From a virus, in IMG/VR virus record IMGVR_UViG_3300044614_001341, positions 1 through 64,000 of that record: DNA of 64,000 nucleotides; one strand, given 5' to 3'. The position numbers and the translations under genes are program-made. Of the stretch, positions 1 to 64,000 are shown in pieces (within the stretch, counting starts at the first letter, position 1; every line of letters starts with the position of its first letter). Below the pieces are notes generated by a model that saw only the letters and a program-made list of their open reading frames with translations, did no database searches and was not told the origin of the DNA.

Positions 1-3000
1 TATTTGCTGTTCTTAAAGACCAATTTATAGTATCAGTAGAAGAACTTAAAACTCCAGAGTTTCCACCAGCAACATAAACACCACCATAAACCATAGCATT
101 AATAGTGGTAGTACCAAAACCAGAAGTTCTTAAAGTCCAGTTGATATTATCGGTAGATACTGAAATAAAACCACCATCACCAATTGCATTACTACACCCA
201 GCAACAATATAATCATTACTGGTTCCAATAGAGTTAATAGTATGAATTGCAGAGTTTGTTGTGCGAAGTATCCAATATAAGCTGTCTGTTGATGTAGAGA
301 AATAGGCACCGTTTCCAAAACCAGATAAGATGTTTTGAGTTGATGTTCCAGTGACTCCAGAAGCACCACCAAAAATATAAGTATTATTTCCAAATCCAAT
401 TGTATTAATTGCCGATGTCGTAGATGTTGTTCTTAAAATCCATACAATTCCATCAGTAGAAGTTGCTGTATTGGCACTATTAGTAGCACTTACACCACCA
501 GCAACATAAACACCGTTATTATAAACTAATGAGTTGATTGCGTTTGTGGTGAATGGTGTAGTTCTTACAGTCCAGTTACTTCCATCTGCGGATGTTGCTA
601 AACGACCAGCATCACCAGAAGCAACATAAACAGTTCCATAAGTTAATGCACGAACTGCAGAAGTACCAAATCCAGGTATTTTAGCATCCCAAGAGATTGA
701 GTCGGTAGATGTGGAAAGTCCAAAACCTAAAGTTGTTAGAGATGTTTGAGTAGCAGTGTTTAAGACTCCATTATTACCAGCAGCAACATAAGTATTATTT
801 GCATAGGTTAGTGCATTAATAGTATTACCAGTACCAGAAGTTCTTAAAGTCCAAGTGATTGCATCTGTTGAAGTATTTAATTTTCCACCCTCACCACCAG
901 CAACATAAGTATTGTTTGCATAAATGAACTCATAAAGAGTACTTAGAAAAAATCCAGAAGTTCTTAAAGTCCAAGTAATAGCATCTGTTGAAGTATTTAA
1001 TATTCCACCAGTACCACCAACAACATAAGTGCTGTTTGCAAAAGTAAGCGCAGCATATCCAGCAGTAGTACCAGAAGTTCTTAAAGTCCATACAATTGCA
1101 TTTGTTGAAGTGTTTAATACTCCATTATCACCACCGACAACATAAGTATCGTTTGCATAAATGAGAGTATAAAGATTTCCACTTGCAGCACCTGCAGTTC
1201 TTAAAGTCCAAGCAATTGCATCTGTTGAGGTATTTAATTTTCCACCATCACTACTAGCAACATAAAATGTTGAATAAGTAAGAGCACGAATAGTATTAGC
1301 ACCAAAACCAGAAGTTCTTAATTCCCAAGTGATTGCGTCTGTTGAGGTGTTTAATCTTCCATTACCACCAGCAACATAAGTATTGTTTGCAAAAGTAAGA
1401 GCATTAATATTAGTAGTACCAAAACCAGAAGTTCTTAAAGTCCAAGTGATTGCATTTGTTGAGGTGTTTAAGACTCCATTAAAACCACCAGCAACATAAG
1501 TATTATTTTCAAAAATAATATCAGAAAGATTGTTAGTAGTACCAGAAGTTCTTAAAGTCCATTGAACATTAGTGCTAATATTACCACCAGCAACATAAAG
1601 ACTATTCGCATATATTAAAGCATTAATCGTCGTATTACCAAAACCAGAAGTTCTAAACTCCCAAGAAAGTCCATCAGTAGAAGTAATAAGGTCTCTAACA
1701 AGACCATCATAGTCAGTAAATCCAGCAACGATACGATTTGATGTATCAACTGCAAAAGAGTTAATTGTTTCTATATTGGTATTTGTGGTTCTTAAAGCCC
1801 AAACAATTTCATCTGTTGAAACTGAAAAATAAGCACCGAGTCCTGTGGAGGTTAGTGTGGTGGATGGTGAGGTATTTAATATTCCACTAACACCACCAGC
1901 AACATAAGTATTGTTTGCAAAGGTAAGTGCATAAATGGCATTAGCAGCAAAACCAGAAGTTCTTAAAGTCCAAACAATTGCATTTGTTGAGATATTTAAG
2001 TTTCCACTAGCACCACCAGCAACATAAGTATTGTTTCCAAAGGTGAGTGCATTAATATCTATAGCACCAAAACCATAAGTTCTTAAAGTCCAATGAATTG
2101 CATCTGTTGAGGTATTTAATCTTCCACCTTGACCACCAGCAACATAAGTATTATTGGCAAATGTAAGAGTATTAATTAAATTTGCACCAAAACTAGCAGT
2201 TCTTATAGTCCAAGCAATCGCATCTGTTGAAGTACTTAATCTTCCAACTACACTGGAAGTACCTCCACCAGCAACATAAGTATTGACAGGCGTATCTCCA
2301 AAAGTAAGACAAGTAATAGTACTAGTGGCAACACCAGAAGTTCTTAAAGTCCAGGAAATTGCATTTGTTGAGGTATTTAAGACTCCACCAGCACCACAAG
2401 TAAGATAAGTATTGTTTGCATAAGTAAGAGCATAAGGAATTTGACCACCAAAACTAGCAGTTCTTATAGTCCAAGCAATCGCATCTGTTGAGGTTCTTAA
2501 GACTCCAGCACCACCAGCAGCAACATAAGTATTAGTAGGAGTATTTCCAAAAGTGAGTGCTAGAACAGTACCAGCACCAAAAGACAAAGTTCTTGCAGTC
2601 CAGATGATTGAATCTGTTGAGGTACTTAATCTTCCACTAGCACCACCAGCAACATAAGTATTGTTTGCAAAGGTGAGTGCATTAATATCACTAGTAGCAA
2701 AACCAGAAGTTCTTAAAGTCCACATCACAGTGGCACCTGTACCACCAGCAATATAATTTCCACTATAAGTTCCAAGAGCATTAATAGAACCTACAGTTCC
2801 TGATGTTCTTAAAGTCCATCTAACTGCATCTGTTGAAGAAACTAAAACACCAGAAGCACCACCCAAGACATAATCACTGATATACACCGAAGCATTCAAT
2901 GCACTTGTAGTACCAGAAGTTCTTAGAATCCAATAAATAGGTGTTACTGCAGTTCCACCAAGTAAATATACATTATCCTTAAATGCAAGTGCATTCATCT

Positions 3001-3355
3001 GCAATGTTGTTCCTGCAGTTCTCAGTGCCCATAGAGAACCAGGAGTATATGCAGATGCCATTGCATCACCACTTGCACCACCACCACCTGCACCAGTTGC
3101 TTCGATTGTAATCTTCTTTGCTTGTGTTGGTAAATTAAAAGTATAAGTTCCTGCTGCCGTATATTCTTGAGTTGCTTGAATTGGTTCCCAACTTACACTA
3201 CTACCATTAGTAAATAAAAATTCATTCTCATTTCCAGTGATACTTGGTATAGAACCACCAAGTTTATTATCAACATATTCTTTGTAAGCAGCATCACTTC
3301 CACTTGTTACTGTGGAAAGTCCAGTAATCGAACTTAAACCTACTACAACTGGCAT
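1..3355 (-). CDS. Asp-box repeat tail-fibre/adhesin-like protein (3' end outside window)
   Basis: The frame is open from an ATG at 3355 to the window edge, so at least 1118 residues are encoded and the C-terminus is missing. After about 100 N-terminal residues (including a glycine-rich stretch near residue 90) come roughly two dozen repeats of about 37-40 residues. Each has the pattern NTYVAGG, then STDxIxW, then TLRTSG. S-T-D-x-x-x-W matches the core of the Asp-box (SxDxGxTW) of BNR/sialidase-type beta-propellers, with the glycine usually replaced by a hydrophobic residue. It lies 1 nt after a fibre gene, so it is probably a virion fibre or adhesion protein; that is inference from repeats and position. 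I see no catalytic domain in the visible part. Confidence 0.75.
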   Translation of the reverse strand, partial: MPVVVGLSSITGLSTVTSGSDAAYKEYVDNKLGGSIPSITGNENEFLFTNGSSVSWEPIQATQEYTAAGTYTFNLPTQAKKITIEATGAGGGGASGDAMASAYTPGSLWALRTAGTTLQMNALAFKDNVYLLGGTAVTPIYWILRTSGTTSALNASVYISDYVLGGASGVLVSSTDAVRWTLRTSGTVGSINALGTYSGNYIAGGTGATVMWTLRTSGFATSDINALTFANNTYVAGGASGRLSTSTDSIIWTARTLSFGAGTVLALTFGNTPTNTYVAAGGAGVLRTSTDAIAWTIRTASFGGQIPYALTYANNTYLTCGAGGVLNTSTNAISWTLRTSGVATSTITCLTFGDTPVNTYVAGGGTSSVVGRLSTSTDAIAWTIRTASFGANLINTLTFANNTYVAGGQGGRLNTSTDAIHWTLRTYGFGAIDINALTFGNNTYVAGGASGNLNISTNAIVWTLRTSGFAANAIYALTFANNTYVAGGVSGILNTSPSTTLTSTGLGAYFSVSTDEIVWALRTTNTNIETINSFAVDTSNRIVAGFTDYDGLVRDLITSTDGLSWEFRTSGFGNTTINALIYANSLYVAGGNISTNVQWTLRTSGTTNNLSDIIFENNTYVAGGFNGVLNTSTNAITWTLRTSGFGTTNINALTFANNTYVAGGNGRLNTSTDAITWELRTSGFGANTIRALTYSTFYVASSDGGKLNTSTDAIAWTLRTAGAASGNLYTLIYANDTYVVGGDNGVLNTSTNAIVWTLRTSGTTAGYAALTFANSTYVVGGTGGILNTSTDAITWTLRTSGFFLSTLYEFIYANNTYVAGGEGGKLNTSTDAITWTLRTSGTGNTINALTYANNTYVAAGNNGVLNTATQTSLTTLGFGLSTSTDSISWDAKIPGFGTSAVRALTYGTVYVASGDAGRLATSADGSNWTVRTTPFTTNAINSLVYNNGVYVAGGVSATNSANTATSTDGIVWILRTTSTTSAINTIGFGNNTYIFGGASGVTGTSTQNILSGFGNGAYFSTSTDSLYWILRTTNSAIHTINSIGTSNDYIVAGCSNAIGDGGFISVSTDNINWTLRTSGFGTTTINAMVYGGVYVAGGNSGVLSSSTDTINWSLRTAN
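60..2960 (-). repeat. Tandem coding repeats of about 110-120 bp (Asp-box units)
   Basis: Within the fibre gene the sequence agaagttcttaaagtcca (plus-strand view) and ccaccagcaacataagtatt recur about every 110-120 bases. The repeats are in frame and diverged by scattered substitutions, as expected for expansion and recombination of a repeat protein rather than a non-coding array. Confidence 0.8.
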
Positions 3356-3356
3356 A

Positions 3357-6300
3357 TCACTTCTCCTCCAGTTTTCTTTCTAACTCTACAATTCGTTGAT
3401 TTTGTTCCTTAACTGCTTCAATTAAAAGACCGACTAAGTTTGCATAAGCAACCGATTTGGTCTCATAATCTGGTGCTGATTTTGGATAAACAACCTCAGG
3501 GATAATTTCTTCAACCTCTTGTGCAATCACACCGATTTGATGATCTCCGGTATCTATACGATCAAATTCAACCCCACGAATAGACAACACTTTATGTAGA
3601 GCATTTTCTATAGTTTTAATATTTGTCTTCAGTTTCTTGTCCGAATTTGCAGTTACAGTACCACCAGCAACCAAATTTCCCGTTGATGGGTTGAATGTAA
3701 GTTTTGTTGAAGATACATTTGCTGCAGTTACTGTGCCACTTGTAACATCATCAAAAAGAATATATCTTGTTGCATTTGTTGAAGTATCATCAGTTACAGT
3801 TAGACCACCAGAAACACCAGATAATTGAGAACCGTCCCCATAATAAGTTACAATACCAGAAGTTGCCGTAATAATACCAGAAGATATTCTTACTGTTCCT
3901 AAAGTAGAAATACCAGAGATGGAAAGTGCAGTTCCAACAAGGTTATTTGCAATAGTAACAGTAGCAATACCATTTGCTCCAGAAGTTGCAGTTACATTTA
4001 CATTAGAACCAATAAAATTAAGAGTCGTAATACTATTTGATGTTCCTACATTAACTCCCTCATCTTGAACAGAAATACCACCAAAGGACCCAGAAGCAGC
4101 ACTTACATTTCCCCAAATTGGAACAGAACCATTAAAGAGTAAAACTTGACCAGATGTTCCATTTGTTACAAAAGTTGTTGTGTCAGTTGCTGACTGATAT
4201 GGGACATTGCCAGCAACTCCACCTTTTAGGTTAGTTGAAACTCCTGCTGCGGTTGCATAAGTAGCAATACCACTTGAGGTAGCATAGGTTGCTATACCCG
4301 CATTAGTAGCATAAGTTGCTATACCCGCATTAGTAGCATAAGTTGCTATACCCGCATTAGTAGCATAATTAGCAGTAGTAGCATTACCAGTAATATCAAT
4401 ACTATAAGTTCCACTTAATCTTGCGGAATTAATAGTACCTGTTGTAATATTTGCAGCATCTGCAAGATTAGTTGCAGTAGTAGCAGTTCCTGTTAGGTTG
4501 GCAGTAATTGTTCCTGCACTAAAATTACCAGATGCATCACGAGCAACAATTGTTGATGAAGTATTTACATCGGTTGCATTAGAAGTTACTGTAAACGTAG
4601 AAGAACCTGATTGATTTGCAGTAAATGTAGCAGAACCAGAAAGTCCAGTTCCAGAAACACCAAGAGAAAGTTGTCCGTTATTTGGAGCAACAGTTGTTAC
4701 ACCAGTTACAAGTCCTTTTGCATTAACTGTAATTGATGGAATTGCTCCTACATCACCATAAGTTCCAACATTACTATTAACAGTTGCTAATGTTGTTGCA
4801 GTATTACTAGATGTTATATCTCCAGTGAGATTTGGAATATTAGTTGTTGATGTTGCAGTTCCTGTAAGAGAACCTACGAATGTTGTTGCGGTTACAACAC
4901 CAGAAGATATTTGTACTGTTCCTAAAGTAGAAATTCCAGAGATAGATAAAGAAGTTCCTACAATATTACTACCAGAAATAGATCCTCCAGTAAATTCTCC
5001 ATAGATAGAACTAAAAATTCTATTCGCAGTTAAAATACCAGTAATATAAGTATCACCATCAACATAAAGTTTAGAAGTTGGATTTGTGGTTCCTATACCA
5101 GTATTACCGGAAACATAAGCACCACCAGTAACTTGAAGTCTTTGTGTTGCAGTTCCTGTTGAGGTTCCAGAACCAATTAATACAGGTCCGTCAGTGAAGG
5201 TAGAAACCCCAGTGACTTGGAGTTGTGTTATAGAACCTATGCCGCCTATGACACTTGTAGATACTCCAGCAGTAACCGCATAAGTACTAACACCTGCTGT
5301 TGTAGAGTAACCAGAGAAGGTAGAAAATCCTGATGTTGTAGCATAAGTACTTAAACCAGCATTATTAGCATATCCAGAAAACGTAGAGAATCCAGAGGTA
5401 TTAGCGTATCCAGAGAAGGTTGATACTCCTGATGTTGTAGCATAAGTACTTAAACCAGCATTATTAGCATATCCAGAGAACGTAGAGAATCCTGATACTC
5501 CAGAATAAGTACTAACACCTGATGTTGTAGCATAAGTTGCTATACCTGCTACATTGGAGTATCCAGAAAACGTAGAGAATCCAGAGGTATTAGCGTATCC
5601 AGAGAAGGTTGATACTCCTGATGTTGTAGCATAAGTTGCTATACCTGCTACATTGGAGTATCCAGAGAAGGTAGAGAATCCTGATACTCCAGAATAAGTA
5701 CTAACACCTGATGTTGTAGCATAAGTAGCAATACCTGCTACATTGGAGTATCCAGAGAAGGTAGAGAATCCAGAGGTATTAGAATATCCAGAGAACGTAG
5801 AGAATCCAGATACTCCAGAATAAGTACTAACACCTGATGTTGTAGCATAAGTTGCTATACCACTTGAAGTGGCATAAGTAGCACTTGAAGCATTACCAGA
5901 GAAACTTGATGCTGTAACAACACCAGAAGCATTAATATTTCTTACAACTGCTAAATCATTTTCAGTAAACTGAACTGATCCTGCTGCTAATCTGGTTCCT
6001 GTTGGGAATTGAGTGCTACCAATACCAACTGCATAGTTAACTAACCAAGCATCAGTACCAAGTCCACTAAAAGTACCAGACTTAAACCACATAATTTTCT
6101 TATATGTGGCAGGTGCTGTTTCAATACCAGTGATAAACAAATCAACTAATGGATTACCTTCAGTGGATGCAAGAGCAACACCACCGTGATTGGCAGTAGT
6201 ATCATTTGAAATATCATTACCAAATGCATCAGTTCTATATCCAAGAATAATATCTGGATCAGTAACAACTAATTCTTGAACACTAATAAATGCAGTTGTT

Positions 6301-7682
6301 CCACCAATCGTAATATTTCCAGTGACGTTTAAGTTACGATTGACTTGAAGGTCTCTTGTAACTGTTAAATCCTGAGGAACAACTAAATTACTTGGAAGAC
6401 TTAATGTTGGTGTTGAACTTTCACCTGTTCCAGAAGTAACTGTAATTTGGTTTGATGTTCCAGTGATGTTTGCTACATAATCACCAGATGTATCAGTTCC
6501 AAGAGCAACGCTATTAGGTTGAATGGTTGCCGCTAATGATACATTACCAGTACCATTAAAACTTATTGGAGATGCAATAATATCTCCAGTAATTTGGAAT
6601 GTTCTTGCGTTTTGAAGTGCCGTTGCGACACCTGCTGTTGTAGCATAAGTACTTAAACCAGCATTATTAGCATATCCAGAGAACGTAGAGAATCCTGATG
6701 TTGTAGCATAAGTACTTAAACCAGAATTATTAGCGTAACCAGAGAACGTAGAGAATCCTGATGTTGTAGCATAAGTACTAACACCTGATGTTGTAGCATA
6801 AGTACTTAAACCAGCATTATTAGCATATCCAGAGAACGTAGAGAATCCTGATGTTGTAGCATAAGTACTAACACCTGATGTTGTAGCATAAGTACTTAAA
6901 CCAGAATTATTAGCGTAACCAGAGAACGTAGAGAATCCTGATGTTGTAGCATAAGTACTTAAACCAGAATTATTAGCGTAACCAGAGAACGTAGAGAATC
7001 CTGATGTTGTAGCATAAGTACTTAAACCAGAATTATTAGCGTAACCAGAGAACGTAGAGAATCCAGAGGTATTAGCGTATCCAGAGAAGGTTGATACTCC
7101 TGATGTTGTAGCGTAAGTTGCTATACCAGAAGTAGAAGCATAAGTTGCACTTAAAGCATTACCACCAAATGAAGAGGCAGTTATAATACCCGTAAAATAT
7201 CCATCCCCAACAACATAAAGTTTTGATGTTGGAGTTGTGGTTCCAATACCAACATTATTATCTAAGTTGATACGAATGGTATCTCCACCATTCGCACCTA
7301 AACCAAGTTGTACTGTTCCAGCAGATCGAATATTAGATACTAAGTTCGAATGACTAATAATTAAATCACCTTGACTTCCAGTAACAAATCTAATATCCCC
7401 ACCATCAACCTCCAACTTATAACTAGTACTAATTCCACCAGCAGCAACACCAATTGCAACTTTACCCTCTTTTGTAATTACAAAAGGTGTTACATCAGGA
7501 TTTGCACTATCTTCTACAAGAAAAGCAGGTCCCGTTCCAATTTGACTAATTCTTACAAGTTCCCCAGAACTTTCTCCAGTAAAAACAGCAGCACCAATAA
7601 CCTCAAGTGAACTTAAATTTTCACTATAAGATGTAAGTCCAACCTTTAAATTTTTCTGTCTACCGCTGGTGTACTTTGCCAT
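3357..7682 (-). CDS. Tail-fibre protein with C-terminal S74 intramolecular chaperone domain
   Basis: 1441 residues. The last about 95 residues form a peptidase S74 / endosialidase chaperone domain: SDKKLKTNI followed by IRGVEFDRID, HQIGVIAQEV and a coiled-coil tail. In this family the serine of SDKKLK and the lysine five residues on form the self-cleavage dyad, and the domain trimerises the fibre and is then released. The middle has long runs of 13-residue units (STYATTSGF, STFSGYANN), typical of an extended trimeric fibre shaft. N-terminal text (IGVAAGGISTSYKLEVDG) resembles baseplate-proximal fibre regions of other cyanophages. The stop is 1 nt from the next fibre gene, implying co-transcription. 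Function is strongly supported by the C-terminal domain; the ligand is unknown. Confidence 0.85.
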   Translation of the reverse strand: MAKYTSGRQKNLKVGLTSYSENLSSLEVIGAAVFTGESSGELVRISQIGTGPAFLVEDSANPDVTPFVITKEGKVAIGVAAGGISTSYKLEVDGGDIRFVTGSQGDLIISHSNLVSNIRSAGTVQLGLGANGGDTIRINLDNNVGIGTTTPTSKLYVVGDGYFTGIITASSFGGNALSATYASTSGIATYATTSGVSTFSGYANTSGFSTFSGYANNSGLSTYATTSGFSTFSGYANNSGLSTYATTSGFSTFSGYANNSGLSTYATTSGVSTYATTSGFSTFSGYANNAGLSTYATTSGVSTYATTSGFSTFSGYANNSGLSTYATTSGFSTFSGYANNAGLSTYATTAGVATALQNARTFQITGDIIASPISFNGTGNVSLAATIQPNSVALGTDTSGDYVANITGTSNQITVTSGTGESSTPTLSLPSNLVVPQDLTVTRDLQVNRNLNVTGNITIGGTTAFISVQELVVTDPDIILGYRTDAFGNDISNDTTANHGGVALASTEGNPLVDLFITGIETAPATYKKIMWFKSGTFSGLGTDAWLVNYAVGIGSTQFPTGTRLAAGSVQFTENDLAVVRNINASGVVTASSFSGNASSATYATSSGIATYATTSGVSTYSGVSGFSTFSGYSNTSGFSTFSGYSNVAGIATYATTSGVSTYSGVSGFSTFSGYSNVAGIATYATTSGVSTFSGYANTSGFSTFSGYSNVAGIATYATTSGVSTYSGVSGFSTFSGYANNAGLSTYATTSGVSTFSGYANTSGFSTFSGYANNAGLSTYATTSGFSTFSGYSTTAGVSTYAVTAGVSTSVIGGIGSITQLQVTGVSTFTDGPVLIGSGTSTGTATQRLQVTGGAYVSGNTGIGTTNPTSKLYVDGDTYITGILTANRIFSSIYGEFTGGSISGSNIVGTSLSISGISTLGTVQISSGVVTATTFVGSLTGTATSTTNIPNLTGDITSSNTATTLATVNSNVGTYGDVGAIPSITVNAKGLVTGVTTVAPNNGQLSLGVSGTGLSGSATFTANQSGSSTFTVTSNATDVNTSSTIVARDASGNFSAGTITANLTGTATTATNLADAANITTGTINSARLSGTYSIDITGNATTANYATNAGIATYATNAGIATYATNAGIATYATSSGIATYATAAGVSTNLKGGVAGNVPYQSATDTTTFVTNGTSGQVLLFNGSVPIWGNVSAASGSFGGISVQDEGVNVGTSNSITTLNFIGSNVNVTATSGANGIATVTIANNLVGTALSISGISTLGTVRISSGIITATSGIVTYYGDGSQLSGVSGGLTVTDDTSTNATRYILFDDVTSGTVTAANVSSTKLTFNPSTGNLVAGGTVTANSDKKLKTNIKTIENALHKVLSIRGVEFDRIDTGDHQIGVIAQEVEEIIPEVVYPKSAPDYETKSVAYANLVGLLIEAVKEQNQRIVELERKLEEK
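5265..5885 (-). repeat. Near-identical 39-bp repeats in the fibre gene, block 1
   Basis: Units containing gatgttgtagcataagt, cagcattattagcatatcc and agagaacgtagagaatcc recur almost without change, encoding STYATTSG and STFSGYAN blocks. Sequence identity is far higher than elsewhere in the gene, so this block is likely to change length by recombination. Confidence 0.8.
6625..7125 (-). repeat. Near-identical 39-bp repeats in the fibre gene, block 2
   Basis: A second run of the same units, with alternating cagcattattag and cagaattattag variants. Together with block 1 it offers hot spots for unequal exchange within the shaft. Confidence 0.8.
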
Positions 7683-7683
7683 T

Positions 7684-8025
7684 TTAGTTGAGTGTCTCTA
7701 GAATGCTTCCTAAAAATTTAATATCAGTTCCACTACTTGCAGATAAAACAAGAACATCACCAGATTCAAGAACCAATTTACCCGAAAGAAGATTTGCACT
7801 ATCACTTGCAGAAATTGGAAAATCTTTCAAAATTTCAGTCGTAACTGCAATTCCTGCAGTTGTTCTTTGATGTGAAAAAGAAACTGTTTGAGTTCCACTA
7901 CCAATATTTGTTGCCTGCGCTAAAAGAACTACGCCAGTATATCCTACAGGAGCAGTATAAATCCCTACAGCATTTGTTGTTGCTACTTTGGTGACTGTTT
8001 TAAATACATTAAGTGCTAGTGCCAT
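7684..8025 (-). CDS. Small putative virion protein, 113 aa
   Basis: Not recognised by name. A beta-rich, threonine/serine/glycine-rich 113-residue protein with no signal peptide, membrane segment or cysteine. It lies 1 nt upstream of the S74 fibre gene and 4 nt downstream of the beta-helix gene, so it belongs to the fibre operon and may be a fibre tip, connector or small decoration protein. The function is inferred from position only. Confidence 0.65.
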   Translation of the reverse strand: MALALNVFKTVTKVATTNAVGIYTAPVGYTGVVLLAQATNIGSGTQTVSFSHQRTTAGIAVTTEILKDFPISASDSANLLSGKLVLESGDVLVLSASSGTDIKFLGSILETLN

Positions 8026-8029
8026 TCTA

Positions 8030-9883
8030 TTATTCTCCTCCTAGTGCTAGAATGAATGGTGTCATTGTAGAGAATAAACTCTTCGAATAAAATGTTCCAG
8101 AAATTGTTCCTGTAGTTTGATTAACAACTACACCATCACCGATTCTAAAGTTTCCTGATTGGTCCGTGCTTGTGAAAACTACAAGACCACCATTTCTCAT
8201 ATCAACTTCATTATCTTGAATTGGAACACCACCTTGAGCAGGAAGAGCATTATTAATATTTGTACCAGAACCAATATATTCAAAAGAATGCCCTGATGCT
8301 AATACTCTACTTTGCTTAAAAAATGGAACAGTCGAACCAACACCAACTGCATAAGGAACATTATCACTCACAGTAATTGTACAAATACCAGAAGAAACTG
8401 GAGTTGAACTTATGACAGAATAATATGTTGGAAGTAATTCTAAAGTTGCTGTTGATGTATTTATTCCCACATCAGGACCAGCAATTGTAACTGTTGGTGT
8501 CGTCGCATAACCTCTTCCACTTGAGACAATTTCAATTCCAGTTACAGAACCATTTGAAACTTCTGCGACTGCTGTTGCCTGAACTCCCCAATCAGTTGAA
8601 GGTGCAGAAATTGTAACAACTGGACTTGAATTATACCCAGTTCCACCAGCACTAACTCTAATTTTATTAACTGTATAATATAAGTCATCAAAGTAAACAA
8701 CCTGACCATCAAAAGGTCTTACAACATTGATCTTTACAGTTCCTCCAGAAACATAAGTATGAGGCAACGTTGAAGGACCAACGTTGACCACCAGTTGATT
8801 TGCTGCAGGAACTGACTGAACCTCAAACACATAACCATAATTGCCACTTGGATATGTAACAATTCCTGGTCCAGATGGACAAGTAAATCCAAGTCCAGCA
8901 ATCGTGACTCCCATACCAACAGAAAAGTTATGATTTGCAGAAGTAGTGATTGTCGTAACACCACTTACGTTATCATAAACAGCATTTGATACATTATAAG
9001 TTGGTACATTTAAGTTTAAAGTAAATACATCACTATTTGCTTCTGCTGCTTGAGTTATAATTCCTGTATATTTTCTGGGACCAACACCATCAGCAACAAG
9101 ACCATAGTTACCAAATGATGCATTAGAGTTTGTTAGATCACAAGCAGCACCAGTTCCACAGAAGACTGCAGTGTCTGGGCAAATTGTGAAAAGTGAAACT
9201 AACTGAGCATATCCTTCATTAGTAATTGAAACTCCAATACCACCCTGATTGTATTGTGTATATGAGTCAAGAACCATTGACTTGGTTGGTCCAATAGAAT
9301 ATCTACCATCAATCTTCATTCCAATACTGTTTGGAATAAAGTTTGTACAGTTTTGAATATAAGGTGACTGATTATTAAAAACTGGTTTGTTGGGATTGAA
9401 TGCAAAAATAGCGCCAGTGTTTGCAGATCCTACAAATGACATTTCGGCAATATAATTTCCATTCCCAACATAAAAAAGGTCTCCTTGATTCTGTGGAGTA
9501 ACTGAAACCTCTCTTAAACTATCACCAACAATACTAACTTGATTGGGAATATCAATTGGATTATTTTCTACATAAGATCCAGCACTAACTCTAATAACGG
9601 AACCTGCTGTTGAGATTGCAACTGCTCCTGCAATGGTTGCTTTTGCGTCTCCGAGTTTGAGTCCTGTGTTTGTATCGTTTCCGTCTCTTGTGACATAGAT
9701 GACATTTGTAACTGTTGCTCCTGCACCGATGCGAATAATATCTGTGCCGATTCCAGGACGTTCTCTTTTCGCAGTCAGCTCACCATCATAAGTGTTGTAG
9801 GCTAATTCTGCATTTAATAATTGATCTACTGTAGGTCTTTTACCAGGAACAGCAGAGCGTTTAATCCTGATCGGAGTTGACAT
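8030..9883 (-). CDS. Virion protein with parallel beta-helix region
   Basis: 617 residues. The N-terminus (PIRIKRSAVPGKRPTVDQL, then LAYNTYDGEL) resembles short N-terminal attachment domains of phage fibre and baseplate proteins. Residues about 60-200 carry YVTRDGNDTNTG and repeated short beta-strands ending in VSIVGDSLR, a pattern of right-handed beta-helix (pectate-lyase-like) folds. Later segments (SAGGTGYNSSPVVTIS, SSGRGYATTPTVTIAG) are duplicated motifs of about 40 residues. No catalytic motif is evident. It starts the fibre operon and is likely structural. Confidence 0.7.
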   Translation of the reverse strand: MSTPIRIKRSAVPGKRPTVDQLLNAELAYNTYDGELTAKRERPGIGTDIIRIGAGATVTNVIYVTRDGNDTNTGLKLGDAKATIAGAVAISTAGSVIRVSAGSYVENNPIDIPNQVSIVGDSLREVSVTPQNQGDLFYVGNGNYIAEMSFVGSANTGAIFAFNPNKPVFNNQSPYIQNCTNFIPNSIGMKIDGRYSIGPTKSMVLDSYTQYNQGGIGVSITNEGYAQLVSLFTICPDTAVFCGTGAACDLTNSNASFGNYGLVADGVGPRKYTGIITQAAEANSDVFTLNLNVPTYNVSNAVYDNVSGVTTITTSANHNFSVGMGVTIAGLGFTCPSGPGIVTYPSGNYGYVFEVQSVPAANQLVVNVGPSTLPHTYVSGGTVKINVVRPFDGQVVYFDDLYYTVNKIRVSAGGTGYNSSPVVTISAPSTDWGVQATAVAEVSNGSVTGIEIVSSGRGYATTPTVTIAGPDVGINTSTATLELLPTYYSVISSTPVSSGICTITVSDNVPYAVGVGSTVPFFKQSRVLASGHSFEYIGSGTNINNALPAQGGVPIQDNEVDMRNGGLVVFTSTDQSGNFRIGDGVVVNQTTGTISGTFYSKSLFSTMTPFILALGGE

Positions 9884-9939
9884 TTATTACATTCGGTATA
9901 TACCACAAAAACAGTATTTACTGCCTTTGATTTATTTAT

Positions 9940-10311
9940 TCAAGTAACATTATTACGTCTTGGGCGATAAGCATAAAGATTTGTTGGAGGATCTGGTTTC
10001 ATCCATTCCTCTATCTTATCAAATCTTTCTTCACTATAAAAATCTTGTTGAACATACCATAGTTTCCAGTGCTCATGACCCTTTGACTGGTTACAATCGT
10101 GGCAGCAGCATACTACGTTTTTTGTAACATCTAATCCACCTTTACATTGTGGAATCACATGGTCGATTGTGAGATTCTCTTCCGATCCACAATAGGCACA
10201 TTGATGTCCCCATTCCTCTTTTATGTTTTGCCTCCACATTCGTTTTGCCTCCCCAGAACTTGTTGTATGTAAATTAAACAAGTATTCTTTTGGAGAATGT
10301 AGAGGTCCCAT
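9940..10311 (-). CDS. HNH endonuclease
   Basis: 123 residues with a complete HNH motif: CAYCG, then LTIDHVIPQCKGG, then NVVCCCHDCNQSKG. The two Cys-x-x-Cys pairs would bind structural zinc and the DHVIP histidine is catalytic in the family. It lies alone between the fibre operon and a run of small genes. Unlike the other homing-type genes in this window it lacks NUMOD repeats and a perfect TATAAATA box, so a packaging- or DNA-processing-related HNH role is possible as well as homing. Confidence 0.8.
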   Translation of the reverse strand: MGPLHSPKEYLFNLHTTSSGEAKRMWRQNIKEEWGHQCAYCGSEENLTIDHVIPQCKGGLDVTKNVVCCCHDCNQSKGHEHWKLWYVQQDFYSEERFDKIEEWMKPDPPTNLYAYRPRRNNVT

Positions 10312-10330
10312 AAGTTACTGCGACTTACAT

Positions 10331-10522
10331 TTATTTATTGTGCTTCTTCTTACAAGCACTCCTTGCCCAAGCACGACTTAGACTATTCACATAAGAGCAA
10401 GATTTTTTAGATTCCCCACAGTATGGACATTTTTCATCTGGGGGATCTTTAAGATAACCCTCAGGTGTATACATTTTTTTCTTTTTAAGATTCTCTAATT
10501 GTTTATATTTACGGTGGTTCAT
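10331..10522 (-). CDS. Small basic zinc-ribbon-like protein
   Basis: 63 residues if started at the ATG at 10522, which forms an ATGA overlap with the stop of the preceding gene; a longer frame to 10558 exists but is less likely. Contains CPYCG and a later lone cysteine, and is lysine-rich at the C-terminus (KKKHNK). Not recognised; it may bind nucleic acid through a partial zinc knuckle. Confidence 0.6.
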   Translation of the reverse strand: MNHRKYKQLENLKKKKMYTPEGYLKDPPDEKCPYCGESKKSCSYVNSLSRAWARSACKKKHNK

Positions 10523-10773
10523 ACAACCACAGGTTCTCCTTGACCTTGTGGAATGCATAAGTCTTGTACTGCAGGTAATCCAATTTGACCTGGTAGTTGT
10601 TTATCAGTGGTTGAAGAAATATCAATCACCTGATCCAGAATAAATCGTTGACGACTATAAGATCTTTTATCGGGTTCAAACGCAACCATCATAATCGCAT
10701 CATTAATGTCTCCACAATGAGCGATAATCCTTCCTGTCTTATTTTCCGTTACGATCCAGTATTCGTTCATCAT
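10519..10773 (-). CDS. Hypothetical protein, 84 aa
   Basis: Not recognised. N-terminus MNEYWIVTENKTGRIIAHC with no membrane segment. It overlaps the small gene upstream by 35 nt and the downstream gene by an ATGA overlap, consistent with a tightly packed early operon following gnd. Start could be 10773 or the adjacent ATG at 10770. Confidence 0.65.
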   Translation of the reverse strand: MMNEYWIVTENKTGRIIAHCGDINDAIMMVAFEPDKRSYSRQRFILDQVIDISSTTDKQLPGQIGLPAVQDLCIPQGQGEPVVV

Positions 10774-10879
10774 TTAATTGCTTTTCCACATTATAGGATG
10801 GTTCTGGTTTTCTGTAAAGACCTGGCCAAGTATCTCTAATAATTTCTGCGAGTTTATAAGAAGTTTCTGAAGTGATCAT
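10739..10879 (-). CDS. Hypothetical small protein, 46 aa
   Basis: A 46-codon frame starting 2 nt after the gnd stop (ATG at 10879) and ending inside the next gene. It reads MITSETSYKLAEIIRDTW and ends DRNGK. The near-zero spacing to gnd supports translation, while the 35-nt overlap with the next gene is a reservation. No recognised domain. Confidence 0.45.
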   Translation of the reverse strand: MITSETSYKLAEIIRDTWPGLYRKPEPSYNVEKQLNDERILDRNGK

Positions 10880-10880
10880 T

Positions 10881-11933
10881 TTATCTAACGCGGTGTCCTC
10901 CAAACATAAACCTCATTCCGTTCAAGATTTTTGCTCCGAACGATCCGAGATTGCGTGAGTTAAATCTTTCAAATAAGGCAGTAGTAATGACAGGAGCGGG
11001 AACCCCCAGATCCACAGCGGCAGAAACAGTCCAACGACCCTCACCGCTGTCGGATACACCTCCAGAGAACTGTTTAAGGCTACCATCCCTGCGTAACACA
11101 TCAGCAGTAAGATCGAGTAACCAAGACCCAACCACGCTACCACGACGCCATAACTCAGCAACCTCAGCAACGTCAATATCATAGCAATAGGATTCTGGAT
11201 CTGCCATTGGGGCAACCTCTGCGTCACCTTCTCTAACATACTGAGCACCTGCATTAGCGTTCTTAATAATGTTAAATCCTTCTGCGTATGCCTGCATAAT
11301 ACCATACTCAATACCATTATGCACCATCTTTACAAAGTGTCCTGCACCTGGACCACCACAATGAAGCCAACCATGTTCCGCAGAAGTTATGTCCGAGTCA
11401 AATTGAGTCCTGGGGGCAGCGTCAATTCCTGGGGAGAGTGCATTAAAAATGCGCGAACAAGTGGCGACTGCAGTATCTCCACCTCCAACCATAAGACAGT
11501 ATCCACGATCCAAACCGTAAACACCACCACTAGTGCCGCAATCAATATACTGGATGCCCTGCTTTGCAAGTCGTTCTGCCCGTTTCCGACTGTCCTTAAA
11601 ATTGCTATTGCCATGATCAATAATAATATCTCCTTCACCACAATATCGTAGTAACTCATTAATCGTCTCCTCTACTGTTTCGGCAGGAACTACCATCATG
11701 AAGATGCCTGGTCCGTATTTGTCTGATACTCCACTCTGAGTATGTTTTACTACTTGAGCAAGGCTTTGTATAGAAGTTGTAACACCATTAACATATCCGT
11801 TTTCGTATGCTTCTTGCGCCTTTTCATAGTTCCTACGATAACCCCAAACTTCTATACCCGCCTTCATCATTCGGCGAGACATACCTTCCCCCATTCTCCC
11901 TAAACCAATTAATCCTACTCTCATTTTTCCCAA
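10881..11933 (-). CDS. gnd: 6-phosphogluconate dehydrogenase (decarboxylating), short form
   Basis: Oxidatively decarboxylates 6-phosphogluconate to ribulose 5-phosphate with NAD(P)H formation in the pentose phosphate pathway. The 350 residues begin with a dinucleotide-binding motif GLIGLGRMGEGM, carry DHGNSNFKDS, and have the family signature GPGAGHFVKMVHNGIEYG with its catalytic lysine. The length fits the short (about 300-350 aa) bacterial/phage type rather than the 470-residue form. With talC just upstream it would steer host carbon toward ribose and reducing power for nucleotide synthesis; nrdA/nrdB are in the same window. It appears intact. The first codons overlap the preceding gene by 13 nt. 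Confidence 0.93.
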   Translation of the reverse strand: MGKMRVGLIGLGRMGEGMSRRMMKAGIEVWGYRRNYEKAQEAYENGYVNGVTTSIQSLAQVVKHTQSGVSDKYGPGIFMMVVPAETVEETINELLRYCGEGDIIIDHGNSNFKDSRKRAERLAKQGIQYIDCGTSGGVYGLDRGYCLMVGGGDTAVATCSRIFNALSPGIDAAPRTQFDSDITSAEHGWLHCGGPGAGHFVKMVHNGIEYGIMQAYAEGFNIIKNANAGAQYVREGDAEVAPMADPESYCYDIDVAEVAELWRRGSVVGSWLLDLTADVLRRDGSLKQFSGGVSDSGEGRWTVSAAVDLGVPAPVITTALFERFNSRNLGSFGAKILNGMRFMFGGHRVR

Positions 11934-12127
11934 TCCTCGTAAATTTTTCTAAAATACATATCCACTTTTGTTAAACTATCCAAGTGAATATCACAAACAT
12001 AATTATGATCATCACACCATTGCAGTGCAATCTCATGAAACTTTTCTTCACTTATAACTCTCTTAACACCATACAATCTAGAAAATGATGACATCACAAA
12101 ATGCCAACACTGTTCTTCAGATTTCAT
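11921..12127 (-). CDS. Hypothetical protein, 68 aa, between talC and gnd
   Basis: Not recognised. Starts inside the 3' end of talC (11-nt overlap) and ends inside the 5' end of gnd (13-nt overlap), so the three are likely translationally coupled. Contains an acidic helix-rich C-terminus (VDMYFRKIYEDWEK) and two cysteines; no membrane segment. Confidence 0.65.
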   Translation of the reverse strand: MKSEEQCWHFVMSSFSRLYGVKRVISEEKFHEIALQWCDDHNYVCDIHLDSLTKVDMYFRKIYEDWEK

Positions 12128-12782
12128 CTTTCTTATCTAGAACAGATTCCCAATCCTTCTGAAAGAGTTCTAAACCTTTATCAGTCATAATGTTCTTATA
12201 CATTGCCCAGAATACAACTGGAGGAATTGTAACTACATCAGCACCACAAAGAGCAGATTGTTCTACCTGTCTTACATCACGAAGAGATGCTGCAAGAATT
12301 TGTGTGGATGTTCCTGAGTAATCAAATGCCTTACGAATGTTTTTGATAAGTTCAATTCCATCTACAGAATTGTCCATCCAACGACCAACGAAAGGTGAGA
12401 TGAATGTTGCTCCTGCTTTAGATGCAAGAATTGCCTGAGCGACTGAGAACACAAGAGTTACATTAACTTGAATTCCTTTATCAGAAAGAAACTTACAAGT
12501 CTTAAGTCCTTCTACAGTACAAGGAACTTTAATGGTAACTGCAGGGGCAATTGAATAAAATTGTTGTGCCTGTGAAAGCATTTCTTCGACAGTATCTGCA
12601 ACCACCTCAGCAGAAATGCTTTCTAGGTTTGAAAAAGAATTTGATATTTCCTCAATAACTTCTTGAAGTTGCCTACCACTCTTAAGAATTAAAGTTGGAT
12701 TTGTAGTAACTCCATCTAATAGTCCAGTCTCATATGCTGGACTAATCATTGAAACATCTGCTGTGTCTAAAAAGATCTTCAT
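12117..12782 (-). CDS. talC: Transaldolase, TalC/MipB type
   Basis: Transfers a dihydroxyacetone unit between sugar phosphates in the pentose phosphate pathway. Started at 12782 the product is 221 residues, begins MKIFLDTAD as TalC proteins do, and carries the Schiff-base lysine at about residue 85 in VTIKVPCT. An upstream ATG at 12800 coincides with the expected transcription start of the promoter at 12806-12834, so 12782 is preferred. The compact 220-residue form is the one carried by T4-like cyanophages. Forms an operon with the 68-aa gene and gnd. Confidence 0.93.
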   Translation of the reverse strand: MKIFLDTADVSMISPAYETGLLDGVTTNPTLILKSGRQLQEVIEEISNSFSNLESISAEVVADTVEEMLSQAQQFYSIAPAVTIKVPCTVEGLKTCKFLSDKGIQVNVTLVFSVAQAILASKAGATFISPFVGRWMDNSVDGIELIKNIRKAFDYSGTSTQILAASLRDVRQVEQSALCGADVVTIPPVVFWAMYKNIMTDKGLELFQKDWESVLDKKDEI

Positions 12783-12805
12783 ATAAAAGTAAGAACTCAT
12801 AAGTA

Positions 12806-12834
12806 ATTATACTGAGTTCTTATTAGTGTGTCAG
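12806..12834 (-). promoter_or_regulatory. Sigma-70-type promoter for talC-gnd
   Basis: On the minus strand: -35 CTGACA, 17-bp spacer, -10 TATAAT. The predicted start at about 12799 lies 17 nt before the talC ATG at 12782. Confidence 0.7.
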
Positions 12835-12856
12835 ATTTTGTTATGAATTGAAGATA

Positions 12857-12937
12857 TTATAGGTCTTGTGCTACGGATAATATAAACATAATAACACCAA
12901 AGAGTTGAAAGAGAAGAAGGATTAGAAGAAAAGCCAT
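12857..12937 (-). CDS. Possible 26-aa membrane peptide
   Basis: A 26-codon frame beginning at an ATG right at the end of a terminator T-tract and encoding an almost uninterrupted hydrophobic stretch (MAFLLILLLFQLFGVIMFI). It has the composition of a single-pass membrane peptide, but there is no clear ribosome-binding site and translation would need read-through of the terminator. Tentative. Confidence 0.3.
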   Translation of the reverse strand: MAFLLILLLFQLFGVIMFILSVAQDL

Positions 12938-12963
12938 AAAAAAAGGAGTTCTTATGGAACTCC
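12938..12963 (-). terminator. Rho-independent terminator
   Basis: Minus-strand hairpin GGAGTTC / GAACTCC followed by seven T. It follows the 44-aa gene and ends the transcript coming from psbD and the HNH gene. Confidence 0.8.
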
Positions 12964-12974
12964 ATTATTTATTT

Positions 12975-13109
12975 TTAAGTTTGTCCTTGTGAATAGACGG
13001 GTTGTAAAATACCACCATCTTGATCATCATCATTATCGTGATCCTCATTGAGAATAACGATTAAGGCAAATACGAACAGAACCAAGTATAGAATATACTG
13101 TGTGGTCAT
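12975..13109 (-). CDS. Small single-pass membrane protein, 44 aa
   Basis: ATG at 13109 preceded by an AAGGAA ribosome-binding site and overlapping the stop of the HNH gene by ATGA. The N-terminal half is a membrane helix (YILYLVLFVFALIVIL); the second half is acidic (NEDHDNDDDQDGG). Not recognised. Being downstream of an endonuclease gene with a perfect stop/start overlap suggests it originally followed psbD directly. Confidence 0.6.
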   Translation of the reverse strand: MTTQYILYLVLFVFALIVILNEDHDNDDDQDGGILQPVYSQGQT

Positions 13110-13669
13110 AATGGGTTTCCTTTTTGTGAATAAGATTTAAGATTTTCTACTAATATTTGAAGTTCTTGTAGGGAAGCATCGTTTTTTAGAGTGTTTGCTC
13201 TATTGCTTATGACCCACACATTACCTTTTATGTATCCTTTTTCTGGAATAATTTTATCTAGTGAAGGATTGTTTGGAGAGTTTCTAACTTCCGTGCTTTC
13301 AATTTCTATACCAAGCAATGGACATCTTTCTGGAATAATAATATCATCAAGTTCAATATTGAAGGGCAGATTGTTTTTCTTTGCCCTACTCTTTGCCCTT
13401 GCATACATCTTATATTCAGTTGTTTTTGATATTGCGTTGGGGTCAAATCTTGATTTATTAAATTCTATCGATCTCTCTTTGCGAATACATCCACAAGATT
13501 GTATTTTTCCAGAAACTATGTCATGTCTTCTAGTTTTTGTAGTTCTGCCGCCACAAGAACAAGAGCACTCACAAGCAACATATTTTTTACAGGAAGATTG
13601 ATATTCTCGTAGAATAGTTAATCTTCCATATGTTTTACCTACTAAACTCTCTTTTGGTCCGTGTTTCAT
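13106..13669 (-). CDS. Homing-type HNH endonuclease downstream of psbD
   Basis: 187 residues. The C-terminal half has CPLLGIEI followed by PSLDKIIPEKGYIKGN and VWVISNRANTLK, the arrangement of HNH-type nucleases related to phage homing and endonuclease-VII-like proteins. The N-terminal half has paired cysteines (CECSCSCGG, SCGC), probably a zinc DNA-binding part. It sits in the psbD 3' region between that gene's terminator and a 44-aa gene, and has its own TATAAATA box inside an inverted repeat whose downstream arm includes the GAAGG ribosome-binding site. Confidence 0.8.
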   Translation of the reverse strand: MKHGPKESLVGKTYGRLTILREYQSSCKKYVACECSCSCGGRTTKTRRHDIVSGKIQSCGCIRKERSIEFNKSRFDPNAISKTTEYKMYARAKSRAKKNNLPFNIELDDIIIPERCPLLGIEIESTEVRNSPNNPSLDKIIPEKGYIKGNVWVISNRANTLKNDASLQELQILVENLKSYSQKGNPL

Positions 13670-13724
13670 AATACCTTCATTTACTATTATTATTTATAAA
13701 AATATTTATCTCAACGAAGGTATT
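13670..13724 (-). promoter_or_regulatory. Inverted repeat enclosing a late promoter, sequestering the HNH ribosome-binding site
   Basis: Arms aataccttc (13670-13678) and gaaggtatt (13716-13724) are perfectly complementary. On the minus strand the proximal arm is GAAGGTATT immediately before the ATG at 13669, so it contains the ribosome-binding site. The TATAAATA box at 13691-13698 lies between the arms: transcripts from upstream would form the hairpin, transcripts from the late start would not. Confidence 0.7.
13691..13698 (-). promoter_or_regulatory. T4-type late promoter box
   Basis: Perfect TATAAATA on the minus strand, 21 nt before the HNH start at 13669. Confidence 0.75.
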
Positions 13725-13731
13725 ATAACAT

Positions 13732-13753
13732 AAAAAAGACCCCGAAGGGTCTT
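13732..13753 (-). terminator. psbD Rho-independent terminator
   Basis: Minus-strand AAGACCC-TTCG-GGGTCTT hairpin followed by a T-tract, 30 nt after the psbD stop. Confidence 0.85.
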
Positions 13754-13782
13754 GTGCGTTTCCGCAGGGTATTATATTTTAA

Positions 13783-14847
13783 TCACAAGGCGTTTCCCCG
13801 GGGCAATACTTCCTCTGGCAGCACAAAATTTTCGTGTGGTTGGTCAACAGGTGCCATCCAAGCACGTAAGCCTTCGTTTAAAAGCACGTTCTTTGTATAG
13901 AAAGTTTCGTAACTTGGATCTTCAGCGGCACGAATCTCCTGACTTACAAAGTCGTAAGCTCTAAGGTTAAGAGCAAGACCAATAATACCGATAGAAGAAG
14001 TCCAGAGACCCATAACGGGAACGAAAAGCATGAAGAAATGAAGCCAACGCTTATTACTGAAAGCAATACCAAAAATTTGCGACCAGAATCTGTTAGCAGT
14101 AACCATTGAGTAAGTCTCTTCCTCTTGCGTAGGTTCAAATGCTTTGAATGTATTTGCTTGCCCACTGTCTTCAAATAGAGTGTTTTCTACAGTTGCTCCA
14201 TGAATTGCACAGAGTAGTGCTCCTCCCAGTATACCAGCAACTCCCATCATATGGAAGGGGTTAAGGGTCCAGTTATGGAAACCCTGAAGAAACAGTAGGA
14301 ACCTGAAGATTGCGGCAACACCAAAGGATGGTGCAAAGAACCAACTGGATTGACCCAGTGGATACATCAAGAACACTGAAACAAATACAGCAATAGGACC
14401 AGAAAAAGCAATAGCATTATAAGGACGGATGCCCACCAGGCGAGCAATCTCAAACTGACGAAGCATAAACCCTATTAGGGAAAATGCACCGTGGAGAGCA
14501 ACAAAGGTCCAAAGCCCTCCAAGTTGGAACCACCTGACGATATCCCCTTGAGCCTCAGGACCCCAGAGCAGAAGAAGAGAATGACCCATAGCATCTGCTG
14601 GGGTGCTTACCGCAGCGGTCAACGCATTACAACCTTCTAGAAATGAGGATGCTAAACCGTGTGTATAAAAACTCGTGACGAATGTAATTCCAGTAAACCA
14701 TCCACCTAATGCTAGGTAAGCACAAGGCATAAAAAGTAAACCACTCCATCCAATAAACACAAACCTATCCCTTTTCAACCAATCATCAAGTAAATCAAAC
14801 CAACTTCGTTGTTGGTTTGGCAATGAAAGTGATGAAGATACCATCAA
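13783..14847 (-). CDS. psbD: Photosystem II reaction-centre protein D2
   Basis: D2 pairs with D1 to form the photosystem II reaction centre in the host thylakoid membrane. The 354-residue frame (353 if the second ATG at 14844 is used) matches normal D2 length and is uninterrupted from [20 protein letters not shown] to a C-terminus ending LPRGNAL. Five membrane helices and the conserved [20 protein letters not shown] segment are present. Phage copies are thought to sustain photosystem II repair during infection. Flanked on both sides by homing-endonuclease genes; no intron. Confidence 0.97.
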
Positions 14848-14873
14848 TCCTCCTTTTAGTATTTCTCATATTT

Positions 14874-14902
14874 AGTTTACAATACTTAACAAAATAGGTC
14901 AA
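14874..14902 (-). promoter_or_regulatory. Sigma-70-type promoter for psbD
   Basis: Minus strand -35 TTGACC, 17 bp, -10 TAAACT, just upstream of psbD and starting immediately after the stop of the endonuclease gene at 14912. Confidence 0.6.
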
Positions 14903-14911
14903 TAGAGATTT

Positions 14912-15490
14912 CTACTTACCGTATCTTTTATCAATAGGTTTGTTAGGGTCAAGTCCCTTTGCCTCTCTATATTTCCTCCATCTCTCTTTTGTTGCTTCAC
15001 TTCTTCTCTCTCTTTCTTCTTCACTAATATTTGGATTTTTAGAAGCATTCTTATTACCTTTACCTGCCTCACTCAACTTTTGTTTTGTTTCTTCACTCAA
15101 CTTTTTACCAACCATACGAGTATTACCTTCTAAACTCTTTGAGATTTTTGCCTTATGCTCCTCACTCAACTTCATACCAGTTCTAAACTGTCTCAACTTT
15201 TCTTTACTCTCTTCTGTATGCTTCAACTTACCTTTATGTGATTGACTGATTTTTTGTTTTGTTTCTTCTGTATGAACTCTTCCAGTTGGGTCCATCAGCA
15301 ACCTTACAATCTCTTCTTTACCAATAGTTCCTTCTAAACCTTTCCAAGCACAATAATCTTTGATATTACCATATTGCTCCCACAACTTTCTGTGTGCCTC
15401 TGCGTGTTCTTCCACAGTCAGTTCAATAAGATTTGATGAGTCGTCAGTTCCACCCATATGTCTTGGAACAATATGATGTTTATGTTTCAT
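14912..15490 (-). CDS. HNH homing endonuclease with NUMOD3-type repeats
   Basis: 192 residues from the ATG at 15490, which lies 29 nt after a TATAAATA box; an upstream frame to 15544 would start inside the terminator. The N-terminal nuclease is HHIVPRHMGGTDDSSNL with NLIELTVEEHAEAHRKLW. Four or five repeats follow of the form SEETKQKISQSHKG / SEEHKAKISKSLEG, the DNA-binding NUMOD3 modules of phage homing enzymes. Inserted between the 136-aa gene's terminator and the psbD promoter. Confidence 0.85.
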   Translation of the reverse strand: MKHKHHIVPRHMGGTDDSSNLIELTVEEHAEAHRKLWEQYGNIKDYCAWKGLEGTIGKEEIVRLLMDPTGRVHTEETKQKISQSHKGKLKHTEESKEKLRQFRTGMKLSEEHKAKISKSLEGNTRMVGKKLSEETKQKLSEAGKGNKNASKNPNISEEERERRSEATKERWRKYREAKGLDPNKPIDKRYGK

Positions 15491-15519
15491 TCTTACTGTT
15501 GCTGTCTCTACTACATTAT

Positions 15520-15527
15520 TATTTATA
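15520..15527 (-). promoter_or_regulatory. T4-type late promoter fused to a terminator
   Basis: Perfect TATAAATA; the T-tract of the terminator at 15528-15551 runs directly into it. A 6-bp repeat (15504-15509 with 15533-15538) encloses the box. Confidence 0.75.
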
Positions 15528-15551
15528 AAAAAAGAGACCTTCACAGGTCTC
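15528..15551 (-). terminator. Rho-independent terminator of the 136-aa gene
   Basis: Minus-strand GAGACCT / AGGTCTC hairpin followed by seven T, about 25 nt after the gene's stop. Confidence 0.8.
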
Positions 15552-15574
15552 CTCCGTATTATATCACATTATAA

Positions 15575-15985
15575 TCAACCAATAATACTCTCTCTCCACT
15601 CTTCACTCATATTCACCATAATTGCTTCTGCTGCTTCTGGTGTTTCGGCATATCCTTCATCAAGTAAATGTGAAAGAATGATGTCGTAAATATCTACTTG
15701 TTCTTTTTGAGTTCTTTTCATATTTCTTTCACTTTTAGTCATTTTTCCAGACATACTACCAAAATTTGTAGTACCTAACATTCCATATTTTTGATTACCG
15801 AAAAATGAGGGATTTTGTTTTGCTTTTCTTACTGTTGGTTTTTCCTGCCCCACTTTTTCAGGATTTCTTTTTGGCATTAATTTTTTTCTTCTTCCGTGAA
15901 CATCATATTCTTTATCATTAGTTCCTTCACCAATAACAACTTCCATATATGCTTCTTGAAGATTGCGAAGTTCTTGTGCGTCCAT
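15575..15985 (-). CDS. Phage protein with conserved C-terminal YDxxLxxLLxxGxxxTxEEA motif
   Basis: 136 residues, basic in the middle (KKLMPKRNPEKVG, RKAKQNPSFFGNQ). The last 40 residues read DIYDIILSHLLDEGYAETPE and continue AAEAIMVNMSEEW. A related motif (AYDLVLEYLFSQGHVDTLEE) occurs in the 448-residue protein at 43482-44828, so the C-terminus looks like a shared sorting, packaging or docking tag. It has its own late promoter and terminator, which fits a virion or assembly protein, but the role is unknown. Confidence 0.75.
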   Translation of the reverse strand: MDAQELRNLQEAYMEVVIGEGTNDKEYDVHGRRKKLMPKRNPEKVGQEKPTVRKAKQNPSFFGNQKYGMLGTTNFGSMSGKMTKSERNMKRTQKEQVDIYDIILSHLLDEGYAETPEAAEAIMVNMSEEWRESIIG

Positions 15986-16004
15986 AGTACAAATACCTTT
16001 TAAG

Positions 16005-16012
16005 TATTTATA
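16005..16012 (-). promoter_or_regulatory. T4-type late promoter box
   Basis: Perfect TATAAATA 19 nt before the start of the 136-aa gene at 15985. Confidence 0.75.
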
Positions 16013-16026
16013 TTTTTATATTTTTA

Positions 16027-16146
16027 TCATTCATAAATCATCCCAACAGTCAGTAAGACAAAGCAAAGTATTGTGAATATCATAAGTCCTATGCCTGCCC
16101 AGATTATCCAGTTAGGCATAGGTTCGTTTTGGGTATTATGACTCAT
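16027..16146 (-). CDS. Small single-pass membrane protein, 39 aa
   Basis: ATG at 16146, 1 nt after the stop of the GIY-YIG gene. MSHNTQNEPMPNW is followed by one membrane helix (IIWAGIGLMIFTILCFVLL) and a short tail. Not recognised; it resembles in size the photosystem accessory peptides but I cannot match it to one. Confidence 0.6.
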   Translation of the reverse strand: MSHNTQNEPMPNWIIWAGIGLMIFTILCFVLLTVGMIYE

Positions 16147-16147
16147 A

Positions 16148-16810
16148 TTATTGGTGTTTTTGTTTTCTATATTTCCAATTTTGATTTCCCTTTTTTGCTT
16201 CACTTAATTTTTTTCTAGTTTCTTCTGATGGTGTTTTGCCTTTATGTGCTTCACTCATTTTTATTTTGGTTTCATCGGATAATTTTTTACCTTTCATATT
16301 CTGATTACCTTTTTGTGCTTCGCCAACTTTTTGTTTAGTTTCATCCGAAAGTTTTCTACCAACATTCCAAGTATTTCCCATCATTTTCTGTCTTATTTTA
16401 TCTTTATGTTCCTCCGATAATTTCATTCCTTTTCTTTTTTCACTTATTTTTTGTTTTTGTTCTTCAGTCATTTCTTTACCATAGTTGGGATTTTTTTCAC
16501 CAACTCTCATTTCACTTAATTTTTTTCGTGTCTCTTCACTTACCAAAACACCAGAAGCACCTTCACCACCATCAGTTCTGTTGCGAAGAACACCTGTTCC
16601 TATATCCTTCCTCCCAAATACCACAATCATATACTTTTCGTGCTTGAATGCTTCTTCTTCAGTTAAGTTTTTCTTCAAAAATATTATTCTAGATTTATCT
16701 TTTGGTGGTCTTATATCACCATTTGTTTTATTATAAATTCTTTTTCCTTTTCCCTTTCCAATATAGTAAGGAGTTTTATCCTCTCGCAAATAAGCGTAAG
16801 TGTAATACAT
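16148..16810 (-). CDS. GIY-YIG homing endonuclease with NUMOD3 repeats, next to psbA
   Basis: 220 residues. The N-terminal nuclease has YTYAYLREDKTPYYIGKGKG (the GIY-YIG equivalent YAY...YIG) and the downstream conserved glutamate region. It is followed by about six NUMOD3 repeats (SEETRKKLSEMRVGEKNPNY, then further SDETK / SEEHK units). Inserted immediately downstream of psbA, whose gene is intact and intronless. Free-standing homing enzymes beside psbA are known in cyanophages and can cut psbA alleles of competing phages. It has two late boxes and a terminator upstream. Confidence 0.87.
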   Translation of the reverse strand: MYYTYAYLREDKTPYYIGKGKGKRIYNKTNGDIRPPKDKSRIIFLKKNLTEEEAFKHEKYMIVVFGRKDIGTGVLRNRTDGGEGASGVLVSEETRKKLSEMRVGEKNPNYGKEMTEEQKQKISEKRKGMKLSEEHKDKIRQKMMGNTWNVGRKLSDETKQKVGEAQKGNQNMKGKKLSDETKIKMSEAHKGKTPSEETRKKLSEAKKGNQNWKYRKQKHQ

Positions 16811-16836
16811 TTCTACTCTGTTATGGTTCGCAATAA

Positions 16837-16844
16837 TATTTATA
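16837..16844 (-). promoter_or_regulatory. T4-type late promoter box
   Basis: Perfect TATAAATA 26 nt before the GIY-YIG start. Confidence 0.75.
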
Positions 16845-16858
16845 ATACATTATACTAG

Positions 16859-16882
16859 AAAAGGTGCCCGAAGACACCTTTT
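16859..16882 (-). terminator. Hairpin terminator between psbA and the GIY-YIG gene
   Basis: AAAAGGTG / CACCTTTT stem with a TCTTCGGG loop region and a short T-tract; a second barrier behind the psbA terminator. Confidence 0.7.
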
Positions 16883-16914
16883 CACCTGATAGATGCGAAC
16901 CACACAGGTATTAG

Positions 16915-16922
16915 TATTTATA
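16915..16922 (-). promoter_or_regulatory. T4-type late promoter box fused to the psbA terminator
   Basis: Perfect TATAAATA directly after the T-tract of the psbA terminator. It would start a transcript about 100 nt upstream of the GIY-YIG gene, through the second terminator. Confidence 0.65.
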
Positions 16923-16950
16923 TAAAAAAAGGAACCCCGAAGAGTTCCTT
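16923..16950 (-). terminator. psbA Rho-independent terminator
   Basis: AAGGAACTCTTCGGGGTTCCTT hairpin (minus strand, with a one-base bulge) followed by seven T, 14 nt after the psbA stop. Confidence 0.85.
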
Positions 16951-16963
16951 AACTTTATTGAAA

Positions 16964-18046
16964 TTATCCTACAGTCGGTGCTGTGAGAGCAACGGGAGTT
17001 GCTTCTGCAGCAGCAAGGTCAAGAGGGAAGTTATGAGCGTTGCGCTCGTGCATTACCTCCATCCCCAGTCCAGCACGGTTAAGAACATCAGCCCAGGTAT
17101 TAACTACACGGTTCTGACTATCAACGATACTTTGATTAAAGTTGAAGCCATTCAAATTGAAGGCCATCGTAGAAACACCAAGAGCAGTGAACCAGATGCC
17201 TACAACGGGCCAAGCGGCGAGGAAGAAGTGCAGCGAACGTGAGTTATTAAAGGAAGCATATTGGAAAATAAGGCGTCCAAAATAACCGTGAGCAGCTACA
17301 ATGTTATAAGTCTCTTCTTCTTGACCGAACTTGTAACCATAGTTCTGGGACTCATTCTCAGTGGTTTCACGAACCAGCGAGGAGGTCACCAGCGAACCGT
17401 GCATAGCACTAAACAGAGAACCACCGAACACACCAGCAACTCCAAGCATGTGGAAGGGGTGCATAAGGATGTTGTGCTCTGCCTGGAACACAAGCATGTA
17501 GTTGAAGGTTCCGCTGATACCCAGAGGCATTGCATCACTAAAACTACCTTGACCGAAAGGATAGACCAGGAACACTGCACTCGCAGCAGCAACAGGTGCG
17601 CTATAAGCAACCATAATCCAAGGGCGCATACCTAGACGGTAAGAGAGTTCCCATTCACGACCCATATAAGCATAAATGCCAATAAGGAAGTGGAAGACAA
17701 CAAGTTGGAAAGGTCCACCATTGTAGAGCCACTCATCTAGGGAAGCAGCTTCCCAGATAGGATAGAAGTGAAGTCCGATAGCGTTAGAAGAAGGAATCAC
17801 AGCACCAGAGATGATGTTGTTTCCGTAGAGGAGTGAACCAGCAACAGGTTCACGGATACCATCAATGTCCACAGGGGGAGCACCGATGAATGCGATGATG
17901 AAACAAGTAGCAGCAGCAAGCAGCGTTGGAATCATCAGGACACCGAACCACCCGACATAAAGACGGTTATCGGTTGAAGTAACCCACTGGCAGAATTGTT
18001 CCCAGAGGTTTTCGCCAGAACGGCGTGAAGCGATTGAAGCAGTCAT
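16964..18046 (-). CDS. psbA: Photosystem II reaction-centre protein D1
   Basis: 360 residues, uninterrupted, so no group I intron. D1 binds P680, QB and the manganese cluster, and is the rapidly turned-over photosystem II subunit. Visible hallmarks: Tyr161 region (FLVYPFGQG), the Asp170 ligand region ([12 protein letters not shown]), the His198/His215 segments, and C-terminal ligands [14 protein letters not shown] followed by a cleavable 15-residue extension. The residue equivalent to 130 is glutamate ([10 protein letters not shown]), the high-light D1:2-type state. Numbering is shifted by one relative to host D1 by an extra N-terminal residue. Confidence 0.98.
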
Positions 18047-18170
18047 TTGTTTAAAAGAGTAGTAAGACCATCAGGGAAATGGTGGTGATACTATTCCCCA
18101 GTCACCCTCAGACTGGGTATGAGAGACGTGATTTATACACCCATAGGTCTCGGTTAACGAGTGTTTAACA

Positions 18171-18200
18171 ATGTTAAGAACTATGAGGAATCCTTAACAT
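18171..18200 (-). repeat. Inverted repeat in the psbA leader
   Basis: atgttaag (18171-18178) and cttaacat (18193-18200) form a perfect 8-bp palindrome with a 14-nt loop, just downstream of the psbA promoter. Further TTAAC elements follow; it may be an operator or an mRNA-stability hairpin in the 160-nt leader. Confidence 0.5.
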
Positions 18201-18214
18201 TTGTTTACCTATTT

Positions 18215-18243
18215 ATCATAGCATGGTCTGCTTCTGGCGTCAA
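18215..18243 (-). promoter_or_regulatory. Sigma-70-type promoter for psbA
   Basis: Minus strand -35 TTGACG, 17-bp spacer, -10 TATGAT, about 170 nt before the psbA start. The -35 overlaps the stop of the upstream 54-aa gene. GATAAATA overlaps the -10 and may add late expression. Confidence 0.75.
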
Positions 18244-18404
18244 GCCCTGTACTCACCAATCTTATCTAAGACTTTGTTGAGATAATGGTGTGCCAACCAT
18301 TTTGGATCATATTCAGTTTTATTCATCCACTCTTTATCCAAATCATTTTTCAACTTAAGAACTTCGCACTTGATAATTTCTTTGGTCAATTGTCCGCGTG
18401 GCAT
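18240..18404 (-). CDS. Hypothetical protein, 54 aa, upstream of psbA
   Basis: ATG at 18404, 7 nt after the terminator T-tract; reads MPRGQLTKEIIKCEVLKLK and is rich in charged residues and predicted helix. Not recognised. Its stop codon lies inside the psbA -35. Confidence 0.6.
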   Translation of the reverse strand: MPRGQLTKEIIKCEVLKLKNDLDKEWMNKTEYDPKWLAHHYLNKVLDKIGEYRA

Positions 18405-18410
18405 AATACT

Positions 18411-18444
18411 AAAAAAACTCTGCTCAATATTTAGAGCAGAGTTT
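18411..18444 (-). terminator. Rho-independent terminator of the peroxiredoxin operon
   Basis: Perfect 11-bp stem AAACTCTGCTC / GAGCAGAGTTT followed by a T-run, 20 nt after the peroxiredoxin stop. Confidence 0.85.
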
Positions 18445-18463
18445 CATATTATATTTTATTATT

Positions 18464-18991
18464 TCAAACTTGTGCAGTTTCCCTCACAGTTGTCTTCACA
18501 TATTCGAAAACCACTTCTGGAGTAGTCGCTTCATAAGGGTCGGTGTCTGCGTTGTCCCGTTGCCCCACCTCAACGAATAGTTTTTCGATGATTCCATTAT
18601 CCACGACCATAGCATAACGCCAAGAGCGATCACCGAAACCAAGGTTAGACTTATTGACGAGCATTCCCATAGAACGTGTGAAGTAAGCATTGCCGTCTGG
18701 AATGAGTTTGACTTTCTCAATGTTCTGGTCTTGTGTCCAGGCATTCATCACAAACCCATCATTAACAGAGATGCAGTAAATATCGTCGATGCCGAGACCC
18801 AGAAAGTCGTCATATTTCTCTTCGAATCCAGGTAACTGATAGGCACTGCAAGTAGGAGTGAAAGCACCAGGCAGACTAAAAATGACGACACGCTTCCCAT
18901 CGAAAAGATCTGCAGTTGTACGAGTTACAAATTCACCAGATTCACGAAACTGAAATTGGACTTGGGGTACTTGATAACCTTCGCTACGCAT
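18464..18991 (-). CDS. Peroxiredoxin, Prx5 / type II family
   Basis: 175 residues from the ATG at 18991, which has a GGAGG site 5 nt upstream; longer upstream codons overlap hli and are rejected. PGAFTPTCS at residues 42-50 is the type II peroxiredoxin active site with peroxidatic Cys48; the family reduces H2O2 and alkyl hydroperoxides using thioredoxin, glutaredoxin or glutathione. Later text (GFGDRSWRYAMVVDNG) fits the conserved C-terminal half. Placed with hli and ferredoxin genes, it probably protects the infected photosynthetic cell from oxidative damage. Confidence 0.88.
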   Translation of the reverse strand: MRSEGYQVPQVQFQFRESGEFVTRTTADLFDGKRVVIFSLPGAFTPTCSAYQLPGFEEKYDDFLGLGIDDIYCISVNDGFVMNAWTQDQNIEKVKLIPDGNAYFTRSMGMLVNKSNLGFGDRSWRYAMVVDNGIIEKLFVEVGQRDNADTDPYEATTPEVVFEYVKTTVRETAQV

Positions 18992-19002
18992 AGAAACCTC
19001 CA

Positions 19003-19122
19003 TCAGAATACACCGGGGATGATTTGACCAGTAGTGAGATAAGAACCAGCGGCGGCAACGAATCCAATCATTGCAAACCAACCGTTAATACGTTCTGCAC
19101 GTTCAGTAAAAATTTTGTTCAT
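19003..19122 (-). CDS. hli: High-light-inducible protein (HLIP), 39 aa
   Basis: ATG at 19122 with ATGA overlap to the upstream stop. The single helix ERINGWFAMIGFVAAAGSYL carries the ExxNG..AMxGF chlorophyll-binding core of HLIPs, followed by TTGQIIPG. HLIPs are one-helix members of the CAB superfamily that bind chlorophyll and dissipate excess light energy near photosystem II. The usual arginine after NG is replaced by tryptophan. Confidence 0.85.
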   Translation of the reverse strand: MNKIFTERAERINGWFAMIGFVAAAGSYLTTGQIIPGVF

Positions 19123-19394
19123 TGTTTTTCTCCTTGATAAGAATGATGTTGTTTAAGTTCGGGATTAGGTTGAGAAGAAATCACAGGGTTTCTTGTTTTG
19201 TTTTTGATAACGATAAAGGCATCATTCTGGTAAGTTACTGTTCCATATGGTTTTGCCCATTTTGGGTTAGCATCTGGATGTGTAGAAGTTCCTGTTGCTG
19301 CTACACCACCAATTTCTACCACAATTTCATCATTACGATCCCAGTTAAGTTCTTGAAGGGCAAGACTCAGTTGCCCTAACATTCCAGCACTCAC
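19119..19394 (-). CDS. Hypothetical protein, 91 aa, between petF and hli
   Basis: Not recognised. Starts at a GTG (19394) forming a GTGA overlap with the petF stop; an ATG at 19382 is the alternative. Soluble, with a glycine-containing N-terminal half ([18 protein letters not shown]) and a basic C-terminus. Tight coupling on both sides places it in the hli-petF-hli-peroxiredoxin operon. Confidence 0.65.
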
Positions 19395-19681
19395 AGGTTC
19401 TCTTCCTGTTCAGTGAGAATTACACAATCACTGGTTGGATATGCTACGCAGGTAAGCACCCATCCATCCGCCAGTTGATCGTCATCAAGAAACGATTGCT
19501 CCTCATTATCGACAGTACCGCTGATGAGTTTGCCAGCACAAGCAGAGCAAGCACCCGCTTTGCATGAAGAAGGGAGGTCAACGCCTGCCTCTTCTGCTGC
19601 TTCAAGAATGTATTGATCAGGGGCACACTGGATAGTGGTTTCGGTGCCGTCAGGGGTTTGAAGTGTAACGTTGAATGTCAT
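19391..19681 (-). CDS. petF: Plant-type [2Fe-2S] ferredoxin
   Basis: 96 residues from [12 protein letters not shown] (ATG at 19681). Cysteines 40, 45, 48 and 78 give the C-x4-C-x2-C-x29-C pattern of plant-type ferredoxins ([14 protein letters not shown] and LTCVAYP). It accepts electrons from photosystem I and could feed phage or host reductases, including bilin reductases or thioredoxin reductase. A longer frame adds six residues without a better ribosome-binding site. Confidence 0.93.
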
Positions 19682-19682
19682 T

Positions 19683-19769
19683 TCAATAAGTTTCCGCAAC
19701 TTTCTCTACAGCATAGCATAGAAGCACAAAAAAGGCAACTGATGTAATGGTAAAAATTGTTTCAGTCAT
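19683..19769 (-). CDS. Small membrane peptide, 28 aa
   Basis: ATG overlaps the hli stop (TGATG) at 19769, and the peptide ends just after the petF start. One membrane helix ([19 protein letters not shown]). The size recalls photosystem or cytochrome b6f subunits, but I cannot assign it to PetN, PsbI, PsbM or Psb30. Confidence 0.5.
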
Positions 19770-19963
19770 CAGAAGATACCGAAGAAGAAGTTGCCAGTGC
19801 TAACATAAGAAATGATGCCAGCAACAAAACCGACCATTGCCCAGCGTCCATTAGTGCGCTCCTTTACTTGATTGGGTGTGAGCATACCATAGTTCTCATA
19901 ATACATGGCAGGCTCTTTGGCAAACATATTCTGTTGCCCAAACTCATTAGTTGTTACAGTCAT
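19769..19963 (-). CDS. hli: High-light-inducible protein (HLIP), 64 aa
   Basis: From the ATG at 19963 the product is 64 residues with an N-terminal extension (about 30 aa) and the HLIP helix ERTNGRWAMVGFVAGIISYV, keeping the full ExxNGRxAMxGF signature, followed by STGNFF. First gene of the hli-petF-hli-peroxiredoxin transcript, 21 nt after the predicted transcription start. Confidence 0.9.
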   Translation of the reverse strand: MTVTTNEFGQQNMFAKEPAMYYENYGMLTPNQVKERTNGRWAMVGFVAGIISYVSTGNFFFGIF

Positions 19964-19990
19964 TGTACATTCGTTAAGAATTGTTACAAT

Positions 19991-20019
19991 ATTATATAGC
20001 AAAAAGAAAGGGGCGTCAA
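19991..20019 (-). promoter_or_regulatory. Sigma-70-type promoter with -35 in a terminator loop
   Basis: Minus strand -35 TTGACG, 17 bp, -10 TATAAT. TTGAC is the loop of the terminator hairpin AAGGGGC/GCCCCTT; the spacer is its descending arm plus T-tract. Drives the hli-petF operon. Confidence 0.75.
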
Positions 20020-20027
20020 GCCCCTTA
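20001..20027 (-). terminator. Terminator of the glycan operon
   Basis: Minus strand AAGGGGC-TTGAC-GCCCCTT then TCTTTTT, 35 nt after the last glycosyltransferase gene. Confidence 0.8.
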
Positions 20028-20061
20028 GTGTAAGCATTTATACTTATTTTGTTAAGATCCT

Positions 20062-20853
20062 CTAACTTTCAGATTGTGAAGAGTTGGTTATACGACCCAA
20101 ATAAGGATCATAGGTCATCAAATCATCAATATTCATCTCATATCCTTGTTGCTCCCAAAATTTACGCAGACCATCATGACTTGCTCGATGAAAAATATCG
20201 ATGTGTTCTGGATGAATAGAAGAACCTAATTCAATTCTATAAAGAAATAAAGGTATAGAAAAAGTATTACCAGAATTATAAATCAAATCGTCGGCAACTG
20301 GACGTGGTTTTACACCTTGATCTAGTTTATATTTTTCACCACGAACGTGAAACTTTATAAGTTTTTCTGCATGATGACGAGTAATCATGTACGCAGCAGT
20401 AGAAAAATTATTCACAAATCTTTTATGAAGTTTGACATGAATATCACCAGTGCAGATGATAGCAAGTTGAACAACATCCCAATCGTAAGGAACCTTTGCT
20501 GCAAAATCTGCCCAAGTAAAATTCCAGAATCTCGCAAGTTGCAAATCAACATCATCTTCCATGATGATTGCATAAGGGGAATCGGAAGTTTCATACCAAT
20601 GTTTGATTGCTTTAAGGTGTGAAGTTGTACATCCAATTTCTCCAGATGTCATCATTTCTGGATAACGACCTTTAATAATGTCACTAAGATCATCATCTCT
20701 ACCATCATACGCAGAGATCCTTTCGTAATTCTCAATCCCCCAATATTTAAATTGGTCTTCCATATATTGTTTTCTTTCTGGTTGCCCATCTAAATTTAGA
20801 TAATATATCGGTCCAATATTTTTGAGTTTATAGGAAGATTTATTTTTGTCCAT
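20062..20853 (-). CDS. Glycosyltransferase family 25 (LPS-type)
   Basis: 263 residues. IYYLNLDGQPERKQYMEDQF, the ERISAYDGRD segment, GEIGCTTSHLKAIKHWYE and the metal-binding IIMEDDVDL are GT25 hallmarks seen in LPS galactosyl- and glucosyltransferases. Adds a sugar to a cell-surface glycan in the cytoplasm or at the inner membrane. Last gene of the cluster, overlapping the preceding fucosyltransferase by 1 nt. Donor and acceptor cannot be read from sequence. Confidence 0.85.
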   Translation of the reverse strand: MDKNKSSYKLKNIGPIYYLNLDGQPERKQYMEDQFKYWGIENYERISAYDGRDDDLSDIIKGRYPEMMTSGEIGCTTSHLKAIKHWYETSDSPYAIIMEDDVDLQLARFWNFTWADFAAKVPYDWDVVQLAIICTGDIHVKLHKRFVNNFSTAAYMITRHHAEKLIKFHVRGEKYKLDQGVKPRPVADDLIYNSGNTFSIPLFLYRIELGSSIHPEHIDIFHRASHDGLRKFWEQQGYEMNIDDLMTYDPYLGRITNSSQSES

Positions 20854-21659
20854 TAGATTCTAACCCAACTTTCTGGAATAACATCTTTAGTATTTTTATC
20901 TTTATTATCTTTGCCAAACCATTGAAGTGGTGCAACAACATTATAAGATCCTGATAACCAGGCACCCCACCAAGAGAATGATGAATTAGCAATGATATGA
21001 TACTTACACAAACTCATCAAACAAAGATCTACATAATGATCTCCAGATTCAGAAATCATAAAGCGATCACCCGAAAAAAGTTCTTGTGCGTTACACCACT
21101 CAACATCATCAGTAAACAAAAGAACTGGAAGAGAATCATCAAATCTAGAAAGAGATTCTTGATAATACTCAAGACTCAGTGCAGTGTGATTTGGATTTTG
21201 AAGGTAATCAGTGCGCCGAACGTGCAGACTGATTGCTTCACCAATTGAACCAATCATCTCTTTACAAGGTTCTAAAATTTCATCTTTGAAGGAAAAGTCT
21301 GTGCGAATCTCATCTTCAATATGTTTAAAGTATTTTTCAGACTGAAAGAATCCAGCAAGACTAATCTCATCAGGGCACATCGTGAAGAGTGTTTCATCAA
21401 AATGAAAATGTTTCTCTTCTGCTACTGGTGCATATCCCCTATCCAAAAGTTTAATGTTATGAGGAAGAACATACAACATTTTGAATGGATAAAAGAGTTC
21501 AATCTTCAAATCGAACCCATAAGGATCTTTGACAACTTGATTGTGATTAGGAATACAAAAATCATATCCACGATTTCGAGCAATACCTCTTAATGAGGCA
21601 TACTGAAACATTTGATTTCCCAAACGTCCCAGTTTTCCAAGATGATTAAACGCTAGCAT
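20853..21659 (-). CDS. Glycosyltransferase family 11 (alpha-1,2-fucosyltransferase-like)
   Basis: 268 residues. N-terminal GRLGNQMFQYASLRGIARNR, the nucleotide-sugar-binding ISLHVRRTDYL, and C-terminal ANSSFSWWGAWLS are the conserved GT11 motifs. The family transfers fucose from GDP-fucose; GDP-fucose synthesis genes are in the same operon. A second, diverged GT11 lies at 22466-23317. Confidence 0.88.
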   Translation of the reverse strand: MLAFNHLGKLGRLGNQMFQYASLRGIARNRGYDFCIPNHNQVVKDPYGFDLKIELFYPFKMLYVLPHNIKLLDRGYAPVAEEKHFHFDETLFTMCPDEISLAGFFQSEKYFKHIEDEIRTDFSFKDEILEPCKEMIGSIGEAISLHVRRTDYLQNPNHTALSLEYYQESLSRFDDSLPVLLFTDDVEWCNAQELFSGDRFMISESGDHYVDLCLMSLCKYHIIANSSFSWWGAWLSGSYNVVAPLQWFGKDNKDKNTKDVIPESWVRI

Positions 21660-22473
21660 TTAGTTGATTTCTCCTCTTTTTTACATATTTTTGTTGCTCA
21701 AAATAATTCACCAACCTTTCTTTATCCCAAGTTCGTATTACATTCCATAAGTTAGTATTTTCTTGCCACTTGGGATTATGGTAATGAGAATTAAAAGTTC
21801 TATAATGATTTAAATGATAGCACATATCATTAACTCTACCAACTTTACATCCCATAACTTGAATTCTATATAAAAATTCACAATCTTCTGGACCCCATGC
21901 CATAAAATTTTCGTTCCACATGTATGAATCAATCTCAGATTGACGACGTATCATTTGACCCAAACCCATTACAGATGGACAAATATTACATCCAGGATTT
22001 AAAACAGTCAAATCAAATTTAGTTTGAATAAATTCATGAAACATTTCAACTGAATAATCTACAAGATATTGATAGACCCCAACACCATAACAATAAACTG
22101 CATCATAATTTCCACCATTTATCATACTGTAAGCAGTTTTATAGCTACTAACTGGTAGTAAATGATCTATATCATAATTATAAACTATATCAGTTTTAGA
22201 TGCTAAAAGAAGATCATTTAAAATTCGAGTTTTATGAAAAAAGGATTCTTCCGATTTTTCAAAAATATGCTCAATATTTTTAGGAAAATAACCAAAAATA
22301 TTTTTAATAAAAGGTATTACTCTCTCAGAAAAAATTGATTGGTTATCATTTTCTTTTACAATGATTGGACATTCTGGAAAATTATAATGCAGATAACCAA
22401 TAGTAGTAATAATATTTTTAAGTCTATCCTCACTTTCAATTCTACAAGGCATTAAAAATGTAAGATTATTCAT
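21646..22473 (-). CDS. GT-A glycosyltransferase (galactosyltransferase-like)
   Basis: 275 residues from the ATG at 22473, preceded by GAGG; four upstream codons begin with TTG and are unlikely. NLTFLMPCRIESEDRL starts the nucleotide-binding fold, YNYDIDHLLP supplies a D-x-D, and WGPEDCEFLYRIQVMG matches the acceptor-side motif of GT7C/GT2-like enzymes. Substrate unknown. Overlaps both neighbours slightly. Confidence 0.78.
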   Translation of the reverse strand: MNNLTFLMPCRIESEDRLKNIITTIGYLHYNFPECPIIVKENDNQSIFSERVIPFIKNIFGYFPKNIEHIFEKSEESFFHKTRILNDLLLASKTDIVYNYDIDHLLPVSSYKTAYSMINGGNYDAVYCYGVGVYQYLVDYSVEMFHEFIQTKFDLTVLNPGCNICPSVMGLGQMIRRQSEIDSYMWNENFMAWGPEDCEFLYRIQVMGCKVGRVNDMCYHLNHYRTFNSHYHNPKWQENTNLWNVIRTWDKERLVNYFEQQKYVKKRRNQLNASV

Positions 22474-23317
22474 AACAAACCTCAATCCAAGTATCAGGAA
22501 TTAGATCACTCATATCATAATGATCATAAAATTTACCAAACCAAGGTTTAGGTGCAATTATTGGTTGTGTTGGTTTGTCAATTAACCATGCTCCCCACCA
22601 ACTTAAAGTGCTATTTGCAATGATACCTCCACTACAAAGAGACATCATACATAAATCAAAATAAGGAATCAAACTATTTTGTTTTCCGTATAAGGTATCC
22701 GATACCTGCGGATACCTTTCATTATATTCAGACAACATAAATCTATCATCTTTAAAAAACTGTTGCTCAGAGCACCATTCAATATCATCAGAGAAAACAA
22801 GAACTGTTCTTTTGTCATCAAAATAATTCAGTGCTTTTTTATAGTATGAAATAGGGCATATTGGATGAGCATCTAAATTGACAGAATAATCTCCTCTTCT
22901 TACATGAATAAAAATTGGATTTTCTAATTCATTAATAATTTCTTTACAAGGATTAAGTATTTGCCCTTTAAAGGTATAATCTTTTTTTATTAAATCTTTA
23001 ATATTTAAAAAATATTTTTGTGTAGTAAAATAATCATGAAGATTTACATTATCTGGACAAGCATCAAAAAACTCTTGGATGAAATGAAACTGACCTGTTG
23101 AAATACTTTGGGCATTCAAAAAACCAAAATTACTCTCCTGAACTGAACTCATCTCAAAACAATCAAAGAGTCCATAATTCGAATCTCCATAATTATCTGG
23201 TCTAGGAATTAACCAATCAAATCCTCGATTTGCAGCAATGCCACGCAAACCAGCGTATTGGAACATCTGGTTTCCTAGACGTCCATTTGAACCCAATCTA
23301 TTATAACTTATTGCCAT
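22466..23317 (-). CDS. Glycosyltransferase family 11, second copy
   Basis: 283 residues with GRLGNQMFQYAGLRGIAANR, IFIHVRRGDYS and ANSTLSWWGAWL. It has the same architecture as the GT11 at 20853-21659 but is substantially diverged, including an extra loop around residues 190-215, so it probably uses a different acceptor or linkage. Confidence 0.87.
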   Translation of the reverse strand: MAISYNRLGSNGRLGNQMFQYAGLRGIAANRGFDWLIPRPDNYGDSNYGLFDCFEMSSVQESNFGFLNAQSISTGQFHFIQEFFDACPDNVNLHDYFTTQKYFLNIKDLIKKDYTFKGQILNPCKEIINELENPIFIHVRRGDYSVNLDAHPICPISYYKKALNYFDDKRTVLVFSDDIEWCSEQQFFKDDRFMLSEYNERYPQVSDTLYGKQNSLIPYFDLCMMSLCSGGIIANSTLSWWGAWLIDKPTQPIIAPKPWFGKFYDHYDMSDLIPDTWIEVCYE

Positions 23318-23937
23318 CAGTTTCTCCGAACATAAAGAGCATCACCCCAAATATCACCAGACCATTCAGTTTCAACTCTTTCCATTTTATAAGTTGCTAA
23401 GAAATCATCTAACTGTTCAACATAAGCATTATTTTCATAAACCTCATCACGATTTACTTCACAATAAACATAATCTACATGATTTAAAGTTTCAGCACCA
23501 CCTTTTAATACTTCAAGTTCATATCCTTGAACATCCATATTAATAAAATTAAAATTTGAAGTCTCTTCACTAAAACTATCAAGACGTTTCATTTCAACTT
23601 CTTCAACGCCATTGAAATGTACCGTGGGATGATTTTGCAAATGTTTTTTTGGTTTTAAGATGGAACTACTCATTTGTTCATTATCACTCAAATACATAGA
23701 AACCATCTTTTCTTCATTACCCAATGCAACTTGATGTGCAGATATATTTGCATTTGCATCTCTAAGATTCTGTTCTAGAACTTCAAAGTTATAACTAAGA
23801 GGTTCAAACATTATAATATCTTGAATACCACTGTTAATGTAGTCTTCAACTTCTTCTCCATGATGGGCACCAATATGAATAATTCCTTTAATATTCATAT
23901 TGTACTTGGTTTTAAGATATTTAAAATTGAGTATCAT
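23317..23937 (-). CDS. FkbM-family methyltransferase
   Basis: 206 residues. KGIIHIGAHHGEEVEDY is the S-adenosylmethionine-binding loop, IMFEPLSYNFEVLEQNL follows, and FINMDVQGYELEVLKGG is the FkbM signature. In glycan clusters such enzymes O-methylate sugars. No membrane segment. Overlaps its neighbours by 1 and 4 nt. Confidence 0.88.
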   Translation of the reverse strand: MILNFKYLKTKYNMNIKGIIHIGAHHGEEVEDYINSGIQDIIMFEPLSYNFEVLEQNLRDANANISAHQVALGNEEKMVSMYLSDNEQMSSSILKPKKHLQNHPTVHFNGVEEVEMKRLDSFSEETSNFNFINMDVQGYELEVLKGGAETLNHVDYVYCEVNRDEVYENNAYVEQLDDFLATYKMERVETEWSGDIWGDALYVRRN

Positions 23938-24764
23938 AATTCTTGTAAATAAGTTTTGTAAATGTAATCTTCGTTGATTGGATAATTTTTAACTATCTCC
24001 AAATTATCCTTTACTGCTTCCAGTTTATCATAATAAAGTTCTGGCGTCAATGATGAAATATCAAAATCATCATTAAGTATAATAATACCATCGAGATTAA
24101 AAAACTTACCTATATCAGGCGATCCGTAATAAATTGGAATCGTTCCAGTTGCAAAACAGTCTTGAATTTTTTCAGTAAAGTATGTTTCATAAGAAGCGTT
24201 TTCAATCGCAATAGAAAACATATAGTCTGCTAGACCTTCTTCTTTAGATTGAATCTCATTGAATCCACGACCATAAAAATCAACTTGATCTTGAAATTTT
24301 TTTACCAAGGTTAAACGATGCTGATGCCCAGCACAAATTAATTTATTGGAGCAGATAGCTGAAACCAATTTACTTTTTTCATAAAGTTTTGGTTCGACAA
24401 TCCAACTACCATATAATGGAGCAAACTTAAATTTAGAATGAAGTTGAAGTAGTTCTTGATTATGAGTAAAGATGGCATCATAGACACGTATATAGTGAAG
24501 ATAATTTCTTTTCATATCTTCAACTACATTCAATTTTATTTCTCTAGACTCTAATAACCAAGCATATTTTTTCTTGCTTGTATCATCGTCAAAGGCAAAA
24601 GCAACATAGTCGTCAACATAAAAAGTATCTTCTGCGCCAGCATCTACCCACTCAATATATTTGGATTCTTGTTTATAAATGGAAGATCCGGTGTTTCCAT
24701 TATTATAATGATTGAACCCACCACCAACTAAATTATACTGTTTTTTATCAGTCATATTAAACAT
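23934..24764 (-). CDS. Glycosyltransferase family 10 (alpha-1,3/4-fucosyltransferase-like)
   Basis: 276 residues. The C-terminal half has MFSIAIENASYETYFTEKI followed by CFATGTIPIYYGSP, the donor-binding signature of GT10 fucosyltransferases. Together with two GT11 genes and GDP-fucose synthesis this indicates a multiply fucosylated product. Confidence 0.85.
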   Translation of the reverse strand: MFNMTDKKQYNLVGGGFNHYNNGNTGSSIYKQESKYIEWVDAGAEDTFYVDDYVAFAFDDDTSKKKYAWLLESREIKLNVVEDMKRNYLHYIRVYDAIFTHNQELLQLHSKFKFAPLYGSWIVEPKLYEKSKLVSAICSNKLICAGHQHRLTLVKKFQDQVDFYGRGFNEIQSKEEGLADYMFSIAIENASYETYFTEKIQDCFATGTIPIYYGSPDIGKFFNLDGIIILNDDFDISSLTPELYYDKLEAVKDNLEIVKNYPINEDYIYKTYLQEL

Positions 24765-24776
24765 TCTGTAATAATA

Positions 24777-25643
24777 TTAAACATAATGATTAACTATTGC
24801 GTTAAGTGTTTCAATATTCAAAGTCCTGTGTAGGAAAATTTCATCTTTACAAAACTGAATGCATTTTCCGCCGAGAACTGCATTATTTCCATATAAATCA
24901 GAGCAACCAGTATGGTCCAATAAATGAATAGGAACTTCGGAACAAATTAATGATAAAAGAGCAGTTCCTGTTGATTGTGTAATATATGAAACACACCTAT
25001 TTTTATCTTTTATCAAATAAACAAAATCTCTCAACTTTTCCACATAAACGCAACCATTTTTCTTAGAAAATTCTTCTGTACCATAACCAACGACAAATAT
25101 ATTGGTTGTTATATGTTCTTTTAATTTGCAAATAAGATTTTCAAAAAAAGTTGGTTGAAAATTTTTATGGTTAGCATGATCTCTTGTTCTAAGTCCCAAA
25201 ACAATATATTTTTCTGGTTTTTGAATACTAACATTAGATAAATCAAATCCATCAAATATTTCATTATAATCTTGATAATAACGAATATATTTTCCATTGC
25301 TATCAACAAAAGATTTTGCATCTAGAAAAGAAAAACAATTGGAATTGCCACTTGTTTTTAATGCAGTCCAATCATCTACAATATCTTCATTTTTTATTTC
25401 TATTTTTTGAAACTCTTCATAAGAGATAACTTTATCAAAAATTTTTGAATAAAAAAATACTCTATCTGATGATGTTACTGCAATATAGTTATTTGAATTA
25501 ATTTGTCCGGTTTTAATTAATTTAATAAAATCAATTCTACTACCAACTACTTCCCAACCCAATTCAAAATAAACTGATAACGATGAACTATCATCATTAG
25601 ATACGCCTTTCTTTAAAGATTTTCCGAGAATAACATAATTCAT
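24777..25643 (-). CDS. Probable glycosyltransferase, family uncertain
   Basis: 288 residues. EKYIVLGLRTRDHANHKNF, TTNIFVVGYGTEEF and SYITQSTGTALLSLICSEVP resemble the nucleotide-sugar-binding half of GT-B folds (as in surface-glycan synthesis proteins) but I cannot name a family. Position inside the operon, 12 nt before the GT10 gene, supports a glycan role. Confidence 0.6.
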   Translation of the reverse strand: MNYVILGKSLKKGVSNDDSSSLSVYFELGWEVVGSRIDFIKLIKTGQINSNNYIAVTSSDRVFFYSKIFDKVISYEEFQKIEIKNEDIVDDWTALKTSGNSNCFSFLDAKSFVDSNGKYIRYYQDYNEIFDGFDLSNVSIQKPEKYIVLGLRTRDHANHKNFQPTFFENLICKLKEHITTNIFVVGYGTEEFSKKNGCVYVEKLRDFVYLIKDKNRCVSYITQSTGTALLSLICSEVPIHLLDHTGCSDLYGNNAVLGGKCIQFCKDEIFLHRTLNIETLNAIVNHYV

Positions 25644-26410
25644 TAGTTTTCTCCACTATTAATAATAGTCCAATCTTTTAAAAAATTTGTCGATATTCCA
25701 CAATTACTGTAATTATACAAATACTTTTTAATTCCTGTTTGAGATATAAATTTTGAAAGGCATGAAAAAGAACTACCAACTAAATGAATTTCTTGAGCAT
25801 TTTGAATTAAAGGTACATAATCAAAAAAAGGAAGATCAATTACACTTTCAGCAATGTCATAGTACTCATGATTTTTGTGATACAAATTTTTAGAAGGACA
25901 TAATAATACATTATCTGTGCTTATGTTAGAAATAATTCTGTCAGTATAATCCACTAGAGATGTTTTTCCATGAACAAAAATATAATCATACTTTTCAATA
26001 ATATTATTAAAGTATTCATTCTCATATAATCTTTTTGGTAAAGAAAAATACCTTTCATATATTTCCAATTCCAATCCCAAATCCATATAAAAATTGTCTG
26101 GCAAATGATCAAATGAATTATGAGATTCTTTGTATATGCCACAAGTTAATAAATGATATTCATCACCAAAATCATTCACAAATTTATTAATTTCTAAACG
26201 TTCTTGATACTCACTATCATTTGCTAGAGGACTTAGTTTTAAGATATTGATGTTGCCAACATCTTCATACAACCTCAAACAATTTTTAAAATATCTTTCC
26301 TTACAAGCAATATAGATATTCTCATATTTTTTTGCATAATATCTAATTGCAGGACTTATGCAAGTAATATCACCCATGCCCATATGAGTTAAGACAATCG
26401 CATTTTTCAT
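25643..26410 (-). CDS. Probable GT-B glycosyltransferase (heptosyltransferase-like)
   Basis: 255 residues. AIVLTHMGMGDITCISPAIR is the N-terminal motif of GT9-like enzymes (LGDxxxxxPxxR), and IQNAQEIHLVGSSFSCLSKF resembles their C-terminal sugar-nucleotide site. Shorter than typical heptosyltransferases (about 320-350 aa), so truncated or a distinct subfamily. Confidence 0.65.
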   Translation of the reverse strand: MKNAIVLTHMGMGDITCISPAIRYYAKKYENIYIACKERYFKNCLRLYEDVGNINILKLSPLANDSEYQERLEINKFVNDFGDEYHLLTCGIYKESHNSFDHLPDNFYMDLGLELEIYERYFSLPKRLYENEYFNNIIEKYDYIFVHGKTSLVDYTDRIISNISTDNVLLCPSKNLYHKNHEYYDIAESVIDLPFFDYVPLIQNAQEIHLVGSSFSCLSKFISQTGIKKYLYNYSNCGISTNFLKDWTIINSGEN

Positions 26411-26416
26411 TATAAT

Positions 26417-26725
26417 TCAATAAGTTTTATGTTTTCTTTGAATGTATTTTCCGTTGTCTAAATCTCCTCCAGAGATAGCATTTTTAATGATTTCTACAAC
26501 CTTTTCATCAACTTCATCTATCAATTGATTTCTTTGTACATTAAGGTCACATGCTTTCTTCAAAGACTCCCATAATCTTTGAGCCCCTTCTTCATCATCA
26601 AAATACTTTGCTTTATATTCTTCAAAGGTCATTCTACGAATTTCATAGAGCAATTCTTGATTATTCCACATTTTTAAATCAACAGTGGTCAATTTATCTA
26701 CTAAAGATCCTAGTGTGTCAGCCAT
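26417..26725 (-). CDS. Small DUF4254-like protein of glycan clusters
   Basis: 102 residues, mostly helical: ADTLGSLVDKLTTVDLKMWN, then YEIRRMTFEEY and RLWESLKKACDLNVQRNQLI. This pattern resembles DUF4254-type proteins found beside sugar-transfer genes; the molecular role is unknown. Overlaps the acyltransferase gene by 8 nt. Confidence 0.6.
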   Translation of the reverse strand: MADTLGSLVDKLTTVDLKMWNNQELLYEIRRMTFEEYKAKYFDDEEGAQRLWESLKKACDLNVQRNQLIDEVDEKVVEIIKNAISGGDLDNGKYIQRKHKTY

Positions 26726-27341
26726 AATTTTTTCTCCAATTAATTAAGTCGGTTTCATATTCTTCTAGTTCATTTTCTTCCAAAAAAAGTTTTTCCAATT
26801 CAAGAGGTTTTTTAAGTCTTTTTCCTAATTTTTTAACAGGAGATCCTGCATAAACGCTCCATTCTTCTAGATTATCCTTTACTAAAGATAGTGCTCCAAC
26901 AGAAGCACCCTCACCAATGGTAACATTTGGGAGTATGACACTAGATGAACCAATTATAACATGCTTTTCTAAAATAACTTTTCCGATTTTTACTTTTTTA
27001 TATTTTTCCGGGACAGTTGGATTTGTCATGCTTCTCCCCAAATAATCATCAGATGCGCTATAAATTTTAACTCCACTAGACAATCCACTAAAATCTTTCA
27101 ATTCAACATTACCACTACAAGATAAAGAACAACTGTTTGATATATGTACATTTGAACCTATTTTTAAATTCCCATTTGAGGAATTTATAATTGTAAATGC
27201 ATCTATTCTAACATTTGACCCTATTGAAATATTTTCAATTCCATTGATTATACATGATTCGTCAATTAAAATATTTGTACCTAGACTTTTAAATCCAAGA
27301 CATTTCATTTCATGTTCTGTTATGAACCTAGAATTAAACAT
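26718..27341 (-). CDS. Hexapeptide-repeat (LbH) acyltransferase
   Basis: 207 residues with repeated [LIV]-G-x-x-x-x hexapeptides (IENISIGSNVRIDAFTII, LKIGSNVHISNSC, VTIGEGASVGALSLV) forming a left-handed beta-helix, and the terminal YAGSPVKKLGKRLKKP motif of sugar O/N-acetyltransferases. Next to a perosamine-type aminotransferase, so N-acetylation of perosamine is a reasonable guess. Confidence 0.82.
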   Translation of the reverse strand: MFNSRFITEHEMKCLGFKSLGTNILIDESCIINGIENISIGSNVRIDAFTIINSSNGNLKIGSNVHISNSCSLSCSGNVELKDFSGLSSGVKIYSASDDYLGRSMTNPTVPEKYKKVKIGKVILEKHVIIGSSSVILPNVTIGEGASVGALSLVKDNLEEWSVYAGSPVKKLGKRLKKPLELEKLFLEENELEEYETDLINWRKNYG

Positions 27342-27493
27342 TATGAGAAATCTCCAAGTAAAATTTCCACTCTATATAGAAGAATTTTTTTTATTAATTT
27401 TTTAATTACTTTATCATCATTTATTGGAAATTTCTTGATATAAAAAGAAACTATTTTGCATAAAATTTTAAGTTCTTCTTCCGAAATATCCAC
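27341..27493 (-). CDS. Small lysine-rich protein with GTG start, 50 aa
   Basis: Begins at a GTG directly abutting the aminotransferase stop (TAA-GTG) and ends TAATG, overlapping the acyltransferase start by 1 nt. Reads VDISEEELKILCKIVSFYIK and is helical and basic. It fills an otherwise odd 150-nt gap in an operon with no other gap above 15 nt, which supports it being real. Confidence 0.5.
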   Translation of the reverse strand: MDISEEELKILCKIVSFYIKKFPINDDKVIKKLIKKILLYRVEILLGDFS

Positions 27494-28582
27494 TTATATT
27501 TTATAGTTTAAAATAGTATTGCAAATATATTCAAGTTGATTTTCAGTTAGATCTGGATAACTTGGGATATTAAATCCTCTCCTACTTATATTTTCTGATA
27601 CTTTATGAGATTGATACCTATGAGAGTACATGGGCATCGTATGAACTGGATAAAATAGAGGTCTTGTATCTATATTATTTTTCTTTAAATATTCTCTAAA
27701 TTTATCTCTCTGCTCTTGATTACATTCAAATATCACACTATTCATCCAATAACTATGTATAGTGTCAGGTTGTTCTTTATGTGTTCGAACATGAGTCCCA
27801 TCAAAAGCGTTGTGATAGTAATCTGCAATTTTTCTTTTTTTACTAATCAATTCATCAGACCTCTCTAATTGAGCCTGTCCAATAGCACAAGCAATATTAG
27901 TCATCCTATAATTATATCCTATAACATCATGCCAATATTGACGATGTTCTGCAAGACCTTGACCTTTCAAGTGGAGTGATCTTAAGTATAGAGTTTCATT
28001 ATTAGTAACAACCATACCACCTTCACCAGCAGTTATAGTCTTATTACCAAAAAAACTATAGGTAGAAATATCTCCAAAAGAACCCACATGTTTTCCTTGA
28101 TAATACGTTCCAAATGCTTCGGCACAATCTTCAACCAAAAATAACCCATTTTCTTGGGCAATTTTGCAAATAGAATTCATATCACAAGATTGACCATACA
28201 AATGGACCACCATGATTGCCTTTGTCTTTGAGGTTATTTTTTTGGTTATTTCTTTTGGATTTATTTGCCAGGTTTCCTCCAAAGAATCCACAAATATGGG
28301 AGTTGCTCCACAATAAACAATAGCATTTACAGAGGCAATATAAGTGAGAGTTGGAACAATTACCTCATCACCAGGACCAATACCTAGTGCAAGAAGTGCC
28401 AAATGCAAAGCGACTGTCCCATTACATACAGAAACAGCATAATCTATATTTGTTTTTTGTGCAAAAGATTTTTCAAAAAGATCTATATATTTTCCTTTAG
28501 AAGAAATCCAAGAAGAATCTAAACATTCATTTACATACTTTTTTTCAAGATTAGTTATTGATGGTTGATATACTGGAATCAT
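27494..28582 (-). CDS. DegT/DnrJ/EryC1 aminotransferase (GDP-perosamine synthase-like)
   Basis: 362 residues from MIPVYQPSITNLE (ATG at 28582, 1 nt after the preceding stop). PLP-dependent sugar aminotransferase: SWISSKGKYIDLFE, NGTVALHLALLALGIGPGDE, VEDCAEAFGTYYQGK and YSFFGNKTITAGEGGMV with the PLP-binding lysine. The family aminates 4-keto sugars; with GDP-mannose dehydratase encoded upstream, GDP-4-keto-6-deoxymannose to GDP-perosamine is the likely reaction. Confidence 0.85.
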   Translation of the reverse strand: MIPVYQPSITNLEKKYVNECLDSSWISSKGKYIDLFEKSFAQKTNIDYAVSVCNGTVALHLALLALGIGPGDEVIVPTLTYIASVNAIVYCGATPIFVDSLEETWQINPKEITKKITSKTKAIMVVHLYGQSCDMNSICKIAQENGLFLVEDCAEAFGTYYQGKHVGSFGDISTYSFFGNKTITAGEGGMVVTNNETLYLRSLHLKGQGLAEHRQYWHDVIGYNYRMTNIACAIGQAQLERSDELISKKRKIADYYHNAFDGTHVRTHKEQPDTIHSYWMNSVIFECNQEQRDKFREYLKKNNIDTRPLFYPVHTMPMYSHRYQSHKVSENISRRGFNIPSYPDLTENQLEYICNTILNYKI

Positions 28583-28583
28583 A

Positions 28584-29540
28584 CTAGATATTCCCCAAAT
28601 ACCATTGATAAGTTTTTTTAATACCTTCACGGAGATCAATCTTTGGTCCCCATCCAAGTGCTTTAATTTTATTTACATTCAAAACTTTACGCGGAGTTCC
28701 ATTTGGTTTTGTAGTATCCCACTCAATATCCCCAAAAAAACCAATAACATCAGCAATGGTTTTAGCAAGTTCCTTAATTGTCACATCCTCACCAGTTCCA
28801 ACATTAATTGGTTCTGGACTATTATAATCTTTCATACAAGTAAAACAAGCCTCTGCAAGATCATCAACGTGTAAGAACTCCCTCATTGAAGAACCATCTC
28901 CCCAGAGTTTTACTGAGGGACTGTGCCAAGGACCACCTGGATCTATAATATATCCATCTCTACTTGCATTATGAAACTTTGCAATCATTCCAGGAAGAAC
29001 ATGAGATGTCTCTAAATCAAAGTTGTCATTAGGACCATAAAGATTTGTAGGCATCAATGAAATAGCATTAAACCCATATTGTTTACGATATGCCTGACAC
29101 ATTTTGATACCAGCAATTTTAGCAACTGCATATGCATCATTAGTTGGTTCTAACGGACCAGTCATCAATTGGTCTTCAGTAATCGGTTGAGTTGCAAACT
29201 TAGGATAGATGCACGATGATCCAAGAAACAAAAGTTTTTTAACTCCAAACTTTCTAGCAGCATCGATAATGTTTGATTGAATCATCAAGTTATCATAAAT
29301 GAAATGTGCTGGGTAATCATTATTTGCACCGATCCCACCAACCTTTGCTGCTGCAAGATAAACGTATTCTGGTTCATTTATTCTAAAAAATCGTTCCACA
29401 TCTTCCTGCCTTCTTAAATCCCAATGAGAAGAAGGTGTTGAAAGAATGTTCGTATACCCTTTCATATGAAGCATACGAACAATTGCAGAACCAACTAAAC
29501 CATTGTTTCCAGCAACATAAACGCGACTTTCACTGTCCAT
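28584..29540 (-). CDS. fcl: GDP-L-fucose synthase
   Basis: 318 residues from [17 protein letters not shown] (ATG at 29540). NAD(P)-binding Gxx[20 protein letters not shown] and [20 protein letters not shown] (catalytic Y-x3-K) are typical. Epimerises and reduces GDP-4-keto-6-deoxymannose to GDP-L-fucose, the donor for the GT10 and GT11 enzymes of the cluster. Overlaps the dehydratase gene by 11 nt. Confidence 0.92.
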
Positions 29541-30531
29541 AAATGCACATATCCTCAACAAGTTGTTTAAAAGAAATCTTAGGTTCCCAACCTAGATTTT
29601 CCTTTGCCTTAGTGGCATCACCTAATAAAGTCTCTACTTCAGCAGGTCGAAAATATTTAGGGTTGACTTTAATGATAGTTCTACCAGTATTTTTATCAAT
29701 ACCAACTTCATCAAGTCCTTCACCTTTCCACACAATATTCATACCAAAATAAGGTGCTGCTTCTTCTACAAAGTCACGTACAGAATATTGAACGCCTGTT
29801 GCAATTACAAAATCATCTGGTTCATCTTGTTGAAGCATCAACCACATTGCTTCAACAAAGTCTTTAGCGTGACCCCAATCACGCTTTGCGTTTAGATTGC
29901 CAAGTTCAAGAACATCTTGCTCACCAACAGAAATTCTAGAAAGACCGCGAGTAATCTTACGAGTTACAAAGGTTTCACCACGGCGAGGTGATTCGTGATT
30001 AAAAAGAATACCAGTGCAAGCGTACATTCCATAGGACTCACGATAATTCTTCGTAATCCAATAACCGTAAATCTTCGCTACACCATAAGGAGAGCGGGGA
30101 TAAAAAGGAGTAGTTTCACGTTGAGGAATTTCTTGAACAAGACCGTAAAGTTCACTGGTAGACGCTTGATAAATACGAACACGATCTTCCATACCCAAGA
30201 GACGCACTGCTTCAAGAACACGAAGAGTGCCCATACCATCGACATCAGCAGTGTATTCAGGCATCTCAAAGGATACTTTAACGTGACTCTGAGCACCAAG
30301 ATTATAAATTTCATCTGGTTGGACTAACTGAATAACTCTTGCTATATTAGTAGAATCTGTTAAGTCTCCGTAATGTAACTTAATATTTTGATACAAATGG
30401 TCAATTCTTTGAGTATTGATTTGAGAAGCACGGCGAATAATGCCGTGTACTTCATAACCCTTTTCTAAAAGAAGTTCTGCAAGATAAGATCCATCTTGTC
30501 CCGTGATTCCAGTAATTAGTGCTTTTTTCAT
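29530..30531 (-). CDS. gmd: GDP-mannose 4,6-dehydratase
   Basis: 333 residues from [17 protein letters not shown] (ATG at 30531, ATGA overlap with the preceding gene). Characteristic [44 protein letters not shown] and [20 protein letters not shown]. Converts GDP-mannose to GDP-4-keto-6-deoxymannose, the branch point for the fucose and perosamine arms encoded downstream. Confidence 0.95.
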
Positions 30532-31349
30532 ACTTCGCAATTTGTAAAATCTATTTGACCATTTCTAGTTGCCCAGATTGGATATTCTCTACCATAGGTA
30601 TTCCATATCTTTGCCTGCTGTTGACCAACAGGAACTCCAGATATTCCAGCAGCATTCCAAATTGTTTCATAAGTATCATCCTCGTGGAATGTAAAGTCAT
30701 GAGATTCTGCCTCCAGCTTCAATAATAAAGACAGGATAGATTGATCATGCCTATTTTCTCTAAAAATTGAATCATTTAAAAGTTTTGATAGTGTATCATC
30801 AAGATAATGACCATTATCTTCGATGGAAATAGACTTCCATTTATCAACAATACCTCTCATCAAATCATTATTCTTTATCAAGAAGATACCAGAAATAATT
30901 TGTCTGGTCATCAGGTACTCATCATTTTCACCCATAATTCTACGATAAGTATCCATCTTAGTCCATTGAATCTCTGGAAGATCTAGCGCGAAAAAAACTC
31001 CAGATGTTTCCAGACACTCTTGATAATATTGCTGAAGTTTCTCTACACCATTCTTATTCAACTCACAACCAGAATCAATATATAAAAGGACTTCATCTTT
31101 TGGTATATTTTTAAGTGCTTCTCCAACAAAATAAGATTTGCAAGCATAGTATCCATAAAATCTACTTGGCATACCAGATCGCTGCTCCATCATTTTGCTG
31201 GCATTATTTTCCCAGAAATCGCCAACTAAATCATCTTCACCGAACTCTTGAATAGATTTGAATACTTCAAATTCTTCTGCTTGCTTTCGTATTCTATTCT
31301 TACCAATAGAGAAATTATTATCTCCAAAGTAAGTTAAATGTAAGTTCAT
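30528..31349 (-). CDS. Putative GT-A glycosyltransferase
   Basis: 273 residues. First gene of the cluster. [14 protein letters not shown] gives an acidic metal-binding-like motif, and [18 protein letters not shown] and [13 protein letters not shown] resemble GT-A enzymes acting on surface polysaccharide. Starts 22 nt downstream of a strong promoter. Exact family unknown. Confidence 0.6.
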
Positions 31350-31371
31350 ACAATTATTTTAATATCAAATC

Positions 31372-31400
31372 ATTATACCAAAAAAGGAGAGTTTATGCAA
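31372..31400 (-). promoter_or_regulatory. Promoter of the glycan operon, -35 in a terminator loop
   Basis: Minus strand -35 TTGCAT, 17 bp, -10 TATAAT. GCAT is the terminator loop; the spacer is its descending arm and T-tract. The 11-kb operon below has no other promoter I can see. Confidence 0.7.
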
Positions 31401-31406
31401 CTCTCC
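31380..31406 (-). terminator. Terminator preceding the glycan operon
   Basis: GGAGAGTT-GCAT-AACTCTCC hairpin with six T on the minus strand (one extra A in the descending side). Ends the transcript of the 75-aa membrane protein. Confidence 0.8.
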
Positions 31407-31543
31407 CCTAGGTCTTTCAGGCTCGCCACCAATTCTTTGACTGGAAATTGGAAACCAGGCGGGAGAGAGTCCCATCCGCACCAACGTCATTTGAGAGATG
31501 CCGTAAACTCATATAGGGTCATATTTGACTCCACCACTCAGTT
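31407..31543. other. Non-coding interval with hairpins
   Basis: No convincing gene on either strand. Contains ccaatt/aattgg (loop 11) and a nested gcgg-ggga...tccc...ccgc hairpin. It follows the membrane-protein stop and precedes a terminator, so it may be a structured 3' UTR or a small RNA; I could not fold it into a tRNA. Confidence 0.4.
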
Positions 31544-31771
31544 TTATGAAACTAAGAAAAGTTGGGTTAACTTTGATATCTCGGTAATACCAAAGAATGC
31601 ACATAAGAATAATACATCCCAAAGTTTAAGTTTAATGGCAAAAGGTACTGTTAGAAATCCTCCAATAACTTTGACCAGCAAACCATATTTAAAATCTCCC
31701 CATAACATAGTTTGATAACCAATTATAAGAAGAAGGTTCCCAAGATACCTTAGGACACTTGTTTTAGACAT
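31544..31771 (-). CDS. Small polytopic membrane protein, 75 aa
   Basis: From MSKTSVLRYLGN (ATG at 31771). Two or three membrane helices (LLLIIGYQTMLWG, LLVKVIGGFLTVPFAIKL, LWDVLFLCAFFGI). Not recognised. Separated from the glycan operon by its own terminator. Confidence 0.6.
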   Translation of the reverse strand: MSKTSVLRYLGNLLLIIGYQTMLWGDFKYGLLVKVIGGFLTVPFAIKLKLWDVLFLCAFFGITEISKLTQLFLVS

Positions 31772-31819
31772 AAGGGGGGTTTGCTCCCGACCAGTGCTGT
31801 TAACGTCCATCCGTGACGA

Positions 31820-32065
31820 TTAATCCCAATATTCAATATCATCGGGATCAATGTAACAGGGTTGATTAGTCAACCATTTCGCATATTCAATATCTTCCAT
31901 TGCAACAGAACATTGCATAGAATTATCAAACAAATAAACGTCATTCCACCTTTTAGAATAATAATCTTGCGTTTGAAGACGAAAATCTGGTTTTCCGTTT
32001 AGTTCAATAATCCCCCTTTCAACGAATCTAAATCCTTCTCGTTCAAGAATAACTTTGGTACTCAT
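31820..32065 (-). CDS. Hypothetical acidic protein, 81 aa
   Basis: Not recognised. STKVILEREGFRFVERGI and ending IDPDDIEYWD; soluble. ATGA overlap with the preceding 71-aa gene, so the two are co-translated. Confidence 0.65.
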   Translation of the reverse strand: MSTKVILEREGFRFVERGIIELNGKPDFRLQTQDYYSKRWNDVYLFDNSMQCSVAMEDIEYAKWLTNQPCYIDPDDIEYWD

Positions 32066-32277
32066 GCAACCTCAATGGACTCAAGATCGGCAAGAACGTA
32101 TTCCATTAGCATTTCGTAGTCATCCAGAGGGTCTCCAGAAAATACTACACCTTCGTTCTCATAAAAACGACGGACTTTTTTATAAAGTTTCGGACTCTTT
32201 ACATCAAGGTAGATTTCTCCGTTAGCAGCAAGACGAAGAGTGCTAACATCTTTCTTGAATTTTTGGATCAGAGACAT
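32062..32277 (-). CDS. Hypothetical protein, 71 aa
   Basis: Not recognised. N-terminus MSLIQKFKKDVSTLRLAANG, C-terminus acidic. First gene after a consensus promoter; no membrane segment. Confidence 0.65.
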   Translation of the reverse strand: MSLIQKFKKDVSTLRLAANGEIYLDVKSPKLYKKVRRFYENEGVVFSGDPLDDYEMLMEYVLADLESIEVA

Positions 32278-32300
32278 TGTTTTGTTTTGTTTGCTCTAGT

Positions 32301-32329
32301 ATTATAAGGGTTTGAGACTTGTGTGTCAA
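32301..32329 (-). promoter_or_regulatory. Consensus sigma-70 promoter
   Basis: Minus strand TTGACA, 17 bp, TATAAT: perfect match. Lies between tRNA-Pro and the 71-aa gene. Confidence 0.85.
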
Positions 32330-32333
32330 GTGT

Positions 32334-32351
32334 GCCAGTTAAGGAACTGGC
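32334..32351 (-). terminator. Hairpin after tRNA-Pro
   Basis: GCCAGTT-CCTT-AACTGGC, perfect 7-bp stem 2 nt after the tRNA 3' end and 4 nt before the next -35. No T-tract, so it may be a processing or pause hairpin. Confidence 0.5.
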
Positions 32352-32353
32352 GA

Positions 32354-32427
32354 TCGGGGTAATAGGATTCGAACCTACGACCTCCCGCTCCCAAAGCGGA
32401 TGCGCTACCAAACTGCGCTACACCCCG
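32354..32427 (-). tRNA. tRNA-Pro (UGG)
   Basis: Cloverleaf with acceptor CGGGGTG, anticodon loop TTTGGGA (anticodon TGG) and GGTTCGAATCC T-arm. CCA is not encoded. Confidence 0.93.
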
Positions 32428-32435
32428 TTACACCG

Positions 32436-32552
32436 TTATTTAGTTCGGTGTATAAACATTATACCCATTATTGGAACGGTTGTCAACCCCATACCACATA
32501 TAAACAACCAAACTGGACTATGTGCCAGATATTCTACAATATGAAAGATCAT
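32436..32552 (-). CDS. Small membrane protein, 38 aa
   Basis: ATG at 32552 overlaps the upstream 34-aa stop by ATGA. One or two hydrophobic helices (SPVWLFICGMGLTTVPIMGI). The tRNA-Pro promoter is embedded in its coding sequence. Not recognised. Confidence 0.45.
   Translation of the reverse strand: MIFHIVEYLAHSPVWLFICGMGLTTVPIMGIMFIHRTK
32458..32486 (-). promoter_or_regulatory. Consensus sigma-70 promoter for tRNA-Pro
   Basis: TTGACA, 17 bp, TATAAT on the minus strand, about 24 nt before the tRNA 5' end by predicted start. Confidence 0.85.
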
Positions 32553-32653
32553 TTTACATATGCGTGATCAAGTGACCAAATAATCAATAAACCTATTATA
32601 CCAAAAATAGTCATTGCTGAAAATATTGTGCTACTCATATTTTCTTTTTCCAT
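32549..32653 (-). CDS. Small single-pass membrane protein, 34 aa
   Basis: ATG at 32653; MEKENMSSTIFSAMTIFG then a helix IIGLLIIWSL. Follows the 67-aa membrane protein by 8 nt and is coupled to the next small membrane protein. Not recognised. Confidence 0.5.
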   Translation of the reverse strand: MEKENMSSTIFSAMTIFGIIGLLIIWSLDHAYVK

Positions 32654-32661
32654 ATAAAAGA

Positions 32662-32865
32662 TTAGTTAAGAGTAATTTTAAGAAATGGGAGTAATGGTGG
32701 AATAACACCGATTAACCTTAAAAGTCCCTCAGCAAATAGAGCAAGAACCACCCAACCGACGCACATACTAATGATAGAAGCATTGCGGTTGTGTCGTCGT
32801 ATTGCTGCATCGATCATCTCCTGAACTTCTGAGCGCGTAATAAATTCTTCATGCTCATACATCAT
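32662..32865 (-). CDS. Small membrane protein, 67 aa
   Basis: N-terminal soluble helix (FITRSEVQEMIDAAIRRHNR) followed by one or two membrane helices (IISMCVGWVVLALFAEGLL). ATGA overlap with the preceding gene. Not recognised. Confidence 0.6.
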   Translation of the reverse strand: MMYEHEEFITRSEVQEMIDAAIRRHNRNASIISMCVGWVVLALFAEGLLRLIGVIPPLLPFLKITLN

Positions 32866-33011
32866 TTTTCATCACCAAGAAACTTTGCAAGAGGATCTCT
32901 CTTGGTTTTAACAATCTCAACTGCTCTTTTATAGAACATATTATCAGTGTTCCCAGAAGATTCGAATGTCTCCTTGATCTTCACCCAGTTATCATAGGTG
33001 TGCTGATCCAT
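32862..33011 (-). CDS. Hypothetical protein, 49 aa
   Basis: ATG at 33011; MDQHTYDNWVKIKETFESSG and ending DPLAKFLGDEK. A short helical protein of a kind common in T4-like cyanophages; function unknown. First gene of a run of small genes after the promoter at 33038-33065. Confidence 0.6.
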   Translation of the reverse strand: MDQHTYDNWVKIKETFESSGNTDNMFYKRAVEIVKTKRDPLAKFLGDEK

Positions 33012-33037
33012 AGGGTTTAGGTTGAATACTACTAGTT

Positions 33038-33065
33038 ATTCTAGTAAGTATTTCTACTATGTCAA
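33038..33065 (-). promoter_or_regulatory. Sigma-70-type promoter
   Basis: TTGACA, 16 bp, TAGAAT on the minus strand, upstream of the 49-aa gene. Confidence 0.65.
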
Positions 33066-33125
33066 GTTTGTGTTGATACGAAAATATAGATTAAAAAAAT
33101 CTAAAATTTTGTAATATTTGTAACA

Positions 33126-33211
33126 AGGAAGATCAGGGATTCGAACCCTGGAACGCTACTAACGTTAATAGTTTTCAAGACTATCGCCATCAACCACTCG
33201 GCCAATCTTCC
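33126..33211 (-). tRNA. tRNA-Ser (UGA)
   Basis: Acceptor GGAAGAT/ATCTTCC, anticodon stem ATAGT/ACTAT with loop CTTGAAA (anticodon TGA), a class II long variable arm, and GGTTCGAATCC T-arm. The discriminator base reads T, unusual for serine tRNA. Confidence 0.92.
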
Positions 33212-33222
33212 AAAATAAGTCC

Positions 33223-33480
33223 TCAGCGGACTTCAAAATCTAAACGTCTCACTTTACGCTGACGCCGTGCTTCTTGAAAAGCAAGGTCTTCGTTTGTAAG
33301 AACACCAGATTTTGATTTGGTATGTATAGAGTTTAGCATAACAACAGAGGATAAGTCAACTGCTGAAATTTTATCCCCACGAATAGTTGCCATATTTGAG
33401 CAACCACAAGATACTGTTTTCGTTTGATGCCCTTCCAACTCTCTATTACAAGAGCGGCATCTGATTCTTAAATTTTCCAT
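33223..33480 (-). CDS. Small zinc-ribbon protein, 85 aa
   Basis: Cys-x-x-Cys pairs CRSCN (residues about 8-11) and CGC (about 25-27) make a probable zinc ribbon, followed by a basic C-terminal helix (RRQRKVRRLDFEVR). Likely nucleic-acid or protein binding. Follows the Dps-like gene by 16 nt. Confidence 0.65.
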   Translation of the reverse strand: MENLRIRCRSCNRELEGHQTKTVSCGCSNMATIRGDKISAVDLSSVVMLNSIHTKSKSGVLTNEDLAFQEARRQRKVRRLDFEVR

Positions 33481-33496
33481 CTCTACAATAAGTTAA

Positions 33497-33934
33497 TTAT
33501 TTTTCAGTAAATGATCGAAGCATCCAAACGAATTTGCCGTGTGCTTCATTTAAATCATCAAGAAGATTAACTGTTCCTCTTGACTTTTGTTCGTCTGCTT
33601 CCATAGCAGCATCAGAAAGCATGGTAATTATTTTTTGATGTCCATCCATCAAATCACGAATCATTTCCATTTCGGAAATATTAGATTTTGCTTCACCAAT
33701 ACCAGAAACTTCTACAACTCTAGACAAAGAACTAACTGGTTTGATTTCAAGAAATCTCATATGCTCGGCAATACGATCAACTTCTTCTTGAAGAGCAACA
33801 TACTGTTCACCAAATAAGTCATGAATCTGCTTAAAATCAGGTCCAACAACGTGCCAATGATAAACCCAAGTCTTCTGAAAGAGGACAAACAAACTTGCCT
33901 GAGTATCAGAAAGTAACTTATATAATTTTTCCAT
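33497..33934 (-). CDS. dps: Dps-like ferritin (DNA protection during starvation)
   Basis: 145 residues from MEKLYKLLSDTQ; the ATG at 33934 lies 22 nt after a late box, and upstream codons start with TTG and overlap the promoter. YHWHVVGPDFKQIHDLFGEQ and EEVDRIAEHMR give the Dps intersubunit ferroxidase residues His26, His38, Asp53 and Glu57 in exact family spacing. Dps dodecamers oxidise iron with H2O2 and can coat DNA. Late expression suggests protection of phage DNA or particles. Confidence 0.85.
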   Translation of the reverse strand: MEKLYKLLSDTQASLFVLFQKTWVYHWHVVGPDFKQIHDLFGEQYVALQEEVDRIAEHMRFLEIKPVSSLSRVVEVSGIGEAKSNISEMEMIRDLMDGHQKIITMLSDAAMEADEQKSRGTVNLLDDLNEAHGKFVWMLRSFTEK

Positions 33935-33956
33935 TACACCAATACTTTTTTTCAAG

Positions 33957-33964
33957 TATTTATA
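33957..33964 (-). promoter_or_regulatory. T4-type late promoter box for the Dps-like gene
   Basis: Perfect TATAAATA between the 3' end of tRNA-Val and the Dps-like gene. Confidence 0.75.
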
Positions 33965-33967
33965 AAG

Positions 33968-34039
33968 TGGGCGATACTGGATTCGAACCAGTGACCTAAT
34001 CCTTGTAAGGGATCCGCGCTACCGCTGTGCCAATCGCCC
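33968..34039 (-). tRNA. tRNA-Val (UAC)
   Basis: Acceptor GGGCGAT/ATCGCCC, anticodon loop CTTACAA (anticodon TAC), T-arm GGTTCGAATCC, discriminator A. Confidence 0.93.
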
Positions 34040-34045
34040 AATAAA

Positions 34046-34219
34046 TCAATCAGGATAACTAGATTCTAGCATAAATTCTACTGTATTTGCAATATCATTC
34101 ATAGCATCACGAAGAAATGGTTGTTGACCAGATTCTTGCCTACGAACAGGGCGAGAGGAATCACATAAGGTCCATCGCCATTGTTGCATAGATTCACAGT
34201 ACCAGAGTGTTATTTTCAT
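34046..34219 (-). CDS. Hypothetical protein, 57 aa
   Basis: ATG at 34219; MKITLWYCESMQQWRWTLCD and a C-terminal helix. Looks like a small soluble cyanophage protein; not recognised. Ends 7 nt before tRNA-Val. Confidence 0.6.
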   Translation of the reverse strand: MKITLWYCESMQQWRWTLCDSSRPVRRQESGQQPFLRDAMNDIANTVEFMLESSYPD

Positions 34220-34253
34220 TTTTTAAATGCTCTAGTTTAATCAGATTTGGGAA

Positions 34254-34270
34254 GGGGGGTTTCACCCCCC
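34254..34270 (-). terminator. Hairpin after the porin gene
   Basis: GGGGGG-TGAAA-CCCCCC, a very stable stem 25 nt after the porin stop; only a short T-run follows. Confidence 0.65.
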
Positions 34271-34294
34271 AGTTTACACTATGTAGTTAGAATA

Positions 34295-35779
34295 TCAGAA
34301 CCTAAACTGGGTCTGAATCACACCACCATAGTTAGAAGAAGCATTCTTGAATCCTTGATTATTGGAAACATAGAAGATTGCAGGAGTGATGCTAATATTA
34401 TCACTCACACGATAGCGATAGAAGGTTTCCCACATCAGAGCATCCTTAGTGAGGGAAGCAGCATTGCCAGGAGCACCGATGGCAAAACCAGCAGCATTAC
34501 CCTTAGCAAACACATCTGCCCACTGGACACCAGCAAACCAAGTCTCAGACTTAGTAGCAGCACGGGGAGTAGCAGGACCTTCTACAGTGTTCCACCCATA
34601 AGCACCACTCACAGAAGGAATGATGCCAGACTTCTTAGGTTGCCAGTAAGCATTCACGGCATAACCATTAGAGGTTTGATTAGCGGCAAGAGTACCAGCA
34701 TTACCAGAAACACCATTGAAGGTGCGAACACGAGTGCCTTCAGTACCATAACGATAACCAAATGCGATGCCATACTGAGGAGCACGATAACCAAACTGTG
34801 CCAGAGTATTCAAAGCACCAGATTCATCAAATTCCCCTTTGCTAGAATCGGAACCGTTCTGGGCAACATAGTTCACACCAGCAACGAATCCACCCTTACC
34901 TTTCTTAGTAGGTTGTGCCCACTGAGCACCGAAACCAGAACCAGTTGCTTTGTTGTAAACACCAGGAGCGCCTGCAACAGCAAAGAAGTCCAGAATGTCA
35001 GACTTATAAGCAGTAGGAATCCAAGACATCTCAGTGTTACGAACCAGAGCACCAGCAGTCAAATTGAGACCTTTGGTGAGAGCAGGAAACTGATAGTACA
35101 GACGATCAAGTTGTACTTGGTTAGAAGTGCTTTCTGCCTTATCCAGTTTGAACAGAGACGAAGAAGAACCAAAGGGTTGACTGGAGAAATTACCAGAACG
35201 CAGACGAGTCTTCAGCAAATCCTTGCCAGTGAAAGAAGTATCGAAGTTCAGACGAACATCATAGTTGAATGCTGTGTTGCCAACGTTAGTGTTGTTAGCA
35301 AGACGAGCACCTTCTACACCACCAAGAACGAAGGTTGCTTCACCACGCAGTTTAGATGTAGTGGAGAACTGAGTTGCTTGAAGTTGACCAACTTGTGCTT
35401 CCAGTTTATCAACACGACCACGAATAACTAGAAGTTCTTCAGCAAATTCTTTCGAAAGACGCTGAAGTTCATCAGTTACTTCAGTTACACGATCCAGACA
35501 GGCATTCAGGAGTGCTGCTGCCTCATAACGGGTCATTGCCTTACCACCACCATAAGTGCCGTTAGGATATCCTGCTACGCAACCATAACGCTCCACAAGG
35601 TTGCTAAGTGCCTGATATGCCCAATCAGAAGGTTGAACATCAGAGAATTGAGTGACGCTTGTTGCCTGCTCAGAAGAGTATTGATTGACTGCTGCAATAT
35701 TAAGGTCTGCGGCATTCGCAACAGCAGGAGCAATCATACCAAGAGCAACAGGTGCAAGCATCAGTTGTTTGATTTTCAT
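34295..35779 (-). CDS. Cyanobacterial outer-membrane porin with SLH domain (OprB/Som type)
   Basis: 494 residues, full length for the host family. Signal peptide MKIKQLMLAPVALGMIAPAV ending near ANA/AD; an S-layer-homology domain at about 42-95 (FSDVQPSDWAYQALSNLVER, then YPNGTYGGGKAMTRYEAAAL); a coiled coil (RLSKEFAEELLVIRGRVDKL); then an OprB-type beta-barrel ending in phenylalanine (IQTQFRF), the outer-membrane signal. Such porins admit small solutes. In a phage it would insert into the host outer membrane. Codon and base use look more host-like (GC-richer) than the neighbouring glycan genes, suggesting host origin. It has its own promoter with Pho-box-like repeats. Confidence 0.92.
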   Translation of the reverse strand: MKIKQLMLAPVALGMIAPAVANAADLNIAAVNQYSSEQATSVTQFSDVQPSDWAYQALSNLVERYGCVAGYPNGTYGGGKAMTRYEAAALLNACLDRVTEVTDELQRLSKEFAEELLVIRGRVDKLEAQVGQLQATQFSTTSKLRGEATFVLGGVEGARLANNTNVGNTAFNYDVRLNFDTSFTGKDLLKTRLRSGNFSSQPFGSSSSLFKLDKAESTSNQVQLDRLYYQFPALTKGLNLTAGALVRNTEMSWIPTAYKSDILDFFAVAGAPGVYNKATGSGFGAQWAQPTKKGKGGFVAGVNYVAQNGSDSSKGEFDESGALNTLAQFGYRAPQYGIAFGYRYGTEGTRVRTFNGVSGNAGTLAANQTSNGYAVNAYWQPKKSGIIPSVSGAYGWNTVEGPATPRAATKSETWFAGVQWADVFAKGNAAGFAIGAPGNAASLTKDALMWETFYRYRVSDNISITPAIFYVSNNQGFKNASSNYGGVIQTQFRF

Positions 35780-35851
35780 AAAAATGTTTTTTGTGTACTA
35801 AACGACAATGTAAAGATTTACAACAAAGTAAATCTTCGTTATTTAGGGGGT

Positions 35852-35868
35852 CTTAAGCAAACCTTAAG
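35852..35868 (-). promoter_or_regulatory. Paired CTTAAG elements near the porin transcription start
   Basis: Two CTTAAG hexamers spaced exactly 11 bp apart (35852-35857, 35863-35868), just downstream of the -10. Same period as the Pho-box-like pair upstream; possibly an operator. Confidence 0.4.
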
Positions 35869-35876
35869 ATGAGAGT

Positions 35877-35905
35877 ATCTTACAGCACTTTTGGTCTTAT
35901 GTCAA
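35877..35905 (-). promoter_or_regulatory. Sigma-70-type promoter of the porin gene
   Basis: TTGACA, 17 bp, TAAGAT on the minus strand; leader of about 90 nt. Confidence 0.7.
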
Positions 35906-35921
35906 TTAAGATTTGGTTAAG
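35903..35921 (-). promoter_or_regulatory. Pho-box-like direct repeat overlapping the porin -35
   Basis: Minus strand CTTAACCA-AAT-CTTAATTG: two 8-bp units of the form PyTTAA-PyPy with a 3-bp spacer, matching the cyanobacterial PhoB box pattern (11-bp period). Confidence 0.5.
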
Positions 35922-35922
35922 A

Positions 35923-35993
35923 AGCGAATGACGGGGATCGAACCCGTGACACCAACTTGGAAGGATGGGATGTTACCGCTACACCACATTCGC
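35923..35993 (-). tRNA. tRNA-Gly (UCC)
   Basis: Acceptor GCGAATG/CATTCGC, anticodon loop CTTCCAA (anticodon TCC), T-arm GGTTCGATCCC. One mismatch in the anticodon stem. Confidence 0.92.
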
Positions 35994-36043
35994 AATGTGG
36001 GAGATTTGACTCTCCCAGCACTTCACTTCACACGGAAGTATAA

Positions 36044-36072
36044 AGTATAAGACATAATGAGTATTATGTCAA
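36044..36072 (-). promoter_or_regulatory. Sigma-70-type promoter for tRNA-Gly
   Basis: TTGACA, 17 bp, TATACT; the -35 touches the tRNA-Thr 3' end. Confidence 0.7.
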
Positions 36073-36143
36073 GCCCCCGATCTGATTCGAACAGACGACC
36101 AACGGTTTACAAAACCGTTGCTCTACCACTGAGCTACAAGGGC
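36072..36143 (-). tRNA. tRNA-Thr (UGU)
   Basis: Acceptor GCCCTTG/CGGGGGC, anticodon loop TTTGTAA (anticodon TGT), T-arm TGTTCGAATCA. Confidence 0.93.
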
Positions 36144-36222
36144 AACGCGGGGGTGATCAATTCCCCGACCTAACAAAGTTAGGATTTAGAAAGGAAGACC
36201 CAGACATTTCCAGACCTTCCAA
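36144..36222 (-). other. tRNA spacer with three stacked hairpins
   Basis: Between tRNA-Asn and tRNA-Thr. Minus strand shows GGAAG...CTTCC, CCTAAC-TTT-GTTAGG and GGGG...CCCC hairpins in 79 nt with no frame. Probably a processing spacer or a small RNA. Confidence 0.4.
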
Positions 36223-36295
36223 CTCCCCCAGTTTGACTCGAACAAACAACCTCAGAGTTAACAGCTCCGCGCACTGCCAATTGTGCTATAGGGGA
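36223..36295 (-). tRNA. tRNA-Asn (GUU)
   Basis: Acceptor TCCCCTA/TGGGGGA, anticodon loop CTGTTAA (anticodon GTT), T-arm TGTTCGAGTCA, discriminator G. Confidence 0.93.
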
Positions 36296-36449
36296 TTGGT
36301 GGTAGGAGGGATTTCTATGTGCAGACAGAATCACCTTTCACATCATCCAGACTAAACCAGCGAGAGGTGTTGCACTTCCTACATTTGATGGATTAAGTGT
36401 GATACACCTCATAAGGATGTAACAGGGACTTAACCTCTATCACTTTTAT
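36296..36449. other. Interval with no supported gene
   Basis: About 150 bases between the HNH promoter region and tRNA-Asn. A minus-strand frame reads KCRKCNTSRWFSLDDVKGDS then a stop, with a Cys-x-x-Cys pair, but has no start codon. It may be a decayed zinc-ribbon gene. Otherwise nothing is seen. Confidence 0.3.
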
Positions 36450-36478
36450 ATATTACACTAATTCTGAAATAATGTCAA
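36450..36478 (-). promoter_or_regulatory. Sigma-70-type promoter for tRNA-Asn/Thr
   Basis: TTGACA, 17 bp, TAATAT inside the 3' end of the HNH gene (its stop codon lies in the -10). Confidence 0.6.
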
Positions 36479-37016
36479 GTCTAAGTTCTGCGTGTATTTC
36501 TCTATGACAATTAGCACATACACATACACACTTATCAAGTTCTTTTTTCTGGTCTTCCCATTTTCTTAATTTTAAATTTCCAAAATTTTTATCTTTTTGA
36601 TCTGGGTCAATATGATGAAATTCTAAGGCATCAATACATTTATTATATCCACATTTTTCACATTTTCCACCCTTATACTCTACTGCTTTTTTCTTACTAT
36701 TTTTCCACCTATCAGCATTATAATTGTTATGGCATTTTTTACAATTTGCTTGCCATACCTTTTTACTTTCACGCCAATATCCAGTTTCTTCATTTAAAAA
36801 AATTCCACATTTGGAGCAATTTTGTATTGGTTTACCATCAACTCTAAGAATATGATTTTCACCAATATAACCGTCACTAAATGATTTATTTGCCGTTTTC
36901 AATTTATACTTATTCAACCAATATCTAATACTTGTAGCACTTTTATTTGTTTTTTTACCAATATCCCTTATAGACATTTTTTGTTCCACAAAGGATTTAA
37001 GAATAGAATATTCCAT
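36453..37016 (-). CDS. HNH homing endonuclease with HTH, inserted among tRNAs
   Basis: 187 residues. N-terminal helix-turn-helix (FVEQKMSIRDIGKKTNKSAT), a zinc segment (CSKCGIFLNEETGYWRES, CKKCHNNYN), and a C-terminal HNH nuclease (GKCEKCGY, ALEFHHIDPDQKD, CVCANCHREIHAEL). It sits between tRNA-Arg and tRNA-Asn and has a late box at 37039-37046 within an inverted repeat abutting its ATG. The same HTH-plus-HNH design recurs at 56511-56972, also next to tRNA genes. Confidence 0.87.
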   Translation of the reverse strand: MEYSILKSFVEQKMSIRDIGKKTNKSATSIRYWLNKYKLKTANKSFSDGYIGENHILRVDGKPIQNCSKCGIFLNEETGYWRESKKVWQANCKKCHNNYNADRWKNSKKKAVEYKGGKCEKCGYNKCIDALEFHHIDPDQKDKNFGNLKLRKWEDQKKELDKCVCVCANCHREIHAELRLDIISELV

Positions 37017-37057
37017 TAGTTCAGTAGATATATATTGTTATTTATACAACTGAACTA
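37017..37057 (-). repeat. Inverted repeat enclosing the HNH late promoter
   Basis: tagttcagt (37017-37025) and actgaacta (37049-37057), perfect 9-bp arms with the TATAAATA box in the loop. The inner arm touches the ATG at 37016. Confidence 0.7.
37039..37046 (-). promoter_or_regulatory. T4-type late promoter box
   Basis: Perfect TATAAATA 22 nt before the HNH start. Confidence 0.75.
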
Positions 37058-37063
37058 TTATAG

Positions 37064-37136
37064 CAGGCGTATCAGGATTCGAACCTGAGATAAGGCTTTA
37101 GAAGAGCCGTGTGATAATCCACTTCACCATACGCCC
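37064..37136 (-). tRNA. tRNA-Arg (UCU)
   Basis: Acceptor GGGCGTA/TACGCCT (terminal G-U), anticodon loop CTTCTAA (anticodon TCT), T-arm GGTTCGAATCC, discriminator G. Confidence 0.93.
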
Positions 37137-37140
37137 ATAA

Positions 37141-37189
37141 GTAGGTTCCTATCGCCGCCACTCCTGAACCTACCGAAGGGGAGTGCCGC
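37141..37189 (-). other. Structured leader upstream of tRNA-Arg, possible pseudoknot
   Basis: gtaggttc (37141-37148) pairs perfectly with gaacctac (37166-37173), while cactcc (37159-37164) in that loop can pair with ggagtg (37180-37185). The interleaved order is that of an H-type pseudoknot. It lies in the transcribed leader between the promoter at 37211 and the tRNA. Confidence 0.4.
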
Positions 37190-37210
37190 AGTTGATCTCT
37201 CAACTCTCAT

Positions 37211-37239
37211 ATTATAGCAGTCCTTGAGAGAGTCGTCAA
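37211..37239 (-). promoter_or_regulatory. Sigma-70 promoter for tRNA-Arg
   Basis: TTGACG, 17 bp, TATAAT on the minus strand, just after tRNA-Tyr. Confidence 0.8.
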
Positions 37240-37241
37240 GG

Positions 37242-37323
37242 TGGGCAGGGAGGGATTTGAACCCCCGTAGGCAGAGCCAGCGGATTTACAGTCCGCCTCC
37301 ATTAACCACTCGGACACCTGTCC
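37242..37323 (-). tRNA. tRNA-Tyr (GUA)
   Basis: Anticodon stem GCGGA/TCCGC with loop CTGTAAA (anticodon GTA), long variable arm, T-arm GGTTCAAATCC. Acceptor GGACAGG/CCTGCCC has one A-C mismatch at the third pair. Confidence 0.9.
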
Positions 37324-37332
37324 AAGATTTAA

Positions 37333-37361
37333 AGTATAGAATGGGGGAGGAGTATTGTCAA
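37333..37361 (-). promoter_or_regulatory. tRNA-Tyr promoter with -35 in a hairpin loop
   Basis: TTGACA, 17 bp, TATACT. The -35 lies in the loop of the hairpin GGGAGGAGT/ACTCCTCCC (37345-37370). The predicted start is only a few nt from the tRNA 5' end. Confidence 0.75.
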
Positions 37362-37385
37362 CTCCTCCCAACCTATTCTATTGTA

Positions 37386-38048
37386 TCAAACTTCTACCGT
37401 GATCAGTCGGTTAGCATACTCATGAGCATACGAAGTGCGGGCACCATGAATGCCCCAACCAATCCAACTATACGCATAGTCCATGTAACGATTGATAGAC
37501 TTACCAGGAGTTTTCATCCTATCTGCAATTCGTTTCCATTGAACCTCAGTCGTTAGATAACCAAGTTGCGTTTGAAGAGATGATGGATTTCCACCAAACC
37601 TTCTAGCAAAATCACCCAATCCATAATAACGATCGGCAGATGTCCATTGGATCAGACCATAACCACGTCCGCAGTGATGGTACTGAGTCCTACTACCACC
37701 TTCACAAATATTAGGCACGAACATAGATTCCTGCTTAATATTGCCCAGGATAGTAGCAAGGGCGTTTCTGTCTTTAATTCCTTGCTCTTGGAAATAATCC
37801 AGAGCAAGTTGTTCATGTTCATTACACCCTTTACAAATTAACCTTTTCTCTTTTGGCTTTTCGGGAGCAACCTCTCGGATTGCTGTCTTCTTTTCATCTA
37901 CAAGATCAAACTCCCTAATAACAGAAAATGGTTTCGAATCCACTGGAGGTGGTGGACCCTGCATCTTGTAGTTGACGAATGGCAGTGTTGCCGTACTGGT
38001 TGTAACCGATGCCAAAAGGGGCAGGGTTACAGTAAAGAATTGTTGCAT
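37386..38048 (-). CDS. Exported lysozyme-like (phage tail lysozyme family) protein
   Basis: 220 residues from MQQFFTVTLPLLASVTTSTA (ATG at 38048), a probable signal peptide. After a linker (KGCNEHEQLALDYF) comes a phage tail-lysozyme-type domain: ALATILGNIKQESMFVPN with a likely catalytic glutamate, GYGLIQWTSADRYYGLGDFA, and a repeat-containing C-terminus. An export signal on such a domain suggests action from the periplasmic side, as an endolysin or a modifier of the infected cell's wall. It is divergent from the plus-strand envelope cassette. Confidence 0.75.
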   Translation of the reverse strand: MQQFFTVTLPLLASVTTSTATLPFVNYKMQGPPPPVDSKPFSVIREFDLVDEKKTAIREVAPEKPKEKRLICKGCNEHEQLALDYFQEQGIKDRNALATILGNIKQESMFVPNICEGGSRTQYHHCGRGYGLIQWTSADRYYGLGDFARRFGGNPSSLQTQLGYLTTEVQWKRIADRMKTPGKSINRYMDYAYSWIGWGIHGARTSYAHEYANRLITVEV

Positions 38049-38153
38049 TAATTTTAATTGAACTCTACATCCGTATAGAAGGGGGGTACACCACCTCTCT
38101 CGAAGGGCACCTTCCACGGCTCTAATGTCACTTCAATGACTCATAATAAGAAA

Positions 38154-38172
38154 CCCGCCATTTTGTAGCGGG
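38154..38172. terminator. Hairpin between divergent transcription units
   Basis: cccgc-(9 nt)-gcggg; on the minus strand followed by TTTCTT. It lies just downstream of the minus promoter at 38180, so it would sit at the start of that mRNA. Orientation and role are uncertain. Confidence 0.4.
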
Positions 38173-38179
38173 CTTGTAC

Positions 38180-38208
38180 ATAATAAGTTAATATTTATGA
38201 TCTGTCAA
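38180..38208 (-). promoter_or_regulatory. Sigma-70-type promoter for the exported lysozyme
   Basis: TTGACA, 17 bp, TATTAT on the minus strand, with a leader of about 125 nt. Confidence 0.6.
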
Positions 38209-38241
38209 GTGGACCAAGTGGACCAATTGAAAAACTGTCTC

Positions 38242-38249
38242 CATAAATA
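38242..38249 (+). promoter_or_regulatory. Late-type promoter of the plus-strand cassette
   Basis: CATAAATA (one mismatch to TATAAATA), 23 nt before the first cassette gene, the same spacing seen at the minus-strand late boxes. Confidence 0.55.
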
Positions 38250-38272
38250 CTTACACACCATATTTCAGAACG

Positions 38273-38734
38273 ATGAAAAGATTAGCACTTATCTTTTCGT
38301 TATTCTTCACTACTCCTGCTTTTGCTGGCGAAATCACATCAAAAATCACTGACTCAATTCAATTAGGCGTTCAGGGTGCAGCGGTACAATCAGAAAGAGT
38401 AGGAGCATCCTACGCTGTCTCGGGCACAAACATTAATGTAACAACTCTTGGAGGAGTTGGTGGAGCAGGTTCTTATGACATCAACACAAACGGGCAAGCA
38501 TTTAGTTTCTCTGAGACATCAATTACTGCAGATGTTGATGTTACCTCTCAGTCGGCAGCTTCTGGAACAATTGCTTCTCCCAACCTTTACGGCAACTCTA
38601 CTACTCAGTTAGGTGGTGATAAAGGTTCTCTCGCAGGTACTTTGAGTGGAACTACCGTTCCTAGCGTAACTGCTGGTGGGTCGGGAACCACGGCAACAGC
38701 ACAACGTAGCGTAGAACTGAGCGTATTCAAGTGA
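38273..38734 (+). CDS. Exported protein A of the plus-strand cassette
   Basis: 153 residues with a clear signal peptide (MKRLALIFSLFFTTPAFA/GE). The mature part is Gly/Ser/Thr-rich and beta-like. SYAVSGTNIN followed by YDINTNGQAFSFSET closely parallels SYTVTGTNIN ... YTIQTQGAPFQFSET in the next gene, so the two are paralogues. No cysteines. Not recognised. GTGA overlap with the next gene. Confidence 0.8.
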   Translation: MKRLALIFSLFFTTPAFAGEITSKITDSIQLGVQGAAVQSERVGASYAVSGTNINVTTLGGVGGAGSYDINTNGQAFSFSETSITADVDVTSQSAASGTIASPNLYGNSTTQLGGDKGSLAGTLSGTTVPSVTAGGSGTTATAQRSVELSVFK

Positions 38735-39093
38735 GACGCATAACTCTCGGACTGCTTACAGTTCTGGGAGTTATAAGTCCTTCATATGCTGGACCAGTAA
38801 CTCCCAACTTCACCAGTGGGACAATTACCTCCGAAACGAAAACGCGAACTGAAGTTATTGAAACTATCAGACAAATAGAATACACTACTGGAACATCTTA
38901 TACAGTCACTGGAACCAACATCAATATACCAGGAACTCCTGCTCCTGGTATGAATTACACAATTCAAACTCAAGGTGCTCCATTCCAATTTAGTGAGACT
39001 TATCTGACTCCTGGAGTGGCAAAGGAAACATGGATAGACAGAAAAACTACAGAAGATTCTTTAACAAACACAATATCAGTCTTTACGCAGTAA
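38731..39093 (+). CDS. Exported protein B, paralogue of protein A
   Basis: 120 residues from a GTG start overlapping the previous stop. Signal peptide MRRITLGLLTVLGVISPSYA/GP, then a beta-rich domain sharing the GTNIN and FSET motifs with protein A. No cysteine. Probably periplasmic or surface exposed; the shared motif could mediate assembly of A with B. Confidence 0.8.
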   Translation: MRRITLGLLTVLGVISPSYAGPVTPNFTSGTITSETKTRTEVIETIRQIEYTTGTSYTVTGTNINIPGTPAPGMNYTIQTQGAPFQFSETYLTPGVAKETWIDRKTTEDSLTNTISVFTQ

Positions 39094-39632
39094 TAATTTT
39101 ATTGTTGACATTGACTGGATCGAGTAAAGGACAACAAGCACCAAGCAATACAAATATTGCAGGACCCTCAGCATCTGCGACTGGTAACGTAACTAACCAG
39201 GCAGTTCAGGTGCTTCAGGGTCCTTTTGCTTTAAATACTTATGGTGGCGGAGTTTCTTGCCAGGGTCCCACAATGAGTGTCGCACCGTTTATATTGGGAA
39301 ATACAAACTATAATGAGGACCCACAATCATTCCAATCTTATAGTGGAAATGCTGGTATCTCTTTTGGATTTAATTTTCCTCTAGATGGTTCATTACAAGA
39401 ACTTTGTAAAGCAAGAGTTCGTGTAGAAATTTCAAGGCAACAAGCAGAAGCAGATAAAGGAAGACTTGACTTTGAGCTTGTGAGACTTTTGAAGTGTGGT
39501 GAAGCACTGAAAAATGGAATTTCATTTCACCCAGAAAGTCCTTATGCAAAAATTTGTGCTGATATTGTTGTGAAGTATCCACAAGTACAGGATATAGCAA
39601 ATGGAAATCAAACAAATACAGATAAGAAGTGA
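39030..39632 (+). CDS. Exported protein C with four cysteines
   Basis: 200 residues. A basic N-terminus then a hydrophobic segment (LYAVIILLLTLTGSSKGQQ), signal peptide or anchor. The mature region is Gly/Asn/Ser-rich (NTNIAGPSASATGNVTNQAV), followed by GNAGISFGFNFPLDGSLQEL, a helical region and cysteines in SCQGPT, ELCKAR, LKCGEA and KICADI, likely disulphide-bonded in the periplasm. Overlaps gene B by 64 nt and gene D by 32 nt. Not recognised. Confidence 0.78.
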   Translation: MDRQKNYRRFFNKHNISLYAVIILLLTLTGSSKGQQAPSNTNIAGPSASATGNVTNQAVQVLQGPFALNTYGGGVSCQGPTMSVAPFILGNTNYNEDPQSFQSYSGNAGISFGFNFPLDGSLQELCKARVRVEISRQQAEADKGRLDFELVRLLKCGEALKNGISFHPESPYAKICADIVVKYPQVQDIANGNQTNTDKK

Positions 39633-40275
39633 ACCTCCACCTATCATTCCAACGATAGAACCCCCTGTAACTCGCAGCACAGAACGTTCTATCGTACCTC
39701 AAATTGATATTCCCATCATCAATATGCCAGATACAACTATCAAGTATCCAGTAATTGATGTTCCAACTCAAGAAGAATTTGATGCTGCAGTCAGAGCGGA
39801 ACAAAAAAAGAAAGAAGAAGAAAAAGAAGAAAAAAGTAGAGGACTTCCTGATACTGCACCAGTTATACCACAACAACTTGTACAGCAGGATGTACAAGCA
39901 GTACAAGTTCCCACACAAGTTGAAACATCAAATACAAATTTAGGAGTACCGGTCATTGAAGTACCAATCGTCGGGGAAGTTCCAGTTCCTCCAAAAGAAC
40001 AGGTTATACTTGCTGGCACCACTGCTACTGCTTCTGTTGCTGCGGCTCTTATTGGCAAATCTTTGGTGGAATGGATGGTAGGTAAAATGAAACCTATTGT
40101 TCAGCAGATATTCGTAAGGGGTAAGAAACTTTTAAGCAAAGATCTTACCCCATATGAAACTCAGGTTTATTTTGCTTTCGAAAAATCTTCTTCTCTAAAG
40201 AAGGTCAATAAGTTACTCAAAAAAGAACAAAAGACTGAAAAGAAAGACCAATATAAAAAGTTTCACTCAAAGTGA
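39601..40275 (+). CDS. Proline-rich membrane protein D
   Basis: 224 residues. A proline-rich N-terminal half (EPPPIIPTIEPPVTRS, VIEVPIVGEVPVPPKEQ) interrupted by a Lys/Glu run (QKKKEEEKEEKS), a membrane helix at about 137-157 (ILAGTTATASVAAALIGKSL), and a very basic C-terminus (KKEQKTEKKDQYKKFHSK). The layout recalls TonB-like spanning or linker proteins, but no family is recognised. Last gene of the cassette; faces the minus-strand genes convergently. Confidence 0.75.
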   Translation: MEIKQIQIRSEPPPIIPTIEPPVTRSTERSIVPQIDIPIINMPDTTIKYPVIDVPTQEEFDAAVRAEQKKKEEEKEEKSRGLPDTAPVIPQQLVQQDVQAVQVPTQVETSNTNLGVPVIEVPIVGEVPVPPKEQVILAGTTATASVAAALIGKSLVEWMVGKMKPIVQQIFVRGKKLLSKDLTPYETQVYFAFEKSSSLKKVNKLLKKEQKTEKKDQYKKFHSK

Positions 40276-40286
40276 TTATTAATTTC

Positions 40287-40327
40287 AATATTAAAAAGGA
40301 AACTTAATACTGGGAGTATTAAGTTTC
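40287..40327 (-). terminator. Terminator embedded in a 3' coding end
   Basis: gaaacttaatact (40299-40311) and agtattaagtttc (40315-40327), a perfect 13-bp stem with a 3-nt loop, followed on the minus strand by CTTTTTAAT. The stem lies inside the last codons of the 70-aa gene. Confidence 0.75.
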
Positions 40328-40503
40328 GGAATAGGTAGTTTCTCAAATGCTTTCGATACTTGCTTCTCTACAACAGCACCAACAAACTCTTCCGGATTAT
40401 CTAGAATCTTCTGTGCTTTTTGATAAGTAATGTATGCTCCCACACAAAGAGCACCACTAATGGTGAGACTTGTGATTGATAGGATCAGACTCAGATGTTT
40501 CAT
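40291..40503 (-). CDS. Small membrane protein, 70 aa
   Basis: N-terminal membrane helix (LSLILSITSLTISGALCVGA) and an amphipathic tail ending PIPKLNTPSIKFPF. The last codons double as the terminator hairpin at 40299-40327. Not recognised; possibly envelope associated. Confidence 0.65.
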   Translation of the reverse strand: MKHLSLILSITSLTISGALCVGAYITYQKAQKILDNPEEFVGAVVEKQVSKAFEKLPIPKLNTPSIKFPF

Positions 40504-40609
40504 CTTGCATCTCCAAATATGCTAACTTTAATATGTAGTAAATGACATATGCAGTAAATATCAAACCAGAACAAAGAATTATAATTACGCCCCAAGGAAA
40601 TTCATTCAT
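40457..40609 (-). CDS. Small membrane protein, 50 aa
   Basis: ATG at 40609 overlapping the preceding stop by 8 nt. One membrane helix (VIIILCSGLIFTAYVIYYIL). Overlaps the 70-aa gene by 47 nt. Not recognised. Confidence 0.55.
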   Translation of the reverse strand: MNEFPWGVIIILCSGLIFTAYVIYYILKLAYLEMQDETSESDPINHKSHH

Positions 40610-40802
40610 CCCAAACACCCTCTTGTTTATGAATCCAAATTTTTAAATCTTTAACGTATTTTCTTAGAATTTGTGCTTGTTCTTCGTGCCAAAAATCACC
40701 CGTCTCCATATGAAGGCGGGTGTGATTATCTATGGCTTTAAGTATTTGATGTATTGGAGGATTCCAACACTCACGCTTGGGAGTGTTCCACTCTCTTGGC
40801 AT
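40602..40802 (-). CDS. Hypothetical protein, 66 aa
   Basis: Soluble, tryptophan- and charged-residue-rich (MPREWNTPKRECWNPP, DLKIWIHKQEGVW). Short helical cyanophage-type protein; function unknown. Confidence 0.65.
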   Translation of the reverse strand: MPREWNTPKRECWNPPIHQILKAIDNHTRLHMETGDFWHEEQAQILRKYVKDLKIWIHKQEGVWDE

Positions 40803-40811
40803 AAAACCTCA

Positions 40812-40919
40812 TTATTTTTTCTTACCACCATTCTTCGCTTTTTTGGCAGTAGCATTACCAGAGTTCTGCTTTTTATTATTTGCAGAACCCTTCTTACCTT
40901 TGTTTGCTGATTTTGCCAT
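40812..40919 (-). CDS. Very basic small protein, 35 aa
   Basis: ATG overlaps the holin-like gene's stop (TAATG). Almost only Lys, Asn, Ala, Gly and Ser (MAKSANKGKKGSANNKKQNS), with 11 or more lysines. Likely binds nucleic acid or polyanions, perhaps packaged or DNA-condensing. Confidence 0.55.
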   Translation of the reverse strand: MAKSANKGKKGSANNKKQNSGNATAKKAKNGGKKK

Positions 40920-41275
40920 TATGCTCCTGTGCGTGGTTGAACGAATCCTTCACCATCTTCTACTTTAGTTTCAAGTGCTTCAACTCTTGCTTCAAGAGTT
41001 TCTGGTGGTGCTTCAGGGGAAGGTGGTTCTGGTGGAGTTTCTACAAACTCCTCCCTCTTTGGTTGATCTTTCTTTTCATCTTCATCATCACCACCTTTCT
41101 TCATTGTATTGATGCCAAAAGTGGCAGCAGATGCTGTGAAGACTGTAGCGATAAAAGTTGGGTCCATCTTAGATAGAGTACCCGCATAACTTGCAGTGAG
41201 AAGAGCGGCAGACCAACCCAAGATACATATACGAATTAATTGTCCCATAGCATTTTCGTTTTTCTTAGTAGCCAT
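40919..41275 (-). CDS. Holin-like membrane protein
   Basis: 118 residues. Two hydrophobic helices (LIRICILGWSAALLTASYAG and FIATVFTASAATFGI) separated by a short turn, then a highly charged, proline-rich cytoplasmic tail and a heptad-like C-terminus (TLEARVEALETKVED). Two-helix topology, a charged tail and position directly after the lysozyme gene fit a class II-like holin. No sequence family is recognised, so this is inference. Confidence 0.55.
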   Translation of the reverse strand: MATKKNENAMGQLIRICILGWSAALLTASYAGTLSKMDPTFIATVFTASAATFGINTMKKGGDDEDEKKDQPKREEFVETPPEPPSPEAPPETLEARVEALETKVEDGEGFVQPRTGA

Positions 41276-41293
41276 TTTCCTTTGTGAATAGGG

Positions 41294-41965
41294 TTAACCT
41301 TTTTTCCAAGATTCACCTTCTGCTTTTCTTCTACGAGCAAGTCCTGCTTCTACATTGGAACCAGGATTTCTGTAGAGATATAAAGCATCGGGAACTAAGT
41401 CCCATTCTTTATTCTTCAGTCTCTTAGTGATAGTATTAAAATCACCAGAACCATAAAAACCAGCACCGAGATTATAAGCAAAAGAAAGTAGGGCACCTCT
41501 TTTACCATCAGACATTTCATTCCAGTGTGGAATTTTACGAAGTGCAGGAAGAAATTCTCTCTTGCATTGTTCAATCAAAAGTTCATCTGCTTCTTGTTGG
41601 GTAAGTGTATCACCCATATGGAATGCAGATCCATCTTTCTTACGAGTTGAACCCCAACCAATTGTGATTGGAAGTCCACCAGTGAGAGGGTCTGGATATG
41701 CTTTGAGGTGACATCCTTCAAACTCTTTGATCAATTTAAGTCCCATCATAGGCATATCGTCACCACCAACTACAGGAGCGGCAGCAGATGGTGCTGATGC
41801 TGGTGCCGCATTACCCTTTTTTCCTCTGTAGATCTCCGCCCAATCTACATTATCTTCTAGATACTTGACTGGTAGATTATCTTCTAACCATTGAACTGCT
41901 TTCACATGATTAGGGTTCTTCTCGTCATAGAACTTGAAGAAGTTATGTAAATCGATTCTTGCCAT
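41294..41965 (-). CDS. GH24 lysozyme (T4-type endolysin) with N-terminal targeting domain
   Basis: 223 residues from MARIDLHNFFKFYD (ATG at 41965, GGAG upstream). Residues about 65-223 are a T4/GH24-type muramidase: LIKEFEGCHLKAYPDPLTGG with catalytic Glu, ITIGWGSTRKKDG, and FAYNLGAGFYGSG. The first 50 residues (LHNFF..YD, NHVKAVQWLEDNLP) recur in the C39-like peptidase encoded upstream, so this is a shared appended domain. No signal peptide, so it would need a holin. Confidence 0.87.
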   Translation of the reverse strand: MARIDLHNFFKFYDEKNPNHVKAVQWLEDNLPVKYLEDNVDWAEIYRGKKGNAAPASAPSAAAPVVGGDDMPMMGLKLIKEFEGCHLKAYPDPLTGGLPITIGWGSTRKKDGSAFHMGDTLTQQEADELLIEQCKREFLPALRKIPHWNEMSDGKRGALLSFAYNLGAGFYGSGDFNTITKRLKNKEWDLVPDALYLYRNPGSNVEAGLARRRKAEGESWKKG

Positions 41966-42092
41966 TGTCGTCTCCAAAGTATTTGTTGAAAAGTTTGGAA
42001 GCTTCTAAATGCTTTCCGTGATTTGTAAGATCTTTAATTCTTTGCAAGATCTTTCTCTTGAAATTAATCGAAGATTCTGCCCCATCCATCAT
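41943..42092 (-). CDS. Small basic protein between the two lytic enzymes, 49 aa
   Basis: From the ATG at 42092. Reads DGAESSINFKRKILQRIKDL and LEASKLFNKYFGDDNG. It covers the 98-nt gap between the two enzymes, overlapping each by about 25 nt in another frame. Moderate support only. Confidence 0.45.
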   Translation of the reverse strand: MMDGAESSINFKRKILQRIKDLTNHGKHLEASKLFNKYFGDDNGKNRFT

Positions 42093-42735
42093 TGCCCCCT
42101 GGACACCAACGGTGCTTAAGAACTGCTTTGGTATAAATGGTTTTCTTACCATTCGTTACGGGACCAGTATAATTGTCATTGAGAGAACCATAAGGATCAT
42201 TAATATAATATCCCTTACCATCTGGAGTCTTACCAATGACCACGCACATGTGCCCACCAGTAGGAGAAGTTAGAGAACCACGGTGGAGAATACCAATAAC
42301 AACAGGTTTTCCTCTATCAAGACTCTTATCAATATCAACAAAACTTAAATTATAACTAAAGTGTGATTTAATACCATAACCTTGTAGAACTTTAGTCTGC
42401 ACTGCATGGTCTGTAGTATCACCAATCGCAAATACTTTCTTAACATACTCATCATCACCTTTAATGCTTCCTGGTTTGAGGAAAGCAAGACACATTGCAC
42501 ACGATGAAGAGTTGCAAGTTCTTTGTGCATCTCTATAGTTGTCTACTTGGTTAAAGTATGGAACATCAAGAACTGCTGGAGTTGGTGGTTTTGTTCTAAA
42601 AATTCCAATCCATTCAGATTCTGAGTCATCCATAAATTGAGCAGGAAGGTTATCCTCTAACCATTGAACTGCTGCTACATGATTCACATTACCATCATCA
42701 TAATACTTAAAAAAGTTATGAAGATCTAATGTCAT
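42064..42735 (-). CDS. C39-like cysteine peptidase with the same N-terminal domain
   Basis: 223 residues. N-terminal LHNFFKYYDDGNVNHVAAVQ and WLEDNLPAQFMDD match the lysozyme's N-terminus. Then a papain-fold peptidase_C39_2-type domain: VPYFNQVDNYRDAQRTCNSS with catalytic Cys, GGHMCVVIGKT with His, and YYINDPYGSL with Asp. Could cleave peptide cross-links or host or phage proteins. Its own late box lies 25 nt upstream. Confidence 0.82.
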   Translation of the reverse strand: MTLDLHNFFKYYDDGNVNHVAAVQWLEDNLPAQFMDDSESEWIGIFRTKPPTPAVLDVPYFNQVDNYRDAQRTCNSSSCAMCLAFLKPGSIKGDDEYVKKVFAIGDTTDHAVQTKVLQGYGIKSHFSYNLSFVDIDKSLDRGKPVVIGILHRGSLTSPTGGHMCVVIGKTPDGKGYYINDPYGSLNDNYTGPVTNGKKTIYTKAVLKHRWCPGGNDGWGRIFD

Positions 42736-42760
42736 TATACCTCTTTTCTGACACTAGAGA

Positions 42761-42768
42761 TATTTATA
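42761..42768 (-). promoter_or_regulatory. T4-type late promoter box of the lytic genes
   Basis: Perfect TATAAATA before the C39-like gene. Confidence 0.75.
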
Positions 42769-42778
42769 AAATGCTCAA

Positions 42779-42958
42779 TTAATCTCCAATATATTCCAAT
42801 GAAAAAATATCATGCTCCAAAATATCTGGATCTAACCATTCATTAAATTCTTTTTGAATGGCATGAGCATTTTCATAATTTTTTTCTTCGCATAGTGAGT
42901 GCATACGGTCAATTGCCCAATCATGTGAGATACGAAGTGTATTTTCAAGAATTGTCAT
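42779..42958 (-). CDS. Hypothetical acidic protein, 59 aa
   Basis: From MTILENTLRISHDW (ATG at 42958); a longer frame runs into the endonuclease gene. Helical, acidic C-terminus. Not recognised. Confidence 0.55.
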   Translation of the reverse strand: MTILENTLRISHDWAIDRMHSLCEEKNYENAHAIQKEFNEWLDPDILEHDIFSLEYIGD

Positions 42959-43376
42959 TAAAATAATCCTTTCTAAAATATCTGGAGAGAATATTGCTAT
43001 TGTAGTATGCAGGTTCTCCAGAGTCAAGTGCTTCAGTCAATACATTATTAAGAAATAGTTGTCTCGTTTCTTCAAAATTACATTTACCTTTGGTCTTATG
43101 AAGACTTATTATTTCTCTATTGAAAAACTCTTTGCCATACTTAATCACGTCTTCTTTAAGTTCTGGACAGGAACCATAATATTTTTTCCAATCAGACTCT
43201 GATTTAACTTTTCTAGATTTTCCCTTCGGTGTGCGAAAAGACCAGAAGTATTTCCTACCCACATATCTGCGATTAGTTTTACTGCAAGATATGAGATATA
43301 CAAAACCAAAATAATCTTCAATATTAGAAGACTCAAAAATTTCTCCATTGAATCTCCAAGGATTCTCATAGCTCAT
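42945..43376 (-). CDS. SegE-like GIY-YIG endonuclease
   Basis: 143 residues. FVYLISCSKTNRRYVGRKYF is a GIY-YIG core (VYL...YVG), followed by DWKKYYGSCPELKEDVIKYG and FFNREIISLHKTKGKCNF and a conserved YYNSNILSRYFRK end. T4 Seg-type free-standing homing nucleases share this layout. Preceded by GATAAATA (variant late box) and a sigma-70 promoter. Confidence 0.8.
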   Translation of the reverse strand: MSYENPWRFNGEIFESSNIEDYFGFVYLISCSKTNRRYVGRKYFWSFRTPKGKSRKVKSESDWKKYYGSCPELKEDVIKYGKEFFNREIISLHKTKGKCNFEETRQLFLNNVLTEALDSGEPAYYNSNILSRYFRKDYFNDNS

Positions 43377-43423
43377 ATAGTAATCTTATAGAGCTATTAT
43401 TTATCTTCAACGCTAGCAAAGCG

Positions 43424-43452
43424 ATTTTAGCAACAAAAAAGGGTCTTGTCAA
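43424..43452 (-). promoter_or_regulatory. Promoter with -35 in a terminator loop (SegE-like gene)
   Basis: TTGACA, 17 bp, TAAAAT; the -35 is the apex of the terminator at 43435-43460 and the spacer is its arm plus T-tract. Confidence 0.65.
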
Positions 43453-43460
43453 GACCCTTT
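43435..43460 (-). terminator. Rho-independent terminator of the 448-aa gene
   Basis: AAAGGGTCTTGACAAGACCCTTT hairpin followed by TTT on the minus strand, 22 nt after the stop. Confidence 0.85.
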
Positions 43461-43481
43461 GAGAACCTTATGGTTTTTATA

Positions 43482-44828
43482 TCAAACTCCAGGAAGTTGT
43501 GGTCCTGTACGCTTTAGAGCAGATTGTGCTTCATTTGGGTTATTTGTTCCCTTTCCCAAATTATAAATCTTTTGAGTTTTTTGTGCTGCTTTATGAGCAG
43601 TGGGATCAATTGGTTCAGGCATTACACCTTCAACAATGCTTTTAATGTTTTCACTATCCATTTGCATCATTACATAAAGTGCTTCTTCTAAGGTGTCTAC
43701 GTGCCCCTGTGAGAAGAGATACTCAAGGACTAAATCATAGGCATCATTCATCATTTTTTGCTCCTTGACTGGGTTTTTGGAAGCACTAACTCCAGCTTTG
43801 ACTGCCGATAGTTCTTGTTCTTTTGTAGATTGTCCTGCAGACTTTGCTTTATCTCTTGCTTCTCGTGCTGCTGCTAGTTCTGCAGAAGTTGCTGCCCTTC
43901 TTTCAAATTTAACTCCACCTACAGACCCTAGAGCATATCCTGCAGGGGATTTTTCAATCTTTGGTTGTGGTGCTGGTCTAGGTGCAGGAGCAGTTCTTGC
44001 AACAGGAGGTTGTGCTGCAGGTGCAGGTGAAGGTCTAAGTGTAGGTGGCGGCGGGGTTGCTCTTCCTGCATTTGGATCTCCAACCCAATCACCACTAGTA
44101 CGAAATTCTGGATCTCTTCTTTTATTTTGTTCAGAATCCCATCTTTCCTTAGCTTTTTTTGCAGCTTCTGGATCCGTAATGGGTACATATTTTCCTGCTT
44201 TATTTTTTTGATACCATCCTCTACCACCCTTTCCAGTTACTGGCGCTACTTGTGCTGGTGCTTCTGTTACTAAGGAATCATTTTCAGATTCGAAATGATT
44301 GACAATAACTGCCCCTTTTGGATCTTTTTTTACTGTTGGTGTTTGTCTTGCTACTGGCGGTTTTCCAGTTGGAGTTCTCCTTCCAGATCTAACATCCGGA
44401 TCTGCCGACTTTTCTGGTGGAGGAACTAGCCATTGACCCAATTGTTTGCCTAGATCTTGACTTTGAGTAGGTTTAGGTGTTTGGGTTGAAATTTCTTTTG
44501 CAGTTGGTGGTTTGGATTGTGGTTTTCCGCCACCGGAACCAAGAACTCTTTCAACAGATTTACCAATTTTTTCTAAATCTACAGAACCACCGGTAGCAGC
44601 TTTTGTTATTCCTGAAATTGCCGATCCAGCATAATCCGCAACGGATTTAATAACTCCAGCAACTGGAGTTGCGATTTTATCACTCTCTCTACCAACTACT
44701 CTAGCACCCTTTTCCCACTGCTTAGAAACGTCACTCTGCTGCTCGTCTAACTCAGTATTGTTATGAGAATAAATTGATCGGTAAATATCATCAATTTCAT
44801 TAATTTTTTTCGAAGAAAGCTCGCCCAT
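43482..44828 (-). CDS. Large proline-rich phage protein with the shared C-terminal motif
   Basis: 448 residues, mostly low complexity: a helical N-terminus (ATPVAGVIKSVADYAGSAIS), a long Pro/Ala/Thr-rich middle (PPPPTLRPSPAPAAQPPVAR), and the motif AYDLVLEYLFSQGHVDTLEE with MMQMDSENIKSIVE near the end, related to that of the 136-aa protein at 15575. Has its own late promoter and terminator, fitting a virion or internal head protein. Not recognised by name. Confidence 0.7.
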   Translation of the reverse strand: MGELSSKKINEIDDIYRSIYSHNNTELDEQQSDVSKQWEKGARVVGRESDKIATPVAGVIKSVADYAGSAISGITKAATGGSVDLEKIGKSVERVLGSGGGKPQSKPPTAKEISTQTPKPTQSQDLGKQLGQWLVPPPEKSADPDVRSGRRTPTGKPPVARQTPTVKKDPKGAVIVNHFESENDSLVTEAPAQVAPVTGKGGRGWYQKNKAGKYVPITDPEAAKKAKERWDSEQNKRRDPEFRTSGDWVGDPNAGRATPPPPTLRPSPAPAAQPPVARTAPAPRPAPQPKIEKSPAGYALGSVGGVKFERRAATSAELAAAREARDKAKSAGQSTKEQELSAVKAGVSASKNPVKEQKMMNDAYDLVLEYLFSQGHVDTLEEALYVMMQMDSENIKSIVEGVMPEPIDPTAHKAAQKTQKIYNLGKGTNNPNEAQSALKRTGPQLPGV

Positions 44829-44856
44829 TTTACTACTAGATAGTTCTTTATAATGA

Positions 44857-44864
44857 TATTTATA
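44857..44864 (-). promoter_or_regulatory. T4-type late promoter fused to a terminator
   Basis: Perfect TATAAATA 28 nt before the 448-aa gene; the terminator T-tract runs into it. Confidence 0.8.
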
Positions 44865-44888
44865 AAAAAAGAGGGTCCGAAGACCCTC
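44865..44888 (-). terminator. Terminator after nrdB and the 53-aa gene
   Basis: GAGGGTCTTCGGACCCTC hairpin and seven T on the minus strand. Confidence 0.85.
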
Positions 44889-44896
44889 TCACACAT

Positions 44897-45058
44897 TTAA
44901 TAAACATCGTTACTCTTTGAGTCTTTCCAAACATAAGAGTAATCATAATCACCAAATAAAAAAAGATCCGATTCTGCAGCATCTTTATATGCGTTCAGGA
45001 GTTCCTGTTCGCACCATTCATCATAATTGGAATCCTGAGAAAGTATCTTTGGTAACAT
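44897..45058 (-). CDS. Small acidic protein after nrdB, 53 aa
   Basis: From MLPKILSQDSNYDEW (ATG at 45058), overlapping the nrdB 3' end by 38 nt in another frame. Acidic and aromatic (ESDLFLFGDYDYSYVW). Not recognised. Confidence 0.55.
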   Translation of the reverse strand: MLPKILSQDSNYDEWCEQELLNAYKDAAESDLFLFGDYDYSYVWKDSKSNDVY

Positions 45059-46163
45059 CTTGTTTGATTCCCCCGACGATATAGGACTCAACTTCCGTTT
45101 CCTGGGGTGCCACTTGAAGTCCCTTAGAGGAAATCCAATGCTCAGTCCAAGGAAGTGGATTGTTCTTTGCTGGAATATCATAAAGTGGGCGAAGACCGAT
45201 TGCCTTCATTCTACGATTTGCAATCCATTCAACATACTGCTGCAACAGTTTGTCATTTAGACCAATCATAGATCCATCCTTGAACAGATATTCTGCCCAA
45301 AGTTTTTCTTGATTGACTGCGTTCTCAAAGGTCTTGTAGACCCACTGCTCTTCTTCTTTGGAAATACGTGCCATCTCAGGGTCATCACCTTCTTTCCATT
45401 TGTTGAGAATGTTTTGAGTAATGACCAAGTGCTGATTTTCATCTCTAGCAATTAGAGAGATGATTTTTGCACTTCCTTCCATAAGTTTGAGTTCGCCAAA
45501 TGCAAAACTGCAAGCGAAACTGACGTAAAAGCGAATACCTTCAAGAATATTAACGTTTGCAACTGCTCGAAAGAGTTTGCGCTTGAGTTCATACCTTGCC
45601 TCTTGTGCGTATGGTACTTGTTCTAATGCATGAATCCATTCATTAGTTGAACCATAATGTTGAGCACTATTAATGAAGTCGTTATATGCCTCAGTTACAC
45701 TGACGGCACGTTCCATAATACGATCCTCTTTGAGAATAGTATCAAAGACTTCAGATGGATCTGAATAAACATTCTTGATAATATAAGTGTATGAACGGGA
45801 ATGAATCATTTCCATAAACTCCCAAACCTTCATACACGCTTCTAGTTCGGGCAGTGAACAGTATGGAGCAAATGCCATACCAGGTCCACGACCCTGAACT
45901 GAGTCCAGCATCACCTGATACTTCAAGTTACTGGTGAAGATGTGCTTTTGTTCTGGGCGAAGAGATTGGTAATCTCCACGATCTTTTTGGAGGGAGACCT
46001 CTTCAGGTCTCCAGAAATAACCCAATTGCTGTGTTGTTAGTTTATCAAAAATTGGATACTTGTAAGAATCATATCTTTGGATTCCTAGTGGTTGACCAAA
46101 AAACATAGGTTGCTTTTTGGTGTCTACTTCCTGAGGATTAAAAACGGTCATTGATTCGACCAT
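45021..46163 (-). CDS. nrdB: Ribonucleotide reductase class Ia, small subunit
   Basis: 380 residues from MVESMTVFNPQEVD (ATG at 46163, GGAGG 8 nt upstream). The beta subunit houses the di-iron/tyrosyl radical cofactor: E-x-x-H motif in FMEMIHSRSY, and ARDENQHLVITQ. Ends SGFQL. Works with NrdA to make deoxynucleotides for phage replication. Confidence 0.94.
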   Translation of the reverse strand: MVESMTVFNPQEVDTKKQPMFFGQPLGIQRYDSYKYPIFDKLTTQQLGYFWRPEEVSLQKDRGDYQSLRPEQKHIFTSNLKYQVMLDSVQGRGPGMAFAPYCSLPELEACMKVWEFMEMIHSRSYTYIIKNVYSDPSEVFDTILKEDRIMERAVSVTEAYNDFINSAQHYGSTNEWIHALEQVPYAQEARYELKRKLFRAVANVNILEGIRFYVSFACSFAFGELKLMEGSAKIISLIARDENQHLVITQNILNKWKEGDDPEMARISKEEEQWVYKTFENAVNQEKLWAEYLFKDGSMIGLNDKLLQQYVEWIANRRMKAIGLRPLYDIPAKNNPLPWTEHWISSKGLQVAPQETEVESYIVGGIKQDVTKDTFSGFQL

Positions 46164-46287
46164 TGATTTTTCCTCCAAACCTGTTTTAAATCTTACAAGA
46201 CTCACAATCTTCCTCCTCTGTTTAAATTAACTTTTGGAAAAATTCTACACATTCTATTTACCTCCAAAAAATATTTGGGTTTCATAA

Positions 46288-46566
46288 TTAAACCTCAATA
46301 ATCAAAACATCTTTTTTAGTCATAGGAATTTTAACATCCTGTTTTTTACCGTCAAACTCATCACAATAATCACAAATTTCTTCAGTAAAGGAATAATAGT
46401 CAATATTACTTTGCCACTTTGTAGTGTAATTACAGTAATTGATTGATGATTGGAAGATGGCAAACTCATCCTCAATATTCTCATAATAATTGTCCTTGTA
46501 TATAATCAGGACTTCCATATCATCAGGATATTGTAAAAGTGCTTCTTTTAGATGTTTAACTTTCAT
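46288..46566 (-). CDS. Hypothetical protein between nrdB and the GIY-YIG gene, 92 aa
   Basis: From MKVKHLKEALLQYPDDMEVL (ATG at 46566, ATGA overlap with the endonuclease stop). Acidic with a Cys pair (CDYCDEF). Not recognised. Confidence 0.65.
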   Translation of the reverse strand: MKVKHLKEALLQYPDDMEVLIIYKDNYYENIEDEFAIFQSSINYCNYTTKWQSNIDYYSFTEEICDYCDEFDGKKQDVKIPMTKKDVLIIEV

Positions 46567-47246
46567 AACTCTTGATAACTCCATCTGTATCCTTTACAGT
46601 GATTGAATTTTCCTTCACAGGTATATTTAATGTTAGAAGGATTTGTTTCTACAAATTTAGCAGCATCACTAATAGATTGAAACTCTCTTAAAAAGTTTCC
46701 TTCAATATCATACTGGAATACTTTGGTTCTTTTTATGTTTGGATTGTTTTTTAGTGTTTGAGAAGTTTTAGATTTACTTTCTTCTTTGTGTGATTTTCCA
46801 GCAAATCCACAAGGAGATGGTTGTCCCTTTCTCATTTTACTCCACTTTTCTTTTTGTTCTTCGGTATGTGTTTGATTGTAGAATGGATTTTCTTCTTTAA
46901 TAAATTTACCTTTTCTTTTTAATGACAATAGTTGCTTCGTTTTTTCTGTATGAGAATACCCAAGCATACCACCATCACCACCAAGAGTTTGATTATATTT
47001 TGGTTTTAATTTAGAAATCCAAAACATTTCTCTAAAACCTAAATTATCTTCACATTTTTCAATTTCTTCAATAATAAAATTGTCTTTTCCATACTTTCTA
47101 ATTGCCCGATGAAGATATGTTGTTGAACTTCTTTTAGTGGCATCATAGCAGTGACTATAAAATCTTTTTTTCAAAGAGTTCATTGTCTTTCCAACATAAG
47201 TTTTATTATTGATTTTATTGGTTATTAGATAAATGCGTCCAGACAT
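46563..47246 (-). CDS. GIY-YIG homing endonuclease between nrdA and nrdB
   Basis: 227 residues. RIYLITNKINNKTYVGKTMN is the GIY-YIG core, RFYSH contains a conserved arginine, and EMFWISKLKPKYNQTLGGDG contains the catalytic glutamate region. The remainder has NUMOD-like segments (SHTEKTKQLLSLKRKG) and a C-terminal DNA-binding part (VFQYDIEGNFLREFQSISDA). T4-like phages often carry a homing gene (mobE) at this position. Its late box lies in the loop of a 15-bp inverted repeat. Confidence 0.87.
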   Translation of the reverse strand: MSGRIYLITNKINNKTYVGKTMNSLKKRFYSHCYDATKRSSTTYLHRAIRKYGKDNFIIEEIEKCEDNLGFREMFWISKLKPKYNQTLGGDGGMLGYSHTEKTKQLLSLKRKGKFIKEENPFYNQTHTEEQKEKWSKMRKGQPSPCGFAGKSHKEESKSKTSQTLKNNPNIKRTKVFQYDIEGNFLREFQSISDAAKFVETNPSNIKYTCEGKFNHCKGYRWSYQEL

Positions 47247-47252
47247 AGATAT

Positions 47253-47292
47253 TATTAAAACCTATTACTATTTATAATAATAGGTTTTAATA
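47253..47292 (-). promoter_or_regulatory. Perfect 15-bp inverted repeat with the late promoter as its loop
   Basis: 47253-47267 and 47278-47292 are fully complementary with a 10-nt loop that contains TATAAATA. On the minus strand the inner arm includes TAATAGG, the only ribosome-binding-like site before the ATG at 47246. May also act as the nrdA terminator. Confidence 0.75.
47269..47276 (-). promoter_or_regulatory. T4-type late promoter box
   Basis: Perfect TATAAATA in the hairpin loop, 22 nt before the GIY-YIG start. Confidence 0.75.
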
Positions 47293-47302
47293 GTTTTGTC
47301 AA
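47274..47302 (-). promoter_or_regulatory. Sigma-70-type promoter at the end of nrdA
   Basis: TTGACA, 17 bp, TATTAT; the nrdA stop TGA is part of the -35, and the -10 overlaps the late box. Confidence 0.6.
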
Positions 47303-49599
47303 ATGGTGCAACTATCGCACGAAGATTCATCACTCTCCAAAATATCATTAAGAAGTGATTGAAGGTCTTGTTTTGGTTCTTCAATTACCTCATCAGTTTT
47401 GTGGTCATAAGTATTTTGATAGTATGCTGTTTTCCATCCCATCTTCCAGCACATAAGAAGGTCTTGAGCCATTACTGATGTTGGGACTTCATTATCTGGG
47501 TAATTTTCTGGATTATAAGACCAGTTCCCAGAAATCGCTTGATCAAAGAATTTTTGCATAACAGCAACAATATGAATGTACCCACGATTGCTAGGCATAT
47601 CCCAAAGAAGCGTATAATTGTTCTTAAGTGTTTGATACTGGGGAACAATCTGCTTAAGGGGACCTTTCTTCGATTTCTTAACGGACAAGTAACCGCGAGG
47701 TGGTTCGATTCCGTTAGTTGCGTTTGACACAACGGAACTGCTCTCCGATGGCATCTGTGCGGACAATGTTGAGTTCCGTACTCCATATTGTAGTACTTGC
47801 TGTCTAAGACTCTCCCAATCATACTTAAGTTCGTTAGGTACAATCTCATCAACATCCTTCTTATAAGTATCTATAGGAAGAATCCCTTGCCCATACTTAG
47901 TTCTATGAGAATATTCGCAAGCACCTTTTTCTTTAGCAACATTTACGGTTGCTTGAATCAAATAATACTGAAATGCTTCAGTAAGGTCGTGAACCAGTTT
48001 CCAAGCACCAGGATCATCATAATTCTCACCATTCTTAGCGAGATAATGAGCAAGACCAATATAACCTACGCCAAGTGAACGACGTGCTCTTGTGGCAATT
48101 TCTGCTGCTTTGACAGGATATCCTTGAAAATCAATGAGTTCGTCAAGAGAGCGAACAGCAAGATCGCAAAGAACCTCAAGGTCTTCATTATCCCGAATCT
48201 TTCCAACGTTAATAGCAGAAAGAATGCAAAGAGCAATTTCACCATCAGGATCATCAATATGTTGAATGGGTTTGGTTGGAAGAGTAATTTCCTGGCACAG
48301 GTTGCTCATCTCAACTTTATCCATAAAGGATGAGTGAGAGTTACAGTGATCGATATTCATAATATACAAACGACCAGTTTCTGCACGTTCTTTCAGGAGG
48401 TCCAGAAAGAGTTCTTGAGCTCCGATAGTCTTTCTTGGAATAGACTCATCTCGTTCATAACGTACATATAACTCGTCAAAAGCATCAGTTCCAAAAGCAT
48501 CATACAGACCAGGAACTGCGTGTGGGGAGAAGAGAGAGACCTCTTCGTTTTTGATGAATCGTTCATAGAACAATTTGGAGATTTGGATACTGTAGTCTAA
48601 CTTACGAACACGGTTATCTTCGGTTCCTTTGTTATTTTTTAATACTAGGATGTCTTCGATCTCTTGGTGCCAGATTGGGAAGTGGACAGTTGCTGATCCA
48701 CCTCGGATGCCATTTTGAGTGCAGCATCGGACAGTTGCTTCAAACTTTTTGAGGAAAGGGACAACACCTGTATGCTGAACTTCTCCACCTCTGATTTTAG
48801 CGTTGATGCCCCTGATGCGACCTGCGTTGATACCGATGCCCGCCCTTTGTGCAACATATCTGCCGATAGCCATATCAGAACTAAAGATGCTATCGAGGGT
48901 GTCATCAACATCAACAAGAACACAGCTAGCATATTGTCGAAGTGGAGTTCGCACTCCCGCCATGATAGGTGTGGGAATGTTGATTTTGTGTTTGGAGATT
49001 GCATCGTAGTACTTCCTAACGTAGTCTAAACGGGTTTCTTTAGGATACTTTGAAAAAATAGTTGCCGCAATCAAAAGGTACATAAACTGTGGCGTTTCAT
49101 AAAGTTCACCAGAACTTCTGTCTTGCACAAGGTACTTATCAACGACTTGACGTAGACCTGCATAAGTGAACAAATAGTCACGACTGTGATCAATGAACGA
49201 CTCAAGTTTATCAAACTCTTCATCGGTATACAGGTCAAGAATTTCTGCGTCATAGACGCCCCTACCAACGGCACGAAGCACGTGCTGCTTAACTGTAGGG
49301 CATTCGTGCATACGACCAAACAATTGCTTGCGAAGGGCAAACAGAAGCAGGCGAGCAGCGACGAACTGATAGTTGGGGTGATCTAGATCAATCAGGTCAG
49401 AAGCAGAGCGAATCAGAATTTCCTGAATCTCTGCAGTTGTAATACCATCATAAAATTGGATGCCTGATTGCATTTCTACTTGAGATGCTGATACGCTTGC
49501 TAGGTCTTTGCAGGCTTCCTCCACCATAATGTGGAGTTTATTTAAATCAAGGGGTTCAGTTTTACCATTTCTCTTAACGACTTTCGTTCCGTTGCTCAT
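47299..49599 (-). CDS. nrdA: Ribonucleotide reductase class Ia, large subunit
   Basis: 766 residues. N-terminal ATP-cone-like region (KVVKRNGKTEPLDLNKLHIM), active-site segments YASCVLVDVDDTLDSI, NLCQEITLPTKPIQ and CILSAINVGKI, AQMPSESSSVVSNATNGIEP, and the C-terminal redox pair SCDSCTI. Reduces ribonucleoside diphosphates. Uninterrupted; the homing gene is outside it. Confidence 0.95.
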   Translation of the reverse strand: MSNGTKVVKRNGKTEPLDLNKLHIMVEEACKDLASVSASQVEMQSGIQFYDGITTAEIQEILIRSASDLIDLDHPNYQFVAARLLLFALRKQLFGRMHECPTVKQHVLRAVGRGVYDAEILDLYTDEEFDKLESFIDHSRDYLFTYAGLRQVVDKYLVQDRSSGELYETPQFMYLLIAATIFSKYPKETRLDYVRKYYDAISKHKINIPTPIMAGVRTPLRQYASCVLVDVDDTLDSIFSSDMAIGRYVAQRAGIGINAGRIRGINAKIRGGEVQHTGVVPFLKKFEATVRCCTQNGIRGGSATVHFPIWHQEIEDILVLKNNKGTEDNRVRKLDYSIQISKLFYERFIKNEEVSLFSPHAVPGLYDAFGTDAFDELYVRYERDESIPRKTIGAQELFLDLLKERAETGRLYIMNIDHCNSHSSFMDKVEMSNLCQEITLPTKPIQHIDDPDGEIALCILSAINVGKIRDNEDLEVLCDLAVRSLDELIDFQGYPVKAAEIATRARRSLGVGYIGLAHYLAKNGENYDDPGAWKLVHDLTEAFQYYLIQATVNVAKEKGACEYSHRTKYGQGILPIDTYKKDVDEIVPNELKYDWESLRQQVLQYGVRNSTLSAQMPSESSSVVSNATNGIEPPRGYLSVKKSKKGPLKQIVPQYQTLKNNYTLLWDMPSNRGYIHIVAVMQKFFDQAISGNWSYNPENYPDNEVPTSVMAQDLLMCWKMGWKTAYYQNTYDHKTDEVIEEPKQDLQSLLNDILESDESSCDSCTI

Positions 49600-50567
49600 A
49601 TTTTCTTCCAGTTGTTAAACTTAATTTTTGCTTCTAAACCTGAGTAGGTATTTGATTTTAACACATCCATAACATTAAGTCCAGCTAAAACCATATCATT
49701 AATATCTTTTTGCTGAATACTCGTTGGCCAAATAATTACCTTGTCACCTCTATTGATGGTTTTTGATATTCTGTTGACGATTTCTCGATTGCGTGGTTCG
49801 TTATCAAAAACGTAAATATAATCGCCCCAATTAAACGCCCCAATATCAACGTCGGACCCGCACATAGCAACAGCATTTTCAATAAATGTTGAGTCGAAAG
49901 GTCCTTCAACAATGTAAATGGGTTTCGAAGAATCCACTTGGTCAAGTCCATAAAGTTTGGGCGATTCATCAGAGAGCATCACAGTAATATATTTAACAGG
50001 ATTGGGACCCAATGCCCTTCCCTGAAAACCTATTAAATTAGAGTCTGTATCATACAATGGTATAATAATGCGACTCTCATCCCTACCGATAGTGTCAAAC
50101 GTAACTTTTTGAGTGTTAGTCCATGCTTTAAATTTATCAGCAAAATAAAACTTTTCTGGATTGAGTTTCCTTTTTTCCAGATACTCTTTAGCGATTGGTA
50201 TTTTTGATGCTTTAGGCAAATCTAGTTTCTTTTTAAAGACTGGTTTTGCAAACTCAAACTTTGGTTCCTCAACCACAAAGTTTCTACCAGTGTGCCCCTC
50301 CTTGAACTTCTCAAGTGTATACTGCTTGTGAAGAACTGGATCTATTTCTTTGAGGAAGTTATTAAACGATAAACTTGCTCCGCAATTATGACACTTAAAG
50401 TTGGTATTGTTCTTTACTGGATAAATATACCCTCTAGTCTTATTCTTGTTTTTTTGAGAGTCCCCACAAATAGGGCAGCGAAAGTTGTAGAGATCTGCCT
50501 TGACCCTTTTAAATTTTTGAAGACGCGAAGATACCAATCCAATATACTTGGAATCAATCAAATCCAT
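49596..50567 (-). CDS. gp61: DNA primase, T4 gp61 type
   Basis: 323 residues. N-terminal zinc-binding pair (RCPICGDSQKNKNKTRG, FKCHNCGASLSFNNF) followed by a TOPRIM-like segment (KPIYIVEGPFDSTFIENAVA and YIYVFDNEPRN). Makes RNA primers for lagging-strand synthesis with the gp41 helicase encoded at 58126. ATGA overlap with nrdA. Confidence 0.92.
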   Translation of the reverse strand: MDLIDSKYIGLVSSRLQKFKRVKADLYNFRCPICGDSQKNKNKTRGYIYPVKNNTNFKCHNCGASLSFNNFLKEIDPVLHKQYTLEKFKEGHTGRNFVVEEPKFEFAKPVFKKKLDLPKASKIPIAKEYLEKRKLNPEKFYFADKFKAWTNTQKVTFDTIGRDESRIIIPLYDTDSNLIGFQGRALGPNPVKYITVMLSDESPKLYGLDQVDSSKPIYIVEGPFDSTFIENAVAMCGSDVDIGAFNWGDYIYVFDNEPRNREIVNRISKTINRGDKVIIWPTSIQQKDINDMVLAGLNVMDVLKSNTYSGLEAKIKFNNWKKI

Positions 50568-50579
50568 TATGAAGGTGCT

Positions 50580-51002
50580 TTACTTTGCTCTCTCTATTGT
50601 AACCTGAGATGGTGAGCGTGTCAAGAAAGAAACCGCTGGAGGAGCAAATTTGATAAAGATTGCAATGACCGCTAAACCACCCAGCACTTGCCATCTAAAT
50701 TTTGAAATACTTTCTACTTTTTCTTCTACCTTATCTATCCTTTCACCCAATTCTTTACTTATTTGTTCATGCTGTTCTCTTGATGATCTTTTAATATCTT
50801 CAATCATCGATACAATTAAATTGTCAGTTCTATTACACTGTTCAATCTTTTCATTATGAACGGCAAGCATTTGACTGATATTTTGACTCGTCTCACCAAT
50901 CTTTTGAATTGCCGTATCAATTCTTTCCATCATCTGCTCATACACAGATAACCTTTCTTCCAATATTGCTATTTTTGTATCGGTAGATGATGGATTAAAC
51001 AT
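50580..51002 (-). CDS. Coiled-coil protein with C-terminal membrane anchor, 140 aa
   Basis: From MFNPSSTDTKIAILEERL (ATG at 51002). Long heptad-rich region (YEQMMERIDTAIQKI ... ELGERIDKVEEKVESI) then a membrane helix (VLGGLAVIAIFIKFAPPAV). Tail-anchored topology; conserved cyanophage-type protein without a known role. Confidence 0.65.
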   Translation of the reverse strand: MFNPSSTDTKIAILEERLSVYEQMMERIDTAIQKIGETSQNISQMLAVHNEKIEQCNRTDNLIVSMIEDIKRSSREQHEQISKELGERIDKVEEKVESISKFRWQVLGGLAVIAIFIKFAPPAVSFLTRSPSQVTIERAK

Positions 51003-51010
51003 TGTCCTAA

Positions 51011-51217
51011 TTATTGTGGTGGTTTTCTTCTTTGCATCCAACGAGAACGAGACCCTTTTCCACCATAGATATATCTTTTTTTCGGTGCAGGCATCACTGG
51101 GTCATATCCTGCAACAGGACCTTTTGGATCGGCGGCGCCAGTAAACCCATTGGCACCAACTACCATACCCTCCTCTTTAAGGGTTCTAATAATAGAAATA
51201 ACTTTATCAATATCCAT
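51011..51217 (-). CDS. Small glycine-rich basic protein, 68 aa
   Basis: From MDIDKVISIIRTLKEEGM (ATG overlapping the upstream stop as TAATG). NGFTGAADPKGPVAGYDPVM and a basic end (GGKGSRSRWMQRRKPPQ). Likely a virion or assembly accessory; not recognised. Confidence 0.6.
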   Translation of the reverse strand: MDIDKVISIIRTLKEEGMVVGANGFTGAADPKGPVAGYDPVMPAPKKRYIYGGKGSRSRWMQRRKPPQ

Positions 51218-51588
51218 TAGATTGCTTGCAATTGAGAAAGACACTCATTGTCTTCCGGAATATCATGAATTTGAGTTCTAGGGTATTCTGGAAAACGATT
51301 CAAAAACAAAAGAAAACTTTTAATAGATGGCCACAGTTCTTTTTCTAAATTATAGAAAAGTAGAGGAACCGTAGCATCACTAAAAACATTAAAAAGTATG
51401 ATTAAATGATTAAGTATAAGATGAGTCTTAAGCTCACCAGTATTCTTATATCTCTTTAGTAGTCTTTTAACATAACGAATTCTTTTCAAATCAGTTTCAA
51501 AATCCTCCATCGTTACCGCTTGAGGATTATCGTAGAATTTTATAGCGAATAGTAAATAATTTTCTTCATTCAATTCATCAAATCTCAT
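51217..51588 (-). CDS. Conserved phage protein, 123 aa
   Basis: Helical soluble protein (NYLLFAIKFYDNPQAVTMED, RIRYVKRLLKRYKNTGEL). This type is widespread in T4-like cyanophages beside virion genes; function not known to me. Coupled to the next gene. Confidence 0.7.
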   Translation of the reverse strand: MRFDELNEENYLLFAIKFYDNPQAVTMEDFETDLKRIRYVKRLLKRYKNTGELKTHLILNHLIILFNVFSDATVPLLFYNLEKELWPSIKSFLLFLNRFPEYPRTQIHDIPEDNECLSQLQAI

Positions 51589-51598
51589 ACATCAATTA

Positions 51599-52183
51599 TC
51601 AGCTTTCTGGATATCTGGAATCGTCGTCGGCGTCGTTAGTAATGCTACTTCCAGCGACTAGAGTTTCGGACTTAACTCTGAAATTGCCGTGATTATCAAC
51701 GTAAGTTACAATACCAACCCATCCAGCGTGAGCAACTGCATAAGCAGCATTTTTACCACCAACTGTTCTACCAGCTGCAACAGTAGCTTCAATAGTGCTT
51801 ACACCAACAACAGTTGAAAAATATGCTTTAGCACCATTACTATTTACCTTTACATCTGGTGCATAATATTGTCCATCCTCAAGAGTGTATTTTGGTTTTT
51901 GGGTTACTGTATAAGCAACACCAACACTTATTCCTGGTCCAGTAGTCCCTATTCCAATGAGAAATTGAGTTGATCCAATTGAAAGTTGAGTAGCAGATGT
52001 TACTCCAGTTATAACCGCCTGTCCGTATGTTGCACCAACGCCAATGACTAGAATATCACCAGTAGAAATTCCAGCGGTTACAAAAGTTGTACCACTTCCA
52101 GTTACAACTTCAGTAGTGAGATTGATTGTAATAGTTCCCGTAAGACCAGAACTGAATGAATCTTTATTGCCCCAAAGAGACAT
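51599..52183 (-). CDS. Putative virion structural protein, 194 aa
   Basis: Starts MSLWGNKDSFSSG; beta-rich, Gly/Thr/Ser-rich (VVTGSGTTFVTAGISTGDIL) with a C-terminal AGWVGIVTYVDNHGNFRVKS. Composition like phage tail or capsid decoration proteins. Own late promoter. Confidence 0.65.
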   Translation of the reverse strand: MSLWGNKDSFSSGLTGTITINLTTEVVTGSGTTFVTAGISTGDILVIGVGATYGQAVITGVTSATQLSIGSTQFLIGIGTTGPGISVGVAYTVTQKPKYTLEDGQYYAPDVKVNSNGAKAYFSTVVGVSTIEATVAAGRTVGGKNAAYAVAHAGWVGIVTYVDNHGNFRVKSETLVAGSSITNDADDDSRYPES

Positions 52184-52214
52184 GTTTCCCTACCTATAAA
52201 TTCTGTTATATTGA

Positions 52215-52222
52215 TATTTATA
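52215..52222 (-). promoter_or_regulatory. T4-type late promoter fused to a terminator
   Basis: Perfect TATAAATA 31 nt before the 194-aa gene, directly following the terminator T-tract. Confidence 0.8.
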
Positions 52223-52252
52223 AAAAAAGAAGACCTTTACTTTTGGCCTTCT
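52223..52252 (-). terminator. Rho-independent terminator
   Basis: AAGAAGGCC / GGTCTTCTT stem (one G-T pair) with a 9-nt loop and seven T, 20 nt after the 59-aa gene. Confidence 0.8.
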
Positions 52253-52272
52253 TTATTTTATTTAATTTTATA

Positions 52273-52452
52273 TCAGGGTGTTAAATCTTGAGCACCTTTC
52301 TTCTTCAATACTCCTTGAGCTTGAAGAAGAATAAGTGAAAGAATACCGTTTGACTTAACTTTTGGATTTGCTCCAAGTGCTTCCGAAACTGCAAAAAGAA
52401 CGGTTGCGATAAGAGCCTGATTTGCTAAACACCAAGCGACGACTGCCGACAT
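52273..52452 (-). CDS. Small membrane protein, 59 aa
   Basis: ATG at 52452. MSAVVAWCLANQALIATVLF is a membrane helix; the rest (NGILSLILLQAQGVLKKKG) is amphipathic. Widespread-looking cyanophage protein; function unknown. Confidence 0.6.
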   Translation of the reverse strand: MSAVVAWCLANQALIATVLFAVSEALGANPKVKSNGILSLILLQAQGVLKKKGAQDLTP

Positions 52453-52492
52453 GATGACCTCCGCGTGAAGAGTATCATGTATTATTTAGGAA

Positions 52493-54130
52493 TCAATCAA
52501 ATCTAGAACCAAGGTCAGGTCTTTTTCTTGCTTGCTTAGCAGCATATCTGCCTTCACCCTGCTTACTTTCAGGTTTCGCATAAATTCCACCCGGTTGATC
52601 TACGTATCTACGACTTGATGCACGTCTTTCCTCTTTTGTTCTACCTTCTTTACCTCTGGTATGAGGATTTTGTCCCCCAGAATAAGAAGTTTGTGGGTTG
52701 GCAATTCCACCAATTTTCGTCTTTTGGCGCTGTCTTTGTGCTCCAGTAGAACCAAGTCCTCTCTTTTCTTCTGCTCTTGCTTCATCAACCATTTCACCTT
52801 CTAGATCATAAGAACACTTAAGACCAATTGCTCTCAGTTTGTTTTTAGCAAGATTCATAGCAGTTGGAATTGAACGGGGATCCATTTCATCCTGTTCTTT
52901 CTTTGCTTTTTTATCTGCCTGAACAACTGTTTCTTCTTTTACTGGTTTCGTTGGTTTTGTTTTTGCACCCCCAAAAATTTTTTGAACATTTTGCGGAAGT
53001 TCATCTACAAATTTATAAACCGAAGGTGGAACATTGGGAGCACTTCCACCACCTTTTGGTTCTGCTGCTTCTTTAACATGACCAGGAAGATCTTTGTGCT
53101 TGGTCTTTGCAAATTTCTTTGCTTCTTTCTTACTCATTCCTGCTGCTGCTTTTGCAACTTCTGGAGATGCTGGTTTTGCTCCCTTTTTAGCAGCATAAAC
53201 CATTCCCATAAACTTTTGTTGGGCGGTACTTACTGCCTTTTCTGTAATGAAAGGTCCTTCCATTTCATGATGAGCAACTTGCATATAAGAAGTTGAATTT
53301 TTTCCAGTTCCAGGAACTTCTGGATTAATAGTAATAGAATTCTTACCCTTCATCACATCAATTTTCTTTTGATTTGCATCAGGATTTACTTTTTCATCAT
53401 TTACTTCGCCAAGAAATGCTTCCGCAACACCCTTTCTTTTACCAATCGCAGTACTTCTAACTTTTCTACGATTCAGAAGATACTTATCAGTCTTATCGTG
53501 GTCACCGTCATTATCAATGTCCTTATCTTCCTTACCAACTGGGTCTAAACCTTTACCTGCCTTTGCTCTTGCAGTTTGCTCACCTTTCTTTTTTTCACCT
53601 TCATAAGGTTCACCATACCCAGTCATTTCGACAGATTGAATGTTTGAATTGGAACGAAGTGCATTAATCTTTTCGCGGTCAGCATATCTTACATATGAAC
53701 GACCATCCTTACCCGTAACTCTTACCTTATATTTTCTATGTTCAGAAGCTTCTAACTTTTCCATATATGTTAGAACGATTGGTTCCTCTTCTTTTTGAAC
53801 CCCCTCTACAAATACCATGTAAAGTGCATTTGCTACATTGGATGAAGCAAATTCTTCAATATTAAATTCTTCTGCTTTCATCCCACCTTTACCAAATAAT
53901 TTCTGCTTTACCAGAGTTTTCTCTTGTTGACTCATACTACTGTTTGCAATATATTGTGAATATGCTTGTTGAAGAGGTAACTCTTCTCTTCTAGCACGAT
54001 AACGAATATCATAAATTGCTTGCTTTACTCTTTTTTCTGGAGATTTACCACCAGCTTCCTTTTTATCTCCAGCAGCAGCGGCAGGAGCGTGTTTTCTTGC
54101 TGGAAGCTCTTCAGCAATATGTTTTTTCAT
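52493..54130 (-). CDS. Large basic modular phage protein with DUF3008-like segment
   Basis: 545 residues, highly charged. Segments: IYDIRYRARREELPLQQAYS; DKDIDNDGDHDKTDKYLLNR (calcium-binding-like, EF-like Asp run); TAQQKFMGMVYAAKKGAKPA with MSKKEAKKFAKTKHKDLP, a DUF3008-like module; a basic, glutamine/arginine-rich C-terminus. Downstream of and nearly contiguous with the cytidylyltransferase-like gene. Probably a virion or internal protein; function unknown. Confidence 0.65.
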   Translation of the reverse strand: MKKHIAEELPARKHAPAAAAGDKKEAGGKSPEKRVKQAIYDIRYRARREELPLQQAYSQYIANSSMSQQEKTLVKQKLFGKGGMKAEEFNIEEFASSNVANALYMVFVEGVQKEEEPIVLTYMEKLEASEHRKYKVRVTGKDGRSYVRYADREKINALRSNSNIQSVEMTGYGEPYEGEKKKGEQTARAKAGKGLDPVGKEDKDIDNDGDHDKTDKYLLNRRKVRSTAIGKRKGVAEAFLGEVNDEKVNPDANQKKIDVMKGKNSITINPEVPGTGKNSTSYMQVAHHEMEGPFITEKAVSTAQQKFMGMVYAAKKGAKPASPEVAKAAAGMSKKEAKKFAKTKHKDLPGHVKEAAEPKGGGSAPNVPPSVYKFVDELPQNVQKIFGGAKTKPTKPVKEETVVQADKKAKKEQDEMDPRSIPTAMNLAKNKLRAIGLKCSYDLEGEMVDEARAEEKRGLGSTGAQRQRQKTKIGGIANPQTSYSGGQNPHTRGKEGRTKEERRASSRRYVDQPGGIYAKPESKQGEGRYAAKQARKRPDLGSRFD

Positions 54131-54139
54131 GAGTAAACT

Positions 54140-55456
54140 TTACTTCTTACTTTTTCTATATTTATTTATGAATTGCTTAATATCATATCCCAAATATGCC
54201 TTTCCGCCCGCTTGAAGATTTTCTTTTCCAGTTCCAACTGCACCTGGAGTCATATCTGAAAAATGTTTGAAGGCGCCCAAAGTTCCAGTAAGAGTATTAG
54301 GATGAATATTATCTCTCATTTTACGATCCATTCTAACCTCAGTGTATTCTACTAAGTCTTTGATCCAAGACTTGAACATTTGACCAGACTCAGTTACACA
54401 AATTAGATAGTTGGTGCCTCTACGAATAATACGACCAACTAATCCAGTATTTAAATTTTCAACTTTTTCACCAAGTTTAAAAATAGATTCTGTAAGATAG
54501 TTTTCACGAAGAGTTTGAAAATCAAACTTAGGTGCAATCTCCCAAATACTCCACCCTTCTTTAACACTCATTGCACCACGAAGGATATTAAAAAGTTCTT
54601 TTGCTTCAGCAGGTTTAACCTCTGGGGGAAGACCTGAACGGAAAGTTTTAAAGTCACCTTCTGCTGCAGCAAGCCTCATTCTAGATGCGGACATTCCTTC
54701 TACACCTTTTGCGTCAGGATCTCTATCTCCAGCAGACATAACTTCAATATTATCGAAGTTATATAATTGACCATTATATTGATTAGAAAGTTTTTCAAAC
54801 TCTTTAACTCTATCTCCACCACCAATAATTCTTACACCAGCATAACCATTATTATGTGCCATTTTTAAGACATCAAAAATGGTTTTAGTATTAGAGTCAT
54901 TTACAATATTGCCCGCATGATTTGGATAAAACTTTTGCATATAAGCAATCTTTGTATCAGGATCAAGAGGATTCTTTTTCTTATCCTGACTTCTTGAAGG
55001 AAAGATTAGATATTGTCCATCTTTATCTTGAGATGCTGCTTGTGCCGCAACGTCCATTAATTGCTGGTGTCCAATTGTTGGTGGGTTAAAACGACCAAAA
55101 GCGACCGTAAGAGTTCCTTTTGTTTTGGGAACTGGAAGATATCGTGCAGGTGGTTGTTCTTGTGCTGCTGCTTGTTGCTCTGGTGCAGGTGCTTGCTGCT
55201 GAACAGGTTGCTGTTGAAGTTCTGGGTCATTATACCCAGGTGATGCAATTGTTTTTTCTTTTTCAGTTTGTACTGGATCTTTACCACCAACTTTTTGACG
55301 CTTATTATAAAACTTAAGTTGCCCGCCTTCAGTTTTTGCTACAAACTCTCCTTGCTTATCGTACCAACCACCATGCCCATCTCCAACAAGTCCAAGACGC
55401 TGTGCTTGCTGAGATGCGGTTGCTTCTGTTATGAATTGGAAAAAACTTTTCATCAT
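54140..55456 (-). CDS. Cytidylyltransferase-like (nucleotidyltransferase) protein
   Basis: 438 residues. Central domain about 110-290: VAFGRFNPPTIGHQQLMDVA contains the nucleotidyltransferase (T/H)xGH motif, RIIGGGDRVKEFEKLSNQY, and GMSASRMRLAAAEGDF matches the S-x-S-x-x-R loop. The N-terminal 100 residues are Gln-rich and the C-terminal part (NTGLVGRIIRRGTNYLICVT) has an SH3-like look. The family joins NMP to small phosphorylated substrates; substrate here unknown. Confidence 0.78.
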   Translation of the reverse strand: MMKSFFQFITEATASQQAQRLGLVGDGHGGWYDKQGEFVAKTEGGQLKFYNKRQKVGGKDPVQTEKEKTIASPGYNDPELQQQPVQQQAPAPEQQAAAQEQPPARYLPVPKTKGTLTVAFGRFNPPTIGHQQLMDVAAQAASQDKDGQYLIFPSRSQDKKKNPLDPDTKIAYMQKFYPNHAGNIVNDSNTKTIFDVLKMAHNNGYAGVRIIGGGDRVKEFEKLSNQYNGQLYNFDNIEVMSAGDRDPDAKGVEGMSASRMRLAAAEGDFKTFRSGLPPEVKPAEAKELFNILRGAMSVKEGWSIWEIAPKFDFQTLRENYLTESIFKLGEKVENLNTGLVGRIIRRGTNYLICVTESGQMFKSWIKDLVEYTEVRMDRKMRDNIHPNTLTGTLGAFKHFSDMTPGAVGTGKENLQAGGKAYLGYDIKQFINKYRKSKK

Positions 55457-55500
55457 CTATTAGAATATGTATTCATTTACTCTTATATAATGTATTTATT

Positions 55501-56424
55501 CTACACAAATCTTGCAACGGTCCTTCCCCCAAGAGGATTAATCGTAATTCTTGCCCCTTTTATACCATGATCACTTCTATCACCTTTATACACTGCTAAA
55601 AATATTGGTTCATAAGGACCAGTAATTCTATCACCATTATTCATTTTATGACCAGAAGACGTGAGTTCATAATATGTCCCTCTCTTTAAAACATTCAAAG
55701 TTCCTTGCATTGTTACATCTACATTATTTTCACCTGCAGGACCACTATAATTTTGACCATATACTGCTAATTTTTTTAATGTATCATCCTGTATTCTTCT
55801 ACCTACTGTAGTTGCTGGAGGCATACCATCAGGAAACATATTCATCAGAGTGTTTATAAATGCTTGAGTTTCTGGATGTCCATAAATTGTAGGTTCAACT
55901 CTTTTAGATGTTCCTGCCCATTGTTGAAATCCCCTTGGACCAGATCCAGCTTTATGAGATACGTGCCCAACATATCCACCCTGACCTACAAAATGAAAAT
56001 CACATTTTGGTGTTCCTGGTGTACTTTCACAAAGACCAACTTGATATGTTATTTTTCCCACTTTTAATGGAACAAAATCTGTACCAAGTTGATCCATTAT
56101 TTTTGTCAGTTGCTTATTAATACTAATAACTTCGGCGTCTTCTTTTGCCGTTGTTGCTTGAGTTCTTCCAGAAAATTCAGAATCCTTATAAAGTTCTGTG
56201 AGTCTTATTTCCTTTCCAGAATCAGTCAAAAGAACTATTGATTGACCCTTTTTAAATTTGTTAAAATTAGAAATACTTGTTAATTCTTTTAACAAATTTT
56301 TATTTAATTTTACAGATGCACCGTTACCATCGTTTACTTTAAATTCTTTTGCGTTACGAATTCTAGATACAAAGATATTAAAATTATTTCTTTTTGCAAG
56401 TTCGGATACTGATAACGTAGCCAT
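55501..56424 (-). CDS. Hypothetical protein, 307 aa
   Basis: Not recognised. N-terminus MATLSVSELAKRNNFNIFVS; a glycine-rich segment FVGQGGYVGHVSHKAGSGPR with GFQQWAGTS, which may be a nuclease-like or ligand-binding loop, and a C-terminus ending ITINPLGGRTVARFV. Soluble. Adjacent to tRNA-Leu and virion-type genes. Confidence 0.6.
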   Translation of the reverse strand: MATLSVSELAKRNNFNIFVSRIRNAKEFKVNDGNGASVKLNKNLLKELTSISNFNKFKKGQSIVLLTDSGKEIRLTELYKDSEFSGRTQATTAKEDAEVISINKQLTKIMDQLGTDFVPLKVGKITYQVGLCESTPGTPKCDFHFVGQGGYVGHVSHKAGSGPRGFQQWAGTSKRVEPTIYGHPETQAFINTLMNMFPDGMPPATTVGRRIQDDTLKKLAVYGQNYSGPAGENNVDVTMQGTLNVLKRGTYYELTSSGHKMNNGDRITGPYEPIFLAVYKGDRSDHGIKGARITINPLGGRTVARFV

Positions 56425-56443
56425 TTTTATTTTTATTTAGAAG

Positions 56444-56525
56444 TGCCCAAAAGAGGACTTGAACCTCCACTCCTTACGGAACAAGTGCCTAAAACTTGCG
56501 TGGCTACCAATTACACCATTTGGGC
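56444..56525 (-). tRNA. tRNA-Leu (UAG)
   Basis: Acceptor GCCCAAA/TTTGGGC, anticodon stem CAAGT/ACTTG with loop TTTAGGC (anticodon TAG), class II variable arm, T-arm GGTTCAAGTCC, discriminator A. Its 5' end overlaps the last codons of the HNH gene. Confidence 0.93.
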
Positions 56526-56972
56526 TAATGAATTTCTTCCACAAAAAGTTTCAGTTTGTGAATGACAATTTGGACAAAGCAATCTTAAATTTGAAACTTC
56601 ATTATTATAACATAATCCATCAATATGGTCAACTTGCATTCTTAAATATTTTCCATTCCAAACAGATGCAATTCCACACTCAAAACAATAATCTCCATTT
56701 TTTTCAACTAACAATCTATGTAAGATTGATCTTCTACATTTATTACCTCTAGATAAAACATATTCCTCCAAACTATTCCATTTATTTTGTCCACCAAATT
56801 TAGATAATTTTTTAGTATTATTTGGTTTGTATTCAGGTATCCATTTTTTATATCTAGAGCGTAATGTATCCGGTTTACAATTTAATTCTAAACATAATTC
56901 AGTTGGAGTTTTTTTGCCATTTAATAAGGATTTAATTATATAATCTTTTTTTAAATCTATATCTTTTCTCAT
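56511..56972 (-). CDS. HNH homing endonuclease with HTH, overlapping tRNA-Leu
   Basis: 153 residues. N-terminal HTH (LLNGKKTPTELCLELNCKPD), then HNH: DYCFECGIASVWNG, RMQVDHIDGLCYNNEVSNLR and LLCPNCHSQTETFCGRN. The final residues and stop (LAQMV) are encoded by the tRNA-Leu 5' end (15-nt overlap), so the gene is abutted to or inserted at the tRNA. Late box 21 nt upstream. Same HTH-HNH layout as at 36453-37016. Confidence 0.85.
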   Translation of the reverse strand: MRKDIDLKKDYIIKSLLNGKKTPTELCLELNCKPDTLRSRYKKWIPEYKPNNTKKLSKFGGQNKWNSLEEYVLSRGNKCRRSILHRLLVEKNGDYCFECGIASVWNGKYLRMQVDHIDGLCYNNEVSNLRLLCPNCHSQTETFCGRNSLAQMV

Positions 56973-56993
56973 AATTAGTAAACGTGCTAGTAT

Positions 56994-57001
56994 TATTTAT
57001 A
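56994..57001 (-). promoter_or_regulatory. T4-type late promoter box
   Basis: Perfect TATAAATA; flanked by an imperfect GCTAATA / TACTAGC repeat. Confidence 0.75.
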
Positions 57002-57018
57002 TTAGCGTCTACCTATAA

Positions 57019-57090
57019 TGGAGTGTAAGGAAATCGAATCCTTATTGCTGGAATGCAAATCCAGAGTAATAACCGTTATACGAACACCCC
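57019..57090 (-). tRNA. tRNA-Ala (UGC)
   Basis: Acceptor GGGGTGT/ACACTCC, anticodon stem CTGGA/TCCAG with loop TTTGCAT (anticodon TGC), T-arm GATTCGATTTC (unusual T-loop side), discriminator A. Confidence 0.9.
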
Positions 57091-57099
57091 AATAAAACC

Positions 57100-57128
57100 A
57101 TTATATCACCGAAGTGGCATAAGGTCAA
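57100..57128 (-). promoter_or_regulatory. Sigma-70 promoter for tRNA-Ala
   Basis: TTGACC, 17 bp, TATAAT, starting inside the last codons of the metallopeptidase-like gene. Confidence 0.8.
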
Positions 57129-57513
57129 ATAGTTCTGGATGAAGTTGCCCATACTTACGCATCAATTCACCTGCTTTTGCATTTGCTTGATTTTCAGTTG
57201 GACTCCCAGCATGAGAACTCTTACGGTCTAAACCTTTCTCCATATGCTGCTTATAATGAACATATTCATGAGCAAGAGTTCTCAAAATATCCATAGGATG
57301 ACGATTGATAATACTTAAGTGAATAGCATTATCTCTCGATATTTCCCCAAACGCTGCAATTCTTTTTGCAAAGTCAGCATCATCTATGAGAATGACTGGA
57401 ATATCATAAGTAAGACGCAACTCTCTTTTTAAGAAGATAGTAAATCTTTTGAGAATTGCGTCAAACTGAATTTGAGTAACTGGTCTTCCTTTTCTTTTTC
57501 CAAGAAGAGACAT
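57106..57513 (-). CDS. Zinc metallopeptidase-like protein (HExxH)
   Basis: 135 residues. DILRTLAHEYVHYKQHMEKG carries H-E-x-x-H for zinc binding and catalysis; the DRKSSHAGSPTENQANAKAG segment may supply the third ligand. Resembles SprT/minigluzincin-sized phage peptidases. Substrate unknown, and a non-proteolytic role cannot be excluded. Confidence 0.7.
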   Translation of the reverse strand: MSLLGKRKGRPVTQIQFDAILKRFTIFLKRELRLTYDIPVILIDDADFAKRIAAFGEISRDNAIHLSIINRHPMDILRTLAHEYVHYKQHMEKGLDRKSSHAGSPTENQANAKAGELMRKYGQLHPELFDLMPLR

Positions 57514-57530
57514 ATTTTTTAAAATATTTA

Positions 57531-57716
57531 TTAGGCACCAAGAACAGCACCAATACCATCATCGATATCTTGAATTACTGTACGAATACTAGAAATACGA
57601 GGAGGAACAATTACATCATCATAAGTATATCCTTTTTGCGCCTCAAACAGAACTTGACGGACTGCAGCGGCGGATCGAGCATCCATTTTAATTGTTACTT
57701 TTTTATCTTTAGTCAT
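57531..57716 (-). CDS. Hypothetical protein, 61 aa
   Basis: Soluble: MTKDKKVTIKMDARSAAAVR ... ISSIRTVIQDIDDGIGAVLG. ATGA overlap with MazG. Conserved-looking in replication clusters; function unknown. Confidence 0.65.
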   Translation of the reverse strand: MTKDKKVTIKMDARSAAAVRQVLFEAQKGYTYDDVIVPPRISSIRTVIQDIDDGIGAVLGA

Positions 57717-58126
57717 CGGTCATCAGGTGCTCTATTTTCCGAAAAGTATGAATCAAACGCACCCTCAGGATAACGCTTGAGAAGTTTTTGAACATTACGA
57801 GCAACAACATCATCGAGTGTAGTATCCAGTGCCATACAAGCCTGGGCAACATACCACATAATATCACCCAGTTCAATAATCAGGTGCTCACGATTATCCT
57901 CATTATAAGGTTTACCTTGAAACACCATCTTCTTAACAATCTCCATAAACTCACCACCTTCTGCATTAATACCAACAGCAGAAGTCAGAAGACGCTCAAT
58001 ATTTGCACCTTTCTCATCCAGTTCAACCAGGCGATCAGAAAGGGCAAGAAAGTCTTTAGATGCGTCAGAAGTTACGGCATCTACAAACTCAGCGTACTTA
58101 TCAAAATTAACGTGTTTAGTTTCCAT
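57713..58126 (-). CDS. mazG: MazG-like nucleoside triphosphate pyrophosphohydrolase
   Basis: 137 residues. AVGINAEGGEFMEIVKKMVF and LIIELGDIMWYVAQACMALD provide the E-x-x-E ... E-x-x-D metal-binding pattern of the MazG/all-alpha NTP-PPase fold. Cyanophage MazG has been proposed to act on dNTPs or on alarmones; phage enzymes prefer deoxynucleotides such as dGTP and dCTP in published tests. Placed with helicase and recombinase genes, fitting nucleotide-pool control. Confidence 0.87.
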   Translation of the reverse strand: METKHVNFDKYAEFVDAVTSDASKDFLALSDRLVELDEKGANIERLLTSAVGINAEGGEFMEIVKKMVFQGKPYNEDNREHLIIELGDIMWYVAQACMALDTTLDDVVARNVQKLLKRYPEGAFDSYFSENRAPDDR

Positions 58127-59505
58127 TAAAATTTAAATCCTTCAAATGACTTTTTGAGTTTCTTGTCTTCGTAATCATTATACTCGTCTTCGTTTCCAGA
58201 GTCAAGTATGTCTTTTTGTGCTGACTGTTCACAATCATACAGTCTCATTTTAGCACGATCAATACCCACAATAAAACGCTTAAAGATTGTTGGGTCATTA
58301 TAACGATTCTTCAATTGTTTCACCATAATCTGTCCCAATCCCTCCAACTCTTCAGTGCTAATAAGGGCAAACATAAGATCAGCAGTAGCAGGGAGACCAA
58401 AGGACTCACTAGTATCAGTAAGTTCAACATCAGAATTACCATAACCACTGCGGGTAGTCTGGGTAGCAGAGACAATGGGAACATTGAATTCCACTGCCAA
58501 ACCGCGAAGTTCCTCTGCAATTGACTTAATGTATGAATAAGAATTGATAGAACTGTTTGCCTTATGCCTAGAGGAAGCACAAATATTAAGGTAGTCAATG
58601 AAAATAATATCAGGTCGAAATGATTTCTTAAGAGCAAGTTCATTGAGAAGTGCCTTGAAATGTCCTGAGTGTGCAGAAGCGGTAGGATATTCTTTGATTA
58701 CCAAAGAACCTTGTGTCTTCTTTGCAATATTATTTACTTTATTTTCAAATGCCGAACGTGGGAGATCAACCAGTTGCTGAATCGGGACATTGAGAAGGTT
58801 TGCATCAATTCTTTCTGCAATTCGTTCTTCCGCCATCTCAAGAGTGATGTAGAGTACGTTCCTACCCTGTAGCAACGCGGCACTAGCAACGTGACACATG
58901 AACAACGATTTCCCAACACCCGTTCCAGCGAGAGCAATATTGAGAGTCTTGTTAGGTAAACCACCTTTCGTGATTTTGTTGAAATATTCCAAGTCAAACT
59001 CGATTTTATCTTCTTTACGGTGGTAAAATTCATAACGCTCTCCATAATTTTGAAGATAATCGTGTCCAATATTATTATCAAAAGATACTGCTAGAGCATC
59101 TGAAAGAATACTTGGAATAGCATCACGATTTTTCTTCCCATCATTACCATCGGCAATATGAATAGACTCCATAAGTGCTAGGTAAATGGCACGATCACGA
59201 CACCACTTTTCTGTGGTGTCAAGAATCCATTGCTTATCTACTATAGCATCGTTCAAAGATGCATTGATTTCTCGAATCTCCTTGACTTCAGTTTCATTGA
59301 GATCTGTGCGATTTTCTACCTCAATGTTGAGTGCTTCAATGGTGATTGCTGAACCATACTTAACAATGAATTGAACAATCTCCTCAAAAATGACCTTCTC
59401 CGCCTTTTGCTCAAAATAATCTGGTTGTATGAAAGGTATAACTTTTCGTGAGTAATCTTCATTAAATACAAGGTTCCTTAAAATAGTAGTTTCAATTCTT
59501 TCCAT
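58126..59505 (-). CDS. gp41: Replicative DNA helicase, T4 gp41 type
   Basis: 459 residues, DnaB/RecA-fold hexameric helicase. Walker A NIALAGTGVGKSLFMCHVAS, Walker B DIIFIDYLNIC, and IVSATQTTRSGYGN.... Unwinds DNA ahead of the fork and partners gp61. Overlaps neighbours by 1 nt each side. Confidence 0.94.
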   Translation of the reverse strand: MERIETTILRNLVFNEDYSRKVIPFIQPDYFEQKAEKVIFEEIVQFIVKYGSAITIEALNIEVENRTDLNETEVKEIREINASLNDAIVDKQWILDTTEKWCRDRAIYLALMESIHIADGNDGKKNRDAIPSILSDALAVSFDNNIGHDYLQNYGERYEFYHRKEDKIEFDLEYFNKITKGGLPNKTLNIALAGTGVGKSLFMCHVASAALLQGRNVLYITLEMAEERIAERIDANLLNVPIQQLVDLPRSAFENKVNNIAKKTQGSLVIKEYPTASAHSGHFKALLNELALKKSFRPDIIFIDYLNICASSRHKANSSINSYSYIKSIAEELRGLAVEFNVPIVSATQTTRSGYGNSDVELTDTSESFGLPATADLMFALISTEELEGLGQIMVKQLKNRYNDPTIFKRFIVGIDRAKMRLYDCEQSAQKDILDSGNEDEYNDYEDKKLKKSFEGFKF

Positions 59506-60062
59506 TATTTGTAATGCAAATAGGCACTCATAATATACTTTGGACCACTGATAGAAGGTTCTCCCTTATGAGGAAACATCCAGAGTGGGGGAAACATAAT
59601 TAAGGTTCCCTGCTTTGGTTGAATTTGAACATCCTTAAAGACAGTTTGACCACCACTTTCAACATCATTCAAATACCACATAAACGATAAAAATCTGCGG
59701 GCGGTCCCATAGTCTATCACATCTACGTGAGTATCAAACTGATCAATACCATTTGGTTCGTATTTTTTAATACGAAATTGTTCTAGAGCGTGTTCTTCAG
59801 GAAATACACGCTTATCTACAAACTCGTAATACTTATCACGATACTCAAAAATCTTTTTAATGATGTGATTATGAACTTGATTAACTTCTGGTGTTAATTC
59901 ACGATTTTCTGTGAAATTAAATTGATTAAAATTAGGTTTCCCCTCATTATCATGACGCTCTTGTTTGTCAGGAACCTGATCAAATAAACTAATTAGAAAG
60001 TTGCATATATCAGGTTCAAGAGCATTTTCGTAAATATGAATAAAATCTCGAAGTTCATCCAT
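59505..60062 (-). CDS. 2OG-Fe(II) oxygenase
   Basis: 185 residues from MDELRDFIHIYENALEP (ATG at 60062). H-x-D in QFDTHVDVIDYGTA, distal His in WMFPHKGEPSISG, and a Lys in place of Arg for 2-oxoglutarate binding (GPKYIMSAYLHYK), as in prolyl-4-hydroxylase-type enzymes. Such oxygenases are frequent in cyanophages and are proposed to hydroxylate proteins, nucleic acids or metabolites. Lies between uvsX and gp41. Confidence 0.85.
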   Translation of the reverse strand: MDELRDFIHIYENALEPDICNFLISLFDQVPDKQERHDNEGKPNFNQFNFTENRELTPEVNQVHNHIIKKIFEYRDKYYEFVDKRVFPEEHALEQFRIKKYEPNGIDQFDTHVDVIDYGTARRFLSFMWYLNDVESGGQTVFKDVQIQPKQGTLIMFPPLWMFPHKGEPSISGPKYIMSAYLHYK

Positions 60063-61059
60063 AAGAGAATTCACCTTTAGCAATCACATCCAGTTTTTCC
60101 ATTACTTCTTCAGTAAAGTACTCTTTTGGATTTGCTAGAATTTGTTTGGCATAAATTTTCTTACCATCCATTTCATAACGTCCCGCAACATTCTTCCAGA
60201 GTCCGCCGAGTTCCCCGAGTTCCAAAAGACCATAATAGCGATCAAGACCGCGCTCATCATAAAATAGACGGACTTCAACTTGCTGGTTCTCCTTACTTAA
60301 ACGCGACTTAGCAGTCTTTGCCTTGATAATATTTCCAACGATTTCTGTTCCATCCTTTTCCTTTTTCTTTGAAAGGTAAATGATACTAGAAGCAGCATAC
60401 TTAAGACCACTACCACCACCCATCTCCTTAGTAGGAACATAAGCACCAATAACATCATAAGTGTGATTGGTTACAATCATAGGGATTTTTGCTTGACCAA
60501 GTTTCAAAGTAAGCATACGGAATGCACCTTTAATCAGTTGGGATTTGGTCATGTCACGAACTTCTTTATCATTCAAAGCATCATTAATCTCTTTACTTGT
60601 AGAAAGCATTCCCAAAGAGTCTAGAACAAACATACAAGGATTTCGTTCTCCCTCAGGTTTTTTCATATACATATCTACTGCTTTGAGTGCCGTTCCACGA
60701 AACTCTTCAACAGTAACAACATTGACAACCACAAGACGAGAAGTATCAATTCCACGGGATTCTAAAAGAGATTTAGTGATAGCAGCCTCAGTGTCAAAGT
60801 AGAGACAGTAACCATCGGGATGAGTATCAAGAAAGTTCTTAACCACGGCGAGAGAGAAAAAAGTCTTTCCAGTAGAAGACTCTCCAGCAATAGCAGTAAT
60901 CTTATTCCCAGATACACCACCAAATACACTACCTGAAACCAGTGCATTAAAAATGTATGAACCTGTATCAACATAAGTCTCTGTCTCATCAATGTCGGAA
61001 GCAAGTTGCGTATACTCACCACCAATTTCTTTTACAATATCTTTAAGAAAATCCATCAT
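60055..61059 (-). CDS. uvsX: Recombinase UvsX (RecA-like)
   Basis: 334 residues. Walker A AIAGESSTGKTFFSLAVVKN, CLYFDTEAAITK, and FVLDSLGMLSTS with the L2-type GGGSGLKYAASS region. Catalyses strand exchange for recombination-dependent replication. Start at 61059 overlaps the 46-aa stop as ATGATG; 61056 is an alternative. Confidence 0.94.
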   Translation of the reverse strand: MMDFLKDIVKEIGGEYTQLASDIDETETYVDTGSYIFNALVSGSVFGGVSGNKITAIAGESSTGKTFFSLAVVKNFLDTHPDGYCLYFDTEAAITKSLLESRGIDTSRLVVVNVVTVEEFRGTALKAVDMYMKKPEGERNPCMFVLDSLGMLSTSKEINDALNDKEVRDMTKSQLIKGAFRMLTLKLGQAKIPMIVTNHTYDVIGAYVPTKEMGGGSGLKYAASSIIYLSKKKEKDGTEIVGNIIKAKTAKSRLSKENQQVEVRLFYDERGLDRYYGLLELGELGGLWKNVAGRYEMDGKKIYAKQILANPKEYFTEEVMEKLDVIAKGEFSYG

Positions 61060-61196
61060 TCTTTCTCCATATTTTCATTTTTATCAATATAGTTCATTTT
61101 ATAAGTCCATAATTTTTGATAGAGTGCAGAATCTCCTCCCAATCTCATAGCACTAATAATCGTATTCAATTCTTTTTCGTTAATAGGCAAATCCAT
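61056..61196 (-). CDS. Small protein between gp43 and uvsX, 46 aa
   Basis: ATG overlaps the polymerase stop (TGATG). MDLPINEKELNTIISAMRLG ... helical. Both ends overlap neighbours by 1-4 nt, strongly supporting translation. Function unknown. Confidence 0.7.
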   Translation of the reverse strand: MDLPINEKELNTIISAMRLGGDSALYQKLWTYKMNYIDKNENMEKE

Positions 61197-63697
61197 CAGT
61201 TAAAAAATGACTCTAAGGTTGTTATATGTTCTGTTTTCCATCCAATTGCATCAAGAATGGACTTAAGTGGTTCAAGAAAACTTTTTTCAAATTGTAGTTC
61301 ATAGTCAATATATTTGTCAAGTCCAAGTTCCAAAGGAAAATCTTGAATGAAAGAGACAATATTTTCTTGAATAATATTTGGTTTTTTGAGGTAGATAAAT
61401 TTAATCTTTTCCCCATTACCAATAAGTGAATATTTATTGGTGAGTTTTTTCTCTTTAATATAATGATTAAAGAGAAGTGCTCCACGAATATGAATTGGTG
61501 TTCCCTTCATATAAATGTCAGAATGGGAATGATATTTACGAACATCTGAGGCAGTTCTTGGAAAAGCAATCTGCTCTGGTGGCAGTTTTTTGAAGTCAGA
61601 ACGACACTTATCAATAAACTTAATCACCTGTTCTTCAGTTCCACTCATCATTAGTTTCAGACCATCTTTAATCATCTGGCGACAAGGAGCAGGTGTGGAG
61701 GATTTAACTGCCTCAATACCCATCATCTTCAGTTTAGGTTCTTCATAACGAACACCCTCACTATCCCAAACATTGAGAATATACCGCTTTTTGGCAGTCC
61801 AGATTCCACGGTCAGCAATATTCTCCCGCTTCATCTGCATCTTTTGGTCATATGCATTCACATAATCCGCCAGTTCTTGGTAGCAACTTTCAATATATTT
61901 TTCAAGTTCCACCTTAGCGACCTTATCAAGGAACGAAACAACGCTTTCAGTAGTTTTTTCTCTTCCCTTGTATACAGTTTCAACCAAAGGACCCATATTG
62001 AGATAAATGGAATCAGTATCAGAAGCAATAACATAATCTACCTCTTTAGTTTTTAGAAGTTTATTGAGATAAGTATTCATTTTTTCTTCTATCCAACGAA
62101 TAGCAACTTGCCCAGAAAGAGTAATTGCCTCAGCATTCGCTAATTTAAAGTAACGAAAATACTGATTACCAATAGCACCATAGGCAGAGTTAAGTTGAAT
62201 CTTTCTTGCCATTTGGATATTGTTACATCTAGCAATCTCCTTCTCAAGTTCCTTTGTCTTTTTCTTTTCATACTCCTGTTTAGCAGCAAGCATCTTCTTT
62301 TTGTAAATGGTGCGATCTTCATAGATCTTTTCCATCAACTCTGGAAGAAATCCCCGAACATCTTTACGATACATTGCCCCATTAGCACATACCGCATAGT
62401 CCTTATACATTTCAAATGTGAGTTGTTTGTTAAGGATCTTATCGACACTAACAGATGGGTGCCTTTCTTCTACCAAAGTTTCTGGTGAAATATTATAACC
62501 CATAATCAGGTGAGGATACAGTGAGTTAAGGTCAAAGTTCACAACCCAATCATACACCCCAGGAATCGGTTCTTTTACATAAGCACCAGCATACTTAGAA
62601 TCTTTATCAGACCTCACGTTTGGAGGAATCACAATATTCTTCTTTTTCAGATAGTTGTAGATAATTGTATCCCACATACGAACCTGAGAGAAAACATCAG
62701 CATAGTTTGCCTTAGCATCATACGCCATCGTCAAAGCAAGTTCAATGAGTTTCATCTTGTCTTCCAAACGGTCAACAAGTTCTACGTCAATGATGTTGTA
62801 TTCTACAAACTTCTGCCAACCTTTGGTGTAGAAATCTTTGAACGTATCAAACTCACTGTGATCTAACTTTTTCTGACCAAGTTCTACATTTGCAATGTGG
62901 TCAAGACGATAAGATTCCTGTGCCTTATAAGTAAACTTCTTATAAAGATTCAGATAATCAAGTTGACTTACTCCACCAATATCATAGGAAATATGCTTAC
63001 GCCCAGAGATGAATGTTTCACTTTCAGTTACCAATCCCCATGGAGACATACGCTTCATGAGTTTTTCTCCCAGAACACGATCTATACGACGAACCAAGTA
63101 TGGGATATCATATAATTCACTATTCCAACCAGTAATGACTTCAGGTGTATTCTCCTCAATCATCCACCAATTAATAAAGTCGTTCAACAAATCATGCTCA
63201 TTTGTAAAAGAACGATATTTTACATTACTCTGTTGATTATTGAACTTACCAAGACCCCAAGTAAGAATCTGTTTTGTATTATAATCTTGAAGTGTAATGA
63301 GCAACACTTCTTCAGCGGCACTTTCCACATCAGGGAATCCATTCTCGGATGCAACCTCAATATCAATTGTTGTTACTTTGATTTTATTAATATCAAACTT
63401 AACTTCATCTTCAGGATAAGTTTCGGAAATATATTGATAGATGTATCGGTCATTTCCATGAATTGAAAATCCTTGAACATCAGTATATTTCTTAATAAAT
63501 TCTCTACATTCTCTTACTGTTCCAGGTTGAATTGGTTCAACACATTCACCATTCAGAGTTTTATATTCAGTATTCTTTTTTGAAGGAACAAAAAGAGTCG
63601 GGTAAAACTTCTCACGGGTCATGAAATGTTTACCATTTTCATAACCACGGACCAAGAAGTGGTCCCCGACCATCTGGACATTTGTATAAAATCGCAT
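61196..63697 (-). CDS. gp43: DNA polymerase, T4 gp43 type (family B)
   Basis: 833 residues with proofreading and polymerase domains. Exo I VTTIDIEVASENGFPD, exo motif near VEYNIIDVELVDRLEDK, Pol A VNFDLNSLYPHLIMGYNISP, Pol B QLNSAYGAIGNQYFRY, and Pol C YVIASDTDSIYLN (Asp-Thr-Asp). Full length, no intein or split. Confidence 0.96.
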   Translation of the reverse strand: MRFYTNVQMVGDHFLVRGYENGKHFMTREKFYPTLFVPSKKNTEYKTLNGECVEPIQPGTVRECREFIKKYTDVQGFSIHGNDRYIYQYISETYPEDEVKFDINKIKVTTIDIEVASENGFPDVESAAEEVLLITLQDYNTKQILTWGLGKFNNQQSNVKYRSFTNEHDLLNDFINWWMIEENTPEVITGWNSELYDIPYLVRRIDRVLGEKLMKRMSPWGLVTESETFISGRKHISYDIGGVSQLDYLNLYKKFTYKAQESYRLDHIANVELGQKKLDHSEFDTFKDFYTKGWQKFVEYNIIDVELVDRLEDKMKLIELALTMAYDAKANYADVFSQVRMWDTIIYNYLKKKNIVIPPNVRSDKDSKYAGAYVKEPIPGVYDWVVNFDLNSLYPHLIMGYNISPETLVEERHPSVSVDKILNKQLTFEMYKDYAVCANGAMYRKDVRGFLPELMEKIYEDRTIYKKKMLAAKQEYEKKKTKELEKEIARCNNIQMARKIQLNSAYGAIGNQYFRYFKLANAEAITLSGQVAIRWIEEKMNTYLNKLLKTKEVDYVIASDTDSIYLNMGPLVETVYKGREKTTESVVSFLDKVAKVELEKYIESCYQELADYVNAYDQKMQMKRENIADRGIWTAKKRYILNVWDSEGVRYEEPKLKMMGIEAVKSSTPAPCRQMIKDGLKLMMSGTEEQVIKFIDKCRSDFKKLPPEQIAFPRTASDVRKYHSHSDIYMKGTPIHIRGALLFNHYIKEKKLTNKYSLIGNGEKIKFIYLKKPNIIQENIVSFIQDFPLELGLDKYIDYELQFEKSFLEPLKSILDAIGWKTEHITTLESFFN

Positions 63698-63951
63698 TAT
63701 GCAGTCAATTCAAGATACTTTTCAACAATTTCTGGTTTAGGATTTACAATAGTAAGAATACTATCGGAGTGAATCATCATTTCTGTTTGGTCAGATACAT
63801 CTGGCCAAGGAGTTAAATTTCCCTCAGCATCAATTTTATAGGGATTAATTAGTTTACAATCTGGTTCTCCAAGTTCAGAACCAACTTCAATAATCTCAGT
63901 GACAATTACATTGTCAACCTTCAGTAAAAGACACTTCACTGTTTTCGACAT
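63697..63951 (-). CDS. Hypothetical protein upstream of gp43, 84 aa
   Basis: Soluble, beta-rich (VKCLLLKVDNVIVTEIIEVG, SDSILTIVNPKPEIVEKYLE). In T4-like cyanophages a small protein precedes gp43; role not known. Overlaps the polymerase start by 1 nt. Confidence 0.65.
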   Translation of the reverse strand: MSKTVKCLLLKVDNVIVTEIIEVGSELGEPDCKLINPYKIDAEGNLTPWPDVSDQTEMMIHSDSILTIVNPKPEIVEKYLELTA

Positions 63952-64000
63952 TTACTTTTTCCTCATACATTTCTTTAATAGTTTGAATTGGTTCTACAAT
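63914..64000 (-). CDS. C-terminal fragment of an upstream gene (partial)
   Basis: A frame open at the window edge gives VEPIQTIKEMYEEKVNVENS ... then a stop at 63914, overlapping the 84-aa gene start by 38 nt. T4 gene order would predict regA or a clamp-loader gene here, but the fragment is too short to identify. Confidence 0.35.
   Translation of the reverse strand: MVEPIQTIKEMYEEKVNVENSEVSFTEG

Follow-up and report, generated by a model that had tools for sequence, protein, structure and literature searches.

A putative composite terminator-promoter between two operons of a T4-type cyanophage, with the -35 element built into the hairpin

Introduction

PeSL (promoter-early stem-loop) cassettes were reportedly described in RB49/phi1 and in PST/nt-1 by Arbiol et al. 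2010 and Comeau et al. 2014. RB49 places the stem-loop within the spacer that separates the -35 and -10 hexamers, without a U tract (TTGACA-GGGGATCGGTGATCCCC-TATAAT), an arrangement present at 12–15 sites. As an example of this second composite geometry, an 8-bp hairpin exactly fills the 17-bp spacer at 121736 and 122881 on the minus strand of the RB49 genome (NC_005066). The passage of PMC4503421 that deals with composite promoter-terminator cassettes of this type cites them as a described feature of T4-type phages that mediates gene shuffling; the same passage reports few PeSLs in S-PM2 and does not mention an hli site.

Two further systems provide points of comparison. Ordinary terminator-then-promoter junctions and synthetic terminator/antisense-promoter modules likewise combine termination and initiation in one junction, with the signals adjacent or the promoter facing backwards. 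Among cyanobacterial promoters, HLR1 is the RpaB site of those that are light-regulated, and RpaB represses at core-promoter sites; example HLR1 sites are given in PMC6331805, and the HLR1/RpaB-controlled hli (scp) promoters treated there share with the locus described below an hli-type gene and an HLR1-like motif in the core promoter (PMC6331805). Cyanomyoviruses lack the T4 proteins that redirect the host polymerase, and host sigma-70 promoters are believed to drive their early genes (PMC2984593).

Here we describe a junction between a glycan operon and an hli-petF operon at which the terminator shares bases with a promoter that points the same way. Judged by its layout, it comes closest to the PeSLs of T4-type phages, from which it differs in carrying the -35 element in the hairpin loop.

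Results

Anatomy of the junction

The window, which is the whole 64,000-nucleotide stretch that was analysed, belongs to a virus record of 114,607 bases. The named phages closest to it by DNA are of the T4 type and infect Synechococcus, S-SRM01 and DSL-LC03 among them. The features of the junction, in the order of transcription, are as follows.

20062..20853, minus strand: glycosyltransferase family 25 (Glyco_transf_25), last gene of the upstream operon (PF01755, 3.8e-15)
20008..20026, minus strand: intrinsic terminator hairpin AAGGGGC(TTGAC)GCCCCTT (sequence, terminator scan, RNA fold)
20014..20019, minus strand: -35 element TTGACG (sequence, promoter scan; TTGAC core conserved in hli orthologues)
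about 20001..20009, minus strand: terminator U tract TTTCTTTTT, within the promoter spacer (sequence, terminator scan)
19991..19996, minus strand: -10 element TATAAT, 17 bp from the -35 (sequence, promoter scan, IMG/VR spacing, hli leaders)
19984, minus strand: predicted transcription start, about 7 nt past the -10 (from sigma-70 promoter spacing)
19973..19990 (conserved region 19970–19990), plus-strand letters GTTAAGAATTGTTACAAT: HLR1-like motif, a candidate RpaB site over the predicted hli start (match to KTTACAWWNNKTTACAWW)
19769..19963, minus strand: hli, high light inducible protein, 64 aa, ATG at 19963 (phrog_178, 2.6e-27)
19391..19699, minus strand: petF, 2Fe-2S ferredoxin (Fer2), second gene of the downstream operon (PF00111, 6e-24; phrog_844)

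The glycosyltransferase gene closes a run of minus-strand open reading frames, and its stop codon (20062) lies 36 nt upstream of the hairpin. From there the minus strand reads ACTAAGGGGC-TTGAC-GCCCCTT-TCTTTTT-GCTA-TATAAT. The hairpin (20026–20008) has a 7-bp stem with five GC pairs and a 5-nt loop; its RNA fold has an energy of -12.0 kcal/mol (z -3.5) and beats all 200 of 200 shuffles. It thus has the make-up of an intrinsic terminator, a GC-rich hairpin with a U tract downstream of a co-directional gene, and an Rfam search at the element returned no family. Five bases of TTGACG form the hairpin loop, and the 3' arm begins with the sixth. TTGACG-17-TATAAT as a whole matches the consensus at 11 of 12 positions, joint best among 53 promoter-like sites in the 12 kb scanned.

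The preliminary description had placed TTGACG across the terminator loop and stem, 17 bp before a perfect TATAAT, and these coordinates are borne out. It had further proposed that one element of 30 nt ends one operon and starts the next; the full span from hairpin to -10 is 36 nt, and the dual role itself is, at the level of sequence, well supported by the spacing statistics, compensatory stems and recurrence presented below. The two sets of signals are compatible, since only the RNA forms the hairpin whereas the hexamers are recognised in duplex DNA. RNA of the glycan operon would fold the hairpin and stop in the U tract at about 20003–20000; in DNA, bases of the hairpin would provide the -35, with the 3' arm and U tract supplying the 17-bp spacer to the perfect -10, and a host sigma-70-type holoenzyme would start hli-petF from TTGACG-17-TATAAT.

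Like the PeSLs, the element is compact, joins a stem-loop to a strong promoter of sigma-70-like sequence, and stands at gene junctions of T4-type phages where neighbours are exchanged. A strong promoter of the sigma-70-like (early) type is predicted here from the 11/12 match, and the putative terminator stem-loop is fused to it, since the hairpin of -12 kcal/mol and its U tract overlap the promoter. PeSLs occur as many near-identical copies within the hyperplastic regions of a genome, and a search of the phage's own 114.6-kb record recovered one copy, together with one clear and one weaker analogue. Nor is the RB49 geometry found here: RB49 has its hairpin in the spacer, whereas this junction has its -35 in the loop and a 17-bp spacer made up of the 3' arm and a true U tract. 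The RB49 scan gave no convincing -35-in-loop site; with the same test T4 yielded neither composite type and KVP40 only weak cases. S-PM2 carries an hli composite at 124304–124337, and the element also stands upstream of hli in Bellamy, S-CAM3 and S-RIM44.

An HLR1-like motif over the hli start

The region directly after the -10 was scored against KTTACAWWNNKTTACAWW, which we take to be the HLR1 consensus, and matches it at 14 of 16 defined positions. HLR1 sites are expected to consist of paired TTACA-type half sites over 16–18 nt within the core promoters of genes that respond to light, and the motif conforms to this; matches at 13 or more of the 16 positions occur in 93% of 43 distinct hli leaders versus 2.2% of shuffles. 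This placement suggests that the phage gene is under the light control of host RpaB, and a literature search for a link between cyanophages and HLR1 found no paper. Compared with the cyanobacterial hli (scp) promoters, the phage promoter has an extra terminator around its -35, and its RpaB site is a candidate.

Other composites and late boxes in the same phage

Two further sites in the window have the -35-in-loop layout.

43424..43460, minus strand: second -35-in-loop composite, AAAGGGTCTTGACAAGACCCTTT, U tract and TTGACA-17-TAAAAT, upstream of a GIY-YIG-like ORF (assigned by eye, not by profile)
31372..31406, minus strand: third, weaker composite, GGAGAGTTGCATAAACTCTCC, U tract and TTGCAT-17-TATAAT, upstream of a 273-aa ORF

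Elsewhere in the phage's own record (65073–65095, minus strand) a terminator, GCGGGTTTTACACCCGC, and then a TATAAT stand behind RegA; the -10 is 23 bp from the loop TTTACA, which is too far, and it is possibly an extended -10.

The phage also places T4-type late promoters behind its terminators. The sequence NATAAATA stands right behind the U tract of 5 of 21 terminators (0.1 expected), and -10 boxes lie directly behind another count of 5 of 21 (0.7 expected), both expectations being drawn from the genome-wide and not the intergenic background. The terminator-late-promoter junctions, apparently a recurrent arrangement throughout this phage, are the following.

15534 and 44870 of the window, minus strand: terminator-late-promoter junctions
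75663, 75737 and 83047 of the own record, minus strand: terminator-late-promoter junctions

At the hli junction a late-type box, TATAAATG, is located at 20035–20042 (minus strand), 8 nt upstream of the hairpin. Among the hli leaders, ATAAAT is present ahead of the -35 in 13 of 59, with a background of 2.4% per 45 nt, and is nearly always at one offset (20–22); the leaders being related, we treat this as a lead only. Given that fixed offset, late transcripts would start at the 5' edge of the hairpin.

Spacing in virus collections

Strict -35-in-loop terminators number 0–2 per single genome, slightly above off-spacing controls; in the window's own record there are two, versus 0.16 in the off-spacing control. 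With single-genome counts this small, the statistical case depends on collection-wide scans. We searched IMG/VR for GGGCTTGACGCCC followed by TATAAT within 31 bases, which gave at least 120 matches; the distance between TTGACG and TATAAT is 17 bp in 98 and 16–18 bp in 113 of the 120 matches listed. A second scan with GGGTGCTTGACACCC (GGGTG-CTTGA-CACCC, containing a perfect -35) placed TATAAT at 16–17 bp in 119 of 123 matches, all 123 of which have a U tract. IMG/VR sequences are related, and these counts are not of independent events.

Similar stems with a TTCG loop, searched in IMG/VR as a control, showed no sharp spacing peak and a slight excess at an 11-base gap. When the -10 requirement was dropped and a TATAAT with at most one mismatch was accepted, a -10 at 16–18 bp was found in 54 of 70 distinct TTGAC-loop contexts versus 10 of 138 TTCG-loop contexts. 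Bacterial and archaeal genomes (257 Gb) contain 42 matches to the GGGCTTGACGCCC pattern, with spacings scattered from 5 to 34. The spacing peaks, the flat TTCG control and the few bacterial matches argue that the overlap is a selected design found mainly in phages, and its recurrence at fixed spacing in other phages makes coincidence untenable.

A TTGAC loop by itself does not imply a promoter. BLAST matches in Kagunavirus, Kuttervirus and Vequintavirus were considered as a sign of a much wider range and set aside: the Kagunavirus copy (L291) has no -10 and is a plain terminator, so the enterobacterial matches were not counted as composites. Seven other loci (L294, L296, L303, L310, L314, L316 and L318) have GGGGCTTGACGCCCC followed by TTTATTTATATTATGTATGGGATAAATCTTAT; this family lacks a -10 at 17 bp and has a conserved block downstream.

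Covariation in hli leaders

Orthologues of hli were gathered by protein match with the leader ignored, giving 60 distinct leaders. In 46 of them the -35 region sits in the loop of a hairpin whose stem has 5 bp or more, two of the 46 being doubtful in having a non-TTG -35. The stems vary widely (GGGGC/GCCCC, GGGGTG/CACCCC, GGGGAG/CTCCCC, AGAGGGG/CCCCTCT and others), and among named phages S-PM2, Bellamy, S-SM2, S-RIM32, S-CAM3, DSL-LC02 and S-SKS1 all surround TTGAC with hairpins of differing stems, for example GGAACCC/GGGTTCC in Bellamy and S-SM2 and AAGAGGG/CCCTCTT in DSL-LC02. The sixth base of the -35, which the promoter leaves free, is always paired in one register (pair -2/6), as T-A in 11 cases, A-T in five, G-C in four and C-G in two. 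Since the windows used for these pair counts had been picked for pairing, a permutation was run on a set unselected for pairing, in which 22 of 41 are complementary against an expected 7.5 +/- 2.1, and none of 20,000 permutations reached as high a value. Swapping 5' arms among leaders reduces stems of k>=5 bp from 40 of 53 to 21.4 +/- 2.3 (maximum 28 in 2000). The leaders are related and the counts are not independent; the weight rests on the diversity of the stems. That the design recurs with different hairpin letters in many related viruses is a mark of selection and not of coincidence.

The promoter is kept and the hairpin absent behind a co-directional upstream gene in 9 of 48 leaders, which indicates that the terminator is dispensable in those leaders; S-SCSM1, Sf-CH8 and DSL-LC03 show the same. 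With a divergent upstream gene there are two leaders with a hairpin and three without, so few that the association of hairpin presence with the orientation of the upstream gene is suggestive at most. As some leaders are promoter-only, the promoter is the constant part, with the hairpin built around it, and complementary arms would have grown around the -35 of this constant promoter.

Changing neighbours

About half of the sites in the first IMG/VR scan precede an hli gene, and 30 of 114 lie downstream of a RegA-like gene (PF01818), often 6 nt past its stop, in both cases among the matches listed. The nearest named relatives of the RegA proteins beside the element are in T4-type cyanophages, such as P-SSM2 and S-SKS1. 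S-SKS1 was considered as a case of transfer to an unrelated phage type, a proposal that we rejected, since its genome shares regA and a clamp loader with the T4-type cyanophages. By simple motif tests, 72 of the 123 sites of the second scan are next to neither hli nor regA.

The regA-proximal element has many unrelated genes downstream, and a single downstream gene is found behind different upstream genes, with the breakpoints at the element. Among named phages the position upstream of hli is occupied by GT25, PstS (phosphate-binding protein), tRNA-Leu, tRNA-Pro or genes of no assigned function. At three loci (L013, L058 and L081) the last codons of RegA (KKRVEETE) close a gene that has no relation to regA, with the composite just behind; this ending is a visible scar of recombination. 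By comparison of relatives, neighbours are exchanged at the element, as they are at PeSLs, and the compact cassette would serve as an exchange point for neighbouring genes as described for those cassettes.

Discussion

On the strength of the anatomy, the fixed spacing, the compensatory stems and the changing neighbours, which can be read from the sequences compared, we regard this locus as a terminator and a promoter combined in one element between two operons of a T4-type cyanophage, with the -35 built into the hairpin, at a probability of about 0.83. The hairpin arms would insulate hli-petF from read-through at almost no cost in DNA. We infer that transcripts actually end and start at the junction, when they do so, and that light acts on the promoter by way of RpaB at the HLR1-like motif.

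That an ordinary terminator and an ordinary promoter merely fell together here is scarcely credible. Both signals are common and phages often have GC stems with short loops, but first-order Markov simulations of the window give the same overlap once per 60 simulated windows, and the sharp peak at 16–18 bp, the control without one and the covariation tell against it further, the spacing peak already refuting chance. What the overlap is for is a different matter. It may be functionless in itself, selection for short junctions that keep both signals having produced it, because any hairpin that grows around a -35 saves DNA; this account is plausible, at somewhat less than even odds. The promoter is constant while the hairpin is gained and lost among leaders, and terminators in this phage often directly precede promoters of either class (late and -10, 5/21 each), although the expected counts for those pairings are genome-wide and not intergenic, and economy leaves unexplained why the -35 is precisely in the loop across many stems and not beside the hairpin. 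Alternatively, the element may be kept mainly as shared sequence for swapping neighbours with their control signals intact, the role ascribed to PeSLs, which we would entertain as a tentative possibility. The neighbour swaps of the regA version with breakpoints at the element and the RegA-codon fusions speak for this role, as does the PeSL shuffling known in T4-type phages according to the portion of PMC4503421 concerned with it; yet the exact sequence is single-copy in the window, so that local PeSL-PeSL exchange within the genome is unlikely, and the same portion of that paper holds the PeSLs of S-PM2 too sparse to account for gene gain (PMC4503421).

Coupling of the two operons, as the preliminary description had raised, is possible though on balance unlikely. 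Judging from the usual footprint of a polymerase, one that pauses at the U tract would lie across the promoter, and on terminating it might either keep the promoter from use or start anew from there; under coupling it would stay over the promoter and re-initiate, with glycan-operon transcription driving hli-petF. E. coli RNA polymerase usually remains on DNA past intrinsic termination and can re-initiate at a downstream promoter in vitro (55% with added sigma; PMC6978380), Harden et al. propose sense re-initiation as a form of gene coupling (PMC6978322), and termination falling inside the promoter is the shortest possible distance between the two. Sense re-initiation was nevertheless rare (<2%) on the template used in PMC6978322, hairpin-less promoters persist at hli and coupling is therefore not required, and occlusion of the promoter by the paused polymerase is equally compatible with the layout. 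More elaborate, and quite improbable, is a dedicated switch in which terminating polymerases would be passed to the hli-petF promoter under RpaB light gating, with a late-type box, TATAAATN, in a subset that includes the window's phage, so placed that late transcripts would start at the 5' edge of the hairpin, which would then act as a 5' stabiliser and no longer as a terminator; if so, one hairpin would take part in both ending and starting transcripts early and in stabilising mRNA late.

As a composite terminator-promoter, the element is a natural template for studying post-termination re-initiation with terminator and promoter as close together as they can be, and cyanobacterial engineering could use it as a small insulated part. 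Cyanophages bring photosynthesis genes into their hosts, and little is known of how transcription is wired to such additions; in marine phages the -35-in-loop composite may offer a precise signature by which operon borders and points of gene exchange can be recognised in sequence.
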